Source of the DNA: Bacteroidales bacterium
GTDB lineage: Bacteria; Bacteroidota; Bacteroidia; Bacteroidales; UBA932
Reading direction: 5' to 3'
NCBI GenBank assembly: GCA_017454265.1
Contig: JAFTDJ010000043.1
Coordinates: forward strand, 1-56,138
DNA length: 56,138 nt
Position numbers and translations under genes: made by a program. Under the pieces are notes generated by a model that had not been told where the DNA came from, did no database searches, and saw only the letters and a list, made by a program, of their open reading frames with translations. Numbering within the stretch: position 1 is the stretch's first letter; the number at the start of each line of letters is the position of its first letter. Shown here one piece after another: positions 1 through 56,138 of this stretch.

Positions 1-135
1 CTCCGGCGGCTACAGATCGGGCGCTGCGGGGGGCTCCGGGAAAAGGCCCTCCTCGCGCCCGACTGTTGCCCGTGCTATCCTACTTTTTGTCCACCCAGCA
101 AAAAAACCGATCAAATCATCCTACGAAATGTCCAC

Positions 136-342
136 ATGACCAAATTCGATAATATTATCGGCGCCATCAATTATCTTGCAGGCTATGGCTGGGAGGTTGT
201 AACCGTGTACGAGAGGGACAACAGGAGCTCCAAGGTTACGTATTATCTTCTCCGTCTGGACGCTTCTAAGTATTCCCACAAGCAGATGACAGACAAGATA
301 GACGAGGCAATGGCCAACCTCCAGACTACGCCGATATCTTAA
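136..342 (+). CDS. small hypothetical protein, possibly the C-terminal part of a longer gene
   Basis: This reading frame encodes 68 residues from the first ATG. I do not recognise the family with certainty. The middle part (an INYLAGYGWE stretch followed by TYYLLR) resembles the C-terminal end of small secreted Bacteroidales proteins in which a GWE motif is followed by a YLLKR-type ending. The frame is open back to base 1, so the gene may start outside the window, but the upstream translation is Cys/Pro-rich and does not look protein-like. A separate small gene, or a remnant with a degraded 5' part, is equally possible. It is followed after 40 bases by a motif copy that precedes the next gene. 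Confidence 0.45.
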   Translation: MTKFDNIIGAINYLAGYGWEVVTVYERDNRSSKVTYYLLRLDASKYSHKQMTDKIDEAMANLQTTPIS

Positions 343-382
343 GAAATGTGAGGAAAATAGAAATATTCTTCCGGCCTGATTG

Positions 383-412
383 TTAGATTTTGTGCGGAAG
401 TTGCTCTTATAG
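383..412 (+). promoter_or_regulatory. copy A of shared bipartite motif (putative ECF promoter)
   Basis: TTAGA at 383-387 and CTCTTATAG at 404-412 are separated by exactly 16 bases, with CAAAAA just downstream and the start codon at 439. The same arrangement occurs before the genes at 10681, 11795 and 12430. The spacing and the distance to the start codon fit -35 and -10 elements of an ECF-type promoter. The assignment is inferred from the shared pattern only. Confidence 0.5.
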
Positions 413-438
413 TCAAAAACCATTAAAAATCCACAGTC

Positions 439-918
439 ATGAAAAAAGCTATTTTAGTTTCTTTGGCAATTCTTGCCGCCGCCACTCTTTCGCTCAACGC
501 TCAGGGTACCTACCACAAAAGCGGATCTGCTCTCTTACACGCCGGAATAGGCGCCGGAGTATCTTGTGTGCCGATTTCTGCGGGCGTAGATTTCACCGTT
601 TTCGAGTTCAGCCCGCAGGTGAGTATGTTCGCCGGTCTGAATACCGCCTTTGCGATAGGAACCAATGTTTCGGTGAACCATTTCTATATAGGACCGGAAG
701 TCGGCGTGAACTTCGCCCTCAACGATAAATTTGAACTTTACACCAAAGGGGTCGTTGGACCATACTTTGTGCTTGCACAGTATTATCATCCCCATTTCTG
801 GAGTGCTGGCGCTTATGTAGGTGCAAACTATTATTTCTCAGATAATCTTGGTATCGGCGCCTATGCCGGTTACGGAATGCCTTCGTTCGTAGGTGTGAGG
901 CTGAATGTCAAGCTTTAG
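439..918 (+). CDS. small outer-membrane beta-barrel-like protein
   Basis: The 159-residue product starts with a clear signal peptide (MKK, hydrophobic core, cleavage near NAQ at about residue 22). The rest alternates polar and hydrophobic residues, is rich in Gly, Tyr and Phe, and ends in RLNVKL, as in small outer-membrane beta-barrel proteins. No enzyme motif is visible. It is a single gene with motif copy A 27 bases upstream and a hairpin downstream at 963-997. Its promoter motif suggests co-regulation with the genes at 10.7-14.0 kb. The function is unknown; a structural or adhesive envelope role is inferred from the type only. Confidence 0.75.
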   Translation: MKKAILVSLAILAAATLSLNAQGTYHKSGSALLHAGIGAGVSCVPISAGVDFTVFEFSPQVSMFAGLNTAFAIGTNVSVNHFYIGPEVGVNFALNDKFELYTKGVVGPYFVLAQYYHPHFWSAGAYVGANYYFSDNLGIGAYAGYGMPSFVGVRLNVKL

Positions 919-962
919 GCTATATATGCAAACGGATAAGGACCATTCCCCCTGGGGAGAGT

Positions 963-997
963 GCTACCTTGTGGAAATAACTTTTCCATAAGGTAGC
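963..997 (+). terminator. hairpin, probable transcription terminator
   Basis: The arms around GCTACCTTGTGGAAA and TTTCCATAAGGTAGC pair over about 15 bases with one mismatch and a short loop, and GATTTTG follows. It lies 45 bases after the stop of the outer-membrane gene. The T tail is short, so this is a probable rather than certain terminator. Confidence 0.55.
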
Positions 998-1010
998 GAT
1001 TTTGTAAAAT

Positions 1011-1047
1011 ATATTTCATACTTTTGTAAAGAAAGATTTTGAAATAT
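1011..1047 (+). promoter_or_regulatory. TAnnTTTG box within an inverted repeat
   Basis: TACTTTTG at 1019-1026 matches the Bacteroidetes -7 box. It is enclosed by an 8-base inverted repeat, ATATTTCA (1011-1018) and TGAAATAT (1040-1047). It precedes the 22-codon ORF at 1046. Confidence 0.35.
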
Positions 1048-1114
1048 GGAATATCAGAGGCAACACTTGAGCATCTTGAAGAGCCACTTAAAGAAACTTT
1101 TCCGTAAGAGTTAA
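1046..1114 (+). pseudogene. 22-codon ORF, possible 5' remnant of an AAA ATPase gene
   Basis: A 22-residue frame starts with MEYQRQHLSIL and stops at 1114. The opening resembles the N-terminus of Bacteroidetes AAA_14/DUF4143 ATPases, and a -7-like box lies just upstream. The frame then ends abruptly, and an intact ATPase of that broad class follows 100 bases later. It may be the stub of a disrupted paralogue, or simply a chance frame. No downstream continuation was found in other frames. Confidence 0.2.
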
Positions 1115-1144
1115 ATGCAAGCTATCATTGGCCGCACAACTTTT

Positions 1145-1197
1145 AGTGCAATTTTTCTAATTTCTTGCACTACTTTCAGTGCAAAGTGCTATATTTG
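1145..1197 (+). promoter_or_regulatory. promoter and operator-like repeats of the AAA ATPase gene
   Basis: TATATTTG at 1190-1197 is a good -7 box, with TTG at 1165-1167 near the -33 position. AGTGCAA (1145-1151), TTGCACT (1165-1171) and AGTGCAA (1178-1184) form two overlapping 7-base inverted repeats across the -33 region. This is the arrangement expected for a repressor or activator site. The likely transcription start near 1201 excludes the upstream ATG at 1179. Confidence 0.5.
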
Positions 1198-1214
1198 CAG
1201 AAAAGTACGCCACT

Positions 1215-2393
1215 ATGGAGCAGCTATACAATAACTTCCGCCTCAAACTCTCCCTGACCCCGATGGACTACGTCAGGGAGTTCCACGACAAAATCAACTG
1301 GTCTAACCGCCTCATCTGCATCATGGGGCAGAAAGGCGTGGGCAAGTCCACAATGATTCTCCAGCACATCAGGAAGTTCGACAACCTGGAGGATACCCTG
1401 TACGTCTCGGCGGACAACATCTACTTCGCCGGCCACACCCTCTACGACCTTGCCCAGTCATTCTTCAAGGCCGGCGGAAAGCGCCTCTACATAGACGAAA
1501 TCCACAAATACAAGTCCTGGTCCACCGAGATCAAGAACATCTACGACGATATTCCGCTCCTTCAGGTGGTCTATTCCGGAAGCTCGCTGCTGGCCCTTCA
1601 GAAAGGCAACAAGGCCGACCTCAGCCGTCGCGCCATCCCTTACACGATGCCAACCCTTTCCTTCCGGGAGTACCTCAACATTCGTAACGGATGGTCCCTG
1701 AAGGCCGCCCCGCTGGACGACATCCTCCACGGAAGGATTGACTTCCCGTATGCCGAGCACCGGCCCCTGGTCTACTACAAGGACTACTGCAAGACCGGCT
1801 TCTATCCCTATTTCCAGGAAAGTGACGCTCCCATCCGAGTGCATAATGCCGCCGTCAGTACGGTTGAGGAAGACATCCCCGCCTATGCCGAGATGACCGT
1901 CGCCGCAGCCGCAAAGCTGAAGAAACTGATGTACATCCTCTCCAAGAGCGTGCCCTACAAGCCCAGCAACGACACCCTGGGGCGTGACCTCGGCATCAGC
2001 CGGAATACAGTGCCGGACTACATCGAGTACCTCACCACGTCCGGGCTCTTCAATGCCCTTCGCGAGCCCGGGCACAGCGACAATCTCCTCACCAAGGTGG
2101 AGAAACTCTATCTTGGAAACAGCAATATTGCCATTGCCCTGTCGGAGGACGGCATCATTGACTCCGGCAATATGCGTGAGACCAATTTTCTAGCCTGGAC
2201 TTCACAGGTGCATAAAGTCACATCTTCCAAGATTTCCGATTTTGAGATTGATGGCATCACCTTCGAGGTGGGCGGGAAGAGCAAGAAGGGGAAGCAGATT
2301 AAGGATGCCGAGGTTGGCTACCTGGTGAAGGACGATATGGAATTCGCAGCCGGGCATTCCATTCCCATCTGGATGTTCGGATTCATCTATTGA
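1215..2393 (+). CDS. AAA ATPase with C-terminal DUF4143-like domain
   Basis: The 392-residue protein belongs to the AAA_14/DUF4143 group of P-loop ATPases that are common accessory genes in Bacteroidales. Walker A is GQKGVGKST at about residues 38-46 and Walker B is LYIDEIH near residue 103. A winged-helix-like region (around residues 260-290) and a DUF4143-type nuclease-like C-terminus follow. The start at 1215 was chosen because the -7 box at 1190-1197 leaves no room for the in-frame ATG at 1179. It stands alone on the plus strand beside a toxin-antitoxin pair on the other strand. The biological role of the family is unsettled; a mobile or defence-related role is often suggested. Confidence 0.85.
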   Translation: MEQLYNNFRLKLSLTPMDYVREFHDKINWSNRLICIMGQKGVGKSTMILQHIRKFDNLEDTLYVSADNIYFAGHTLYDLAQSFFKAGGKRLYIDEIHKYKSWSTEIKNIYDDIPLLQVVYSGSSLLALQKGNKADLSRRAIPYTMPTLSFREYLNIRNGWSLKAAPLDDILHGRIDFPYAEHRPLVYYKDYCKTGFYPYFQESDAPIRVHNAAVSTVEEDIPAYAEMTVAAAAKLKKLMYILSKSVPYKPSNDTLGRDLGISRNTVPDYIEYLTTSGLFNALREPGHSDNLLTKVEKLYLGNSNIAIALSEDGIIDSGNMRETNFLAWTSQVHKVTSSKISDFEIDGITFEVGGKSKKGKQIKDAEVGYLVKDDMEFAAGHSIPIWMFGFIY

Positions 2394-2535
2394 CGATGCC
2401 GTCGGTGCCTATCCATAGGTGCTCTTTCACTGAGGGCAGAGGCTTCAGAGGGACCGTAGCCGTATGACTTCGCAAAAGCATCGGCTTCACACTCATGTTT
2501 ACGGGATTAATGTAGCCAGATAACCAATAATTTCT

Positions 2536-3177
2536 TTATACCAGCAGCAGTTGCGCGTTGCATCCTAATACCTTGCTAAGGTTTTGAATGCTATCAGCCG
2601 TTGCGCTCCTCAAGCTCCGCTGGTTTTGCTCATAGCCCCTGATTGACCGCAACGTGCTGCCAGATAATTCGGCTAATTGCCTTTGCGTCAGTCCGGCATT
2701 CAGGCGTGCCCTCTTCAGTGGATTGTGCCTTTGTTGACCTGCATGAATGCAATTCAAGGCGAATTGTACGGTTTTCGAAAGGTCTGCCTCATGTAGCGTG
2801 GAATAACGCCGGTACAGTGCCATGATGCTCAGACCGTTCACGTTCAAAGCTACATGGTCCATATCGAGGTACCAGCTGATGTAAGCCATTGACCATCCGG
2901 TCCAATACTCCGGGCTTCCCATATCTATGAGCGCTTCCAACTCGGGCAGCTCTTTCCCGGTTTGCTTTGCAATTAGGCGTGCGAGTTCTGCTCCTGACAT
3001 ACCCGCAACGTACTTTGGATTGGCATTGTACATGGATCTTGAGATACCGCTGGCGAGAAACCGGGCCCAGAACAGCTCAATGTCCTCTCTACAGGTATTG
3101 ACGGCGTAATCCAGCATGGCACCCATGCCGGACATTGCGTCGTCCAGATAATCAATATTATAGGCGTGCGTCATCAT
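2536..3177 (-). CDS. XRE-family antitoxin-like protein with C-terminal helix-turn-helix
   Basis: The 213-residue protein has an unfamiliar helical N-terminal part (about 1-140) and a C-terminal Cro/C1-type helix-turn-helix at about residues 155-205 (ARLNAGLTQRQLAELSG, then SLRSATADSIQNLSKVLG). It overlaps the 3' end of the DUF3990 gene by 20 bases, so the two are translationally coupled, toxin first. The expected role is to neutralise the ADP-ribosyltransferase-like partner and, through the HTH, to repress the shared promoter at 3848-3868. The start is ATG at 3177 or 3174. The pairing is strong evidence; the mechanism of neutralisation is inferred. Confidence 0.75.
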   Translation of the reverse strand: MMTHAYNIDYLDDAMSGMGAMLDYAVNTCREDIELFWARFLASGISRSMYNANPKYVAGMSGAELARLIAKQTGKELPELEALIDMGSPEYWTGWSMAYISWYLDMDHVALNVNGLSIMALYRRYSTLHEADLSKTVQFALNCIHAGQQRHNPLKRARLNAGLTQRQLAELSGSTLRSIRGYEQNQRSLRSATADSIQNLSKVLGCNAQLLLV

Positions 3178-3826
3178 TGCTCCATTTTTCTTTCAATATA
3201 TCTGAGAGGAAAACAGCGTCGGATGCCGGGCTTTCCTGAAGAATTGTTCTATAGTCCTGACGGGCCGTCCTGTCCCGGTACATCCTCTTCGGATAATAGA
3301 TTGATGCGTCAACGGGTTCTGCCTTTATGAAATACATACGCTCGAAGGCCTCCTTGCTTTTTATGACCACCTGCTCACCTAGCTTTCCTGGTTTCATTGC
3401 CCGCTTAAGCTGCTCTAACGTTATTCCGTTTGCCAGAAATGCCTTCGAAAAAGAAAAGTAGGAATCATCGGCCCTGTATCCGGTGATGATGTCGTATCCC
3501 TTGTAATCGGGGAGGAAATTGTCGAGCAGGTATTTCTTTCCCTGAACGGACAGTGGTGTAGAGAGGTCGAACGTCCTGTTCTCCAGCAGGATGGCCAGCC
3601 AGTTCAAGATGTTGTACTGTCCGTCGTTCAAGTAGAGCGTACTTAAACCTTTATCGTCAATGGCATAATGATTGGCAAAGCCGTTATCCTCTGACGCGCA
3701 AGCCCATTCCTTTGCAAGGTCAGGTTCCTTTGTGCAATACAAACCGAGCCCGTAATCGTTTCTGAGGTTTCCCCCTCCGAATACAGGCTTTTCTACTATT
3801 AAGTTTGATCCGTGATAGAGTTCCAT
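3158..3826 (-). CDS. DUF3990 protein, ADP-ribosyltransferase-like toxin
   Basis: The 222-residue product opens with MELYHGSNLIVEKP and has NDYGLGLYCTKEPDLAKEWA at about residues 23-42, the signature of DUF3990 proteins, whose fold is related to ADP-ribosyltransferases. The HGS motif near the start and the G-x-G-x-Y-x-T segment are the expected NAD-binding positions. It is the first gene of a two-gene unit with an XRE-type partner, the typical layout of a DUF3990 toxin-antitoxin module. The -7 box on this strand is at 3861-3868. The cellular target is unknown. Confidence 0.75.
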   Translation of the reverse strand: MELYHGSNLIVEKPVFGGGNLRNDYGLGLYCTKEPDLAKEWACASEDNGFANHYAIDDKGLSTLYLNDGQYNILNWLAILLENRTFDLSTPLSVQGKKYLLDNFLPDYKGYDIITGYRADDSYFSFSKAFLANGITLEQLKRAMKPGKLGEQVVIKSKEAFERMYFIKAEPVDASIYYPKRMYRDRTARQDYRTILQESPASDAVFLSDILKEKWSNDDARL

Positions 3827-3847
3827 ATCAATATAAATGAGTCACAC

Positions 3848-3868
3848 TGTGGTGTTACCACAAAGATA
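3848..3868 (-). promoter_or_regulatory. promoter with palindromic operator of the toxin-antitoxin pair
   Basis: On the minus strand TATCTTTG (plus 3861-3868) is a perfect -7 box. The palindrome TGTGGT-GTT-ACCACA (3848-3862) overlaps its end and the expected transcription start, 22 bases before the toxin ATG. This position fits autorepression by the HTH antitoxin. Confidence 0.55.
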
Positions 3869-4265
3869 TTCGATAATATTGAAATAAACAAGAACAATTA
3901 GAAAGAATATCCCATTTGTCTGAAAATTCCGACAAAGGCTTTTTGGGGATCACCCGATAGAACGGGTGGAGTAGAGTCAATATGTTGAGTGAAGAGGCCG
4001 TTTGCACTATATAGGTACTGAAAGCTGATGACATCGGGAGCGAATATGGGCTTTCCGCTCCCGAATAGCCGTTTTTGTGGCTCAACGGGAGTAATTCGGG
4101 CTCATCTGCTCCCATTCTGCCCGAGAAAATGCCTCTCGCCGCTGTTTTGCCGTTTCGCGGGCGAAGTCGCGGTAAAAGAATACTCAGGCATTCACAGCTC
4201 CACCAACTATTTCCGCTGTTCCCTTTTTTGAATCCTTCAAAATTTGAATTCCACATTAATATTAT
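3869..4265. other. gene-poor stretch with several inverted repeats
   Basis: I see no convincing gene in these 400 bases; a long minus-strand frame (3855-4256) crosses the toxin promoter and has no family features. Structure is present. CACCCG/CGGGTG lies at 3951-3968. A perfect 9-base pair of arms TCGGGAGCG/CGCTCCCGA is at 4034-4064, and its right arm can also pair with CGGGAG at 4086-4091 (inner AGCC/GGCT). CGGGC/GCCCG lies at 4097-4123. The first two 9- and 6-base pairings are mutually exclusive. Confidence 0.4.
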
Positions 4266-4298
4266 TATATTTGCGTCAACAGTGTCCGCACTGTTGAC
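4266..4298 (+). promoter_or_regulatory. promoter and start-site hairpin of the TIR operon
   Basis: TATATTTG at 4266-4273 is a perfect -7 box. It is followed directly by GTCAACAGTG-TCCG-CACTGTTGAC (4275-4298), a perfect 10-base hairpin with a 4-base loop placed on the expected transcription start. It may be an operator or a 5'-end stabilising stem-loop for the operon that begins at about 4310. Confidence 0.55.
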
Positions 4299-4336
4299 AT
4301 AAAGCGAAAGTGTTTTCGTTTGATCCTTTTACGGAA

Positions 4337-4570
4337 ATGTGGAAGTTTCTATTTAGTTGGAAGGATTACGGATATGCTTACCGCTCGTGCATTGATTATG
4401 TTGTGTGCCCTTTTTCAAGGGTTGATACTCCATATAATGCCGAGTGTGGGGTATCAGTAATTTATCTCCAACACGGTTCTTCCACAACCTCTGTAAGGAT
4501 AAATGAAAGTGGCTCCACACTTTTTGTTGTATATACATTACCCTTGGGGTCGGGGGAATATAAAGTATAA
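4337..4570 (+). CDS. small hypothetical protein, first ORF of the TIR operon
   Basis: The frame encodes 77 residues from ATG 4337, or 86 from GTG at 4310 within a small CGAAA/TTTCG stem. It is Tyr-, Ser- and Val-rich with no recognised domain or signal peptide. It ends 5 bases before the FISUMP gene and lies directly behind the strong promoter at 4266, which is the main reason to call it. An untranslated leader is the alternative. Confidence 0.35.
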   Translation: MWKFLFSWKDYGYAYRSCIDYVVCPFSRVDTPYNAECGVSVIYLQHGSSTTSVRINESGSTLFVVYTLPLGSGEYKV

Positions 4571-4575
4571 AGTGT

Positions 4576-5661
4576 ATGGCGAAAGCAAACGCGTCCACAT
4601 GTAAGCCCATCTTGTTGTTGCTAGTTGCATTTCTGGGAATAATATGTACAGAATGTGGAGAGAAAACCAACTCTGAGCAGGTCAAATCCAAACCCAGCCT
4701 TCCTCAGGGAATTACAATGACCGTTACAGCAAATAAAGAACCAATAGTTCATTTCCGAGACGCTAGTGCAGGAGGAATAATTACACTTAAAGGCGACTTG
4801 GATTTACTCCCCATAGATTTTAAGAAAAACATTAACGTTGACATCTATTATGGGACTGACGAGTTCGAACTGAAGAATAAAGCTACAGCTGTACTGGAAG
4901 ACACGGAAGAGAGCTTTGGTGCGCTAACCATCTCTTTTACAGCTAGGCTAAATGGTCTTGATGATGGAGAAGTCTATTACTTCGGTATAAAAGCCAATTA
5001 TGGTAAAGAATCTCCTGTTGAGGTTGCATCTGTTAAATTTTTTACCTTACCCGATGGGGCGGTTGATTTGGATTTGCCTAGTGGTAATTTGTGGCTATCG
5101 AATAATCTTGGGGCCACATATCCCGAAGAAAGCGGTGATTACTATGCATGGGCTGAGACGGAGCCCAAGAAAACGAACGGTTTGTACAATTGGTCCAGTT
5201 ACAAATGGTGTGATGGATCATATGACAAATTAACAAAGTATTGCCTGTCTCAATGGGTTGGGATAGTAGATAACAAAAACACTATAGAAAGAGAAGATGA
5301 TGCGGCCACTAAAAAAATGGGTGGTAGTTGGCACATAGCTTCTGAGCTGGAATGGAGTGAATTATTGACAAAATGTCAACGAGAATCAATTAAATATAAT
5401 GGTGTGCCGGGGGTTCTTTTTAGAAGTAAGAATAACCCGAACGATAATAAAAAAGTAATTTTCATACCTGCTTCCGGGTATTATTCCGGAGGGCAAATAT
5501 CAGATGAGTATAGATGCTGCTATTGGTCTTCCACATGTTGCGAAAGTTATTCATCATATGATGCGTACTACTTTACTTCGGAGTATTCTTTTTACTCTAA
5601 AATGAGTTACTCAAGTCGTTGCTTAGGCTTATCTATACGACCTTGTCGTGCGAAAATATGA
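4576..5661 (+). CDS. secreted FISUMP-domain protein, possible lipoprotein
   Basis: The 361-residue product has an N-terminal signal (hydrophobic PILLLLVAFLGIIC at about residues 12-25, followed by two cysteines, so lipidation is possible but the lipobox is not canonical). A fibronectin-III-like beta domain follows at about 45-155. The C-terminal half (about 165-361) is a FISUMP (Fibrobacter succinogenes major paralogous) domain: VDLDLPSGNLWLSNNLGA near the start, YYAWAE, then YWSST and a final SIRPCR. The last 46 residues are dominated by Tyr, Ser and Cys where relatives tend to carry Asn, which raises the possibility of a hypervariable region. The TIR gene follows directly. Such domains are thought to bind ligands at the cell surface; the ligand is unknown. 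Confidence 0.75.
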   Translation: MAKANASTCKPILLLLVAFLGIICTECGEKTNSEQVKSKPSLPQGITMTVTANKEPIVHFRDASAGGIITLKGDLDLLPIDFKKNINVDIYYGTDEFELKNKATAVLEDTEESFGALTISFTARLNGLDDGEVYYFGIKANYGKESPVEVASVKFFTLPDGAVDLDLPSGNLWLSNNLGATYPEESGDYYAWAETEPKKTNGLYNWSSYKWCDGSYDKLTKYCLSQWVGIVDNKNTIEREDDAATKKMGGSWHIASELEWSELLTKCQRESIKYNGVPGVLFRSKNNPNDNKKVIFIPASGYYSGGQISDEYRCCYWSSTCCESYSSYDAYYFTSEYSFYSKMSYSSRCLGLSIRPCRAKI

Positions 5662-5686
5662 TGGTGAAAGCGGCAGGAGTATGCTA

Positions 5687-6646
5687 ATGCACTATGATGT
5701 CTTCATAAGTTATTCACGGCGAGATACTGCCATAGCGGATAAAATCTGTGAGATTCTATCCGCCAATGGTTTTTCGTTTTTTATAGACAGGACTGGGGTA
5801 AGTGCCGGAGTTAGTTTTACTGAGGTCATATCCAAAGCTATTGATGAATCAGAAATTTTCTTGTTTCTGGCAAGTGAAAATGCATATCGATCAAAGTTTA
5901 CTATTGCTGAGGTTTTTTATGCTTTCAGAAAAAAGGCGAAGGGGGCGATAATCCCGTATCTTTTGGATAATAGCAGAATGCCGTCGGAATTGGAATTTTT
6001 GCTCAGCACAACCAACTGGCTTGAAATAAGTAAGGCTCCGATTGAGTCGGTTTTTGTTTCGGAAATCGGAAAGGCTCTGCATCGTCCATTGTTAAATACA
6101 GCAACATCAACTGGCAGAAGAATTAATAAATGGATATGGCCGGTCATCCTTATTGTCGCTGTATTAGGAATATCCATTTTTGTGGCCTGGTTGTTTAAGA
6201 ATGAAAGGATACCTACTATTACCTTGGGCTCTACTGACAGTACGGAGATAATATATAAGAAACAACTAGAGGCCTCGGATTCTTTATTGCAAAGAGCTCT
6301 TTATCTAGCCACGCTTCCCGGAACAATAGAGATAACAACTGAACAAATAGCAGCGCTTAAAAATGCACGAGATCTTGCTTGCAACGCAGATAGCATTAGG
6401 AAATCGAATCCAAGAATTTCTTTAATAGACTCTGAATTAGATGCTTCGTATTTGTCGAGCACTGCACAAACTCAATTGGACTCGATCAGGCAGGCTTGGA
6501 TTAATTATGCGCATGAAGCCTTTGAGTTGTATGATCTGACACATTTGGAGTCTGAGGCCCAAAATGCTCAAATATGTGCTAGTGTAGTGCGTCAAATCGA
6601 GCCGGACTCAGTATTGGACTATATTTGTAGTAATCTAGTAAAATGA
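5687..6646 (+). CDS. TIR-domain protein with a single transmembrane helix
   Basis: From ATG 5687 the product is 319 residues. Residues 2-115 are a TIR domain: YDVFISYSRRD at the start, FFIDRTGV near 31, and Glu75 in SKFTIAEV, the position of the catalytic glutamate of NAD-cleaving TIRs. A membrane helix lies at about 150-170, and a helical, presumably periplasmic region of some 150 residues follows. ATG 5687 is preferred because AGGAG stands 7 bases upstream and relatives begin close to YDVFISYS; ATG 5681 or GTG 5648 would add 2 or 13 residues. It overlaps the PEGA gene by ATGA. NADase or signalling activity and a defence role are inferred from the family, not shown. Confidence 0.85.
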   Translation: MHYDVFISYSRRDTAIADKICEILSANGFSFFIDRTGVSAGVSFTEVISKAIDESEIFLFLASENAYRSKFTIAEVFYAFRKKAKGAIIPYLLDNSRMPSELEFLLSTTNWLEISKAPIESVFVSEIGKALHRPLLNTATSTGRRINKWIWPVILIVAVLGISIFVAWLFKNERIPTITLGSTDSTEIIYKKQLEASDSLLQRALYLATLPGTIEITTEQIAALKNARDLACNADSIRKSNPRISLIDSELDASYLSSTAQTQLDSIRQAWINYAHEAFELYDLTHLESEAQNAQICASVVRQIEPDSVLDYICSNLVK

Positions 6647-8928
6647 TAAAACGAGTACTTTTAGCAATTTTTCTGTTATTTGCTTCACATCTTATTTTTG
6701 CTCAAATGTCCTTTGATGTTCGATATAATCAGGCGACTTCATTTGTAGGCTCAAAGGATTATGACAAAGCCATTAAAATACTCGAGGCGGCAAAAAAAAT
6801 GCCTGGTTTAACGCAGGAGCAGGAATTAAAAGCTGATAAGCTGCTTGTACGATGCAAGAGCTTAAAGCAGAAAAGCAAAGCTTTTACTATCTCAAAAAAG
6901 GAATTGGCCATTCCTCCGGAAGGTGGACTTGATTCTTTAGATGTGTTTTCATCGCTCCCTTGGGCAATTGTTAACCAGCCAGTATGGTGTGATACATATC
7001 GTAAAGGGAATAAGCTATTTGTATTTGTGAGCGAAAACGAGGCTCCCAAGAAGAGGGAAGGTAAAATAATATTACAAAATGCTGGGGCGAGTAAAAAAAC
7101 AATTGTCAGCATAATTCAGGAATCAGTTCTTTTAAAGCCGCAGGATATTATCATCAAGACGTCTCCAGGCGGTGCGTCTCTATTGATGAATGATGCGGCT
7201 CTTTCTAGTGACGAGGAAATTACCATTCCGTCAGGCGAGCACAGGTTCGTAATCCGAAAAGATGGATATGAGCCTGTTGACACAACGCTAACTATTTACA
7301 ATAATGGTGGAGATTTGTTGGAGTTAAGATTTAAATTGAAGCCTAAATACGCAAAGGCAGTTTTGAATATTTATTCTGAAGATGATCTTCCACTCCAGAG
7401 CGTTCCCAAAGTGATGATTGACAGCACAGTTATTGATTTGAACGCTTCTGACTCTCTGAGCTTTGATTCCAGTCATCCTATTACGTACTTATCTATGTAT
7501 AATGATGGTGTCATCCCCATTTCTCCAGGAGAGTACGTCATTAATGTGAGTGCAGATGGTTATTTTGAACGACAGAAGCATGTACTTCTGTTTCCTGCCG
7601 ATTCCATAGTTATTGACTTTCCTCTGAAGCCAAAGAAAGGGTTTCTTACATTGCGACCGTCTGCCGATGAAAACGGAATAGCTTCAGTATATATAGACGG
7701 AACTCCATATGGTCAGTTACAAGACTCGATACGTGTTTCTTTGGCAGAAGGCAATCATATAATATCTGCTGTTCAAGACGGATTTACTATGACAAGTGAC
7801 TCAAATGTGTATATGCAGGCCGGTCATGATAGTACGTACTCATTAGTGATGGAAAAAACATATACGTGTTTTATTACATCTACGCCTGTTGCTTTTGTTT
7901 ATGTTGATGGTGAACTTAAAGGAGAAACACCGATACGATTATCATTGTCGGGCAGTGTACACAAAGTGGATATTGAAAAAGAAGGCTATTTAACGTCCTC
8001 TTTTGATACGTCAATTATTAATGAACATCCTTCTGTCGATGGAGAAAAGCGTGTTGTTGTCAACTTGGCCAAAAAATACCCTTATACCATTTCAAGTGAT
8101 GAAGAAGGACAAAGAATTAAGCTTACCGGAAAGCTAGACAAAAAAATATATGTCGATAGCCTTAAAACGCCAGCAGTTATAGATCTCCCTCTTGGCCAGT
8201 CATATCGAGTTGAGTTGTTTAATCATAAAAATAAAAGAGTGTTTATGGGTTCTTTTACATTCAATAATGAAAACCGTAATGTATTTAAAGCTAATACACT
8301 AAACAGAATGGTATTAGTTGAGGGGAGTTTTAATGTTCGAAATGCTGATTCATTTGGATTGGTTATAGATGGTAAACAATACTATATGCCCATAGACATT
8401 AATCTAGCAAAAATCAAGCTTCTACCCGGACTATCAACATCTTGTTTATCTGCAGAACTATTGTTTGAGAAAAAGCACTCTGAGTTATACAATACGTATT
8501 TCCGACAATATGTTTACAACGTCATTCCTTTTCTTTCGCCATGTTTTACAAATTATGATTTCAGGATAGGAGGCGCAATTACGAGAGGCATAGATGTGGA
8601 TTTATTAGGGTGTGTTGCTGCGTACCTCCCAATTACTAGACTGCTAAACAGTCAAAACTCGAGGCTTTATCACCCGTCATCATCCGGCGTGAATTGTTTC
8701 GTTGGGGTTGAGTTGACGTCCGGACTACCCATTGCTAATCTCTCACTTAGGGCAGGTTACCGCTTTGGCGAATTGTCTGTGAATATTACAAACGTTATCA
8801 ATAATTATTCCACTACTTATACTTCTGACGAACGGTGGAAAATGTCTTTGAATACGTTTGAGATTTCCCTCGGCATCTCATTGGGAACCATGAAATCCTG
8901 CGGCCAGAACATCCTCCGTGTATTCTGA
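6643..8928 (+). CDS. PEGA-repeat envelope protein with TPR-like and BACON-like regions
   Basis: The 761-residue protein has a signal peptide (cleavage near IFAQ, residue 21), a TPR-like helical hairpin (25-70), a BACON-like beta domain (about 77-160) and at least four PEGA-type repeats (about 165-465) recognisable by PSGEHRFVIRKDGYEPVD, SPGEYVINVSADGYF, AEGNHIISAVQDGF and SGSVHKVDIEKEGY. The last 150 residues are barrel-like beta sequence. PEGA modules are extracytoplasmic and are often found beside signalling proteins. The gene overlaps the TIR gene by 4 bases and the sigma gene by 1 (TGATG), so all three are probably translated together. Base composition changes sharply from AT-rich to GC-rich within its last 20 codons. 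Confidence 0.8.
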   Translation: MIKRVLLAIFLLFASHLIFAQMSFDVRYNQATSFVGSKDYDKAIKILEAAKKMPGLTQEQELKADKLLVRCKSLKQKSKAFTISKKELAIPPEGGLDSLDVFSSLPWAIVNQPVWCDTYRKGNKLFVFVSENEAPKKREGKIILQNAGASKKTIVSIIQESVLLKPQDIIIKTSPGGASLLMNDAALSSDEEITIPSGEHRFVIRKDGYEPVDTTLTIYNNGGDLLELRFKLKPKYAKAVLNIYSEDDLPLQSVPKVMIDSTVIDLNASDSLSFDSSHPITYLSMYNDGVIPISPGEYVINVSADGYFERQKHVLLFPADSIVIDFPLKPKKGFLTLRPSADENGIASVYIDGTPYGQLQDSIRVSLAEGNHIISAVQDGFTMTSDSNVYMQAGHDSTYSLVMEKTYTCFITSTPVAFVYVDGELKGETPIRLSLSGSVHKVDIEKEGYLTSSFDTSIINEHPSVDGEKRVVVNLAKKYPYTISSDEEGQRIKLTGKLDKKIYVDSLKTPAVIDLPLGQSYRVELFNHKNKRVFMGSFTFNNENRNVFKANTLNRMVLVEGSFNVRNADSFGLVIDGKQYYMPIDINLAKIKLLPGLSTSCLSAELLFEKKHSELYNTYFRQYVYNVIPFLSPCFTNYDFRIGGAITRGIDVDLLGCVAAYLPITRLLNSQNSRLYHPSSSGVNCFVGVELTSGLPIANLSLRAGYRFGELSVNITNVINNYSTTYTSDERWKMSLNTFEISLGISLGTMKSCGQNILRVF

Positions 8929-9584
8929 TGACCTTCGCAGAAATCATACAGAAACTCCGCGAACGGGACGAACGGGTGACCAGGTGCTTCTTCTTCTGGG
9001 AAGGGCCTACGATGGAACGCATCCTGGAACTCCGGCGTACCGACCCTGCGCGGGCCGTGGGCCTGCGTGCTCCGGTGTGCAACACCTGCCGCCCGGCGCT
9101 CTTGAAAGTCCTGCATACGCTCTACGGCACGGCGCACTTCGACTACAACGAGAAAGTGTCCGACTTCTGGTTCTACCTTCTCAAGGACGACAAGCTAGCT
9201 TCCATCAAGCAACCGGACGCCCTGATGGGATGGATAGTGAGCACGGCCTACTACTTCTTCCTGCACGAGAAGGTGATGGCCGACAAATCGGCGAGGGACA
9301 CGGACTCGGTTTCCCTATCCAACATGGGAGACGATGTAGAAGACGACAGGGACAGGGCCGGCGTGCGCGACTTCGTGCAGCAGGTGCTTGACGCCATGCC
9401 CAACCGTACCTACGCCCAGATACTCGATGAGGTAACTTTGGAAGTAGGGCAGTACAAAGGGAAAGAAAAAGCTGAAAAAATGCGTACATTCGCAGAAAAG
9501 CTTGCCATTCCCATTGACAACCTTTACGTAAAGGTGTCGCTTGCAAAAAAGCAGTTCAAAGAAACCGCGCTAAAGTTAAGTTAA
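8928..9584 (+). CDS. ECF-like RNA polymerase sigma factor
   Basis: The 218-residue protein has an arrangement like region 2 of ECF sigma factors at about residues 55-115 (DYNEKVSDFWFYLLKDD, then ALMGWIVSTAYYFFLHEK) and a C-terminal helical region 4-like part (about 145-215, ending VSLAKKQFKETALKLS). Similarity is weak, and the N-terminal 40 residues are unusual. The call is strengthened by the next gene, which starts with an anti-sigma-like segment. It is GC-rich, unlike the upstream PEGA gene with which it shares a stop/start overlap. The candidate target promoters are the four TTAGA-N16-CTCTTAYAG sites in this window. Confidence 0.6.
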   Translation: MTFAEIIQKLRERDERVTRCFFFWEGPTMERILELRRTDPARAVGLRAPVCNTCRPALLKVLHTLYGTAHFDYNEKVSDFWFYLLKDDKLASIKQPDALMGWIVSTAYYFFLHEKVMADKSARDTDSVSLSNMGDDVEDDRDRAGVRDFVQQVLDAMPNRTYAQILDEVTLEVGQYKGKEKAEKMRTFAEKLAIPIDNLYVKVSLAKKQFKETALKLS

Positions 9585-9590
9585 GCTTAA

Positions 9591-10601
9591 ATGATTATGG
9601 CACAGAAATATAACATATCCAGCGAAGTGCTTGACCGTTACGTATCCGGTCAGGCTTCACTCGACGAGATTGCTCTCGTGACACGCGCACTCAAGGAAGA
9701 CGAAGACCTGAGGAAGCTCGTGGAGATAATGGAAGGGCTGAACAAGAGCGGCTTCCTGCAGGAAAACCGCGACCTGCCCATGTCCGATTCGGCAGCGGCC
9801 TCGGAAGGCAAACTTTGCGACGTGCTGTGCGAGCAGTACATCCTTCGCGAGTATCTGGGCGACAAGGCGGGGGCGGACTACGTAGCCGAGGCACAGGACA
9901 ACCGCTGGCTGAAGGAGAGCGGCACGCCCCTGCACAACATGGGCCGCCTGCTGGAAAAGTACGGTTTTACTGTAGCGCGCAAGTATAACTGCAGCCTTGA
10001 CGATATCGGGCAGGCTCTGGAAAACAAACACAGCGTGATAGCGGTGGTCGACTACGGGCTGCTGTGGTACGGGGAGCCCGACGGAGAGTTCCATGCCGTG
10101 GTGTGTCTGGGCCTTGCGGAAGGTGCCATCCGCATATACGACCCCGCGGCCGGCGACCACAAGCGCTACCCCGTGGTGGATTTCTGCAAGGCATGGGACT
10201 GTTCGCAGAACTACCTAGTCTGTGCCGGAACCGACAGCCTGGAATACATCCCGCACCCCATAGACGTGAGCGACGTGCGGCTCGACGACGAGCTGCTGGA
10301 GCTCACCGAGGCCATAGCGGAGAACGCCCACGAAGTGTGGGCCAACCAGCGCCGTAGTGAGGGCTGGACTTACGGTCCCAAGCGCAACGATGCCCTCAGA
10401 CAGCACCCCGACATGGTGCCGTATTCCCGGCTCGACGAAGGGGAGAAGGACTACGACCGTGTGATGGCTTTCAACACCTTGCGCCTGGTGAAGAAGCTTG
10501 GATTCAACATCTCCCGCCGTTACACCCTGTACTGTCCCAATTGCGGTGAGTTTGTTGAGGAGGGCATGAACTTCTGCCCCCATTGCGGAGAAAAGCTCTG
10601 A
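9591..10601 (+). CDS. anti-sigma-like / C39-like peptidase / RyR domain / zinc ribbon fusion
   Basis: The 336-residue protein combines four parts. Residues 5-50 (YNISSEVLDRYVSG, then ALKEDEDLRKLVE) resemble the short N-terminal segment of Bacteroidetes anti-sigma factors. Residues 73-215 look like a papain/C39-type fold, with Cys76 or Cys80, His168 (EFHAVV) and Asp184 (YDP) as candidate catalytic residues. Residues 224-306 are a RyR domain (ENAHEVWANQR, EGWTYGPKR, MVPYSRL). Residues 315-332 are a zinc ribbon, CPNC and CPHC. It follows the sigma gene by 6 bases. The expected job is control of the sigma factor by a ligand sensed through RyR or by proteolysis; that is inference. ATG 9597 is an alternative start. 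Confidence 0.8.
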   Translation: MIMAQKYNISSEVLDRYVSGQASLDEIALVTRALKEDEDLRKLVEIMEGLNKSGFLQENRDLPMSDSAAASEGKLCDVLCEQYILREYLGDKAGADYVAEAQDNRWLKESGTPLHNMGRLLEKYGFTVARKYNCSLDDIGQALENKHSVIAVVDYGLLWYGEPDGEFHAVVCLGLAEGAIRIYDPAAGDHKRYPVVDFCKAWDCSQNYLVCAGTDSLEYIPHPIDVSDVRLDDELLELTEAIAENAHEVWANQRRSEGWTYGPKRNDALRQHPDMVPYSRLDEGEKDYDRVMAFNTLRLVKKLGFNISRRYTLYCPNCGEFVEEGMNFCPHCGEKL

Positions 10602-10603
10602 AA

Positions 10604-10665
10604 AACTTTGTCTTTTGCTATTAGATTCCGGCACCCTCGGCCTCTTACAGACAAAAGACAAAGTT
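10604..10665 (+). promoter_or_regulatory. copy B of shared motif enclosed by a perfect 14-base inverted repeat
   Basis: TTAGA (10621-10625) and CTCTTACAG (10642-10650) are 16 bases apart, as in copies A, C and D. They are enclosed by AACTTTGTCTTTTG (10604-10617) and CAAAAGACAAAGTT (10652-10665), perfect arms. The element starts 2 bases after the RyR gene stop and ends 15 bases before the next ATG. It may act as promoter and, in the transcript from upstream, as a stem-loop. Confidence 0.5.
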
Positions 10666-10680
10666 AACACAAAGACTTCT

Positions 10681-11415
10681 ATGAATCGTATATCTTTATT
10701 AATCAGCCTGGCTATGTTCTCCTGCGTACAGGCAAGTGCCCAGCATCCTGTCTCTATTAAAGAGTTTCTTGCAAAGAAGCAATCGGGAACCCGAGTGGAC
10801 ACTGTGAAAGTTTTGTATGATAATAACGAAATGCTTAATGACTATTGCTTTGTAGCGGTTGACGAAAGCGGGGAGATGAAAGTGCAGCTTGACAAGACAG
10901 ATTTAGACTCCCTTAAGCAGGAGCTTAGAATTCTTGACATCCGGCCTGGTGATACCTTGGTGATTGCCGGGCATCGTACTGCTGCAAAAAAAATAAAGGC
11001 AAAGAAGCCGGCAATGATTTCTGCCAGGATACAGTCCATGACAACCGGTCCGAATCATGCAGAAATGAAACGCGCTGTCTTTTATCTGGATTCCGGGCCG
11101 ATGTTCATGGGACAAGAGCCAAATGCTTTTTCAGCGTGGGTGAATGCTCAACTTAGGTATCCTGAGTCATCCAAAGCTGCTGGTAATCAAGGTACAGTAC
11201 TGCTCTCATTCAGAATTGGGAGCGATGGAGTAATAAACAATATTGAGTTGCTGGAGTCTTCGGGAGACATCGCGCTAGATGCGGAAGCATGCCGGGTGGT
11301 TGCCTGCAGCCCCGCATGGGCTCCTGCATATGCCTACGGCAGCCCGATTGCAATCACTTTTACCTTTCCTGTAATTTTTAGATTAAACGGCGATAATGAC
11401 AATTATAGGCAATAG
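10681..11415 (+). CDS. secreted TonB C-terminal-domain protein
   Basis: From ATG 10681 the product is 244 residues, with a signal peptide (MNRISLLISLAMFSCVQASAQ). Residues about 150-240 match a TonB C-terminal domain: FSAWVNAQLRYPESSKAAGNQG, VLLSFRIGSDG, then a GSPIAITFTFPVIFRL ending. Classical TonB proteins have an uncleaved anchor and a Pro-rich spacer; both are missing, so this is one of the TonB-C proteins of unclear function that are frequent in Bacteroidetes. Motif copy B lies 31 bases upstream. Frames reaching back to 10615 would have to start within the inverted repeat and are less likely. Confidence 0.75.
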   Translation: MNRISLLISLAMFSCVQASAQHPVSIKEFLAKKQSGTRVDTVKVLYDNNEMLNDYCFVAVDESGEMKVQLDKTDLDSLKQELRILDIRPGDTLVIAGHRTAAKKIKAKKPAMISARIQSMTTGPNHAEMKRAVFYLDSGPMFMGQEPNAFSAWVNAQLRYPESSKAAGNQGTVLLSFRIGSDGVINNIELLESSGDIALDAEACRVVACSPAWAPAYAYGSPIAITFTFPVIFRLNGDNDNYRQ

Positions 11416-11747
11416 GTTGAAAACAACAGGCTAAGTAGCCGCATCCGATTTGGAAAAGTCAAAAGAATAACAGATAGTTTCACCATTACAAGTCTGTATG
11501 CCGGACGTTAAGACGTCAAGTCAAGAGCGTTTCATATAATTTGCTGCTATTCATCAAGTTATATTTTTCAAGTGGGGGCTTTTACCCTCACTTGGAATTG
11601 CTAATCAGTTAATTTCTATAGACTTACAGAATACGGCAAAAATGTTTTTTCTCGAGAACCCAACAAACTTTTTGCTCCCGGAAGGCGGCGGTGGCGGCAG
11701 AAACACGGAATTTTACCGGTAAGTCAAAAAAAAATAGCCTTTTGCTG
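11416..11747. other. intergenic stretch with one hairpin
   Basis: No gene is apparent here. The only clear structure is CAAGTGGGGG (11569-11578) with CCCTCACTTG (11585-11594), a 10-base stem with one G-T pair and no T tail after it. A segment at 11538-11558 resembles the left arm of the terminator at 12332, perhaps a decayed copy. Confidence 0.4.
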
Positions 11748-11777
11748 TTAGATTTTTGAAAAGAGCTCCTCTTATAG
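11748..11777 (+). promoter_or_regulatory. copy C of shared bipartite motif
   Basis: TTAGA (11748-11752), 16 bases, CTCTTATAG (11769-11777), with TTTTGCTG before and GCAAAAA after, ending 17 bases before the ATG at 11795. It has the same geometry as the copies at 383, 10621 and 12382. Confidence 0.5.
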
Positions 11778-11794
11778 GCAAAAAACGAACAATT

Positions 11795-12313
11795 ATGCAT
11801 TGCTACAATCACCCCGATCAAGAAGCCGTTGCTCAGTGCAAGCACTGCAACCGTTATTACTGCCAAGAAGAGGCCAGCCAGTTCATAAATGGTATCTGTC
11901 CTGAATGCCAGATGCAGATCAGGCGAGAACTTGAATATGCTCAGGCTCAAAAGAAAATGTGGTACAGGAATAACCTCAAACTGTTTTTGGTTAGTATTGT
12001 CATCGGCTTTGTTTTCGCTTTGCTGTCACTTGGCGAATCCTTCGGTAGCGCTTTATTTTTCGGTCATTTTGTAGGCACGATTGTGTTGGCCTGGAGGTAT
12101 TGTAAACATTTTTATCAGAAATTAGACGAAAAGTATCGTTTCTTCTTTCGCTCTATCTTCTTCTTTCATTTTGGACGCTTGGTCAAACGCTTTATTTTAA
12201 CTGGCTTTATTGTTTTTGCAACACTATTTGTTCCAGTGCCTTTGCTTCATTCTATATACCGTACCTTTATAAAAGACCGTGTTGTTGGACTCTTGTCGAG
12301 GGTTGCTGCATAA
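11795..12313 (+). CDS. B-box-like zinc-finger membrane protein
   Basis: The 172-residue protein starts with MHCYNHPDQEAVAQCKHCNRYYC, and CPEC follows at about residue 39. This is the Cys/His pattern of the short B-box-type zinc finger that bacterial membrane proteins often carry at the N-terminus. Two or three hydrophobic segments follow (about 65-85, 90-105 and 140-165). No enzymatic motif is seen. ATG 11795 was chosen because it puts the zinc finger at the very N-terminus and lies 17 bases behind motif copy C; a frame from 11756 would overlap the motif. The gene ends just before a strong terminator at 12332. Confidence 0.7.
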   Translation: MHCYNHPDQEAVAQCKHCNRYYCQEEASQFINGICPECQMQIRRELEYAQAQKKMWYRNNLKLFLVSIVIGFVFALLSLGESFGSALFFGHFVGTIVLAWRYCKHFYQKLDEKYRFFFRSIFFFHFGRLVKRFILTGFIVFATLFVPVPLLHSIYRTFIKDRVVGLLSRVAA

Positions 12314-12331
12314 TTGATCTAAATACTTTGT

Positions 12332-12369
12332 AAATTGCTGTTATTCAACTGAATAGCAGCAATTTTTTT
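12332..12369 (+). terminator. rho-independent terminator
   Basis: AAATTGCTGTTATTC and GAATAGCAGCAATTT pair over 15 positions with one G-T wobble, with a 4-base loop and TTTTTTT directly after. It lies 19 bases behind the zinc-finger gene. Confidence 0.8.
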
Positions 12370-12381
12370 GTGTTTTGTGCG

Positions 12382-12411
12382 TTAGTTTTCCTCTGTTTTT
12401 GGCTCTTATAG
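12382..12411 (+). promoter_or_regulatory. copy D of shared bipartite motif
   Basis: TTAGT (12382-12386), 16 bases, CTCTTATAG (12403-12411), then ACAAAAAA; the ATG at 12430 is 18 bases on. It is the only copy with a change in the first element (T instead of A at the fifth base). It sits directly behind a terminator, so the next gene needs its own promoter, which supports the promoter reading. Confidence 0.5.
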
Positions 12412-12429
12412 ACAAAAAAGAAAGACACC

Positions 12430-13977
12430 ATGAAACACATTAAAACAATCCTTGCGGCAGCCGCACTACTCGTCATTTCCTGCACCAAAACTCTTGAACC
12501 CGATTACCCTGCGGAGCAGCCCGCTGCGGAAGACATCACCGTTGTCTGTACCGGTGGCAACCCATACTCACTGGAAAACATGCGAGCCGCACTCGAGGCC
12601 CTGTGCGGGAGCGGATCTGGCCTGGAAGCCAATATGCTCTACGTGCGCTTCCTTCCCAAAGACTCCACGGATCTCGACCTGCTGGAAGAACTCGAGCTTT
12701 TCGACCATCCACTCACGGACGAATGCGACGCTCTCCGGTCCGGAGGTACCGTAGCGGAGCTGGGCTGGCAGTATGCCGCCGTGCCGGTAGATTATTCTTT
12801 CCCTGCCGGCCTTGAATGTGAAGTGCTGGACGAGTGCTATCTCCCTGACAGTACTCCCGGAACCCGTGCGGCAGGCTCCGTCTCTGCAGAAGATCTGGAA
12901 AGGGCCGCAATAGCCAGGGCTACGGGTACCCCTGCAACCAAGGCGATGGCGCCCCTCTCGCCGCGCGGAAGCGTGATGATAGAAAGCCCCTCCGGCAACG
13001 TACCTGTGAAGGGTATCAAGGTGCGCTGCAACTACTTCCTGCGCACTGCGGTTACCTACACGGACGAACAGGGCAACTTCAGCTTTGGCACAAGCTTCCT
13101 GAACAAACCTTCCGTGAGCATCGTTTTCTCCAACAAGAAAGATTTCACAATCTGGGACGGCCTTCTTGTCGTTGGCGGAGCATCCCGCAGCTGCGGAAAA
13201 TACACCGGCGGAAGCATGAACGTAAGCCTAAAGCCCGACACGGCGCCCTGGAGCTGGGCTGTGATAAACAATGCGGCCTACGATTACATCTGCGCATGCG
13301 AGAAAGGTGGCCTTCCCCTGCCGCCCTCCAGGCTCAAGATAATGGTTTTCTCCGGTGGGAACGACGCTGCCAGCTGCGCACCCATGCTCAGGCGCCTTCC
13401 TTCAGTGAAGCTCGATACGAACAGCGGACTGCTCAACATCATAGGCAGCGTGGTCACGGTGCCCGTGAGCGCCGTAGCCCTGTTCTTGATGAAGGCCGCC
13501 CTGCCAGACCTCATCTTCTGTCCAGGCTGGATGTGCAGTAAAGGATCGTACCGGCAGCTGTATTACCATGCGTGGCACGAGATGGCCCACACCAGTCATT
13601 ACAGCGTGGCGGGCAACAAATACTGGGTAGATTTTGCCAGCCACATCATGACCCATTTCGATTACGGTAAAAAGTCTGACGTGAACGCAGACGTGATAGA
13701 CCTTGGCGAGTCCTGGGCAAACGCATATGAAAACTACGCCTACTACGTAGCCAACAGTTCACGCTATTTCGCAATCTATGGCTTTTCCTGCGGCGCCGAG
13801 TTCAATATCAAGCCGCTTAGCGACCTTATGGAAGACGGAATTATTACCCCCGCCCAGATGCTCAACTGCATGACAAACGAGGTGCGCAGCGTGCCTCAGC
13901 TGTGCGGGGCGCTGCAGAGCGCTTATCCTGCGTCAGCCGGCAAAATCCGGGACGTTATAGGCAATTATAAAATCTAG
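12430..13977 (+). CDS. zincin-like (HExxH) lipoprotein with carboxypeptidase-regulatory-like domain
   Basis: The 515-residue product has a lipoprotein signal (LLVISC, Cys18). A beta-rich region at about 185-265 (GSVMIESPSGNVPVKGIKV, then TDEQGNFSF) looks like a carboxypeptidase regulatory or SpaA-like fold. His383-Glu-Met-Ala-His387 in AWHEMAHTSHY is the zinc-binding HExxH motif, and the downstream Asp/Glu-rich DLGESWANAYENY is a candidate for the third ligand and Met-turn region. The overall protein is not from a family I can name. It is expected to be a membrane-anchored peptidase or peptidase-like protein. Its stop codon overlaps that of the convergent MBL gene as CTAG. Upstream motif D links it to the sigma-factor cluster. 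Confidence 0.65.
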   Translation: MKHIKTILAAAALLVISCTKTLEPDYPAEQPAAEDITVVCTGGNPYSLENMRAALEALCGSGSGLEANMLYVRFLPKDSTDLDLLEELELFDHPLTDECDALRSGGTVAELGWQYAAVPVDYSFPAGLECEVLDECYLPDSTPGTRAAGSVSAEDLERAAIARATGTPATKAMAPLSPRGSVMIESPSGNVPVKGIKVRCNYFLRTAVTYTDEQGNFSFGTSFLNKPSVSIVFSNKKDFTIWDGLLVVGGASRSCGKYTGGSMNVSLKPDTAPWSWAVINNAAYDYICACEKGGLPLPPSRLKIMVFSGGNDAASCAPMLRRLPSVKLDTNSGLLNIIGSVVTVPVSAVALFLMKAALPDLIFCPGWMCSKGSYRQLYYHAWHEMAHTSHYSVAGNKYWVDFASHIMTHFDYGKKSDVNADVIDLGESWANAYENYAYYVANSSRYFAIYGFSCGAEFNIKPLSDLMEDGIITPAQMLNCMTNEVRSVPQLCGALQSAYPASAGKIRDVIGNYKI

Positions 13978-15368
13978 CGTGAGCTGTAAGGGCCGGCGAC
14001 CTGCTTGATTTTCCGCAGGCCGTCGGAGTCGGAGAGGGTATAAACGTAGTACTTGGAACCGCCCTTGGACACACGCACCACAATGTGGCCGTTCTGCCCC
14101 TTAACTACGTTGAAGTTCTTGTAGGACTGCATGTCGCTGCAGGTGTTGGTGATGAAGATGTCTGTGCCGGGCAGCAGGCCGTTAACCCCCTCGAAGGTGG
14201 CCTGGCGCGGGTGGCCGTCGGTCCAGCTGTTCACAATCCAGCAGCGCGGTCTCAGGTGATTCATTGCGTCGCACACGTGCCCGTTCTTGGCCACGAATCC
14301 GAAACCGTTGGTGTTGCCTACGCCGTGATGGTCGGCCTTCATCACGTCCACGGCCCCCGCAGCTTTGGCCGCCGCGGTCTCCATATCCTTCCAGACAAAG
14401 GTGGAGCAGCCGTCGTACTGCGCGTCGCCGGCGTGGTAGAAGTCGAACTTGCCGTAGCTGAGTTTGAACACGGTGGTGCAGTGGTTCTCTTCCGGGCATT
14501 TGTCGCTGTTGCCCACGCTCTTGGGATTTGCGACCTCAATCTCTCCCGGGGCGGGGAAGGTCGCCGTGGCGCTGCTGCTTCCGCGGCCGTTCCAGATTTC
14601 CCCGTTCACCGCTATGTTCTGTACTGTGAACCCGGTGCAGGCCGAAGGATTGCGTACCGGAACTATCTGGCTGGCACTGCCTGCCTGAAAACGCTCTGCA
14701 CGCAGCCCGCGGTTGGCAACGTGCCACTTTACAGCGGTCACGTAGTTCTTGATAGTACTTGCGTTCGAGGCCTTGGTCAGCACATCGAAAGGATAATCAT
14801 ACGAAGGCCAGCCGCGGTCCATAAGTAGCCCGGCGGGCAGCAGGTCCAGGATTTCCGGAAGACTCTGCTTGCGGTAGGTGTTGCTGAGGTCGGACAGCGG
14901 CAGGGAAGTACTGTAGCCGCCGAAGTGGTCTGAGTGGAAATGGGTGTTCACCACGTAGTCCAGCTTGTCGTTGCCGGTCCAGGCCATGCAGGATTTGATA
15001 TAGTCGGCGATGAAGGGGCCTGCCCGGAACGACGGGTCCGTTGTGGGGTCCCAGCGGGAGCGTATGCCGGTGTTGCTGGTGCTTCCCACGGGGCCGGTTG
15101 CCGTAATGGAACCGGCGGCGTCTGCCAGCATATGGGTGCCGTCGGGAAAGATGATGAACGTGCACTCGCCGGTAGTGGTGTTGATGAAGTGGATGTCCAG
15201 AATGCCTTCCTGCCAGGCGGACAGCTGCGAGCCCGCAGGGTCGGCCTTGAGTTCCTCACCGGAGTCGTCTCCTCCGGGAGCGGGCGTAGGCGCAGGCGTA
15301 ACATTCCCGTTATTGCCGTTACAGGCGACTAACAAGGCTGCCGCCAGGCAGAAAGCCAGTCTTTTCAT
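13974..15368 (-). CDS. MBL-fold (ComEC-like) hydrolase lipoprotein, third of three
   Basis: From ATG 15368 the product is 464 residues, with lipobox LLVAC and a spacer rich in Pro and Gly. THFHSDHFGG (about residue 123) is the metallo-beta-lactamase HxHxDH motif, and the segment FIIFPDGTHMLADAAG resembles the substrate side of ComEC/Rec2-like hydrolases; DVMKADHHGVGNTNG and HIVVRVSKGG follow. It is the last gene of the locus, with a TAATG overlap with the previous MBL gene. An open frame extends upstream, but it has no signal and overlaps the neighbour, so the Met before the signal peptide was taken. The substrate is unknown (phospho- or glyco-ester in a surface location is a guess). Confidence 0.8.
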   Translation of the reverse strand: MKRLAFCLAAALLVACNGNNGNVTPAPTPAPGGDDSGEELKADPAGSQLSAWQEGILDIHFINTTTGECTFIIFPDGTHMLADAAGSITATGPVGSTSNTGIRSRWDPTTDPSFRAGPFIADYIKSCMAWTGNDKLDYVVNTHFHSDHFGGYSTSLPLSDLSNTYRKQSLPEILDLLPAGLLMDRGWPSYDYPFDVLTKASNASTIKNYVTAVKWHVANRGLRAERFQAGSASQIVPVRNPSACTGFTVQNIAVNGEIWNGRGSSSATATFPAPGEIEVANPKSVGNSDKCPEENHCTTVFKLSYGKFDFYHAGDAQYDGCSTFVWKDMETAAAKAAGAVDVMKADHHGVGNTNGFGFVAKNGHVCDAMNHLRPRCWIVNSWTDGHPRQATFEGVNGLLPGTDIFITNTCSDMQSYKNFNVVKGQNGHIVVRVSKGGSKYYVYTLSDSDGLRKIKQVAGPYSSR

Positions 15369-16768
15369 TATAAATACGCAGTATATGGACCGTATTTGGC
15401 TTTGACCTTGTAGTCCATATTGTTGTCGTTCAAAACATAGATGTAGTACTTCTTGCCCTCGGGAAGCACGCGTATTACCACGTGGCCTCCGGTGCAGGAG
15501 AAGTTTGCAGGGTCTATCCCTTTGCCTTTGAGCGTGGCGATGTTGCTCTCCGCCAGGTTGGTGGTGAAGATGCGCACGGACGCGTTTGCGTTGTACACGC
15601 GCTGGAGAGTCTCGGGATTGGGCTGCACTTCGCGCCAGACGCCGGCAATGTAGAAGTCGGGCTTGAGATTGCCGAGCAGCTCCGCACTGTTGGTGTTGGA
15701 GGTGCTGTGGTGGCTGGCCTTCATTCCCTCCACCTTCCTCACTACCTGCGATATGGGTTTCTCGATATCTTTCCAGGCATAGGCTGACTTGCCGGAATAC
15801 TGTATGTCTCCGCCGCTGAAGAAATCGAAGTTGCCGTACTTCAGGAGGAATACATTGGAGAAGATGTTCTCGTTGATGGCCCAGGCGGCGTGATTGGTGC
15901 GGCACTCCGCAGTGCTGGGGACGTAGCTGGTGTTCACCTCCGTCCCGCTGCCGGTCCATATGTCACCGCCGGAAGCTATGGTGCGGATGCTGAAGGTAGT
16001 GTACTTGGACGGGTCGTGCTTCATCACAATCTGGTCGTCATGTCCTATCTTGAGCGTCTCGCGCACCGTGCCCTGGTTGCGGGCTGCGTAGTCCAGGTAA
16101 TTCACATACAGCTGATACCGCTTCTGGCCGCCGTCGTCGTAGTAATCCGCCGAAGGGCGCGAGCTCCAGTCGCCGCGGTCCAGTACCTTGTCTATGGGGA
16201 TGGAGAGGCCAACCTCTGCAATTCCGTTGAGGTAAAAACCGCCGTTGTTGAGATTTACGGTACTTACCGGCTGGCCGTCCTTGTTGTATGGCGTCCAGCC
16301 GAATTCCGCATAATTGGAACGCCAGGAGCCTATATGGTCTCCGTGATAGTGGGATGTCATAAAGTAGTCGAGCCGTCCCCCGCTTACTGCGGGGGCAAAG
16401 TGCTTGATGTAATTCACTATCACAGAGCCGCTGTTTACGGATGCGTTGGGCTTTGAAGGTACGCCCTGGGCATCGCTGCCATAGTTGTGTTTCTCTGCGG
16501 GAGGGGCTCCGGCCGCATCGCACAGCATAGTGGTGCCGTCGGGGAATATATAGTAGAATGCTTCTCCGCGGCCTCCGTTGATGGAGTGGATGTCCAGGTA
16601 ACCCTCCTGCCATGCGGGCAGCACCTGGCCCACGGTTACGTCTATCGCGGGATCTACGGTTTCTTCTTTCTTGCCGTTGGGATCGTCTTTGCCGTTATTC
16701 TTGTCTTCATTGCACCCCGCAAGGAGTGCAATGAGACAGGAACAAATAAGTAAATACTTGATTTTCAT
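15368..16768 (-). CDS. MBL-fold (ComEC-like) hydrolase lipoprotein, second of three
   Basis: This 466-residue lipoprotein (lipobox LLAGC) has SHYHGDHIGSW at about residue 138 as the HxHxDH metal site and FYYIFPDGTTMLCDAAG upstream. It is closely similar along its length to the MBL proteins at 13974 and 25715: the conserved run WQEGYLDIHSINGGRGE aligns with DIHYINTGRGE and DIHFINTTTGE. It overlaps both neighbours as TAATG, so it is co-translated with the BACON lipoprotein before it. Three copies in one SusCD locus suggest different substrates or steps. Confidence 0.82.
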   Translation of the reverse strand: MKIKYLLICSCLIALLAGCNEDKNNGKDDPNGKKEETVDPAIDVTVGQVLPAWQEGYLDIHSINGGRGEAFYYIFPDGTTMLCDAAGAPPAEKHNYGSDAQGVPSKPNASVNSGSVIVNYIKHFAPAVSGGRLDYFMTSHYHGDHIGSWRSNYAEFGWTPYNKDGQPVSTVNLNNGGFYLNGIAEVGLSIPIDKVLDRGDWSSRPSADYYDDGGQKRYQLYVNYLDYAARNQGTVRETLKIGHDDQIVMKHDPSKYTTFSIRTIASGGDIWTGSGTEVNTSYVPSTAECRTNHAAWAINENIFSNVFLLKYGNFDFFSGGDIQYSGKSAYAWKDIEKPISQVVRKVEGMKASHHSTSNTNSAELLGNLKPDFYIAGVWREVQPNPETLQRVYNANASVRIFTTNLAESNIATLKGKGIDPANFSCTGGHVVIRVLPEGKKYYIYVLNDNNMDYKVKAKYGPYTAYL

Positions 16769-17991
16769 TATTTAACGATCTCAATTACCATAGGATCCTC
16801 CACGGGGTGTGCACCGCCGCTGTTGGAGCTCTTGCCGGCAATACGGAGCACTGCGGTTCCGCCGTTGCTCAGGGGGAATGCGGTGGTGACTCCGTCTGCT
16901 CCTATGTTGGAAGTACAGGTAAGCCTGTATTCGATGGAGGCTACGGCAGTCTTGAACGTGTAGGTCTGGTCTATGAAGGTATTGATCTGCTGGGGATTGT
17001 CGGGGAAGATGGTCTTGTTGCCGTCTGCATCTGGCTGCATACCCTGTCCGTCAGGATTGTAGACAAGCTCCACGTTATACTCGATCTCACCTTCGTCGGC
17101 GATGGCGGTGGTCTTCTTCACAGTGCCCACAGGAGCCCACTCCTCACCGTCCTTAACCTCCAGAATCCAGTATTTTGCCGTGTTCTTGGTGTTGGGACGC
17201 AGGGCCATAAACAAGCGGACCTTGGTGCCGGCGGCAATTCCGTCGTAAGGCTCGGCGGGTGTGGCATAAATATTCACCACGTCGCTCTTGACAGGGCCGT
17301 AGAAGCAAGGCTCGCCGTAGTTGCCCATACCTCTCTTTACTACGCCTTTGGGATTGACGGAAGGAGAACTCTTGTCTTCAACATTCAGGAAACGGATGCG
17401 CCCGTTGCCGGTTGAGGAGGGACAATAGTGGTCTTCGGATACATAGCCGGGCTTTCCTGCAATGAAATTGCCTTCGGCGTCCTTTGCTTTGGCATCGTCA
17501 TAAGGGAAGTGGGCGTTGAAGTATTCGAAGTTTTCTGTACAGAACACCCATTCTGCCAGCTGGCCTGCCGTCTGGGGATTCTTTACGTCCCCGGTTCCGG
17601 GATCGGGAGTGGGCTCCGGCTCCGGCTCCGGCTCGGCCGCAGACTGGATTATCTCAACTTCGAGGCTGAGAGGAGTGCCTTCCTTCTCGCTGGTGGAAAA
17701 GGTAATCACTGCCTTGACCTCGGAGGTAGTCTTGTTCTCGGGGAACGAGACGGTCACGGTTCCGTTGCCGTTGCCGCTTGCAGGGCTCACGGTAAATGCG
17801 GAGTTGTTGCTTGACGCCTTCCACGCGCAGTTGGATTCGACCTCCAGACTGGCGGAAGTCTCGGTTGCTGCGGCAAATACCTGGCCGGGATCAACTCCGA
17901 GTTCCAGGGTCTTTACGACGGGCTTATCGCATGCGGTGAATACCGCCGCTGCGAGAATAATCAAGGAAAATATATACTTCTTCATATTCAA
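16768..17991 (-). CDS. BACON-domain surface lipoprotein, SusE-like position
   Basis: The 407-residue lipoprotein (TAC lipobox near residue 21) has one BACON-like domain (about 30-115), a Pro-Glu-rich linker (PEPEPEPTPDPG) and a C-terminal domain (about 140-407) shared with the lipoprotein at 19733: YGEPCFYGPVKSDVV, LRPNTKNTAKYWILEV and EIVK near the end. Proteins at this place behind SusD are usually surface glycan-binding proteins. The C-terminal domain is not one I can name. It lies 10 bases after SusD and overlaps the next MBL gene. Confidence 0.75.
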   Translation of the reverse strand: MNMKKYIFSLIILAAAVFTACDKPVVKTLELGVDPGQVFAAATETSASLEVESNCAWKASSNNSAFTVSPASGNGNGTVTVSFPENKTTSEVKAVITFSTSEKEGTPLSLEVEIIQSAAEPEPEPEPTPDPGTGDVKNPQTAGQLAEWVFCTENFEYFNAHFPYDDAKAKDAEGNFIAGKPGYVSEDHYCPSSTGNGRIRFLNVEDKSSPSVNPKGVVKRGMGNYGEPCFYGPVKSDVVNIYATPAEPYDGIAAGTKVRLFMALRPNTKNTAKYWILEVKDGEEWAPVGTVKKTTAIADEGEIEYNVELVYNPDGQGMQPDADGNKTIFPDNPQQINTFIDQTYTFKTAVASIEYRLTCTSNIGADGVTTAFPLSNGGTAVLRIAGKSSNSGGAHPVEDPMVIEIVK

Positions 17992-18001
17992 ATATCAAAT
18001 A

Positions 18002-19720
18002 CTAATATCCGGGATTCTGGGTGAGGTTGGGGCATACTACGCGCTCGTTCTCGGGGATAGGCATGAGATACTGCCTGGCCACGAAAGCTCCCCTCTGGTT
18101 GATGGTGAACCAGCCCTTGTAATTCTCGATGTCGCTGAGGTCGATGGCGCTGCTGGCCTTCATGTGCGGACGGAAATCCTTGGGCCAGGGCCAGTAACCG
18201 GTAGCCTCGTTGGCCGTGCTCTCGGCGTTGCCGGGCAGACCGTAAATAGGCATGGTGAAGCACTCCTCCGCCATTCTCCAGCGCATTACGTCGAACCAGC
18301 GGCGGTTCTCCCACGCAAGCTCGCAGCGGCGCTCGTTGCGGATGATGCGGCGCAGGGCGGTCTGGTTGCTCTCGCTGATGGCGGGATACTTTCCGGTTTC
18401 GCCGACGCCGCACTTGTAAGCACGGGCGCGGAGGCTGTTGAGAGCCTCGAACACGGAAGCGTCGATCTGGTTCAGCTCCATCTTGGATTCGGCGTACATA
18501 AGCAGCACGTCGCCGTAGCGGATGATGCGCATGGGGGTATCGGTAAGGCGGTCGTCTATCCACTCCTCGTCAATACCCTTCTTGAGCACGAGCCCGTTGT
18601 AGGAGCAGTCCTTCGACACGGGCTTGCAGTCGTTGTTCTTCACCATCTTGCCGGTAGAGACCTGCAGAGTGGTGGTTGCGCTCGGACGGGGGTTGTAGAT
18701 GTAGTCCAGAAACTCGCTGTCGAAGGGCACTATCACCTCGCTCAGACGGGGATCGCGGTTCTCGAACGGGTGGGCAGGGTCGTAAAGCGGTGACTCTTCG
18801 ACGCTCTTGCCGTCGGTGCAGGGATAGGCGAAGAAAAGCATCCAGGTAGGCTGGGCCACGGATGTGCCGCCGTTGTTGCGGGGGTAGAAGCTTCTGGTAG
18901 CCGCCTCAGCGTAGGAGTGGATACCCAGCTCGTTGGAGGCCGGCAGGGCGAAGATGACTTCGGGGCTGGTCTTGGTCTTGCTGAGGAAGAGCTCCCGGTA
19001 GTCGGGGTGCAGTGAGTACACTCCCAGATCCATGCAGGCCTTGGCAGCTGCCGCGCAGGTGCTCCAGTCGTTCATGAAGAGGGCTGCGCGGGCCTTCATC
19101 GCCAGGGCTGCACCCTTGGTGGCGCGCTGGGTCTTGGTGTAAGATACGGGAAGTGCCTCAGCCGCGTCGTCGAAGTCCTGGTAAATCTTGTCCAGGATGA
19201 TGTTGCGGTCTATACGGCCCATCTCATATGCCTCTTCCAGGGTCATCTTCTCTTCATAGTAGGGCACGTCTCCGAAGAGGGTGATAAGGTATGCATAGAA
19301 AGATGCACGGAAGAACTTGGCCTCTCCGGCGTACTGCTGAATCTGGGCTTCGGTGAGATTCTCCTTTGCCTTGTCCAGGCTCTCCAGGATGGTGTTGGCG
19401 CGGGCGATTCCCTTATAGTAGTTGGCCCAGTGTTTTGCGCCTTCGCTCCAGGTGGAGGCAACGGTGCCGGCCAGCCAGTCATAAGACTGGGTGCGCTGGT
19501 TCCAGTCGTCGGTCCAGCGGTCGGTAGGCCAGAGGCGCCAGGCCTCGGTGTACCACATGGTAGGGGAGTACAGTGCATTGAGCGAGAGTTCGAGCTCCTG
19601 AGCCGTGGAGTACCAGTTCTCGCTGGAACCCTGCGACTTCGGGTTGAGGTCGAGGTTCACGCAAGCGGTAAGGAGGGCCGCTGCTGCAAATGCTGTGAAT
19701 ATATATTTTTTCATTTTCAT
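18002..19720 (-). CDS. SusD/RagB family nutrient-binding outer-membrane lipoprotein
   Basis: The 572-residue lipoprotein starts with a LLTAC lipobox and continues VNLDLNPKSQGSSENWYST, the typical SusD start. TPR-like helices follow (WANYYKGIARANTILESLDKA; GEAKFFRASFYAYLITLFGDVP is the near-invariant SusD signature), with RRIIRNERRCELAWENRRWFD near residue 460. It forms the lid of the SusC barrel and binds the substrate. In this locus SusC and SusD are separated by a BACON lipoprotein gene, which is less common than a direct SusC-SusD pair. The substrate cannot be told from the sequence; the neighbouring enzymes suggest a sulfated, galactose-containing glycan. Confidence 0.95.
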   Translation of the reverse strand: MKMKKYIFTAFAAAALLTACVNLDLNPKSQGSSENWYSTAQELELSLNALYSPTMWYTEAWRLWPTDRWTDDWNQRTQSYDWLAGTVASTWSEGAKHWANYYKGIARANTILESLDKAKENLTEAQIQQYAGEAKFFRASFYAYLITLFGDVPYYEEKMTLEEAYEMGRIDRNIILDKIYQDFDDAAEALPVSYTKTQRATKGAALAMKARAALFMNDWSTCAAAAKACMDLGVYSLHPDYRELFLSKTKTSPEVIFALPASNELGIHSYAEAATRSFYPRNNGGTSVAQPTWMLFFAYPCTDGKSVEESPLYDPAHPFENRDPRLSEVIVPFDSEFLDYIYNPRPSATTTLQVSTGKMVKNNDCKPVSKDCSYNGLVLKKGIDEEWIDDRLTDTPMRIIRYGDVLLMYAESKMELNQIDASVFEALNSLRARAYKCGVGETGKYPAISESNQTALRRIIRNERRCELAWENRRWFDVMRWRMAEECFTMPIYGLPGNAESTANEATGYWPWPKDFRPHMKASSAIDLSDIENYKGWFTINQRGAFVARQYLMPIPENERVVCPNLTQNPGY

Positions 19721-19732
19721 TGTCCTTTAGCG

Positions 19733-21142
19733 TTATTCGACAACTTTGATCATGGGGTGCTCTTTCACTGAGTAGTGGGGCGTGTTGGCATTGCAGTCCT
19801 CGCCTGCGAAGCGGAGAGCCTGCGACTTGTTGATGAGAGTTACGGCATTTCCGTCGCATCCCGTGTTGGAAACGGCGGTGATGCGGAATACTGCCGCGTC
19901 TGTAGTCTTGGTGAGGGTTACGGTAGGATTGATGGTGGTGTTGGTCTGGTTGCCGCTGCCCTCAGCGTAGAAGAGCTCTACGTTGTATTTGAATCCGTCG
20001 CCGTCTTTGGTCTCGCCGGCAACTTTCCACTCATCGCCGTCAAGGTATTCCACGAGCCAGTACTTCATGATGAGTATATTGTTGGGGCGGAGTACGAAAT
20101 TCAGCGCAAGCTTGGTACCTGCGGCCAGGGGGGCTTCGCTCTCGGTGTATGCGGTCCAGAGGATGTAGTCATCCTTGTAAGTACCGTATACAACGGGTTC
20201 GCCGTAGCTGCCGATAGTCCTCTTGCAACGCTTGTGTGCAGAATCAACTATGCCTGCAGCTGCCTTGTCTATACCGTTGTAATACTCCAGGCGGCCTTTT
20301 CCGGAAACATTGGGTTCCACCCATACGCCTCCGTTGCCGGGGGCGTCGGCCAGCTCGTCCGACACAGCTTCGTTGAAGTGGGCGGCGAGGATATCTACCT
20401 GCGAAGTAGCGAAGTACCACTCGGCGAGCACGGTGCCCGCAGCGGGCTTGACGGGCTCTACTTCATCCTTGGCGGCTTCCTGTGTGATTGTGATGGCGTA
20501 AGAGGGCTGGCGTACTTCCTCGGAAGCTGTGCTTACGGTCAGTACGGCCTTGACTTCCGTCTTGGCGGAGTTGGCCGGGAAGTTTACCTTTACGGATGCG
20601 CTGCCGGTGCCGGAAGCGGGCTCGGGAACGAAAGCTGCGTTGTCGCTTGTGACGGTCCAGGAAATGGCCTCATCGGCAGTGACACCTATGATTGCCGCGG
20701 TTTCCTTTGCCGTTACAGAAATGGTCTCGGGGCCGGCAGAGAAGTCTTTGTAGATAATGGGCTCGACATCCTTGTCGGTGCCTGCCTGAATCACGTCGAA
20801 GCTGGTGATTGAAATGTTCAGCTTGCTGTCTATGATGCTCACGTGGGCAAAGCGTGCGACCGCCGAGCTGTTGGCGCTAGCAGTGAAGTTAAGGGTGCTG
20901 CCGGACTGGCTGCAGTTGAGCCAGGTGGCAGTCTTGGGGAGTGATGCCGTGAACTCAGGGCAGTCGGTCAGCGTCACGGTGAGGGAACCGCCATCGGACG
21001 GGATAGGATCCGTGGAAGACATCTCCACCTTGGCCTTGTTGCCGGCATACTCTTCGGCCTCATTGTCGGGATTGACCTTGGGCGTGCAGGCGAAAGCCAG
21101 CAGGGCACATGCGAATATGCTAATGTATTTTTTCATTTTCAA
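19733..21142 (-). CDS. BACON-domain surface lipoprotein between SusC and SusD
   Basis: The 469-residue lipoprotein (AFAC lipobox near residue 19) has two BACON-like domains (about 35-135 and 135-235, the second with ISWTVTSDNAAFVPEPASG). Its C-terminal domain is paralogous to that of the lipoprotein at 16768: both share YGEP, a KYWLVE/KYWILE strand and a TAVSNTGCDG/TCTSNIGADG segment. The two genes therefore probably arose by duplication in this locus. A role as surface glycan-binding protein is inferred from the position and from BACON domains elsewhere. It lies 7 bases after SusC. Confidence 0.78.
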   Translation of the reverse strand: MKMKKYISIFACALLAFACTPKVNPDNEAEEYAGNKAKVEMSSTDPIPSDGGSLTVTLTDCPEFTASLPKTATWLNCSQSGSTLNFTASANSSAVARFAHVSIIDSKLNISITSFDVIQAGTDKDVEPIIYKDFSAGPETISVTAKETAAIIGVTADEAISWTVTSDNAAFVPEPASGTGSASVKVNFPANSAKTEVKAVLTVSTASEEVRQPSYAITITQEAAKDEVEPVKPAAGTVLAEWYFATSQVDILAAHFNEAVSDELADAPGNGGVWVEPNVSGKGRLEYYNGIDKAAAGIVDSAHKRCKRTIGSYGEPVVYGTYKDDYILWTAYTESEAPLAAGTKLALNFVLRPNNILIMKYWLVEYLDGDEWKVAGETKDGDGFKYNVELFYAEGSGNQTNTTINPTVTLTKTTDAAVFRITAVSNTGCDGNAVTLINKSQALRFAGEDCNANTPHYSVKEHPMIKVVE

Positions 21143-21148
21143 TGTTCT

Positions 21149-24100
21149 TTAGAAGGTAATCTGTGCACCGATGGTGAAGGTCCTGGTCATGTAGGCGCTC
21201 AGGTTGGTGTAGGATTCAGGATCCCAGCCCTGAGGGAAGCCGTCGATGGAGAAAGGATCGGTGGCGCTGCCGTAAATGCGTATCTTCTGGAGCTTGATGG
21301 CGCTCGTAATCTTCTCAGGTATGGTGTAGCTGAGGGTGATGTTCTTCATACGGAAGTATGCACCGTTGAACAGCCAGTAGTCGGAGGTCTGCTCGTAGTC
21401 GTTCTTTGCGGAGTTGGTGAGGGTGGCGCGGGGGTAGAGGGCCTTCGCGTTCTGCTCGTCCGTGTTGTAACGGCTCCAGTAGTGGTCTGCATACTCCTGA
21501 GGGAAGGTGTAGGCGTCGCCGTCGCGGAAGATCATTGCATTGCTCTTCCATGCAAGCACTTTGCCCACGCCCTGGAACGCCATGGAGAGATCCCAGTTCT
21601 TCCAGCCGAGGTTGATGTTGCCGCCGAACTGGTAGTGAGGCATGGAGCTGCCGAGAACCTCGCGGTCGTAGGTGGCGTTCACGATTCCGTCGGGCTCGCC
21701 GTCGGGGCCGCTGAGGTCTTTGTACTCGAGGTTACCGAGACCTACGCTGGGGTAGAGCTTGGCGCTGGCGTCGAGCTGCTCCTGGGTAAGGTAGAGTCCG
21801 TTGCTGCGGTAGCCGTACCAGGCGTTGTATTCTACGCCTTCCTTGATGATCTGGGCTCCGAGGCTCTGATAGCCGCCGAGGTCTCCCATAATTGAGGTGT
21901 AATCGGAGAGGTTGGCGCTGATGGCATAGGTGAAGTCGCCTATGCGGTCGTTCCAGCCGATCTGGAATTCCCAGCCGTTGGTGTACATCATACCGATATT
22001 GTCTTCGGGATCGGTATATCCGAGCACATCGGGAATCTTGCGGCTGAGGAGCATTCCGTAAGTGTCTTTATGATAGATGTCTCCGGTGAAGTTCAAACGG
22101 TTGTTGAACATGGTGATGTCCACGCCGATGTCCCAGGTCTTGGTGGTCTCCCAGGTGATGTTGTAGATGGAGTATGCAGTCTGGGCTGCGGTCATCACGG
22201 AGGCGATGCTGGTGGGGGAGTCGTACATGGGCACGGTGCCGAAGGCTATGAGGCTCTGGTAAGGATAGTTGCCGATGCGCTCGTTACCGAGGGTTCCGTA
22301 GGATGCGCGGATCTTTGCAAAATTGAGCACGCCGCTGCCGGTGACGCTGCGCATGAAGGGCTCTTCCGTCACTACCCAACCGAGGGATACGGAGGGGAAG
22401 AAACCGCCGCGGTACTCCTTGGCAAAGCGGGAAGACTGGTCGTAACGGGCGTTGACCTGCAGCAGGTAGCGTCCCTTGTAATCGTAGGTGATACGGCCGA
22501 AGAAGGAGCGGTAAGCGTTTTCGGAGGCGTTGCCGGAGACGCTGAGGTAGTTGCGGTTGGCAAGGTTGAGGTAAGGATAGCCTGCGAGCTCCATCTGGTC
22601 GGTACCGGCGCCCATGCTCTCGGAGAAGTTGTAGTTGTCTTCATAACCGAGCAGGTAGGTGGTGTGGTGGTCCTTCCCGAAGTCTGCTTTGTAGTTGAGC
22701 AGGAGCTGTTTGGTGATGGACTTGGCGTCGGTGCGGCTTTCGTTGAGCCTGTTGTAGGTACATCCGCTCAGGGGGTTCTCGCTCAGGATGCCGGGCTCAC
22801 GGTAGTAGAAGGCCTGCTTCACGTAGTCCTTCTCTGCGCTGTGGCGGATGTTGGGCGCAAACACTGCGGTGATGTCGAAGTTCTTGAACGGAGTGATGGT
22901 GAGGGAAGCCTTGGCGTAGAAAGCGTCGCGTATGGTGTTGTCGAAGCCTCCTGCAAGCAGGCGGGCATAGGAGTTGGTACCGTTGTTACCGGGGCCCATG
23001 GTGCCGTCTGACCAGACTGCCGCATAGATGGGGTTGTATTTGAACGCCGCCTGCACGGGGTTGATCTGGTTGTTGTTGGAGAGCTTGTGATTGAAGGTCA
23101 TGTCCAGGGAAGCGGAGATGAACTTGTTGATTCTGATGTCGTTGTTGATACGGGCGGTGTACTGCTCCACGTTACGTCCCACGTAGAGTGCGTCCTCGTT
23201 CTCGTAAGAGAGCATTGCGCGGCTCTTGATGACCTTGTTGCCGTAGGTGATGCCCACGCGGTGCTTGTGCTGGGGAGCCCACTTCTTGATCATCAGCGCG
23301 TCCCAGTCGGTCAGGGGGTAGGCGTCGGGGTCGAGGGCGTGATTCTCCATGTAGTTGTTCACGAAGTCTTCATCGTACTGGAAGTAGTCACGGCCTTCGG
23401 GGTTGCCGGCATCGTTCCACATGGCCTCGTTCTGGAGTTCCATGAAGCGGACGGGGCTTACCTGCTGGGGATGACGGGTACGGGTGAGGACCGAGAAGCT
23501 TCCGTTGTAGTCGATGCTCATCTGTCCGTCCTTGGCACGCTTGGTGGTGATGAGGATAACGCCGGCGGAGGCACGGGCGCCGTAGATGGAGGCGGATGCC
23601 GCATCCTTCAGCACGGTGATGTTTTCGATAGCGTCCACGTCAACGTCGTTGATGGTGTTCACGGGCACTCCGTCCACGATGATGAGAGGGTCTGAGTCGC
23701 CTATGGTGGTGATACCACGCACGCGGATGGTAGCTCCGGCTCCGGGAAGGCCGCTGGTACGCGTTACCTGCACGCCGGGCATGGTGCCCTGGAGAGCCTG
23801 GCTGAGGCCTACGCCCTGGACCTGGGAGAGCTTGCCTCCGTCCACGGCTGCTACGGCACCCGTAAGGTCTTTCTTCTTTACGGTACCGTAACCGATGACG
23901 ACCACCTCGTCCAGGAGTTTGTTGTCATCCTGCATGATTACGTTGATGGAGCTGCGGCTGCCGACGGTTTCCTGCACCGCCTGATAGCCTATGCAGGTGA
24001 ATTCCAGCACTGAACTGCCGGAAGCAACCTCAATGGTGTACTTGCCGTCCATGTCGGTCACTGCGCCGTTGAGCGTTCCCTGCTCAAGGACACCTGCTCC

Positions 24101-24220
24101 GATTACGGCCTGCCCGTCCTTGTCGAGGACGGTTCCGGATACCTTGACCCTGTTCTGCGCGCTCAATGCGAGCGAGCCGAGGGCAAGGAAGAGGAGTGTG
24201 ATTAGAATTTGTTTTTTCAT
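21149..24220 (-). CDS. SusC/RagA family TonB-linked outer-membrane transporter
   Basis: The 1023-residue protein has a signal peptide (SLALSAQ), an N-terminal carboxypeptidase-D regulatory-like domain (KVSGTVLDKDGQAVIGAGV, about 25-110), the DEVVVIGYGTVKKKDLTGAV motif that marks the SusC TonB-box region, a plug domain (LSQALQGTMPGVQV, RVRGITTIGDSDPLIIVDGV) and a barrel to the C-terminal TFTIGAQITF. The length and order are those of a complete SusC. It imports the oligosaccharide delivered by SusD. It starts 30 bases after the FAD oxidoreductase and belongs to the MBL-first transcript. No SusR, HTCS or ECF/anti-sigma regulator was found beside it. Confidence 0.97.
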   Translation of the reverse strand: MKKQILITLLFLALGSLALSAQNRVKVSGTVLDKDGQAVIGAGVLEQGTLNGAVTDMDGKYTIEVASGSSVLEFTCIGYQAVQETVGSRSSINVIMQDDNKLLDEVVVIGYGTVKKKDLTGAVAAVDGGKLSQVQGVGLSQALQGTMPGVQVTRTSGLPGAGATIRVRGITTIGDSDPLIIVDGVPVNTINDVDVDAIENITVLKDAASASIYGARASAGVILITTKRAKDGQMSIDYNGSFSVLTRTRHPQQVSPVRFMELQNEAMWNDAGNPEGRDYFQYDEDFVNNYMENHALDPDAYPLTDWDALMIKKWAPQHKHRVGITYGNKVIKSRAMLSYENEDALYVGRNVEQYTARINNDIRINKFISASLDMTFNHKLSNNNQINPVQAAFKYNPIYAAVWSDGTMGPGNNGTNSYARLLAGGFDNTIRDAFYAKASLTITPFKNFDITAVFAPNIRHSAEKDYVKQAFYYREPGILSENPLSGCTYNRLNESRTDAKSITKQLLLNYKADFGKDHHTTYLLGYEDNYNFSESMGAGTDQMELAGYPYLNLANRNYLSVSGNASENAYRSFFGRITYDYKGRYLLQVNARYDQSSRFAKEYRGGFFPSVSLGWVVTEEPFMRSVTGSGVLNFAKIRASYGTLGNERIGNYPYQSLIAFGTVPMYDSPTSIASVMTAAQTAYSIYNITWETTKTWDIGVDITMFNNRLNFTGDIYHKDTYGMLLSRKIPDVLGYTDPEDNIGMMYTNGWEFQIGWNDRIGDFTYAISANLSDYTSIMGDLGGYQSLGAQIIKEGVEYNAWYGYRSNGLYLTQEQLDASAKLYPSVGLGNLEYKDLSGPDGEPDGIVNATYDREVLGSSMPHYQFGGNINLGWKNWDLSMAFQGVGKVLAWKSNAMIFRDGDAYTFPQEYADHYWSRYNTDEQNAKALYPRATLTNSAKNDYEQTSDYWLFNGAYFRMKNITLSYTIPEKITSAIKLQKIRIYGSATDPFSIDGFPQGWDPESYTNLSAYMTRTFTIGAQITF

Positions 24221-24250
24221 TTGAATGTTATTGATATGTGAATGTTGTTG

Positions 24251-25714
24251 TTATCCGAGGAATGCTCCCTGCCCGAGGAGCTTTGCGCGCACCTGCGCCG
24301 CATCTACGTTGCGGGGGCTGGTCCCGCCTGCTGCGGCTATCGCTGCGGCTATGCCTGCGGCGTGCCCCATGGCCATGCACGGAGGCATCACGCGGACGGC
24401 ACCTGCGGCATCGGAAGTGGCGCTGATTGCGCGGCCTGCTACAATCAGGCCGTCCACCTGGAGTGGTATGAGACTGCGCAGGGGAAGCCCGTACCACTGT
24501 CCGTTTTCCACGGTCTTGTATTCGGTGGTGTTGGCGCCGTTGCGCCCGTGTACGTCAACGCTGTTGGATGCAAGGAGGATGCTGTCTTCCGGCACCACGC
24601 CCTGCAGCAGGTCGTCAGCCGTGAGCTGGTACTCGCCCTGTACGTGGCGCGATTCGCGTATGCCCAGAGTGGAGGCGGAACTCTTGATGGTCGCGTTCTC
24701 GCAGCCGGGTACGTACTTATGGAAGAAATTCATCATCTCCTGCACCTGGCGGCGGCCCTCAATTTCTGCGGCGGAGAGGCTTTCCGTGTTTGTGGCGTCC
24801 ACTCCGGAGATGCGGGTGCAGTTCACCGCCCACTCGTCTTCACGTACGCCGCGGTAGATGTTCACGCTCTTGCGGGAAATGTCCCACTCGCCGGCGGCCT
24901 CCGCTTCTTCCACCCTCCAGTGGAGGGCCCTGTAGCTCACTCCGTTCACCTTGCGGAACTCGTGCAGATGGGCCTCCACGTCTTTTATGAGGCGGGGAGT
25001 ATCTACGTTGTTGATGTGGAAGAAGAGGGTCGCGGGCTGCACTTTGCCAAGTTCGGGGTTGCCGTAGGTGCAGGGGACGCCTGCACGGGCGGCAACGTCG
25101 CCGTCGCCGGTGGCGTCGATTACCACCTTGGCGCTTATCTTTGCGATGCCCTCGCGGCCGAGGACGCGCACGCCTGCTATTCTGTTCCCCTTCATGACGG
25201 GATCCACCAGCGTACTGTGGAAGAGCGTCTTCACGCCTGCCTCAGCGCACATCCGGTCAAGTACGAACTTCATCGTCTCTGCGTCGAAGGGGGTGAGGTG
25301 GTCGTGGCCCTTGGTGATCCAGGCGCTGAAGGGGGTGCCTGCGCGCACCTGCGAGGGGTGGATGGCGCCGCCCAGCGCTACCATGCGGTCTACGATTTCT
25401 GAGAATATGCCGCGGATGACCATGATTTCGCCGGTGGTGTCGTAGCAGGTCATGAAAGGGGCTACCAGGCCGCGGGTGGCCATGCCTCCGAGGCAGTTTC
25501 CCTGCTCAACGATGAGTGTCTGCGCACCGCAGCGGGCTGCGGCTATGGCTGCGCATACGCCAGCGGGGCCTCCGCCCACCACGAGAACGTCTGTGCCGCC
25601 CCAGTCCAGGTCTGAGGCCGCGTTTGCTGTACAGCCTGCGCTTACGCCGCTGCCGAGAAGTACCCCTCCGGCGACTGCGGCTCCGCTTGTCTTAAGAAAG
25701 TCTCTACGTTTCAT
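24251..25714 (-). CDS. FAD-dependent oxidoreductase with twin-arginine signal
   Basis: The 487-residue protein begins MKRRDFLKTSGAAVAGG, a twin-arginine signal, and has a Cys28 that could be lipidated (SAGC). The FAD-binding Rossmann motif VLVVGGGPAGVCAAIAAARCG follows at about 45-65, then CLGGMATRGLVAPF and IDATGDGDVAARAG, all typical of the FAD_oxidored (PF12831) family. Such proteins are found in many polysaccharide loci, with few known reactions; an oxidation or elimination step on a sugar is possible. It lies between MBL1 and SusC, so it is co-expressed with the transporter. Export of a folded flavoprotein fits the Tat signal. Confidence 0.85.
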   Translation of the reverse strand: MKRRDFLKTSGAAVAGGVLLGSGVSAGCTANAASDLDWGGTDVLVVGGGPAGVCAAIAAARCGAQTLIVEQGNCLGGMATRGLVAPFMTCYDTTGEIMVIRGIFSEIVDRMVALGGAIHPSQVRAGTPFSAWITKGHDHLTPFDAETMKFVLDRMCAEAGVKTLFHSTLVDPVMKGNRIAGVRVLGREGIAKISAKVVIDATGDGDVAARAGVPCTYGNPELGKVQPATLFFHINNVDTPRLIKDVEAHLHEFRKVNGVSYRALHWRVEEAEAAGEWDISRKSVNIYRGVREDEWAVNCTRISGVDATNTESLSAAEIEGRRQVQEMMNFFHKYVPGCENATIKSSASTLGIRESRHVQGEYQLTADDLLQGVVPEDSILLASNSVDVHGRNGANTTEYKTVENGQWYGLPLRSLIPLQVDGLIVAGRAISATSDAAGAVRVMPPCMAMGHAAGIAAAIAAAGGTSPRNVDAAQVRAKLLGQGAFLG

Positions 25715-26956
25715 TTAGTTACAGTTAAACGGGCCCCACTCTCCGGTGATGCGGTAAGCGGGATCCGTGTCGTCCAGGGTATAAACCTTGTATGTCTTGC
25801 CGCCCTTGGCCACGCGTATCACAATATGTCCGCCGGCCGCGGTGATGCGGTCCAGATAGTCTGCTATGAGGTTGTCGGGGTGCAGGTTGGTAAGGAACAC
25901 CTTGCAGTCGGGACTGGCGTCGAAGATGTCCTGCAGGGTCCTGGGGTTGGGCTGCACGTCGCGCCATACGTTGGCAATCACCACGTCGGGCTGCAGGGCT
26001 CCCATGATGTCGGGGCCGTTGGCTCCCTTGGTGCAGTGGTGGCTGGCTTTCATCACCTCCACTTTGTGGCAGGCCCGGCTCACCGGGGCCTCGATGTCGA
26101 AGTAGTCGCGAACGTCTTTGTGGGCCCACTGCAGGTCTCCTGCGGAGAAAATGTCGAAGGGGCCGTAGCTCAGGATGAATGCGCTGCTGAGGGCGTTCTC
26201 TCCGGGGTAGCCCTTGGGATCGCCGAGTGCGTCGAGCTCCGCCTTGGAGGGCATGTCGGTGGCGTATTCGTTAGAACTCAGCGACTTGCGGTAGTATCCG
26301 TTTGCGGCTATGTTGTGTACGGTGAAGTTTTTGACCTCGTACCTTACCGGCGTTATTTGTTCGTCGGAAGCAGGGTCGAAGAATTCGTAGCGCGTGCCGT
26401 TGGTCTTCACGGTCCAGTTTACGAACTTGGAGAAGTTGGCCATGTTCTCCTCGCGGGTGGTGTTCGAGCCCTTCACTTCCGTGGGGTCGCCGCGGGATAT
26501 GAGGCGCTTGAAAGGGATTTCCGCGCCGACCTCGCAGATGCTGGAAAGGCGGAAGTTGCCTTCTTCATGCAGGGGAAGCTTCTTTGAATAGTCTCCCATG
26601 TGGTCCGTGTGGTAGTGGGAGAGTATGCAGTAGTCCAGGGTTTGATTGTTGTCCTTGGGCGCGAAGTGGCGTATGTAGTTGATAATGACCTGCCCGGAAC
26701 TTACGGTGCTGTCCGGTTTGGGGGCTGTGGGCATATGCTTGTGCTTCTTCAGGAGCGAGCCTGCCGCATCCACCAGCATGGTGGTTCCGTCGGGAAATAC
26801 GTAAAAACTGCTCTCGCCGCGTCCGGTGTTGATATAGTGAATGTCAAGGGTGCCTTCTGTCCAGGGATTCAATGTGTTGCGATTACAGCCGGCAAGCAGC
26901 GACAGTGTCGTGGCGGCCAGTGCTATGGTCAGGGAGGTTATCAGCTTCGTGCGCAT
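25715..26956 (-). CDS. MBL-fold (ComEC-like) hydrolase lipoprotein, first of three
   Basis: The 413-residue lipoprotein (LLAGC) has SHYHTDHMGDY at about residue 114 as the metal site, DIHYINTGRGESSFYVFPDG upstream and VMKASHHCTKGANG downstream. It is the shortest of the three paralogues and the first gene after the large inverted repeat at 26977-27011, where this transcript may start (TATATTTA-like box). The next gene, an FAD oxidoreductase, begins immediately after its stop codon. Confidence 0.83.
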   Translation of the reverse strand: MRTKLITSLTIALAATTLSLLAGCNRNTLNPWTEGTLDIHYINTGRGESSFYVFPDGTTMLVDAAGSLLKKHKHMPTAPKPDSTVSSGQVIINYIRHFAPKDNNQTLDYCILSHYHTDHMGDYSKKLPLHEEGNFRLSSICEVGAEIPFKRLISRGDPTEVKGSNTTREENMANFSKFVNWTVKTNGTRYEFFDPASDEQITPVRYEVKNFTVHNIAANGYYRKSLSSNEYATDMPSKAELDALGDPKGYPGENALSSAFILSYGPFDIFSAGDLQWAHKDVRDYFDIEAPVSRACHKVEVMKASHHCTKGANGPDIMGALQPDVVIANVWRDVQPNPRTLQDIFDASPDCKVFLTNLHPDNLIADYLDRITAAGGHIVIRVAKGGKTYKVYTLDDTDPAYRITGEWGPFNCN

Positions 26957-26976
26957 ACGGATGGTAAAATATAAAT

Positions 26977-27011
26977 ATAGTCCACGAATATAGACATTTT
27001 TCGTGGACTAT
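26977..27011 (-). promoter_or_regulatory. perfect 12-base inverted repeat between alpha-galactosidase and MBL gene
   Basis: ATAGTCCACGAA (26977-26988) and TTCGTGGACTAT (27000-27011) are exact complements with an 11-base spacer. It lies 20 bases before the MBL ATG and 25 bases after the GH27 stop on the minus strand, next to an AT-rich TATATTTA sequence. It could be an operator for the SusCD transcript or a processing or termination hairpin. Confidence 0.55.
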
Positions 27012-27035
27012 GGTACTTTTTGCGCAAAAAATAAG

Positions 27036-28691
27036 CTAATTGCGGTAAAGCCCCTCGAGTTTCTCGGCGGTCACGCCGGGGCTCAGGCGGTAAAGGGCGG
27101 CGCCGTGGGCGGGCACGCTCACCTCCCAGCGTTCTTTCTTGTTCACTTTGCCCACATCCTGCTGGCGCCAGAGGTCTCTCACCGTCTGCTCGCCGTAAAG
27201 GCCTAGCTTAAAAGGCGTAAATCCAAGTACGCGCTCCTCCTCTGAAAGATTGAAGAGCGCAACGGCTACGGTTCCGTCTTCCAGCGGCTTCACATACGTG
27301 ACGTGCCCTTCCCCGGAAGCTATGCGCACTCCTTGAATGCCAAGCGGGTCCTGGTGCACGTCGAGCACTTCGTTGTTGCACAGCAGGCTTACGGTGAAAG
27401 GATCCAGGGCGCTCATGTCGCATCCGAGCAGCATGGGCGAAGCCAGTATGGACCAAAGAGTTATGTGGGTGTACTGCTCCCACGGGGTGAGTTCTGTCCA
27501 GCGCATCTTGCGGCCCCATCCCACCTTGCCGAGCACCAGCATGTCGGCGTCCGGCCAGCGTCCGGGCTCGCGCCATCCGGCCCAGCGGTCCTGGCCCTCG
27601 AAGCCTATGGAGGACATGCTCTTCCAGTTGTCGCGTATGTCTCCGGTGGTGCGCCAGCAGTCCGCATACTTCATAAGCACCGGACCGATGGTTACGCGGG
27701 AGGAGTTGGAGAGGCTGTAAACGATGTCGCGGCCGGTGGCGTCAAGCGCTTCCCGCATGTCGCGTATCCACCACTCGTCGTTGGGGTTCCAGTCGTACTT
27801 GAGGTAATCCACGCCCCAGTCGGCCCACTGCTTTGCGTCCGCTGCGGCGAAGGAGTATTTTCCGAAGCTGCGTATGGACTCTTTGTCCACCTTGCTGCGG
27901 TCGGCCTTGCAGTATTCGTCTATCAGGCCCTGTTCCGCCCACCAGTAGGTGCCGTCGGCGTTGTCGCAGGAGCTTCCGATGTGAGAGGCGTAGGTGCTGA
28001 TCCACGGGCCGGAGTAGATGCCGAACTTGAGCCCCCGGGCGTGCAGGGAGTCGCCCAGCGCTTTCATGTCGGGGAACTTGCCGTTGGGCTGGATTGCGTT
28101 ATACTTGCCGCCGCGAAGGCCCTGCCAGCCGTCGTCTATGTTCACGTAGGTCCAGCCGTAGTCGGCAAGGCCCTTTTCCTCAAACGCGCGTGCAGTCTCC
28201 AGCACTATGTCCTGGCTGATGGTGTTGCCCCATACGTTCCAGGAATTCCAGCCAAGAGGGGGCGTGAGCACTATGCGGTCGCCGATTACGATGCGCAGCT
28301 CGCGGGAGTCGGAGCCAAGGGCGTTGGTGGCGGTAACCTGCACTTTGTAGGTGCCTTTGCGTGCTTTCGCCCGGCCGTAGATGATTCCTTTTTCCTTGTC
28401 CAGCTTGAGGCCGCGCGGGAGGCCCTTGGCGCTGAAAGTCATAGGACGCACGCCGGTAGTGGGGATGCGGAAGAGGAACGGGGCCTTGCGGCGCTCGCCG
28501 TACACCCTCGGTCCGTTGATGCGGGGCGTGTCGGGAGCTGGCGGGGTGAGGATGTAGGCGCTGTAGTCGGGAGCGACGACTGCGGCCGCATCTTGCATGA
28601 TGGCGTCACGTGCCTGGGTTGCGGTCTGGGCGGTGGCTAAAGAGACGGAAATCAGCAACAAGGAGGCTGCAAAAACGATGTGGTGTTTCAT
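27036..28691 (-). CDS. GH27-type alpha-galactosidase
   Basis: From ATG 28691 the product is 551 residues, with a signal peptide (SLATAQ). A putative Ig-like domain (about 70-140, TGVRPMTFSAKGLPRGLKLD, then GIIYGRAKARKGTYKVQVTATN) precedes the GH27 catalytic domain: PLGWNSWNVWG, DYGWTYVNIDDGWQG, YLKYDWN with the likely nucleophile Asp, and RWPDADML near the acid/base. A C-terminal beta domain follows. It should remove alpha-linked galactose (or N-acetylgalactosamine) in the periplasm or at the surface. It overlaps the upstream sulfatase gene as TAATG. Longer frames from 28772 lack a signal peptide at their start. Confidence 0.9.
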   Translation of the reverse strand: MKHHIVFAASLLLISVSLATAQTATQARDAIMQDAAAVVAPDYSAYILTPPAPDTPRINGPRVYGERRKAPFLFRIPTTGVRPMTFSAKGLPRGLKLDKEKGIIYGRAKARKGTYKVQVTATNALGSDSRELRIVIGDRIVLTPPLGWNSWNVWGNTISQDIVLETARAFEEKGLADYGWTYVNIDDGWQGLRGGKYNAIQPNGKFPDMKALGDSLHARGLKFGIYSGPWISTYASHIGSSCDNADGTYWWAEQGLIDEYCKADRSKVDKESIRSFGKYSFAAADAKQWADWGVDYLKYDWNPNDEWWIRDMREALDATGRDIVYSLSNSSRVTIGPVLMKYADCWRTTGDIRDNWKSMSSIGFEGQDRWAGWREPGRWPDADMLVLGKVGWGRKMRWTELTPWEQYTHITLWSILASPMLLGCDMSALDPFTVSLLCNNEVLDVHQDPLGIQGVRIASGEGHVTYVKPLEDGTVAVALFNLSEEERVLGFTPFKLGLYGEQTVRDLWRQQDVGKVNKKERWEVSVPAHGAALYRLSPGVTAEKLEGLYRN

Positions 28692-30250
28692 TATCGGGGA
28701 AAGTTTATGTCCATTTGAAAGTTGGTGTTGCCGCTCGGCACAGGAGCGTGCGATGATTCCGCCGCCTCCCACATACGGGAGACTATCTCCGGGTGTGCGG
28801 CGGAAAGGTCCGTGGTCTCGCCGGGATCTTCATCCAGGTTGTAGAGGGCCATGTGCAAGTTCCCGCCCTTCACGTTCTCTACCAGCCCCTTCCAGGGTCC
28901 CATGCGCACGGCTACAAGCCCCTTGCCGCCGGGGAACTCCCAGTAGAGGAAATCGTGCTCCTGCTGCCGGCGGCCGAGGAGAGACGGCACGAAGGAGATG
29001 CCGTCGTTGGCCGGTGCCTCGGCCCCCGCCAGCTCGGCGAAGGTGGGCATGAGGTCTGTGAACTGGCCTACGTAGCCGCAGCGGCCGGGTTTTATGTGTG
29101 CGGGCCAGCTTGCTACGAACGGCATACGTATGCCGCCCTCGTGAAGGGACCGCTTGCCCCATCCCTTGGTGCACTTGAAAGGGCCTCCGCTCCGGAAGTA
29201 CTCCAGCGGGGAGTTGGAATTGCACGCGGGGCCGTTGTCGGAGGTTATGATTATCAGCGTATTGTCGTAGATTCCGAGCTCCTTGAGCTTAGCTACAAGA
29301 CGCCCCAGTTGCGTGTCGATATGGGTAATCATTGCAGCGTATGCGGAATGCGGATAGAGCACCGGGTAGTACCAGCCGCCGTCGGTAACGGGGGTCTTGG
29401 GCTCACCGAGCTTGTTTACGTAGTACATCACCTCTTCCTCCGGCGCTTGCACGGTGCTGTGAGGTACGGTGGTGGTCCACATAAGCATGAAGGGGTCGCC
29501 GGCGTTGTCGCTCACCCATTGTTCCAGCCGTTCGTACATAAGGTCGCAGGAGTAGTGCTGCTGGTTGAATTTGTCGTAGCTGCGGGGGTCGTACGGGTCT
29601 GCACCGGGGTCCAGCCTGCGGCCGATGGGCATGAACTCATTGCCGGTGAGCACTTTGGTCTCGTTCTCCCAGAGGTAGTCGGGATAATAGGAGTGCGCCA
29701 GCATCTGGCAGTAGAAGCCGTAGAAGTAGTCGAAGCCCATGTCGTTCGGCGTTGAACCGGAACCCGGGCCGCCGAGACCCCATTTGCCTACCATTGCGGT
29801 CTTGTATCCCGCTTGCTGCATCATGGTGGCGATGGTGGGCGTGCCCGGAGCGAGCGGCCATTGCCCTTCGAACATAGGGTCCTCCTTCATGCGCTCGAAA
29901 AACCAGTCGGAGTTGTTGGGCTGCAGGCCGGCGGGTCTCGGTACCCTTTCGTCGTTGGAGCGTATCTGGCTGTGACCGCTGTGCTGCCCGGTGATGATGC
30001 TGCAGCGCGAAGGGGCGGAGAGCGGGCAGGCGGTGTACATATCGGTGAATATCAGGCCGTTGGCGGCGAGATTGTCGATGTTTGGAGTCTCTATGAGCTC
30101 TTGGCCGTAGCAGCCAAGGTCGCCGTAGCCGAGATCGTCGAACATAAGGAAGATTATGTTGGGGCGCTCGGGGGTTTTGGTGTTGCAGGCGGCGAGGGCC
30201 GGGAGAACGGCTGCCGCGGCGGTGATGCGTTTCAGTGTCTGATGGTTCAT
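28691..30250 (-). CDS. arylsulfatase-type sulfatase with serine-type active site (family S1)
   Basis: The 519-residue lipoprotein (AAC, Cys22) has PNIIFLMFDDLGYGDLGCYG, with metal-binding Asp38 and Asp39, and SAPSR at about 78-82, where the first residue Ser78 replaces the usual Cys to be converted to formylglycine. Conversion needs an anaerobic sulfatase-maturating radical SAM enzyme, which is not in the window. TSDNGPAC and HEGGIRMPF are further family motifs. It heads the minus-strand transcript that continues into GH27. A weak -7 box (AATATTTG) lies at 30283-30290. It is a close paralogue of the sulfatase at 43955. Confidence 0.92.
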   Translation of the reverse strand: MNHQTLKRITAAAAVLPALAACNTKTPERPNIIFLMFDDLGYGDLGCYGQELIETPNIDNLAANGLIFTDMYTACPLSAPSRCSIITGQHSGHSQIRSNDERVPRPAGLQPNNSDWFFERMKEDPMFEGQWPLAPGTPTIATMMQQAGYKTAMVGKWGLGGPGSGSTPNDMGFDYFYGFYCQMLAHSYYPDYLWENETKVLTGNEFMPIGRRLDPGADPYDPRSYDKFNQQHYSCDLMYERLEQWVSDNAGDPFMLMWTTTVPHSTVQAPEEEVMYYVNKLGEPKTPVTDGGWYYPVLYPHSAYAAMITHIDTQLGRLVAKLKELGIYDNTLIIITSDNGPACNSNSPLEYFRSGGPFKCTKGWGKRSLHEGGIRMPFVASWPAHIKPGRCGYVGQFTDLMPTFAELAGAEAPANDGISFVPSLLGRRQQEHDFLYWEFPGGKGLVAVRMGPWKGLVENVKGGNLHMALYNLDEDPGETTDLSAAHPEIVSRMWEAAESSHAPVPSGNTNFQMDINFPR

Positions 30251-30386
30251 TTTGCTAATGTAATTATTTTGGATGACACCTGCAAATATTCTTTGTGGCA
30301 GAGGGGGTGTAGTTGCGTTGGTTCTCGGTATTTGAAAAGTGCATCAAAATGCAGAAAATGTCATTCGGTAGTACTGAAGATTTTTC

Positions 30387-30394
30387 TATCTTTG
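30387..30394 (+). promoter_or_regulatory. -7 box of mntP
   Basis: TATCTTTG matches TAnnTTTG exactly and stands 23 bases before the ATG at 30418. I see no manganese riboswitch of the yybP-ykoY type, since the leader is too short. Confidence 0.5.
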
Positions 30395-30417
30395 AAGCGT
30401 TTTTAGTCTCGACGGTA

Positions 30418-30984
30418 ATGTTGGAGCATTTATTAATAGCATTGGCCCTGGCGATGGATTGCTTCGCGGTGAGCGTGGTGTGCGGAGTCGTCGTGCGCAA
30501 GGTGGAAGCCGGAGTGATGCTGCGGCTGGCGGTACAGTTCGGCCTTTTCCAGGCTGCGATGCCGCTGCTGGGCTGGGCGCTCACCATGTCTTTCCGTACA
30601 TATCTTGAGGCGGTGGATCACTGGATCGCCTTCGGCATGCTGGCTTTCATCGGCGGCAAGATGATAGTGGACGCGTTCAGGGAGGAAGAAGATAAGTCGG
30701 TGAATCCCAGGCGTTTTTGGACTTGTGTACTGCTGGCGGTGGCGACGAGCATAGATGCGCTGGCAGTCGGCATAACTTACGCGTGTACCGGTTACGATTC
30801 GCTTGGCTCTTTGGTGCTGCCTCTGGTGTGTATCGGGGTGGTGTCATTTGTGTTGAGCGTGCTGGGCTTCGTGCTTGGGGTGCGCTTTGGCGACGTTGTG
30901 GTGAAGAAAGTGCGCCCTGAGCTCCTCGGCGGCATCATCCTTATCGGCATCGGCGTCAAGATTCTTATCGAACATTTGGGGTAG
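30418..30984 (+). CDS. mntP: MntP-type manganese efflux pump
   Basis: The 188-residue protein has six hydrophobic segments in two repeated halves: MLEHLLIALALAMDCFAVSVVCG at the start and ATSIDALAVGITYA in the second half. The acidic residues in AMDCFAVS and SIDALAVG are those of the MntP (YebN) family. The start at 30418 gives a product of family length. It exports excess Mn2+ across the inner membrane. It is a single gene, divergent from the sulfatase, and followed by the palindromic stretch at 31001-31199. Confidence 0.92.
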   Translation: MLEHLLIALALAMDCFAVSVVCGVVVRKVEAGVMLRLAVQFGLFQAAMPLLGWALTMSFRTYLEAVDHWIAFGMLAFIGGKMIVDAFREEEDKSVNPRRFWTCVLLAVATSIDALAVGITYACTGYDSLGSLVLPLVCIGVVSFVLSVLGFVLGVRFGDVVVKKVRPELLGGIILIGIGVKILIEHLG

Positions 30985-31000
30985 CAGAAACTTCTGAATA

Positions 31001-31199
31001 CGGTGGCAGAGCTGCTCCTGGCTCCTGAGGCTTTGGAAAAAGTCGCCAGGAGCGGTCTCTGCCACCGCTTTCCGAGACTGGGTGATGCCGCCGCTTTGCT
31101 CGCAGGAGTGGAGGGCCGGCTACGTCCGTCCTCGCTGTTTCCGCTGAAATGCCACATTTCAGCGGGCTGCGGCCGAGTAACGCCGGCCCTCCACTCCTG
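31001..31199. repeat. two large stem-loops, one with a nested hairpin
   Basis: The first has CGGTGGCAGAG plus CTCCTGGC (31001-31022) pairing with GCCAGGAG plus CTCTGCCACCG (31045-31067). The second has perfect 18-base arms at 31103-31120 and 31182-31199, and within it CCGCTGAAATG-CCA-CATTTCAGCGG (31141-31165) forms an 11-base stem with a 3-base loop. No gene is evident here. It lies between mntP and the REP hairpins of the RAYT gene. Confidence 0.75.
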
Positions 31200-31247
31200 T
31201 CTCGCTCCGCCGGGCGGTAATTCTTGTTGTTTTCCCTCCACTAGTGT

Positions 31248-31331
31248 GCTCAACGGTGCTGGTGAGTGCACCTTTGAGCGAATTTTACCCCCTTTTCTCG
31301 CGCAAGGGTGCAGTCAGAAGCACCCTTGAGC
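31248..31331. repeat. left REP pair of the RAYT element
   Basis: Two 32-base hairpins, 12-base arms and 8-base loops: GCTCAACGGTGC/GCACCTTTGAGC (31248-31279) and GCGCAAGGGTGC/GCACCCTTGAGC (31300-31331), each with one mismatch. They are joined by a linker of GAATTTTA plus CCCCCTTTTCTC. The same pair is found inverted at 32317-32400, on the other side of the transposase gene. Confidence 0.85.
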
Positions 31332-31354
31332 ACAGTGGCTATGTACCACTCGAG

Positions 31355-32218
31355 TTAATAGAATCCGTTTATCAAACGATTAACCTCTTCTTTCGGAAGA
31401 CCTGAAATGCGGACAATTTGACCTTCATCAGAACTGAAGCGTCGCTGCACCTGCCTTATGAGCTCAGCTTTTTGTCTATCGTTCAAGCTTTCTAATGAAG
31501 CTTGCCGGAAAAGTGAGTTTATGAGATTTGTCAATGCCGCTTTAACAATATGGTCGCTGAAAGAAGGTGCTTCTGTTTTTTCCAGCCGGAGCCGTGCTTT
31601 TGAAGAGGAGTTTAAGAAGTATGAATATCGTTTAGGCGTTTTGAAGATGGCCTCTAAATATTTCGCAGGCACATAACTGCGCGGCAGAATATAACTACCG
31701 TCTCCAACAATAAACTCCGCTGGTAGTTCTACTCTGCTTTTGAGGAGCTTGCGTCGTGCATTCTGTGACATCTCACCTAGAGTTCGGCCTTTGTTTGGAA
31801 TTGTGTTGAACAATACTGATCCAGACCCCCATGCATAAAGAAAAGGATTTGGAGTAAGATTTGCCGCGACGCAGTTCATGACAACGTACGCTATAGCCCT
31901 GAAAAGAGATTCATCTTCGACAAATACCTCCTGGATATCAACTTTCAGGAGGCGCAGGAATTCACTGGCTCCATATTTGCGACAATAATACTTGCTATAT
32001 AGTGTTTTGTATTTGTCGATAAAAGGCTTTGCCTCATAAGGGGAGCAATGTACCACAAAATGGACATGTGAACTCATCAAAATGAAGGAGAGAACCTTGA
32101 CTCCAGTCAAGTGAGCACAAATAGCAACGATGTTCATTCCTGCCCGGAAGTCATCTTCATCACCAAAGAGCATCCCGCTCTTAAGGTGGTCTGTAGAAAT
32201 AAGATAGAAGTTTTTCAT
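31355..32218 (-). CDS. REP-associated tyrosine transposase (RAYT, Y1/IS200-like)
   Basis: The 287-residue protein has SSHVHFVVH at about residues 49-57, the HUH metal-binding motif, and YVVMNCVAANLTPNPF at about 112-127 with the catalytic tyrosine of Y1 transposases. A long C-terminal region (about 175-287) is typical for RAYTs and not for IS200 itself. It is bracketed by inverted REP pairs that carry the hairpins expected of its DNA target. TATCTTTG on this strand (plus 32279-32286) is its -7 box. RAYTs bind and cleave their own REP hairpins; whether this copy is active is unknown. Confidence 0.9.
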   Translation of the reverse strand: MKNFYLISTDHLKSGMLFGDEDDFRAGMNIVAICAHLTGVKVLSFILMSSHVHFVVHCSPYEAKPFIDKYKTLYSKYYCRKYGASEFLRLLKVDIQEVFVEDESLFRAIAYVVMNCVAANLTPNPFLYAWGSGSVLFNTIPNKGRTLGEMSQNARRKLLKSRVELPAEFIVGDGSYILPRSYVPAKYLEAIFKTPKRYSYFLNSSSKARLRLEKTEAPSFSDHIVKAALTNLINSLFRQASLESLNDRQKAELIRQVQRRFSSDEGQIVRISGLPKEEVNRLINGFY

Positions 32219-32278
32219 TGTTTAAAAACGTTTATCGTGCCGGGGTTTACATAGTTTCCCCAATGCTACGTCCATAGA

Positions 32279-32286
32279 CAAAGATA
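32279..32286 (-). promoter_or_regulatory. -7 box of the RAYT gene
   Basis: On the minus strand the sequence reads TATCTTTG, an exact match to TAnnTTTG, 60 bases before the RAYT start codon. Confidence 0.45.
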
Positions 32287-32316
32287 CGGAAACCTCAATT
32301 AAACTCCAAACTCTTT

Positions 32317-32400
32317 GCTCAAAGGTGTTATTTCCAGCACCTTTGAGCGAGAAAAGGGGCTTATTCGTGCTCAACGGTGCATTGATGAGCACCCTTGCGC
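32317..32400. repeat. right REP pair of the RAYT element, inverted to the left pair
   Basis: Hairpins GCTCAAAGGTGT/GCACCTTTGAGC (32317-32348) and GCTCAACGGTGC/GCACCCTTGCGC (32369-32400) with the linker GAGAAAAGGGGCTTATTC, the reverse complement of the type of linker at 31280-31299. They lie directly before the ftcD promoter. Confidence 0.85.
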
Positions 32401-32423
32401 GAATGCTTTTCCCGAAAAAACAT

Positions 32424-32431
32424 TATCTTTA
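32424..32431 (+). promoter_or_regulatory. -7-like box of the histidine-degradation operon
   Basis: TATCTTTA differs from TAnnTTTG at the last base and lies 20 bases before the ATG at 32452. Confidence 0.35.
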
Positions 32432-32451
32432 TACGCTAATCTGATAACCGT

Positions 32452-34152
32452 ATGAAGAGAATCATCGAATGTGTCCCGAATTTCAGTGAGGGACGCGACT
32501 CAAAAGTAATAGACGCCATAGTGGCGGCAATCGCTGAAGTAGAAGGCGTTAAGGTGCTCAACGTAGATCCGGGAGAGGCCACCAACCGAACGGTGGTCAC
32601 CTTCGTGGGCGAACCGGAGGCCGTAACGGAAGCGGCCTTCCGAGGCGCCCGCAAGGCCCAGGAACTCATAGACATGCGCAAGCACCACGGAGCCCATCCC
32701 CGCTCCGGCGCCACTGACGTACTGCCGCTCATTCCCGTTGCAGGAATCACCCTCCAGGAATGCGCCGACCTCGCCCGACGGCTCGCAAAACGGATGTACG
32801 AAGAGCTCGGAATCCCGTGCTACTGCTACGAGGCCGCGGCCTTCACACCGGAGCGCAAGAACCTCGCAGTCTGTCGCGCCGGCGAATACGAGGCGCTTCC
32901 CGACAAATTCAAAGACCCCTCCCGCAGGCCCGACTTCTGCGGCGATTGGGACGAGCATGCCCAAAGGGCCGGCGCCTCCAACGTGGGCGCGCGCGACTTC
33001 CTCGTGGCCGTTAACTTCAACCTCAACACAACCTCTACCCGCCGCGCCATGGCGGTGGCCTTCGACGTGCGCGAAAAGGGGCGCAAGGCACGCGAGGGCG
33101 GTTCGCTCACCGGCAAGCTCCTGAAAGACGCCGACGGCAACCAGATCTGGATTCCCGGCACGCTTAAGGGATGCAAGGCAATCGGCTGGTACATAGATGA
33201 GTACGGTATTGCCCAGGTCTCCATGAACATTACGGACATAAACGCGACGCCCCTGCATGTCGCCTTCGAAGAGGTAAGCCGTGCAGCAGCAGCCCGGGGC
33301 CTCAGGGTCACCGGCGCCGAAATCGTTGGACTCGTGCCCAAAAAGGTGCTGCTCGACGCCGGCCGCTTCTATCTGGAGAAGCAGCAGCGCTCTCTCGGCA
33401 TCAGCGAGGAGGAGATAGTCAAGATAGCGGTGAAGAGCATGTCGCTCGACGACCTCAAGCCCTTCGACCCCCGCGAGAAGGTCATCGAATTCCTGATGAA
33501 GGACGAGGCTGAGGAAGCCGCCAGCCACCGGCTTGTGCGCATGAGTGCAGAAGGATTCGCCCGGGAGACGGCTTCCGAATCCCCGGCCCCCGGAGGCGGC
33601 TCCGTGTCGGCTTATATGGGCGCGCTCGCAGCTGCACTCGCCACCATGGTCGCTAACCTGAGTGCCCACAAACGCGGCTGGGACGAGCGCTGGAAAGAGT
33701 TCTCCGACGTTGCCGAGCAAGGGCAGGCGGTGCTCGACGAGCTGCTCGCCCTGGTGGATGAGGACACTGCGGCGTTCAACCGCATCATGGACGCTTTCGG
33801 CTTGCCGAAGGGCACGGAGGAGGAGAAGCAGGCGCGCGCCGAAGCAATCGAGGCAGCTACCTTGTACGCCGCCAGCGTGCCCCTTAAGACGATGGAGGCC
33901 TCGCTGAAGGCGCTCCCGCTGGCGCTTCAGATGGCCCGCAGCGGCAACCCCGCCTCCGCTTCCGACGCCGGAGTAGCAGCGCTCGCCGCACTTGCAGGCA
34001 TCCGCGGCGCTCACCTGAACGTGCGCATCAACGCAGCAGGCCTCTCCGACAAGGCTCCCGCCGCTCCTCTCCTGGAGCGTGCCGCAGCAATCGAAGCGGA
34101 AGCCGCCGCCCTCGAGTCCGAGGTCCTTGCTGCCGTGAACGAACATATCTGA
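32452..34152 (+). CDS. ftcD: glutamate formimidoyltransferase / formimidoyl-THF cyclodeaminase
   Basis: The 566-residue protein is a fusion. Residues about 1-330 are the formimidoyltransferase (IIECVPNFSEGRD at the start, MRKHHGAHPRSGATDVLPLIPV around 75-96, and the His-containing active region), and about 350-566 are the cyclodeaminase (APGGGSVSAYMGALAAALATMVANLS). It transfers the formimino group of formimino-glutamate to tetrahydrofolate and then releases ammonia, giving methenyl-THF. This is the last step of histidine degradation in Bacteroidales. It leads the hut operon. Confidence 0.95.
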   Translation: MKRIIECVPNFSEGRDSKVIDAIVAAIAEVEGVKVLNVDPGEATNRTVVTFVGEPEAVTEAAFRGARKAQELIDMRKHHGAHPRSGATDVLPLIPVAGITLQECADLARRLAKRMYEELGIPCYCYEAAAFTPERKNLAVCRAGEYEALPDKFKDPSRRPDFCGDWDEHAQRAGASNVGARDFLVAVNFNLNTTSTRRAMAVAFDVREKGRKAREGGSLTGKLLKDADGNQIWIPGTLKGCKAIGWYIDEYGIAQVSMNITDINATPLHVAFEEVSRAAAARGLRVTGAEIVGLVPKKVLLDAGRFYLEKQQRSLGISEEEIVKIAVKSMSLDDLKPFDPREKVIEFLMKDEAEEAASHRLVRMSAEGFARETASESPAPGGGSVSAYMGALAAALATMVANLSAHKRGWDERWKEFSDVAEQGQAVLDELLALVDEDTAAFNRIMDAFGLPKGTEEEKQARAEAIEAATLYAASVPLKTMEASLKALPLALQMARSGNPASASDAGVAALAALAGIRGAHLNVRINAAGLSDKAPAAPLLERAAAIEAEAAALESEVLAAVNEHI

Positions 34153-34218
34153 CTGTCATTTCGAGAAACAGACTGTCATTTCGAGAAACAGACTGTCATT
34201 TCGAGCTTGTCGAGAAAT
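34151..34218. repeat. tandem repeat left of the GIY-YIG gene
   Basis: GACTGTCATTTCGAGAAACA occurs twice in full (34151-34170, 34171-34190) and begins a third copy that ends in the palindrome TTTCGAGCTTGTCGAGAAA. The core TGTCATTTCGA is the reverse complement of that on the right side of the gene. Confidence 0.85.
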
Positions 34219-34232
34219 CTAATAACAAAACT

Positions 34233-34562
34233 ATGTACAAACAATACTGGACTTATATTGTATCAAATAAATACGATACAACTTTGTATATCGGAGTAAC
34301 GGATAATATTGAAAGAAGACTCGCTGAACATAGATCTGGACAGATTCCTGGTTTTACTCAGAAATACAATTGTAATAAACTGGTATATTATGAAACATAT
34401 TCTGATATAAATCAGGCAATTGAGAGAGAAAAACAACTCAAAAAATGGTCGCGGATGAAAAAGGATAACCTAATTGACAGTATAAATAAAGACCGTAAGG
34501 ATTTGTTTGGTGAGGAGATTTCTCCACTCGCTGCGCTCGGTCGAAATGACAAGAGTGAGTAG
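34233..34562 (+). CDS. GIY-YIG nuclease (URI-like), repeat-associated
   Basis: The 109-residue protein has WTYIVSNKYDTTLYIGVTDNIERRLAEH: the GIY-YIG residues appear as WTYI and LYIGVT, and the catalytic Arg and His are in RRLAEH. Glu near residue 69 (AIEREKQLKKW) is the metal-binding glutamate. The last 15 residues are encoded by a copy of the flanking repeat (from 34515), so the true end may once have been different. Small nucleases of this type commonly lie beside such repeats in Bacteroidetes genomes. Its low GC and the repeats mark it as an insertion in the hut operon. Function in repeat spread is inferred. Confidence 0.88.
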   Translation: MYKQYWTYIVSNKYDTTLYIGVTDNIERRLAEHRSGQIPGFTQKYNCNKLVYYETYSDINQAIEREKQLKKWSRMKKDNLIDSINKDRKDLFGEEISPLAALGRNDKSE

Positions 34563-34645
34563 CTCGGTCGAAATGACAAAAGTCATCGGTCGAAATGACA
34601 AAAGTCATCGGTCGAAATGACAAAAGTCATCGGTCGAAATGACAA
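34515..34645. repeat. tandem repeat right of the GIY-YIG gene
   Basis: The unit CGGTCGAAATGACAAAAGTCAT (22 bases, at 34565, 34587 and 34609) is repeated with partial copies at both ends; GGTCGAAATGACAA occurs five times. The first copy continues the palindrome GAGATTTCTCC...GGTCGAAATGACA, which overlaps the 3' end of the nuclease gene. It is inverted relative to the left array. Confidence 0.85.
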
Positions 34646-34657
34646 ATAACTGAACAT

Positions 34658-36682
34658 ATGAATTTTAAGGAAAAGATATTGGAGGGGATCCCGGCGGAGC
34701 TGCCGGAGCCCCGGCCGTACGATACGACGGTGAACCACGCCCCGAGGCGCAAAGACATACTCACCCGCGAGCAGAAGGCCCTGGCGCTGAAAAATGCACT
34801 GCGTTACTTCGAGCCAAGGCACCACGCGGTATTGGCGCCCGAGTTCGCAGAGGAACTGAAGAAATACGGCCGCATCTATATGTACCGATTCCGCCCGACG
34901 TACGAGATGTACGCGCGGCCGATAGAGGAATACCCGGCGAAGTCACGGCAGGCCGCGGCCATCATGGCGATGATACAGAACAACCTGGACCCGCGTGTGG
35001 CCCAGCATCCGCACGAGCTCATAATCTACGGCGGCAACGGCGCCATCTTCCAGAACTGGGCACAGTACCGCCTCGTGATGCAGTACCTCGCCACCATGAC
35101 CGACGAACAGACGCTGGTGATGTACTCCGGCCATCCGCTTGGCCTCTTTCCGAGCCACCGCGACGCACCCCGCGTAATCGTCACCAACGGCATGGTCATC
35201 CCCAACTACTCCAAACCCGATGACTGGGAGCGCTTCAACGCGCTGGGCGTGAGCCAGTACGGCCAGATGACTGCCGGCAGCTATATGTACATCGGGCCGC
35301 AGGGCATCGTTCACGGCACCACCATCACGGTGATGAACGCCGCCCGGAAGGTGATGGCGGGGAGATTCCTCGACTCCGGCTTCGCCTCCGCTCGGAATGA
35401 CAAATCCCTCCTCTTCGTTACCGCCGGTCTCGGCGGCATGAGCGGCGCGCAACCCAAGGCGGGCAACATCGCCGGCGTGGTCTCCGTCACTGCAGAAATT
35501 AACCCGCTGGCTGCGCGCAAGCGCTATGAGCAGGGCTGGGTGGACGAACTCCACACCGACCTTGACGAACTCATCCCCCGCATCCGCGAGGCGCTCGCCG
35601 CCGGAAAGCCCGTCTCCCTTGCCTACGTGGGCAATGTAGTGGACCTTTGGGAGCGCCTGGCGGACGAAGAAATACGCGTAGACCTCGGCTCCGACCAGAC
35701 ATCGCTCCATAACCCCTGGTCCGGCGGCTACTACCCCGTAGGCTACAGCCTGGAGGAGAGCAAACAGATGATGGCGGAAGACCCCGCTCGCTTCAAGGAG
35801 GCCGTGCAGGCATCTCTCCGCCGCCACGTGGCAGCCATAAACCGCCTCGCCGCCAGGGGCATGTATTTCTTCGACTACGGCAACGCCTTCCTGCTGGAGA
35901 GCTCCCGCGCCGGCGCAGATGTGCTCAAGCCCGACGGCTCCTTCCGCTACCCCTCTTACGTGCAGGACATCATGGGCCCCATGTACTTCGACTACGGCTT
36001 CGGGCCCTTCCGGTGGGTGTGCCTGAGCGAGCGCCCGGAAGACCTTGCTCTTACGGATGAGCTTGCAGTACAGGTACTTAGCGAGCTTGCGGCGCAGGCT
36101 CCGGAAGACATCGCCCCGCAGATGCGGGACAACATACGGTGGATAGAAGAAGCCGGACGCAACAGTCTCGTCGTAGGCTCCCAGGCCCGCATCCTGTACG
36201 CCGACTGCGAAGGGCGCACCCGCATCGCGCTGGCATTCAACGACGCCATACGCGACGGCCGCCTCCACGGCCCCGTGGTGCTCGGCCGCGACCATCACGA
36301 TGTCTCCGGCACCGACAGCCCCTTCCGCGAAACCTCCAACATTTACGACGGCTCGCAGTTCACCGCCGACATGGCCGTGCAGAACGTCATCGGCGACGCT
36401 TTCCGCGGCGCCACCTGGGTCAGCATCCACAACGGCGGCGGCGTGGGCTGGGGCGAAGTCATCAACGGCGGCTTCGGGATGGTGATCGACGGCTCCGAAG
36501 ACTCCGCCCGCCACATACGCGAAATGCTCTTCTGGGACGTGAACAACGGCATCGCCCGCCGCAGCTGGGCCCGCAACGACGGCGCCCGTGCAGCAATCGA
36601 GCGGCAGATGGCCCGCACCCCCGGACTCAAAGTCACACTCCCAAACATAGCAGACGACGAACTGATCAACTCCATACTATGA
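34658..36682 (+). CDS. hutU: urocanate hydratase with an in-frame repeat insert
   Basis: The 674-residue urocanase (long Bacteroidetes form) has ELIIYGGNGAIFQNWAQYRL, VGSQARILYADCEGR and the NAD-binding GGLGGMSGAQPKAGNIAG. It converts urocanate to imidazolone propionate. Between MNAARKVMAG and LLFVTAGLGG residues about 235-249 (RFLDSGFASARNDK) are encoded by a copy of the repeat family that flanks the GIY-YIG gene (35360-35402); this segment lacks a counterpart in the usual sequence. The insert is before the dinucleotide-binding motif and might be tolerated as a loop. The stop overlaps hutH as ATGA. Confidence 0.95.
   Translation: MNFKEKILEGIPAELPEPRPYDTTVNHAPRRKDILTREQKALALKNALRYFEPRHHAVLAPEFAEELKKYGRIYMYRFRPTYEMYARPIEEYPAKSRQAAAIMAMIQNNLDPRVAQHPHELIIYGGNGAIFQNWAQYRLVMQYLATMTDEQTLVMYSGHPLGLFPSHRDAPRVIVTNGMVIPNYSKPDDWERFNALGVSQYGQMTAGSYMYIGPQGIVHGTTITVMNAARKVMAGRFLDSGFASARNDKSLLFVTAGLGGMSGAQPKAGNIAGVVSVTAEINPLAARKRYEQGWVDELHTDLDELIPRIREALAAGKPVSLAYVGNVVDLWERLADEEIRVDLGSDQTSLHNPWSGGYYPVGYSLEESKQMMAEDPARFKEAVQASLRRHVAAINRLAARGMYFFDYGNAFLLESSRAGADVLKPDGSFRYPSYVQDIMGPMYFDYGFGPFRWVCLSERPEDLALTDELAVQVLSELAAQAPEDIAPQMRDNIRWIEEAGRNSLVVGSQARILYADCEGRTRIALAFNDAIRDGRLHGPVVLGRDHHDVSGTDSPFRETSNIYDGSQFTADMAVQNVIGDAFRGATWVSIHNGGGVGWGEVINGGFGMVIDGSEDSARHIREMLFWDVNNGIARRSWARNDGARAAIERQMARTPGLKVTLPNIADDELINSIL
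35360..35402. repeat. GIY-YIG-type repeat copy inside hutU
   Basis: GGAGATTCCTCGACT followed by CCGCTCGGAATGACAA has the same start and end as the intergenic repeats (GAGATTTCTC...GGTCGAAATGACAA) and keeps the hutU frame open. Confidence 0.7.
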
Positions 36683-38166
36683 CACACTACATCTCCGACA
36701 AGCGCCTCAGCCTCGAACGGCTGAAAGAAATAATAGAGAACCACGAGACTCTGCAGCTCTCGCCGGCCTCCGTGGCGGCCATAGAAAAGTGCCGCCGCTA
36801 CCTGGACGAAAAGACCAAGGACTCCGACACTCCGCTCTACGGCATCACCACCGGCTTCGGCTCCCTGTACAACGTAACCATTCCGGAGAAGGACCTCAGC
36901 CAGCTCCAGCACAACCTGGTGATGTCGCACGCCTGCGGCACCGGCCCTACAGTGCGTCCGGAAATCGTAAAACTGATGATCTTCCTGAAGGTGCAGAACC
37001 TCTCATACGGCCATTCCGGGGTGCAACTCGTTACCGTACAGCGTCTTATGGATATGTTCAACAACGACGTGCTGCCGGTTGTTTACAGCCAGGGTTCGCT
37101 GGGAGCCTCCGGAGACCTCTCGCCGCTCGCTCACCTGAGCCTGCCCCTCATAGGCATGGGCGAGGTGCTCTACAAGGGAGAGGTGAGGCCTGCGGCCGAC
37201 GTGTGGGCGGAACTCGGCTGGGAGCCCATACGCCTGCAGTCCAAGGAGGGCCTGGCGCTGCTCAACGGCACCCAGTTCATGAGCGCGCACGCAGTATGGG
37301 CCATCCTCAAGAGCATGCGCCTCTCCCGCTGGGCCGACCTCATAGGGGCCATGTCGCTGGACGCTTACGACGGCCGCATAGAGCCGTTCCTGTCTCTTAC
37401 GCACCAGTTGCGGCCGCACAGCGGGCAGATAGAGACCGGCCGGCGCTTCAACGCCATCCTCGCCGGCAGCGAGATTATCCGCCGTCCCAAAGAACACGTG
37501 CAGGACCCTTACAGCTTCCGCTGCATTCCTCAGGTACACGGGGCGGTGAAAGACAACATCAACTACGTCAAGTCGGTGATAGAGAACGAGATAAACTCCG
37601 CCACCGACAATCCCAACATCTTCCCGGATGAGGATATGATTATCTCCGCGGGCAATTTCCACGGGGAACCTATCGCCATCCCGATGGATGCCCTGGCAAT
37701 CGCTATGAGCGAGCTGGCGAGCATCTCAGAGCGGCGCACCTATCAGCTCATCCACGGCCTGCGCGGCCTGCCAAAGTACCTTGTAGCCAATCCGGGGCTC
37801 AACAGCGGCTTTATGATACCGCAGTACACGGCTGCCTCCATCGTGAGCCAGAACAAAGGCCTCTGCTGGCCGGCCTCCTGCGACTCCATTCCTTCTTCGC
37901 AGGGACAGGAAGACCATGTGAGCATGGGCTCCAATTCGGCCACCAAGCTGGTGCGAGTGGTGGACAATGTGGAGACTGTGCTTGGCATCGAACTCTTCAA
38001 CGCCGCCCAGGCCCTCGATTTTCGCCGTCCCGCAAAGACTTCCCCCGCCCTGGAACGTGTCTTCGAGGCCTTCCGCAAGGAGGTCCCGTTCATCGACAAC
38101 GACACATACATGCATCCGCTGATAGAGAGGTCGGTAGAGTTTATTCGAAGAGAGGAGTTTTATTAA
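36679..38166 (+). CDS. hutH: histidine ammonia-lyase
   Basis: The 495-residue protein has Ala143-Ser144-Gly145 in GSLGASGDLSPLAHL, the residues that form the MIO cofactor, plus GSGFGSLYNV-type N-terminal TTGFGS and SSQGQEDHVSMG in the C-terminal half. It removes ammonia from histidine to give urocanate. The frame is open further upstream (to 36139), but that part is a shadow of hutU; ATG 36679 overlaps the hutU stop and gives the usual length. The stop overlaps hutI as TAATG. Confidence 0.96.
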   Translation: MTHYISDKRLSLERLKEIIENHETLQLSPASVAAIEKCRRYLDEKTKDSDTPLYGITTGFGSLYNVTIPEKDLSQLQHNLVMSHACGTGPTVRPEIVKLMIFLKVQNLSYGHSGVQLVTVQRLMDMFNNDVLPVVYSQGSLGASGDLSPLAHLSLPLIGMGEVLYKGEVRPAADVWAELGWEPIRLQSKEGLALLNGTQFMSAHAVWAILKSMRLSRWADLIGAMSLDAYDGRIEPFLSLTHQLRPHSGQIETGRRFNAILAGSEIIRRPKEHVQDPYSFRCIPQVHGAVKDNINYVKSVIENEINSATDNPNIFPDEDMIISAGNFHGEPIAIPMDALAIAMSELASISERRTYQLIHGLRGLPKYLVANPGLNSGFMIPQYTAASIVSQNKGLCWPASCDSIPSSQGQEDHVSMGSNSATKLVRVVDNVETVLGIELFNAAQALDFRRPAKTSPALERVFEAFRKEVPFIDNDTYMHPLIERSVEFIRREEFY

Positions 38167-39407
38167 TGATTATTTATAATATAGGGGAGCTTGTGGGCAT
38201 TGTGCCCGAGGGCGTGCTCCGCAAGTGCGGGGCCGAGATGTCCGAGGTCGGTACCCTGCACAACGCATGGCTGCGCATAGAAGGCGGCCGCATTGCCGGT
38301 TTTGGCAGAATGGAAGATCTCTCGACTTCGCTCGAGATGACAGATTCGCTCGAGATGACAGATTCGCTCGACGCAGGAGGCGGCATGGTAATGCCTGCAT
38401 TCTGCGACAGCCACACTCATGTGGTATATGCCGGAAGCCGTGAAGGCGAGTTCCTCGACAAGATTAACGGCCTGAGCTACGAACAGATAGCGGCTCGCGG
38501 TGGCGGCATCCTCAACTCCTCTGACCTGCTCCACGAGACTGCCGAAGACGAGTTGTACGAACAGTCTATGGTACGCGTGCGCGAGATGATGTCCAAGGGC
38601 ACCGGAGCCATGGAAATCAAGAGCGGATACGGTCTTAATCCGGCCGACGAACTCAAGATGCTGCGCGTCATCCGCCGCATCAGGGAAAGCGTGCCTGCCT
38701 CAGTGCGCGCTACCTTCCTAGGTGCCCATGCCGTAGGCCGCGGATACACGCACGAGGCTTATGTTCAGGAAGTTATTGATATGATGCCGCAGGCGGCGGA
38801 ACTTGTAGACTTTGTTGATGTCTTTTGCGACAAGGGCTTTTTCTCGCCGGAAGAAACCTCCCGGATTCTCACTGAAGGAGCCGCCTGTGGCTTACGGGCA
38901 AAAATACACGCCAACGAGCTGGCGGTAAGCGGGGGCGTAGAAGTCGGAGTTAGTCACGGAGCTTTGTCGGTTGACCACTTGGAACGCACTACGCAAGCGC
39001 AAATTGATGCGCTCAAGGGCTCCGGAACTATGCCTACAATGCTTCCGGGCTCTTCGTTCTTCCTCGGTCTCCCTTATGGAAAAGGGAAAGACTTTATAGA
39101 GGCGGGGCTGCCTTTGGCACTTGCCTCCGACTATAATCCGGGCTCTTCTCCGTCGGGCGATATGCGTTTTATAATGGCGCTGGGATGTGTCAGAATGCGG
39201 CTTACACCTCTGCAGGCCTTCAATGCTGTAACGTTGAATTCCGCTTACGCAATGGGATTAAGCGGAGAGACCGGCTCCATTACTCCGGGGAAGCGTGCAG
39301 ACGTTATTCTCACTGAGCCCGGCTGGAACATTACCCGTCTTGCATACAATTATACCACACCTTTCATCAAAAAGGTATTCATCGGTGGCAAGGGACTGCA
39401 GGATTAA
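38166..39407 (+). CDS. hutI: imidazolonepropionase with an in-frame tandem repeat
   Basis: The 413-residue amidohydrolase has FCDSHTHVVYAG (about residues 79-90) with metal-binding histidines, EIKSGYGLN, HANELAVSGGVEV, and ASDYNPGSSPSG. It opens the imidazolone ring to formimino-glutamate, which ftcD then uses. Residues about 51-69 contain SLEMTD twice followed by SLDA, encoded by a repeat insert (38316-38373); this region precedes the metal site and is a surface loop in the family, so function may be kept. It ends the hut operon. Confidence 0.94.
   Translation: MIIYNIGELVGIVPEGVLRKCGAEMSEVGTLHNAWLRIEGGRIAGFGRMEDLSTSLEMTDSLEMTDSLDAGGGMVMPAFCDSHTHVVYAGSREGEFLDKINGLSYEQIAARGGGILNSSDLLHETAEDELYEQSMVRVREMMSKGTGAMEIKSGYGLNPADELKMLRVIRRIRESVPASVRATFLGAHAVGRGYTHEAYVQEVIDMMPQAAELVDFVDVFCDKGFFSPEETSRILTEGAACGLRAKIHANELAVSGGVEVGVSHGALSVDHLERTTQAQIDALKGSGTMPTMLPGSSFFLGLPYGKGKDFIEAGLPLALASDYNPGSSPSGDMRFIMALGCVRMRLTPLQAFNAVTLNSAYAMGLSGETGSITPGKRADVILTEPGWNITRLAYNYTTPFIKKVFIGGKGLQD
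38316..38373. repeat. repeat copy inside hutI with an 18-base tandem unit
   Basis: TTCGCTCGAGATGACAGA occurs at 38327-38344 and 38345-38362 and begins again at 38363. It is preceded by GATCTCTCGAC. The unit is the same family as the arrays around the GIY-YIG gene, with 18 bases keeping the reading frame. Confidence 0.75.
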
Positions 39408-39417
39408 AAAATAGAGT

Positions 39418-39425
39418 TATATTTG
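39418..39425 (+). promoter_or_regulatory. -7 box of the outer-membrane protein gene
   Basis: TATATTTG followed by C, 19 bases before the ATG at 39445, is an exact TAnnTTTG match. Confidence 0.5.
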
Positions 39426-39444
39426 CACCGATAATAACTGTTGT

Positions 39445-40020
39445 ATGAAAAAGCTTATAGTACTGCTTTGCGCGTTGCTGCCGCTGAGCCTGAACGCCCA
39501 GAAACTCGGTAATCATCATTTCGAAATAGGCACGGGCATTGCTTTTCCCGGTGAGTTTTTGTTCGAAACTGTCGGGAAGGAATCCAATACCGTAAATCTA
39601 TATGGCGAATACAGGTATAATTTTACTCCGGCTTTTTCTGCAGGAGCCGTATATTCCTTTGTTATTCCGCACAAAGGGGACCTTTCCTACACTGACGTGG
39701 AAACAAAAGAGCAGGTCTCCATTGGAGAAACCACCAGTTATCATACGCTGAATGCCATAGCGGAATACAAATTCGGGCCTTACGGACCTATGTGCTTCTT
39801 TATCGGTGCCGGAGCCGGTGCCCAATACCGCCACGCCAAATATACCCACAGCCTTTATCCGGCCGGATACTGGAGCGCAGACGTGAGCCTGCACGCCGGC
39901 CTGGAGTTTTTTGAACATCTCAGATTAACTGTCGGGCACTATCACGACCTCCATTATCCAATCAGCGCCTTGTCCAGTGGAGCGCCCTATTACTACATAA
40001 ATGTAGGCTGGTCTTTCTAA
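39445..40020 (+). CDS. outer-membrane beta-barrel protein
   Basis: The 191-residue product has a signal peptide (PLSLNAQ) followed by alternating beta strands rich in Tyr, Gly and Phe (FEIGTGIAF, NLYGEYRYNF, FFIGAGAGAQYRHAK) and the typical terminal aromatic YYINVGWSF. It belongs to the small eight-stranded OmpA/OprF-like barrels. No substrate or partner can be deduced. It has its own -7 box at 39418. After its stop, AAAGAATCGTAAA is directly repeated twice at 40019-40048. Confidence 0.78.
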   Translation: MKKLIVLLCALLPLSLNAQKLGNHHFEIGTGIAFPGEFLFETVGKESNTVNLYGEYRYNFTPAFSAGAVYSFVIPHKGDLSYTDVETKEQVSIGETTSYHTLNAIAEYKFGPYGPMCFFIGAGAGAQYRHAKYTHSLYPAGYWSADVSLHAGLEFFEHLRLTVGHYHDLHYPISALSSGAPYYYINVGWSF

Positions 40021-40124
40021 AGAATCGTAAATTCCCGAAAGAATCGTAAAAATGTGACGAAGACATGCCCCCGGGGCGGATGAATCTGCAGATAATTCAC
40101 TTTATTTGCAGAAAAGTCCGTGCT

Positions 40125-41300
40125 ATGAAAACTTCGCCCCTTTTATTGTTGCTGTGTGTTTCCTGCTCTATTTTGGAACCCGAACTGCCGTTCGGTGAGT
40201 CTCGTCTTGGGGAACGCCACGCAAGCCGGCCCGGAGATGCATCTTCGTCGTCCGGAGCAACTGTGCGTGATACCACGTTCCTTGTCAGTGCAGTCAGCTT
40301 CCCCCGCACTTATGACTGGCAGAGGGACAGTTCTTTCGGAGCGGTGGCGTGTACGTTAAGGCTGTACCGTAATTGGCGCACCGTGCTGAAGATTCCGGCC
40401 GGAGCCGGCACTCGTATCTCGTCCGCACCGGATTGTCACCACATCATAGAGAATTCCATTTACACGGAATATGCAGACCGCTACGGGACTACAGTTAAGA
40501 AAGACGGGACTGAAGTATGCAGTTGGAACGAACCCGAAAAGCTTCAGGGACTGCTGTACAGGGATGGCGTGCTTCATACTTTGGGCGTCACCCGTTCGGC
40601 CGGAGCGCTGTGCTACAGGCGCGACGGTGAAATTGTGCTTAAAGTCGATTCCGCTATTCTGCTGGGTGGATTCGGAACAAACGGAAGGACGGCAACCGGG
40701 GCTCTGTACGAAGATTCCGGGACTGTTTGCTTTGCCTATAAAACTGAACTGGGCGGAATAAGCACGGCGTGGGTGTACAAAGACGGCAAAGTGGAGGCGG
40801 TGCTTACGGCCCCGGAGATCCGGATTCTGGATGCAAAAATGTTGGAAGGAGAGTGCGCGGTATTGTATAACCAGCTTTATTCAAGTGTCTTGTCTGTAGA
40901 TGGCAAAGCCAGGACAATAAGCGACGGCGCCGGTGTGTACTGGCAGGACGGAGAACTGATTAGGTACGAAGGCAGGATTGCAGTGGCCGGAACATACCTG
41001 AATTACAAAGGTTATCCCCGCGGCGGTCTTGGATGGGAAGACTGTGTCCTGGGCCTGAATGAAAACACCCCTTACATTTATTGCGACGGTGAACACTTTA
41101 TCGGTCTTGCACAGCCTCCGGTGCAGCATACGGACTGCTATTTTTTTAACAGAAGCTGCGCTTGCCAGCTGGGTGAGTCGATAGCTGTGGCACTGACTCC
41201 GAGAGAAGTGGGGAAGCTTCCTTTCGTCCTGCTGGGAGATAAAGTCCAGAAGTTTAATCTATACGGCTATCTCTCATCTATAGCCGTAGAAATCAATTAA
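40125..41300 (+). CDS. hypothetical lipoprotein
   Basis: The 391-residue product has a short lipoprotein signal (LLCVSC, Cys14). The rest is rich in beta strands with repeated short segments such as VLHTLGVTRS, LLYRDGV, WVYKDGKVEAVL and LSVDGKARTI, each of about 40-50 residues. This suggests a beta-propeller-like or WD-like repeat fold, but I cannot name the family. The start was set at ATG 40125, since TTTATTTG at 40101-40108 is a -7-like sequence and the frame from 40065 would begin before it. It lies 4 bases before comM. Confidence 0.6.
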   Translation: MKTSPLLLLLCVSCSILEPELPFGESRLGERHASRPGDASSSSGATVRDTTFLVSAVSFPRTYDWQRDSSFGAVACTLRLYRNWRTVLKIPAGAGTRISSAPDCHHIIENSIYTEYADRYGTTVKKDGTEVCSWNEPEKLQGLLYRDGVLHTLGVTRSAGALCYRRDGEIVLKVDSAILLGGFGTNGRTATGALYEDSGTVCFAYKTELGGISTAWVYKDGKVEAVLTAPEIRILDAKMLEGECAVLYNQLYSSVLSVDGKARTISDGAGVYWQDGELIRYEGRIAVAGTYLNYKGYPRGGLGWEDCVLGLNENTPYIYCDGEHFIGLAQPPVQHTDCYFFNRSCACQLGESIAVALTPREVGKLPFVLLGDKVQKFNLYGYLSSIAVEIN

Positions 41301-41304
41301 TTAT

Positions 41305-42849
41305 ATGCTGATCAGGATATGTGGCGCAAAATGTGTCGGAATTGAGGCGGTAAACGTCACGGTTGAAGTGAGCATAGACCGTGGTATAGGAATCCATCTC
41401 GTGGGCCTTGCCGATGTTGCCGTGAAAGAGAGCCTGCTCAGGACTACAACTGCCCTGCAGGCCCTTGGATATCATATCCCGGGCAAAAAAATAGTAATCA
41501 ACCTGGCGCCCGCAGATGTACATAAAAATGGAAGCGGTTACGACCTGCCTATTGCAATAGGTGTCATTGCGGCTTCGGAGCAATGCGCTTTGCCTTATGC
41601 CGGTAAATATATGATGATGGGCGAGCTGGGCCTTGACGGCAGTGTGCGCGGAATTCCCGGCGGACTGCTTTTTGCCGAACTGGCCGGGCAGGAAGGCATG
41701 GACGGGGTTATTCTCCCCTTGGACTCGGCCATGGAAGCCGCCGAACTTGAAAACACGAAAGTTTACGGTGTCGAGACCTTGAACGATGTGGTTCGAATAC
41801 TTTCTGGAGAAGAGTGTGATGAAATGCTGGTGACGAATTCACACAGCCCCGTATGCAAGCCCGCCGACATTCCTGATTTCTCGGATATCATCGGCCTGGA
41901 AGGCCCGAAAAGGGGGATGGAGATAGCTGCGGCAGGAGGGCACAACATTGCCATGATAGGCCCTCCCGGATCTGGAAAAAGCTCGCTTGCTAAGGCGTTG
42001 GTGGGTATTCTTCCCCCGATGAGCAGGGAAGAGAGCCTTGAGACTTCGAAGATATTCAGCATTGCAGGGAAAGGCAGCCTCCGTTACGGCCTCATAGATA
42101 CACGCCCGTTCAGGTCTCCTCACTATTCCGCATCTCTTGCGGCAATTATCGGCGGCGGGGGAGGAGACGGAATCGTACCGGGAGAAATCAGCCTGGCACA
42201 TAACGGAGTGCTTTTCCTGGATGAGGCGGCCCAGATGCCACGTAGCGTTGCAGAAGCCCTAAGAGCTCCTGTAGAAGACCGCAAGGTGGTGATTTCCCGC
42301 CTTAAGTCAAAGGTGGAATATCCGTCTTCCTTCATGCTTGTACTGGCATCGAATCCATGTCCTTGCGGTTATTGGGGCGTCGGGGACAGATGCACTTGCA
42401 CTCCCACGCAGAGGCTGAATTATCTCTCGCGGCTGAGTGGCCCGATGATGGACAGGATAGACATTCATCTGTCCGTTCCAAATATCAGCGCCGCCGAGTT
42501 GAAACGGCTTAAGTCTGCTGTGACTCCGGAGCCGAGCTCGGTTGTGGCGGCCAGGGTAAAAGCGGCGCGCGGGCTCCAGCATAGGAGATTCATAGGGGAG
42601 AACATCAACTCAAACGCCGAAATGGGAAATAAACATATAGAGCGCTTCTGCCTGCTCGACGAGGAATGCAACGCTTTGCTCATGTCTATAATGGAGCGCA
42701 TGGGATTCTCTATGCGGGCATATTTCAGAATAATCAAAGTGGCGAGGACCATTGCCGATCTTGCAGCATCGGAATGCATTCGTCCGGTGCATATTTCGGA
42801 AGCCGCCAGTTTCCGTTATCTGGACCGTGTGGGCACTGTCAGATTCTAA
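41305..42849 (+). CDS. comM: ComM/YifB-type Mg-chelatase-like AAA ATPase
   Basis: The 514-residue protein has an N-terminal Lon-protease-like domain (about 1-170), then the P-loop GPPGSGKSSLAKAL, the Walker B FLDEAAQMP and the CPCGYWGVGDRCTCTP zinc-like cluster. It ends with the family's C-terminal helical part (HISEAASFRYLDRV). ComM is a hexameric helicase that promotes branch migration during natural transformation. It is the second gene of a short operon with the lipoprotein at 40125. Confidence 0.93.
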   Translation: MLIRICGAKCVGIEAVNVTVEVSIDRGIGIHLVGLADVAVKESLLRTTTALQALGYHIPGKKIVINLAPADVHKNGSGYDLPIAIGVIAASEQCALPYAGKYMMMGELGLDGSVRGIPGGLLFAELAGQEGMDGVILPLDSAMEAAELENTKVYGVETLNDVVRILSGEECDEMLVTNSHSPVCKPADIPDFSDIIGLEGPKRGMEIAAAGGHNIAMIGPPGSGKSSLAKALVGILPPMSREESLETSKIFSIAGKGSLRYGLIDTRPFRSPHYSASLAAIIGGGGGDGIVPGEISLAHNGVLFLDEAAQMPRSVAEALRAPVEDRKVVISRLKSKVEYPSSFMLVLASNPCPCGYWGVGDRCTCTPTQRLNYLSRLSGPMMDRIDIHLSVPNISAAELKRLKSAVTPEPSSVVAARVKAARGLQHRRFIGENINSNAEMGNKHIERFCLLDEECNALLMSIMERMGFSMRAYFRIIKVARTIADLAASECIRPVHISEAASFRYLDRVGTVRF

Positions 42850-42857
42850 ATAATTGT

Positions 42858-42865
42858 TATATTTG
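42858..42865 (+). promoter_or_regulatory. -7 box directly before the aldolase ATG
   Basis: TATATTTG is an exact match, and the ATG begins 4 bases after it at 42869. The transcription start would therefore fall on or next to the start codon, so a leaderless mRNA is predicted. Confidence 0.45.
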
Positions 42866-42868
42866 CAT

Positions 42869-43549
42869 ATGCTACGACTCAAACAGCAGGTACTGGCCGC
42901 CAATCTGGAACTGGTCCGCGCGGGACTGGTCATTTACACCTGGGGTAATGTTTCAGGTATAGACCGCGAACGCGGGCTTGTGGTCATAAAGCCGAGCGGC
43001 GTACCGTATGATAAATTGACTGCGGAGGACCTTGTCGTCGTCGACCTTCAGGGAAATGTGGTCGAGGGCCGTCTCAAGCCGTCTTCCGATACTCCTACCC
43101 ATCTGGAATTGTACAAGGCATTTCCCTCAATCGGCGGAGTGGCCCATACTCATTCGTCCTGCGCTACGTCCTGGGCTCAGGCCGGGCTTGACCTTCCTTG
43201 TCTTGGAACTACGCACGCCGACTATTTCCACGGCAGCGTTCCCTGCACGGAAGATCTCAGCGCGGCAGAGCTGGCATCGGACTACGAAAGGCAGACAGGG
43301 CTTGCAATCGTGCGCCGTTTTGCCGGGCTCAATCCCGAATATACACCTGGAGTCCTTGTGCGCAGCCACGGCCCTTTCACCTGGGGAAAGGATGCCGGGG
43401 AAGCCGTATATCACTCCGCCGTATTGGAAGAAGTGGCAAAGACTGCGGCACTCACGCTTCAGCTCAATCCGGAAGCCGCTTGCGACCAGGCCCTGATAGA
43501 CAGGCATTTCTTCCGTAAGCACGGACCGAAAGCTACATACGGCCAATGA
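42869..43549 (+). CDS. araD: L-ribulose-5-phosphate 4-epimerase / class II aldolase family protein
   Basis: The 226-residue protein begins MLRLKQQVLAANLELVRAGL and continues WGNVSG, KPSGVPYD, then VAHTHSSCATSWAQ (metal-binding HTH), HADYFHGSVPCT and VRSHGPFTWG. It is nearest to AraD-type epimerases that interconvert L-ribulose and D-xylulose 5-phosphate; closely related aldolases act on other sugar phosphates, so the symbol is tentative. ATG 42869 is used because the -7 box covers the upstream TTG frame start. The stop overlaps tsaE as ATGA. Confidence 0.83.
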   Translation: MLRLKQQVLAANLELVRAGLVIYTWGNVSGIDRERGLVVIKPSGVPYDKLTAEDLVVVDLQGNVVEGRLKPSSDTPTHLELYKAFPSIGGVAHTHSSCATSWAQAGLDLPCLGTTHADYFHGSVPCTEDLSAAELASDYERQTGLAIVRRFAGLNPEYTPGVLVRSHGPFTWGKDAGEAVYHSAVLEEVAKTAALTLQLNPEAACDQALIDRHFFRKHGPKATYGQ

Positions 43550-43971
43550 AACACGAGATACTGATTCCCGGCTTGGATTCCATCGACCGGGCTGCAGTTC
43601 AGTTCCTTAAAGAGATAGGGGACAGCCGCATCGTGGCTTTCTATGCTCCGATGGGAGCGGGTAAAACCACTTTCACTACAGCCTTGTGCAAGGTGCTTGG
43701 GGTTAATTCCGATGCGGTGAGTTCCCCCACTTTTGCGATTGTGAACGAATATGTCTCCGGGAGCGGGGAACCGGTGTATCACTTTGATTTCTACCGTATA
43801 GAGACTCCCGCCGAGGCATTGGACATAGGGCTCTATGACTATCTGGACAGCGGCGCCCTGTGTATAATGGAGTGGCCGGAAAATATTGAGGGCCTCTTGC
43901 CGGAAGAGACCCTCAAAGTGAGTATTACGGTAGAGCCGGACGGCTCCCGCCGCATCAGTTGGGATAATTGA
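43546..43971 (+). CDS. tsaE: tRNA threonylcarbamoyladenosine biosynthesis ATPase TsaE
   Basis: The 141-residue P-loop protein has APMGAGKTTFTTAL at about residues 34-47, SSPTFAIVNEY and YHFDFYRI, the TsaE signature motifs. It acts with TsaB and TsaD to make the t6A37 modification in tRNAs that read ANN codons, an essential process. It is coupled to the aldolase gene by a 4-base overlap; its 3' end overlaps the convergent sulfatase by 17 bases. Confidence 0.95.
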   Translation: MKHEILIPGLDSIDRAAVQFLKEIGDSRIVAFYAPMGAGKTTFTTALCKVLGVNSDAVSSPTFAIVNEYVSGSGEPVYHFDFYRIETPAEALDIGLYDYLDSGALCIMEWPENIEGLLPEETLKVSITVEPDGSRRISWDN

Positions 43972-45490
43972 TATCTATCTTGAACTTGTCTATATCCAGC
44001 ACCGGCTCGGTGTGATTGTCGCGGACAATCTGCCACATCTTCTCAACAATTTCCGGATTTTCGGCCGACACGTCCTTGGTCTCGCGGGGGTCTGCAACGA
44101 TGTTGTATAGTTCCATCCTGTTGTTGCCCTTGCCGGCTTTCTTCAGCAGGCCTTTCCATTCGCCAATACGGACGGCTACCCAGCCCTTGCCGCCGGGGAA
44201 TTCCCAGTACAAATATTCGTGCTCCTGCTGCTCCTTGTCTTTGCCAAGAATGGTGGGCACGAAGGAGATGCCGTCGTTGGCGGGAGCTTCAACCCCAGCA
44301 AGCTCTGCAAACGTGGGCATGAGGTCTGCAAAATAAGCTATATGACCGCTCCTGCGTGCCTTGATGCGGTCGCCCCAGGAGAGAACGAAAGGCATGCGGA
44401 TGCCGCCCTCGTGCAGGGAACTCTTGCCCCATCCTGCAGCGCAGCTGAAAGGACCGCCGCTCTGGAAGTACTCCATGGGGGAGTTGCCGTTGTGTGCGGG
44501 GCCGTTGTCGGAGGTGACGATGAATATGGTGTTGTTCCATACTCCAAGTTCCTTAAGCTTGGCGACAAGCTTGCCGACCTGGGTGTCGATATGCGTCACC
44601 ATGGCAGCGTAAGTCGCGAGGGGATAGCGGCTTGGCAGGTACATTCCACCATCGGTGCGGGGCTCTTCATCACCCAGTTTGTTAACATAGTACATAACCT
44701 CATCTTCCGGTGCCTGCACGGCGCTGTGGGGAACGGTCGTAGTCCACATTGCGAAGAAAGGACCACCTGCGTTTTCCACTATGAAGTTCTCCAGCTTGTC
44801 GTACATAAGGTCGCAGCTGTAATACTCGCCGCCGTACTGCCTGTAGCTTTCGGGGTCGCGGGGGTCAAGGCCTTCGGGAAGCGGTTCGCCCTGCATTACG
44901 GTCTTGTTGCCGGTGGCAATCTTTTTGTCGTTTTCCCAGAGGTAGGCGGGATAATAGGAATGGGCCAGGGCCTGACAGTTGAAACCGTAGAAATAGTCGA
45001 ATCCCATTTTGTTAGGAGTGGACTCGCTGGACGGGAAGCCCAGGCCCCATTTGCCCACCATTGCCGTTTTGTAGCCGGCTTCCTGCATCATTTTGCCGAT
45101 GGTAGGGGTGCCTGCAAGCATAGGCAGCTGGCCTTCGTCCGTATCGTCCAGGAAGAGCGCGTTCCAACCGCGGTCGTCGCTGGGTTTGAAATGCTCTTCA
45201 TTGTTGCGAATCTGGCTGTGGCCCATATGCTGGCCGGTTACGATGCAGCAGCGGGAAGGGGCCGAAAGCGGTGCCGCGGAATACATGTCCGTGAAGAGTA
45301 TTCCGCGTGATGCCAGGGCGTCGATGTTGGGAGTCTCGATTTTCTGCTGCCCGTAGCAGCCCAGGTCGCCGTATCCCAGGTCGTCGAACATCAGATAAAT
45401 GATATTGGGTTTTTCGGGGAGTTTGTCTGCGGCCGTGCAACCACAGGCGGCAGCTGCAGCAGCCGCGAGAACAATTTTATTGGTTTTCAT
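43955..45490 (-). CDS. sulfatase with serine-type active site (family S1), second copy
   Basis: The 511-residue lipoprotein-like protein (CGC near residue 16) has PNIIYLMFDDLGYGDLGCYG and SAPSR at about 76-80, Ser-type like the paralogue at 28691, to which it is similar along its whole length. HEGGIRMPF and TSDNGPAH are present too. It is transcribed away from the symporter gene, and the region between carries the inverted repeat at 45508-45534. It probably removes sulfate from a glycan fragment; the target is unknown. Confidence 0.92.
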   Translation of the reverse strand: MKTNKIVLAAAAAAACGCTAADKLPEKPNIIYLMFDDLGYGDLGCYGQQKIETPNIDALASRGILFTDMYSAAPLSAPSRCCIVTGQHMGHSQIRNNEEHFKPSDDRGWNALFLDDTDEGQLPMLAGTPTIGKMMQEAGYKTAMVGKWGLGFPSSESTPNKMGFDYFYGFNCQALAHSYYPAYLWENDKKIATGNKTVMQGEPLPEGLDPRDPESYRQYGGEYYSCDLMYDKLENFIVENAGGPFFAMWTTTVPHSAVQAPEDEVMYYVNKLGDEEPRTDGGMYLPSRYPLATYAAMVTHIDTQVGKLVAKLKELGVWNNTIFIVTSDNGPAHNGNSPMEYFQSGGPFSCAAGWGKSSLHEGGIRMPFVLSWGDRIKARRSGHIAYFADLMPTFAELAGVEAPANDGISFVPTILGKDKEQQEHEYLYWEFPGGKGWVAVRIGEWKGLLKKAGKGNNRMELYNIVADPRETKDVSAENPEIVEKMWQIVRDNHTEPVLDIDKFKIDINYPN

Positions 45491-45507
45491 AATGAAGCAA
45501 TATTAGC

Positions 45508-45544
45508 GATTATTTGCGGATTCTGCAAATAATCCTTATTTTTG
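45508..45544. promoter_or_regulatory. divergent promoter region with a perfect 10-base inverted repeat
   Basis: GATTATTTGC (45508-45517) and GCAAATAATC (45525-45534) are exact complements with a 7-base spacer. TATTTTTG at 45537-45544 is a -7 box for the symporter gene. The sulfatase starts at 45490 in the other direction. The repeat is well placed for a regulator that controls both. Confidence 0.5.
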
Positions 45545-45565
45545 CTTGGATAAACTATAAACAAT

Positions 45566-47149
45566 ATGGCTTTTGTAGATTGGCTGATCGTAGCGATATT
45601 CTTGTGTGCACTCGTCACCATCGGCTACCTCTTCTCGCACAAAAACAAAAACATTGAGGATTATTTTGTTGCGGGGCGTTCCATGCCCGGGTGGCTTGTG
45701 GCCATCGCGGCAACTGGAACCACCATCAGCGCAGGCACCTTCGTGGGCTCGCCGGAACTCGGCTTCAACACCAACCTCACTTACGTCCTGAACCTGCTCG
45801 GTTCCATCGTGGGAGGATGCCTGGTGGCGGCGCTCATCCTGCCCAAACTCTACAACGCAAAGACTATAACCATTTACGGATTCATAGGCGACCGCTTCGG
45901 CGAGAGCTCCAAGCAGGCCAATTCGGTCATGTTCCTGATCGGCCAGCTGCTCACAAGCGGCAGCCGCCTCTTCATTGCGGCCATTGCCATCAGCGTCATA
46001 GCCTTCGGCAGCATACAGTTCCAGTTCATGGTATGGAGCATAATAATCCTCGGAGTGGTCTCTACCTTCTATACCATGATGGGCGGCATCAAGGGCCTGT
46101 TGTACATAGATACCTTCCAGACGCTCCTTATGATTTTCACCGGCGTTGTAGGCCTGGTGATTATAGCCTGCGACCTTAACGGTTTGAGCCTCAGGGAGGT
46201 ATGGCAGACTCTCACGGCCGACGGAATGGTGAAGGCGCCGGCCGCGGCCGGAGTTGCCCCGGGCATGGCGGCGGACGGCACCCTCAGCGGCTGGGTTCCC
46301 GGCAACAAAGTGCAGATGTTCGACCCCAGCGTCGATTTCTCCAAGCCTTACACTATCCTCGGCGGCCTTATCGGCGTGGCCTTCTTCAAGATTGCCCAGT
46401 ACACCACGGACCAGGAGTTCGTACAGCGCCAGCTCGCCTGCAAGGACGTGCGCAAAGCCGGCGGCTCGCTCGTAGCCTCGCAGCTTATCGCCCTTCCGGT
46501 CGTGCTCATCTTCCTCTGCATCGGCCTGCTGCTGTATGTTAAGTATATCCACGACCCCGCATGCGACGGAGCCCTGAGCACCGCCTTCTTCAGCGACGCC
46601 CGCGATATCTTCCCTCAGTACATCAAGAATCACATTCCCGTGGGCGTGCGCGGCCTCATGATCACCGGCCTGCTCGCTGCGGCCCTTTCCAGCTTCAACT
46701 CTGCCATCAACTCCATGGCCTCCAGCTTCGTAGCCGACCTTTACCTGCCCCTCCGTGAGAAAAGAGGCAAGGCCGTGAAAAGCGACAAGGACCAGATTTC
46801 ATCTTCCCGCTGGATGGTGGGTCTCATGGGTATGATGCTCACCTGCTTCGCCATCGTCACCTGCGTGATGCAGCAGAGCAGCGGACTCAATCTCGTGGAC
46901 TTCGCCACCGGCATCATGTGCTTCGCGTACGCCGGCATGATAGGCGTCTTCCTCACAGCTATCTTTACCAAGAGGGGCAACTCCAGGAGTGTGATTGCCG
47001 CTCTGGTGGTGGGCGCGCTCATCATCATCCCGCTTATGTTCCAGAAGGAATTCTTCGGCCACAACTACATCGCATGGACCTGGTGGTGCCCTATAGGCGG
47101 TATCATTTCAACACTTGTGTGTATGGCCGGCAAACCAAAGAAAGTATGA
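45566..47149 (+). CDS. sodium:solute symporter (SSS family)
   Basis: The 527-residue protein has about 13 hydrophobic helices. It has IEDYFVAGRSMPGWLVAIAATGTTISAGTFVG near residue 32, and the GRSMPGW and SAGTF stretches are hallmarks of the SSS family. FNSAINSMASSFVADLY lies at about 378-394. It imports a solute with Na+. Related proteins take up sialic acid, sugars or other organic acids; the substrate cannot be told. It is co-translated with a phosphoesterase (ATGA overlap) and divergent from a sulfatase, so the solute may be a product of sulfated glycans. Confidence 0.92.
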   Translation: MAFVDWLIVAIFLCALVTIGYLFSHKNKNIEDYFVAGRSMPGWLVAIAATGTTISAGTFVGSPELGFNTNLTYVLNLLGSIVGGCLVAALILPKLYNAKTITIYGFIGDRFGESSKQANSVMFLIGQLLTSGSRLFIAAIAISVIAFGSIQFQFMVWSIIILGVVSTFYTMMGGIKGLLYIDTFQTLLMIFTGVVGLVIIACDLNGLSLREVWQTLTADGMVKAPAAAGVAPGMAADGTLSGWVPGNKVQMFDPSVDFSKPYTILGGLIGVAFFKIAQYTTDQEFVQRQLACKDVRKAGGSLVASQLIALPVVLIFLCIGLLLYVKYIHDPACDGALSTAFFSDARDIFPQYIKNHIPVGVRGLMITGLLAAALSSFNSAINSMASSFVADLYLPLREKRGKAVKSDKDQISSSRWMVGLMGMMLTCFAIVTCVMQQSSGLNLVDFATGIMCFAYAGMIGVFLTAIFTKRGNSRSVIAALVVGALIIIPLMFQKEFFGHNYIAWTWWCPIGGIISTLVCMAGKPKKV

Positions 47150-48774
47150 AACGAGTAATTATAATAGTCGCGTCGCTCTGCATGGGCGGCGCGGTTGCAT
47201 TCGCAGGCAATATCAGCGGCCGGGTTATCTGCGGCGGCCATCCTGTGACCGGAGTACCGGTTTCCGACGGCAAGGATATAGTGCTTACCGATAGCAATGG
47301 CCGTTATTCCATAGACTCCGACAAGCAGGACGGAACAGTATTCGTGATAACGCCTTCGGGCTACATTGCACGCAGTCTGGATGGCCTGAGGCCGGGGTTC
47401 TGGCAGCCTTTGCACTTGCCGGCCGGGCAGGAAGAGATTCACGATTTCGTGCTCGAAAAGCAAAGCCAGAAGCGCTATTCCATGATACTCCTGGCCGACA
47501 TGCACCTTTCCAACGATCCGGCCCGCGACGACATAAGGCGTTTCCGTACTGAGGTTATGCCCGTCGTGCGGAGTCTGGCCGCAGATGCCGCCGGCACTGT
47601 ATATACGGCCAATCTCGGAGACACTACCCACGACATCTACTGGGGCGAGTTCAACTTCAACGAATCTGACGGCCTGCGTCTCCTGCAGGACATCTGCTAT
47701 CCTACTCCCATGTACACGATAATGGGCAACCACGACCACGATCCGTCGATAGTCGGCGAAGACGTGGACCGCAGGTCGGGCTGGCGCGAGGTGGACTGCT
47801 GGGGCCCCGGGCAGTACTCCGTGAATATAGGAGACGACCACTGGATTTTCCTGGATAACATCTTCTATGTGAACGTTGAGGGTAAGGGCAAGAAGGCTCC
47901 CGGAGTGAAAGGCGACAGGAGTTACAAGCATATTCTCACCGAGGAGCAGTTCCTCTGGCTGGAAAAGGACCTCTCCCTTGTAGATGAGGACTCAAGGATA
48001 TATATCTGCACTCACGCTCCCGTGTTGTATTCCGGAGGAAAGAACTCTCTCCTTATGCCCAGGGAGCAGGCGGACAGGCTCAACGCCCTTCTTTCCCCGT
48101 TCTCCCAGGACGTTACGGTCTTTTCCGGCCATATACACCGTAACGACATCCTGGACCATCCGGACTACCCCCGCCTGCACCAGCGTTCGCTTCCTGCGAC
48201 TTCGGGCATCATGTGGACGACGCCGGTTGACTGGCCGCTTTACAGCAGCGACGGTTCCGATGCCGGCATATGGGTAGGTGAGTTCGAGTCGGGGAAGGCC
48301 CCGGAATACAGGCTCCATACCTACAGGTACGGTGAACGTTATTATCGTTTTTACGACCTCAATAAAGTGGGAGAGGCATACCGGGACAGTGAGGGAATCA
48401 AAAAGCAGCAGGAACTTTATTCCGACACCAGGCTTGACTACGGCCAGAAGAAGTGGCGTAATTATGTAATGTTCAATTACTGGGGCTGGGAGCCGGGAGA
48501 CAGGGTGGAGATGTACGAAAAGGGCAAGCGGCTCAAGGTGGAGAATACGGGCTACGAGGATCCGGTCAAGAACTTCGCATACGAACTTCCCCGGGTGATG
48601 AATCCCTATAAGCACAGCCGGAAGTCTTCCCGCGACATTACTTATCATATGTACGGAACAAAGACTTCGTCTGCAAAGACTCCTGTGACGGTGCGCGTCT
48701 ATGCCGCCGACGGGACCCTCAAGCACGAGGAGACTTTCCAGAGACCTTATCCCTTCAATCCTTCAGGAAAATAG
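47146..48774 (+). CDS. calcineurin-like metallophosphoesterase with N- and C-terminal domains
   Basis: From ATG 47146 the product is 542 residues with a signal peptide (AVAFAG). An N-terminal MetallophosN-like beta domain (about 22-105) is followed by the phosphoesterase core with LLADMHLSND, NLGDTTHD, MGNHDHD, ICTHAP and FSGHIH, that is, the full set of metal ligands. The last 150 residues form a MetallophosC-like domain. A periplasmic phosphoesterase whose substrate is probably linked to the solute of the upstream symporter. The ATG overlaps the symporter stop. Confidence 0.9.
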   Translation: MKRVIIIVASLCMGGAVAFAGNISGRVICGGHPVTGVPVSDGKDIVLTDSNGRYSIDSDKQDGTVFVITPSGYIARSLDGLRPGFWQPLHLPAGQEEIHDFVLEKQSQKRYSMILLADMHLSNDPARDDIRRFRTEVMPVVRSLAADAAGTVYTANLGDTTHDIYWGEFNFNESDGLRLLQDICYPTPMYTIMGNHDHDPSIVGEDVDRRSGWREVDCWGPGQYSVNIGDDHWIFLDNIFYVNVEGKGKKAPGVKGDRSYKHILTEEQFLWLEKDLSLVDEDSRIYICTHAPVLYSGGKNSLLMPREQADRLNALLSPFSQDVTVFSGHIHRNDILDHPDYPRLHQRSLPATSGIMWTTPVDWPLYSSDGSDAGIWVGEFESGKAPEYRLHTYRYGERYYRFYDLNKVGEAYRDSEGIKKQQELYSDTRLDYGQKKWRNYVMFNYWGWEPGDRVEMYEKGKRLKVENTGYEDPVKNFAYELPRVMNPYKHSRKSSRDITYHMYGTKTSSAKTPVTVRVYAADGTLKHEETFQRPYPFNPSGK

Positions 48775-48777
48775 CCG

Positions 48778-50031
48778 CTACAGCAGCGAAGCGATGATGT
48801 CGTCGGCTACGAACCAGCGTTCTTCTGGAATGCGGCCGTAGCCGGGGATTCCTTCCGCCGTGCGCAGTCCCAGCATAATCCGCTCTTCGCGAATCTCTTC
48901 CTCGCTCAGCACTTCCGACTCCGCCGTCCAGCCGTCCGGCTGGCAGCTGTTCCAGCTGCGGACAGCTGGCGCTGTCCGCAGCGGACTATCATCCCCCTGC
49001 ACCCCCAGGGGAGAAGGGGAAGGTTCCCCTTCCGCTGCTGAAGCAGCTATCCCCTCTGTCGCTTCGCTCCAAGAAGGCGCTGTCCGCAGCGGACCTATAG
49101 TAGTTATTCGCTGCGGCTCATACCGGAGCGGAGCGACGCAGGGGGTGTCGGGGGGAACGCCCCCCGTGCCCTTGGGGGCAGCAGCGCAGCTGCGGGGGAT
49201 AGTAGTTATTCGCTGCGGCTCATACCGCAGCGAATGTGCAGCGGGCCCGAGTCCTACATACGGGGCGCGGGTCCAGTAGGCGCTGTTGTGAATGGCACGG
49301 TAACCGGGAAGGGCCCAGTTGGAAATCTCGTAGTGCTCGTATCCGGCAGAACGTAACACATTGCAGATGAGACAGTACTGCGCTTCGCACAGCTCGTCGG
49401 AAAGCTCGGTATAACAGCCCCCGCGCGCCATCTTTCCGAGCGTGCTGCCTTCTTCTATGCTTAGTTGATATGCGGATATGTGTTCAGGATGCCAGTCTGT
49501 CAACTCTGTGAGCGTGGCTTCGAGCATTGCATTGCTGAGACCTCCGATTCCGAAAATGATATCTATGCTGATGTTGTCGAAACCGGCTGCGCGAAGGCGT
49601 CTGAAAGCTTCGCGGGCTCCATCTGCATCGTGCCTGCGGTTCATCCAGTGCAGCATGCCGTTGTCCAGCGACTGCACTCCCATACTTACCCTGTTCACGC
49701 CCAGGGACTTAAGGGCCCGGGCATATTCGGGGGTGATATCGTCCGGGTTGACTTCTACCGTCCATTCTTTCCAGGAACGACCTCCGCAGGCATCGGCGAT
49801 ACGCCCCAGAACGCCTGGAGGCAGCACCGACGGGGTGCCGCCGCCGAAGTACAGGGTATCTACGGCAGACGTGGCGGTTATTTCGTCCCGTCGCTCCATG
49901 GCTTCGCGGCATACTCCGTCGGCCCACCTGGAGAGTACGCTGCTGTCCAGGGATGACAGGGCGCAACTATAAAAGTCGCAGTAGATACAGCGACTTTTAC
50001 AGAACGGTACGTGTACGTAGATCATTGGCAA
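48778..50031 (-). CDS. hemW: HemW-like radical SAM protein with an in-frame insert and short C-terminus
   Basis: The 417-residue protein begins MPMIYVHVPFCKSRCIYCDFYS, with the radical SAM CxxxCxxC cluster, followed by LYFGGGTPSVLPPG and the usual HemW core. HemW is a heme chaperone; the older name is coproporphyrinogen oxidase-like. Residues about 268-355, between GLGPAAHSLR and EEEIREERIMLGLRT, carry a repeat-coded insert (48965-49230) in which LRYEPQRITTI occurs twice. The C-terminal domain after LRTAEGIPGYG is shorter than normal and goes almost directly into RWFVADDIIASLL. Whether the protein still works is uncertain. Confidence 0.85.
   Translation of the reverse strand: MPMIYVHVPFCKSRCIYCDFYSCALSSLDSSVLSRWADGVCREAMERRDEITATSAVDTLYFGGGTPSVLPPGVLGRIADACGGRSWKEWTVEVNPDDITPEYARALKSLGVNRVSMGVQSLDNGMLHWMNRRHDADGAREAFRRLRAAGFDNISIDIIFGIGGLSNAMLEATLTELTDWHPEHISAYQLSIEEGSTLGKMARGGCYTELSDELCEAQYCLICNVLRSAGYEHYEISNWALPGYRAIHNSAYWTRAPYVGLGPAAHSLRYEPQRITTIPRSCAAAPKGTGGVPPDTPCVAPLRYEPQRITTIGPLRTAPSWSEATEGIAASAAEGEPSPSPLGVQGDDSPLRTAPAVRSWNSCQPDGWTAESEVLSEEEIREERIMLGLRTAEGIPGYGRIPEERWFVADDIIASLL
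48965..49230. repeat. repeat insert inside hemW
   Basis: GGCGCTGTCCGCAGCGGAC occurs at 48968-48986 and 49076-49094, and a 29-base block (beginning ATAGTAGTTATTCGC) at 49097-49125 and 49199-49227. The offsets are 108 and 102 bases, both multiples of three. It includes GGGGGGAACGCCCCCC, which is also seen in shorter form at 50074-50091. Confidence 0.75.
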
Positions 50032-50044
50032 GCGGTTAGGGAAC

Positions 50045-50126
50045 GAAGCGACACAGGGGAGTTTGAGGGGGAACGCCCCCTCATTATTAGTAGCAGCTGT
50101 TGCGAAGCGTCAGCGGAGCAACAGCT
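50045..50126. repeat. repeat copy between hemW and the coiled-coil gene
   Basis: GAGGGGG-AACG-CCCCCTC (50074-50091) repeats the hairpin of the hemW insert, and GAAGCGACACAGGGG resembles GAGCGACGCAGGGG there. AGCTGTTGC (50095-50103) and GCAACAGCT (50118-50126) form a second stem that covers the end of the coiled-coil gene and may end its transcript. Confidence 0.55.
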
Positions 50127-51024
50127 CGGCACCGCCGAGTTTTGCCTGAGAGGTGTAAGCCTCCACCGTGTAGATTCCCTTCTCGAATGCAGGGATGTTG
50201 TTTACATAGATGCTGAGTTCCACCTCCTGGCCCTGGTAGTCAACTTCGCGGGAAGCCGTCGCGGGCAATGTTTCACCTCCGAGGGTGAAGCTGGTTCCGC
50301 GTCCGTCGTCGAGCAGGTTGCCGTTGGGATCCTTGACTCTCACATACACACGCACGGGGCCCGGTTCTGCGAGGGCATTCTCTACAAGGCTCAAGGTTAC
50401 GAGCAGGCGGGCTACGTTCTTGCTGCGGTCTATCTGCTTGCCGGCATTGTTGTAAGCCTCAAGCCTGATGCCGCGGGCCTTCAATACGGAACCGGTGACC
50501 ACCTTTCCGGTGAGGTCTTCAACCTGCGCGGTGAGTTCCTCGCTGCGTTTGCGGTGTTGCGCTGCTTCGCGGCGGGCGGCTGCTGCATCTGCGGTGAGCT
50601 TGTGGTTGAGCTGGTTGAGGGAGTCTATCTGCACGATATACCCTCTCATGATGGATCGCAGTGTGCCGAGTTCCTTTTCGTACTGGCGCATCTTTACGCG
50701 GTTGGTGGCTTCTGTTTTCTTGATTCTTTCAACAAGCTGCGCCACTTCCTCGCGGGAGGAGTCGAGCTGCAGGTTGATGGCGTCATAGTCGGAAGACAGG
50801 GATTCGTAGTCGCTCTGCAGTGCTACGATCTGCTCGGTAAGCTCCTGCTTTTCTTCGTTAAGCTGGCCCACCAGAGTGTTTTTCTGATAGAGGACGTAAG
50901 CTAGTGCGGCACCAAGGAGCACTGCGGCCGCAATCATAATGTACATGACGGTCTTGGCGCCTCCGTTCTGCTTGCGTTCACGTTCCTTCCGTTCTATTCT
51001 CTCGAGGGGATCTTCTCTGTCCAT
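50110..51024 (-). CDS. membrane-anchored coiled-coil protein of unknown function
   Basis: The 304-residue protein has a charged cytoplasmic start (MDREDPLERIERKERERKQ), one membrane helix (about 27-47), a coiled coil (about 50-165, EEKQELTEQIVALQSDYESL and similar) and a C-terminal beta domain (about 180-304, with GIRLEAYNNAGKQIDRSKNV). Proteins of this build are common in Bacteroidales, without a known role. A TATTTTTG box on the minus strand (plus 51087-51094) inside the end of the M24 peptidase gene could be its promoter. Confidence 0.7.
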   Translation of the reverse strand: MDREDPLERIERKERERKQNGGAKTVMYIMIAAAVLLGAALAYVLYQKNTLVGQLNEEKQELTEQIVALQSDYESLSSDYDAINLQLDSSREEVAQLVERIKKTEATNRVKMRQYEKELGTLRSIMRGYIVQIDSLNQLNHKLTADAAAARREAAQHRKRSEELTAQVEDLTGKVVTGSVLKARGIRLEAYNNAGKQIDRSKNVARLLVTLSLVENALAEPGPVRVYVRVKDPNGNLLDDGRGTSFTLGGETLPATASREVDYQGQEVELSIYVNNIPAFEKGIYTVEAYTSQAKLGGAELLLR

Positions 51025-51078
51025 ATTTCTTTTAGTTAGTTAAACCGAATTTGCGTCCTGCCAAAACTGTACCGGCAT

Positions 51079-52896
51079 TCAGTCTGCAAAAATAGTAATT
51101 TTCTTACATTTTTGCCGGAGCCAGCTTGCCGTTTCCTGGTCCAGCAAAGGAGAAAGTGTATCGTAAACCTTCCGGTGATAGTTGTCGAGCCATTCTGTTT
51201 CTTCCCGGTCGAGTATGCCGGGAACCAGAATCGAGGTGTCGAAGGGGCAGAGAGTGAGGGGCTCGAAGCACAGCCAGCGTCCGAACTCGTTACTGCCGAG
51301 GTCAACGCACAGCAGCAGGTTTTCGTGGCGTACTCCGTGAAGGCCTTCGCGGTAAATGCCGGGTTCGTCTGAAACAATCATTCCGGGCTCGAACGGTACC
51401 GGGTTGAGATTCTGCCGTATGTCCTGGGGCCCTTCGTGTACGCCGAGGAAACAGCCCACTCCATGTCCTGTACCGTGGCCGAAGTTTCGCATGCGTCTCC
51501 ACAGGGGGCCTCGTGCGAGCGCATCCAGCCTGCAACCCGGAGTACCTTCCGGGAATATCGCCATTGCAAGGTCTATATGGCCCTTGAGTACCAGGGTGTA
51601 GTCTTCTTTTTCCAGTTCCGTGCAATCGCCGAGCGGCACTGTGCGCGTGATGTCCGTCGTGCCGTCCAGATATTGTCCGCCCGAGTCGTTGAGGTAAAGG
51701 CCGTGGTCTTGCAGCAGGGGGGCTTCCGGACCTTGCGGAGTGACGTAATGCGGCAGCGCTGCGCCGGGCCCCCACGCGGATATGGTTTCAAAGCTCTCGC
51801 CTTGATACGAAGCGCCAAGGGAACGAAGCTGCTGGAGTTTTACGCTTGCGTCCCACTCGCTTATAATGCGGTCTGCGCGGACGGCTTTTTCCAGCCAGCA
51901 GAGGAAGCGTACCATCGCGACTCCATCCCTGATGTGGGCCTGCCGCATTCCTTCAATCTCCGTGGAGTTTTTTATCGCTTTTGCGAGTCCTACGGGGCTG
52001 CTGCCGCTAACTACGGTTACCCCGCTCCTTTCCATAACGCTGGCGAGTTGCCAGTTGAGGGTGGAACTGTCGGCGAACAACCTCAGGCCGCCGGATGCCG
52101 ACAGAACGTCCTCGAGCGATTCGTAGGGCTCGGCGCTGACGCCGTCTTCGGACACCCGGGCAAACGTGAGGTCGCTGTCGGGATCTTCCACCGGCTCTTT
52201 GAGCACGAACCACGATGCGGCGTCTTCGGTAACGAGCAGGTAGCTGATTACCATAGGGTTGTATTCAATGTCAGAGGCCCTTACGTTGAGCGTCCATGCA
52301 ATCTCGTCCAGGGAGGAGAGCAGTATGCCGTCGCATTCTTTACTGCGGAAGAAATCGCGCAGCATCTCAAGTTTCGCGCTCCTTGGCGTACCGCTTTCCA
52401 CCGTATAAATGGGAGTCTGGGGAATCGGGGGCCTGTCGGTCCATAGCAGGCTGAGGAAATCCGGGGCGCTGACGATGGCGGGGCTGTTGCCTGTGGGCTC
52501 GAAGGCGGCCGTCACTTCGTCTGCGAAGCCTTTCGACGTGCAGGTGCCGTCAATGGCCAGCACCGGTTCCGGGGAGTCTGAAAAATGCCCTGCGAGCCAC
52601 TCGGGAATGAGTATCTGCCCGGGTACGCGCGTCTTGTGCAGCTCCACTCCGCTGCCTTGCAGCTGTTCGGCCGCCTGAATGAAATAACGCGTGTCTGTCC
52701 AAAGTCCTGCGTGATCTTCGGTGACCACCAGCCGGGCGGCCTCTCCCGTGAACCCGGTGAGCCAGCGGATCTGCTTGTAGCGTTCGGCAGGGTACTCGCT
52801 GCCGTGGGGGTCGGAACCGGTGAGAATTATGGCATCCCACTCCCGGGACCGCATGAGCGAGCGCAGGAATCCTATCCGTTCTGCATATGTATTCAT
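51079..52896 (-). CDS. M24-family Xaa-Pro aminopeptidase
   Basis: The 605-residue protein has three domains: two creatinase-like N-terminal domains and a C-terminal M24B peptidase. The ligands are visible: LYLNDSGGQYLDGTTDITRTV (two Asp), GHGTGHGVGCFLGVHEGP (His), SDEPGIYREGLHGVRHENLLL (two Glu). It removes N-terminal residues before proline in the cytoplasm. It overlaps nadE by 4 bases and is transcribed with it. Confidence 0.93.
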   Translation of the reverse strand: MNTYAERIGFLRSLMRSREWDAIILTGSDPHGSEYPAERYKQIRWLTGFTGEAARLVVTEDHAGLWTDTRYFIQAAEQLQGSGVELHKTRVPGQILIPEWLAGHFSDSPEPVLAIDGTCTSKGFADEVTAAFEPTGNSPAIVSAPDFLSLLWTDRPPIPQTPIYTVESGTPRSAKLEMLRDFFRSKECDGILLSSLDEIAWTLNVRASDIEYNPMVISYLLVTEDAASWFVLKEPVEDPDSDLTFARVSEDGVSAEPYESLEDVLSASGGLRLFADSSTLNWQLASVMERSGVTVVSGSSPVGLAKAIKNSTEIEGMRQAHIRDGVAMVRFLCWLEKAVRADRIISEWDASVKLQQLRSLGASYQGESFETISAWGPGAALPHYVTPQGPEAPLLQDHGLYLNDSGGQYLDGTTDITRTVPLGDCTELEKEDYTLVLKGHIDLAMAIFPEGTPGCRLDALARGPLWRRMRNFGHGTGHGVGCFLGVHEGPQDIRQNLNPVPFEPGMIVSDEPGIYREGLHGVRHENLLLCVDLGSNEFGRWLCFEPLTLCPFDTSILVPGILDREETEWLDNYHRKVYDTLSPLLDQETASWLRQKCKKITIFAD

Positions 52897-53630
52897 AGGT
52901 TATCCGGGATAAATGAAGGGATATGGAGGATTTCCGTTTTGAACAGGTTGCGCCTGTGCATACGGTCAATCTTTTCCTTGACTTCCGGGTCGTCGCAGAC
53001 ACCTTCCCGTATGTAGCGGTCCAGGGTGGCGTAGCTGAATCCGAACTTTTCCTCGTCCGGGCAGGAACCGGGAAGGCCGTCGTCGGGCGTTTTGTGAACC
53101 CATTTGCGGGGCAGGCCCAAGTCGTCGCCGATGGCGAGTACTTCACGCACCACCAGCCGCCCGAGGGGGGAGAAAGAGCCGGCGGCGTCTCCGAACAGGG
53201 TGGCGTAGCCGATGTAGTCCTCGCTGAGGTTGCAGGTGTTGGCAACCATTCCGCCCATGGACTGGGCCACGGCGTAAAGCATCGTCATACGGATGCGGGG
53301 AGGGATGTTCTGGAGGCTCTGGAGCGAAAATTCGCCGCCTGGCAGCAGTGCGCCGAGGGCGTCGCATTCCTTTTCTATGGCGCCGATCGGGAGGCACAGG
53401 CAGCTGATGCCGAGGTATGCGCAGATTTCGTCGGCCTCGTTCAGGCTCTGGCCCTCGGCAGGCATGGCGACACCCACGACACGCCCGGGGCCGAGGGCAC
53501 GGGCGCAGAGGGCTGCGGTTATGGTGCTGTCTTTGCCGCCGCTCATGCCTATCACAGCATTGCAGGAAGGGCCGTTCTGTGCGAACCAGTCGCGTATCCA
53601 GGCCACGCATTCATCTTTGAGATTTTTCAT
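52893..53630 (-). CDS. nadE: NAD synthetase, ammonia-dependent type
   Basis: The 245-residue protein has SGGKDSTITAAL (ATP-pyrophosphatase P-loop, about residues 30-41), NTCNLSEDYIGYATLFGDAAGSFSPLG and KTPDDGLPGSCPDEEKFGFSY, the NadE motifs. It makes NAD+ from nicotinic acid adenine dinucleotide, ATP and ammonia; no glutaminase domain is attached. TATCTTTG on this strand (plus 53635-53642) ends only 4 bases before the ATG, so the mRNA may be leaderless. It faces away from the ribosomal operon. Confidence 0.94.
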   Translation of the reverse strand: MKNLKDECVAWIRDWFAQNGPSCNAVIGMSGGKDSTITAALCARALGPGRVVGVAMPAEGQSLNEADEICAYLGISCLCLPIGAIEKECDALGALLPGGEFSLQSLQNIPPRIRMTMLYAVAQSMGGMVANTCNLSEDYIGYATLFGDAAGSFSPLGRLVVREVLAIGDDLGLPRKWVHKTPDDGLPGSCPDEEKFGFSYATLDRYIREGVCDDPEVKEKIDRMHRRNLFKTEILHIPSFIPDNL

Positions 53631-53634
53631 AACG

Positions 53635-53642
53635 CAAAGATA
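53635..53642 (-). promoter_or_regulatory. -7 box directly before the nadE ATG
   Basis: The minus strand reads TATCTTTGCGTTATG, with an exact TAnnTTTG and 4 bases to the start codon. Confidence 0.45.
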
Positions 53643-53650
53643 AATAATAC

Positions 53651-53704
53651 TTTGTAAATCAAAAAATTAGTTGTATCTTTGCAGCCCGCAAAACTGTGTT
53701 GCGG
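53651..53704 (+). promoter_or_regulatory. promoter and leader hairpin of the ribosomal operon
   Basis: TTTG (53651-53654) and TATCTTTG (53674-53681) are separated by 19 bases, a full Bacteroidetes -33/-7 promoter. CCGCAA-AACTGTG-TTGCGG (53686-53704) is a 6-base hairpin at the 5' end of the leader. About 55 bases of leader follow before the rplC ATG at 53742. Confidence 0.65.
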
Positions 53705-53741
53705 AGATTAAAGTATTAAGTATCAATTAATTAACAAACCA

Positions 53742-54368
53742 ATGCCTGGATTAATTGGAAAGAAAATCGGAATGACTTCCGTTTTCGGTGCCGACGGTAA
53801 GAACATACCGTGCACCGTTATCGAGGCTGGTCCGTGCGTTGTCACGCAGATCCGTACAGCAGAAACCGACGGTTACGAAGCTGTGCAGCTTGCCTATGAC
53901 GAAACCACCGAAAAGCACGCCAGCGCGCCTCTGAAGGGGCATTTCAAAAAGGCCGGTACAAACCCGATGCGCAAGCTTGTCGAATTCCCCGTGGACTTCG
54001 GTAAGGAGCTCAAACTCGGCGATGTTCTCAAGCTTGAGGACGTAATCACCGAGGATGTCACCTTCGTGGATGTAGTCGGCACTTCTAAGGGTAAGGGTTT
54101 CCAGGGCGTCGTGCACCGTCACGGATTCGCCGGTGTGGGTGGAAAGACCCACGGCCAGCACAACCGCCTTCGTCACCCCGGTTCTATGGGAGCATCCTCA
54201 TGGCCTTCCCGCGTACTTCCCGGTATGCGTATGGCAGGTCATATGGGAAACGTCCGCGTGAAGGTTTTCAACCTCAGGGTCGTTAAAGTTCTTCCCGAGA
54301 ACAATCTCATCGTTGTCAAAGGTTCCGTTCCCGGGGCCAGAGGTTCTTATGTAATTTTGGAGGCTTAA
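53742..54368 (+). CDS. rplC: 50S ribosomal protein L3
   Basis: The 208-residue protein begins [19 protein letters not shown] and has [34 protein letters not shown], the L3 signature. It binds 23S rRNA early in assembly. It is the first gene of the operon here; rpsJ, which usually comes directly before it, is absent, and a promoter stands in its place. The next gene starts 4 bases after its stop. Confidence 0.98.
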
Positions 54369-54372
54369 GAGT

Positions 54373-54996
54373 ATGGAACTTGCAGTTTTGAAAATCGACG
54401 GTACCCAGTCCGGTAAAAACGCCGTTCTGGACGAGAAGGTCTTCGGCATTACCCCGAACGATCACGCCATCTATCTGGACGTAGTTCAGTATCTCGCCAA
54501 CCAGCGTCACGGCAACGCCAAGACCAAGGATCGCAGCGAGATTACTCACAGCACCAAGAAGCTCGGTCGCCAGAAGGGCGGCGGCGGCGCACGCCACGGC
54601 AGCTTGAAGGCTAATATCTTTGTCGGCGGCGGCCGTGTATTCGGTCCTGTGCCCCGTTTCTATCACAATAAGCTCAACAAGAAGGTCAAGAAGCTCGCCC
54701 GTTTCTCCGCTCTCAGCTACAAGGCTCAGGAGAACGCCATCGTCATGCTCGAGCCCTTCAAGATGGAAGCCCCCAAGACAAAGGAGCTCCTCGGTATCGT
54801 AAAGGCCATCAAGGCCGGCGACCGCAAGGTGCTCATCGTGCTTCCCCAGAAATCTGAGAATATCTATCTTTCATCCCGCAATCTCCAGCAGGTCAAGGTC
54901 ATCACAGTTGATGAGATCAACACCTACGCCATCATGAACGCCAATTCCCTGGTGCTCGTCGACGGTGTTCAGGATATCCTGGCGGAGAGAGCATAA
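54373..54996 (+). CDS. rplD: 50S ribosomal protein L4
   Basis: The 207-residue protein has QYLANQRHGNAKTKDRSE, GGGGARHGSLKANIFVGGGRVFGP and a C-terminal SLVLVDGVQDILAERA, all typical of L4, which lines the peptide exit tunnel. In some bacteria L4 represses its own operon; no such site was recognised in the leader. The operon is closely packed on both sides. Confidence 0.98.
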   Translation: MELAVLKIDGTQSGKNAVLDEKVFGITPNDHAIYLDVVQYLANQRHGNAKTKDRSEITHSTKKLGRQKGGGGARHGSLKANIFVGGGRVFGPVPRFYHNKLNKKVKKLARFSALSYKAQENAIVMLEPFKMEAPKTKELLGIVKAIKAGDRKVLIVLPQKSENIYLSSRNLQQVKVITVDEINTYAIMNANSLVLVDGVQDILAERA

Positions 54997-55008
54997 AAGC
55001 AAACGAAG

Positions 55009-55299
55009 ATGGGAATCATTATTAAGCCAATCGTAACAGAGAAGTTGACGGCTCAGGGCGAAAAGTTGAACCGTTACGGCTTTATCGTTGATCGTAAGGC
55101 CAACAAACTTCAGATCAAGGACGAGGTGGAGAAGATGTACAACGTCACCGTCACCGACGTCAATACAGTAAATTATCACGGCAAGCGCAAGAGCCGCTAT
55201 ACAAAGGCGGGTCTGCTCCGTGGCCGTGCCAACCATTACAAGAAGGCGTACATCACCGTCCAGGGTGACGACAAGATCGACTTCTACGCCAACATCTAA
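55009..55299 (+). CDS. rplW: 50S ribosomal protein L23
   Basis: The 96-residue protein begins [20 protein letters not shown] and has [23 protein letters not shown], as in L23. It sits at the exit of the ribosomal tunnel and forms the docking site for trigger factor. It follows L4 by 12 bases and is of full family length. Confidence 0.98.
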
Positions 55300-55313
55300 G
55301 GGAGGAACAAGCT

Positions 55314-56138
55314 ATGGCAGTAAGAAAATTCAAACCGGTAACCCCCGGTCAGCGCAACAAGGTGATCAGCGCTTTCAGCGAGATCACGGCTAAGAAGCCT
55401 CAGAAATCATTGCTTGAGCCCCTCAAGAGCACCGGCGGACGTAACAATACCGGTCAGATGACCGTTCGTTACATCGGCGGCGGCCACAAGAGGATGTATC
55501 GTATCATCGACTTCCTCCGCGACAAGGACGAGTGCACTGCAACGGTTCTTACCATCGAGTATGACCCCAACCGCAGCGCCCGCATCGCCCTCGTGCAGTA
55601 TGAAGACGGCGAGAAGAGGTATATCATCGCTCCCGACGGTATCAAGGTCGGTCAGGTTATCGCTTCCGGCAGCGGTGTCGCTCCCGAAGTGGGCAACTGT
55701 CTCCCTCTGAGTGAAATTCCCGTTGGTACGCTTGTACACAACATCGAGCTCCGTCCCGGTCAGGGTGCCGCTATGGCCCGCAGCGCCGGTACTTCCGCCC
55801 AGCTCGCAGCCCGCGAAGGCAACCACGCAGTCCTGCGCCTGCCCTCCGGTGAGACCCGTATGGTTCTCGTGAGCTGCCGTGCAACTGTCGGTGTGGTGTC
55901 CAACACGGACCACAATCTTGAATCCCACGGAAAGGCCGGACGCCGCCGCTGGCTCGGCAAGCGCCCCCACAACCGTGGCGTAGTTATGAACCCTGTTGAT
56001 CACCCGATGGGTGGTGGTGAAGGCCGTGCTTCCGGTGGACATCCCCGTTCCCGCAAGGGTCTGCCCGCAAAGGGATTCAAGACCCGCAATCCGAAGGCCG
56101 CTTCCAACAAGTTCATCATTGAGAGAAGAAAGAAATAA
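55314..56138 (+). CDS. rplB: 50S ribosomal protein L2
   Basis: The 274-residue protein has [35 protein letters not shown] and [20 protein letters not shown], all L2 motifs. L2 is needed for subunit joining and peptidyl transfer. It ends exactly at the window edge with a TAA stop; the rest of the operon (rpsS, rplV and on) is expected beyond it. Confidence 0.98.

Follow-up and report, generated by a model that had tools for sequence, protein, structure and literature searches.

Bacterial TIR domains can deplete NAD, ECF sigma factors recognize promoter motifs of their own and are often autoregulated, and domain surveys list bacterial RyR domains in nucleotide conflict contexts. How might these be connected? 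The closest described systems come from immunity, as far as the available parts of the reports describe them. The type III CRISPR system CalpL/CalpT/CalpS combines a nucleotide messenger, a sensor domain, a protease, anti-sigma cleavage, and an ECF sigma factor (PMC11417357). The CASP system of type III-E CRISPR (Csx29/Csx30/CASP-sigma) has an immune-triggered protease and an inhibitor of an ECF-like sigma factor, with sigma motifs in its own locus (PMC10028731). On the side of the signal, according to the accessible portion of a 2026 preprint, phage RyR proteins are able to bind 2'/3'cADPR, which immune TIRs produce as signals (PMC13232231). One of these proteins cleaves 2'/3'cADPR via His75/Asp117, with Trp78 and His100 also touching the ligand; of eight further phage homologues, six bound signals and none cleaved them; and other phage RyR homologues act as sponges. 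The same source describes binding of adenine ligands by human RyR Repeat12.

Here we describe a locus in a 56,138-nucleotide stretch of Bacteroidales DNA (the window) that may lead from a TIR domain, by way of a RyR domain, to an ECF sigma factor. We read it as a signaling island in which a TIR-made, NAD-derived nucleotide acts on RyR, RyR acts on a C39-like peptidase, and the peptidase brings about release of the sigma factor and expression of envelope genes, and we put the probability of this reading at about 0.5. The circuit would begin at the membrane, where an anchored TIR protein would be switched on, through its outer part, by a translationally coupled PEGA partner. Judging by its family, the TIR would then turn NAD into an ADP-ribose-type signal, which could be bound by the RyR domain of a soluble protein made up of a putative anti-sigma domain (ASD), a C39-like peptidase domain, and RyR (ASD-C39-RyR), in which the residues for binding are present. 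Binding may activate the peptidase, whose fold and putative catalytic residues are in place, so that it cuts or frees the ASD. The freed sigma factor is predicted to read promoters of the form TTAGATT-N14-CTCTTAYAG, a motif that flanks the operon, and its output would be envelope and secreted proteins. The likely purpose is defense against phages or rivals through envelope remodeling. What we observe is the linkage of the genes, the folds, the residues, and the motif, whereas ligand, cleavage, outer stimulus, and purpose are inferred.

The preliminary description of this DNA listed six frames in one direction, and these are indeed real and co-oriented. A pattern scan places a housekeeping-type, Bacteroidetes-type promoter, TTG-N19-TATATTTG, before the core operon (4244..4273, plus strand, like all features below), according to a consensus that we take to apply here. 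A perfect 10-base inverted repeat, seen in the sequence and its fold, lies at the probable transcript start (4275..4298) and may be an operator or a leader hairpin. The core operon appears to be driven by this promoter, and sensor and switch would therefore pre-exist the stimulus. The first frame (4310..4570) is a doubtful gene, with no homologue among 361 ORFs of 21 stretches and nothing above cut-off in a Pfam scan. The second (4576..5661) encodes a FISUMP-like protein (FISUMP match at 0.01) that is secreted or a lipoprotein, as indicated by its N-terminal hydrophobic stretch. The TIR gene probably starts at the ATG at 5687 and therefore does not overlap the FISUMP gene. GC content is about 0.40 in the FISUMP, TIR, and PEGA genes versus 0.55-0.59 in the sigma and RyR genes, so the operon is a mosaic. 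There is no tRNA gene within the window. The source genome is 76% complete, and absences in it are for that reason weak.

The downstream half of the operon begins with a divergent ECF sigma factor (8928..9584). The protein itself has no significant Pfam or NCBIfam match, and two of five homologues exceed the NCBIfam cut-off. A family profile of 18 sequences matches solved structures across positions 7-183 of 191, covering the sigma-2 and sigma-4 regions (E 2.8e-5). The next gene (9591-10601) encodes the ASD-C39-RyR protein. Its N-terminal domain (9591..9788) is a putative ASD on account of its position: in 17 of 19 loci, the ORF that follows sigma has a homologous segment, and a weak zf-HC2 match appears in three relatives. 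Pfam-type and structure profile searches gave no significant match of this domain to known anti-sigma families, the best and unconvincing hit of its profile among solved structures standing at E 0.16. A FecR-type N-terminal anti-sigma domain (PF16220) was considered and rejected, with no match in 11 genomes.

The second domain (9801..10238) has the C39/papain-like fold of a cysteine peptidase, with Cys76, His168, and Asp184 as its key residues. In an alignment of 65 sequences (the window protein plus 64 of 79 loci, themselves taken from the best 80 of 172 relatives), Cys76 and His168 are invariant (65/65 each), while position 184 is D in 53, N in 9, and E in 3. Cys76 and His168 are thus putatively catalytic, as suggested by the alignment and by a motif that we presume to be typical of such peptidases. 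The RyR domain follows (10239..10523; PF02026, 7e-30). Both profile and fold assign it to this family, and it is 54% identical to a Bacteroides RyR of solved structure. His247, Trp250, and Asp289 are kept in all 65 sequences, and His272 is kept in 38. A zinc ribbon found by domain scan (10524..10601) closes the protein. Together, the sigma factor and the ASD-C39-RyR protein are a tight unit.

What could the RyR domain bind? When H75, W78, H100, and D117 of gp78 are set against His247, Trp250, His272, and Asp289 of the window protein, the residues and their spacing are identical and the alignment is ungapped. Such a match suggests that the host domain would be able in principle to hold a TIR product. 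The RyR domain is the probable receptor of that product, a role that the preliminary description had overlooked.

The TIR protein (5687..6646) consists of a cytoplasmic TIR domain (TIR_2, 5e-19), one predicted membrane helix, and a C-terminal domain recognized by alignment. Its putative catalytic residue, E88 (numbered from a GTG start), is invariant in seven aligned sequences and aligns with a Glu of the Cat1 TIR; we take it to be the catalytic Glu of the NAD-cleaving TIR motif. The partner gene (6643..8928) encodes a signal peptide, a short helical repeat, and BACON-like and PEGA repeats, identified by Pfam and alignments, with BACON below cut-off. Its C-terminal region ends in Phe. The structure model of this protein, built from three sequences, is poor (pLDDT 51, with residues 534-761 below 50), so we go no further than to suspect an outer-membrane barrel in that region. 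For TIR genes of the window's type, with the same C-terminal domain, the overlap with the PEGA partner is 4 bases in all eight loci where the two occur (the window, L137, and six family loci), and the L138 TIR gene shares the same 4-base overlap with a form of the partner that lacks PEGA. Two loci stand outside this count: L153, where a TIR of another type ends 17 bases before the PEGA gene, and L135, where the PEGA gene lies apart from its TIR genes. The TIR and PEGA genes are a second unit, separate from the sigma-RyR unit. As for the proposal that a signal from outside reaches the TIR domain, the topology fits, with one membrane helix in the TIR protein and a signal peptide in its partner, but the poor model of the PEGA protein adds nothing to it.

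Is this a Thoeris system? The window TIR scores 47.8 bits against ThcB4 (cut-off 220) and 14.5 against the Pfam family ThsB_TIR (cut-off 21.2), and its PADLOC ThsB matches are partial. ThsA-type effectors, which we take to be recognizable by SLOG, SIR2, or Macro domains, are absent from the ten window proteins scanned, a set to which the minus-strand genes at 2536-4256 do not belong. With ThsB-type scores below the curated cut-offs and no ThsA-type effector in the proteins scanned, membership in Thoeris was dropped.

If the sigma factor is released, which genes would it serve? The motif TTAGATT-N14-CTCTTAYAG was defined from a shared block seen on comparing upstream regions. With at most one mismatch, it occurs at four sites in the window, all on the plus strand, and 0 times in 100 shuffles. 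Each site precedes a putative regulon member. The site at 383..412 lies before an ORF for a small outer-membrane barrel-like protein (439..918; OMP_b-brl at 0.011, below cut-off), and that at 10621..10650 lies before the gene for a secreted protein with a TonB C-terminal domain (10684..11415; TonB_C, 5e-17). The third (11748..11777) precedes a gene for a protein with a Cys/His-rich N terminus and two membrane helices (11798..12313). The fourth (12382..12411) precedes that for an exported protein with an HExxHxxH motif (12430..13977), which is presumably zincin-like and matches no Pfam family. In the whole source genome there are five sites, four of them in the window and the fifth at the end of another contig.

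Relatives carry the motif as well, where it precedes sigma or envelope genes. The L136 and L138 genomes have two sites each with at most one mismatch, all at the sigma-RyR island; in L137 the motif, with a spacing of 15, lies just before the sigma gene, and that genome has one 1-mismatch site elsewhere. No site with at most one mismatch occurs in eight genomes lacking this sigma clade, namely six of the same genus without a match in a search by RyR protein, and G041 and G052, with sigma genes that share about 30% identity with that of the window. At two mismatches the reversed pattern is the commoner one (39 matches versus 24 real ones in 12 genomes), and only strict sites count for that reason. 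Of the sites read out, 11/11 precede a nearby ATG (one of these sites has two mismatches), and in 10 cases this ATG begins an ORF of at least about 100 codons, compared with only 34 codons at the C20 site. Homology links the OMP-like genes that follow sites in the window, L136, and L138 (E 1e-12 and 2e-8), which means that one target at least is conserved. Upstream of the window's core operon, no copy of the motif turned up even when 4 mismatches were allowed, an argument against simple autoregulation there. A pattern-free trial recovered the TTAGA/CTCTT pair from the window and again from L138. The excess over shuffles was one site only and was equaled or surpassed in 11 other loci; the pair is set apart because two loci gave the same one. 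Motif searches around other loci yielded no second convincing motif and nothing convincing outside this clade.

These results bear on two earlier suggestions. The idea that the sigma factor controls genes is strengthened by a predicted, clade-specific promoter motif at the locus. The FISUMP protein, proposed before as a sensor, fares less well: in L138 its homologue has a sigma-type site of its own and therefore looks more like an output there.

How common is this arrangement? A scan of one genome per species found 172 relatives of the four-domain protein, of which the best 80, at 79 distinct loci, were analyzed. (Some of the named loci are the same contigs as stretches fetched earlier, e.g., L140 and L059.) Among these 79 loci, drawn as stated from the best 80 of the 172, all are assigned by label to Bacteroidales or to groups of Bacteroidia except L200 ("Clostridiales"), and the sigma gene is directly upstream of ASD-C39-RyR in 78, the 79th (L210) having a longer ORF with a sigma match in that place; a TIR gene is present in 57, including 35 of the 43 loci of at least 20 kb, and is not seen in the available DNA of 22, and RyR-only ORFs occur in 27. 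Many of the same loci, again from the best 80, come from gut and rumen assemblies by title. One of them, L207 in the complete genome of Prevotella communis E15-14, has TIR genes together with sigma-RyR. TIR genes were found in 0 of 20 control stretches of 20 kb each from 14 genomes, a comparison that favors the loci, as ORFs from these loci served to train the detectors for TIR, sigma, and RyR. An independent baseline is given by 149 family genomes, which have 54 Pfam TIR_2 matches, with 39 of the 149 having any; the family genomes with the sigma-RyR pair (G000, G041, G052, and G109) have TIR in 4/4, that of G109 lying 16 kb away. Of the eight TIR-less loci of at least 20 kb, seven are in genomes with a TIR elsewhere and one (L198) is not.

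Loci without the sigma gene are informative in another way. It is absent from six family loci and from G103, where the contig ends after TIR, and in all seven there is an RyR-matching ORF no more than 160 bases from TIR or PEGA. Two of the seven, L065 and L067, are near-identical; in both, the neighboring match is a divergent protein of 378 residues, and a clear small RyR gene is found at a distance of 2.2 kb. The TIR-RyR link is therefore independent of the sigma island. TIR and RyR are thus partners, and the RyR linked to sigma represents one version of their pairing. The window RyR protein has three closest relatives (63, 60, and 59% identical), which each have a TIR gene in the sigma-RyR island, in three arrangements, and two have the same FISUMP protein, whose homologues adjoin sigma-RyR in L137 and L138. 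Other family members have as neighbors TIR with a SIR2-like stretch (below cut-off), nSTAND1, dynamin-like GTPase, and kinase-transglutaminase genes, and these support a conflict setting. The test proposed in the preliminary description, whether these genes recur together in other genomes, turns out in favor of a system, as TIR, RyR, and sigma co-occur far above background; the order TIR-PEGA-sigma-RyR, however, is not conserved, and the two units also occur separately or in other arrangements, so that the earlier interpretation is supported in part.

Might the RyR domain be an off-switch rather than a receptor? It would then hydrolyze or soak up the TIR signal as a guard against self-harm, and the sigma factor would have some other C39/anti-sigma input. 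The precedent is RyDEP, which cleaves 2'/3'cADPR by a His/Asp dyad, together with the sponge-like phage homologues (PMC13232231, available part). Both dyad residues are present in the window protein and invariant across the 65 aligned sequences, and the RyR-only ORFs (27 of the 79 loci from the best 80 of 172) could serve such an end. However, the same excerpt has eight further phage homologues of which none cleaved and six bound, so that having the dyad need not mean catalysis. Nor does degradation of a signal call for fusion to a peptidase and to the partner of a sigma factor; the fusion suggests a receptor, and we consider the off-switch unlikely.

The human Repeat12 result (PMC13232231, as excerpted) also lends itself to a quieter role, in which RyR reads a housekeeping nucleotide (ATP, ADP-ribose, or NAD state) for an envelope-stress sigma/anti-sigma pair and the TIR gene is separate defense cargo of a gene-rich island. 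The regulon candidates are envelope or exported proteins, as this would have it, and sigma relatives that lack RyR stand at the start of other operons, which contain dynamin-like GTPase, HSP70, or nSTAND1 genes. Yet RyR genes adjoin this TIR type even in the sigma-less loci (7/7), and we give this account, too, a low probability. A third possibility makes the TIR a plain NAD-depleting suicide enzyme triggered via PEGA, with sigma-RyR co-transcription setting dosage only. The jump in GC (0.40 versus 0.55-0.59) means that the operon halves may have been recently joined, as such a role would allow. TIR is nevertheless found beside RyR again in many loci, and in the three closest relatives its gene again shares the locus with sigma-RyR; we regard this role as very improbable.

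Returning to the signaling reading, a wider and more tentative form of it, on which we would not bet, is a widespread Bacteroidales route from TIR to RyR. Here, TIR would make cyclic ADP-ribose and host RyR would sense it; ASD-C39-RyR proteins would cut their own anti-sigma domain and so switch on an ECF sigma regulon, and a second type of protein, with N-terminal membrane helices, an RCK-like domain, and a C-terminal RyR, may gate an ion channel. To our knowledge, the effectors of TIR immune signals kill the cell or halt it. If true, a TIR circuit with a sigma factor at its end would add to TIR immunity a branch that is reversible and transcriptional. Host RyR receptors would likewise be the cellular counterpart of the RyDEP family and a bacterial counterpart of the animal link between cADPR and the ryanodine receptor, and would bear on the old question of whether cADPR acts directly on ryanodine receptors.

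How, then, does the locus compare with what is known? We found no description of a TIR/RyR/sigma system in the literature searched, which covered few subscription papers. As far as the accessible text of PMC11417357 goes, the logic proposed here is that of CalpL/CalpT/CalpS, but the window operon is without a CRISPR part, RyR stands in for SAVED, C39 for Lon, and TIR for Cas10, and protease and putative anti-sigma domain are in one protein. A CRISPR-linked sigma system was itself considered and dropped: the ten window proteins scanned contain neither a SAVED nor a Lon domain. CASP, in the available part of PMC10028731, differs further: its protease is an RNA-guided CHAT protease, it has no nucleotide messenger, and its parts are unrelated. 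With Thoeris the window shares a TIR domain as probable maker of ADP-ribose signals (PMC13232231, in part); here, however, the TIR is membrane-anchored and PEGA-paired, and the output is a sigma factor. With the phage RyDEP proteins, as excerpted from that preprint, it shares the RyR fold and His/Trp/His/Asp at the same spacing, but those are viral inhibitors, whereas in the window the RyR domain belongs to the host and is joined in one protein to C39 and a putative anti-sigma domain. Predicted immunity operons offer looser parallels, each with a different core: EACC2-caspase has an ECF sigma factor (PMC8195603), and iSTAND and GAP1-N2 have PEGA effectors (PMC7159879), while the words RyR and C39 do not occur in the available portions of these two texts. 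The sequence from sensor to protease, anti-sigma, and sigma factor is thus known from CRISPR, and TIR signaling is known as well; here the parts are unrelated, and the route from TIR and RyR to a sigma factor appears new as far as the literature searched goes.

Behind the RyR gene of the window, a 14-base inverted repeat (10604-10665) surrounds one of the promoter-like sites that we call the sigma-type motif (TTAGATT-N14-CTCTTAYAG). The repeat can be folded into a strong hairpin, with a predicted energy of -24.5 kcal/mol, and is a candidate terminator, operator, or both. The fifth site of this motif in the genome lies outside the window at a contig end (G000:C20:386-415, locus L236), and the frame behind it runs for only 34 codons. 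The ends of contigs C20 and C22 may be adjacent in the genome. Elsewhere in the window, two overlapping minus-strand genes (2536-3826), which we take to be HTH-like and DUF3990-like, look like a toxin-antitoxin or defense pair; L066:15513-15995 is a relative of the second.

What do the related loci carry? A second TIR cassette, consisting of a TIR protein with a repeat-like tail and exported proteins, occurs at L136:2600-9297 and L059:3847-10367 (minus strand), and is positioned 5' of the sigma-RyR gene pair in one relative and 3' in the other, its likeness being judged by eye. In L122, L125, L128, and L130, other operons begin with relatives of the window's sigma gene and encode a partner protein that has no RyR domain, along with dynamin-like GTPase, HSP70-like, double-GTPase-like (below the cut-off), fn3, or nSTAND1 proteins. 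In three loci, the gene behind the anti-sigma-like gene encodes an M48 peptidase that ends in a zinc ribbon (L061:11562-12440, L063:9593-10471, and L124:10401-11282), and same-sized ORFs with a zinc ribbon were found again in other loci. Additionally, several genes of L139 and L141 (L139:12657, L139:17259, and L141:8925) share an almost identical leader, roughly 30 bases long, immediately before their start codons; it may be an RNA element or part of a promoter that is repeated.

Another class of proteins, 480 to 1,000 residues long with an RyR-like C terminus and neither a C39 nor an anti-sigma segment, is present in 45 of the 79 sigma-RyR loci (from the best 80 of 172 relatives); examples include L061:7802-9877 and L150:6860-9430. 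Among the listed proteins, the majority carry membrane helices at the N terminus, and three of six scanned matched an RCK domain with scores just under the Pfam cut-off. Judged by these sequence features, they could possibly be RyR-gated channels. The His, Trp, and Asp residues, spaced as in the phage RyR-domain proteins (RyDEPs; PMC13232231), are kept in only 21 of 66 of these long proteins.
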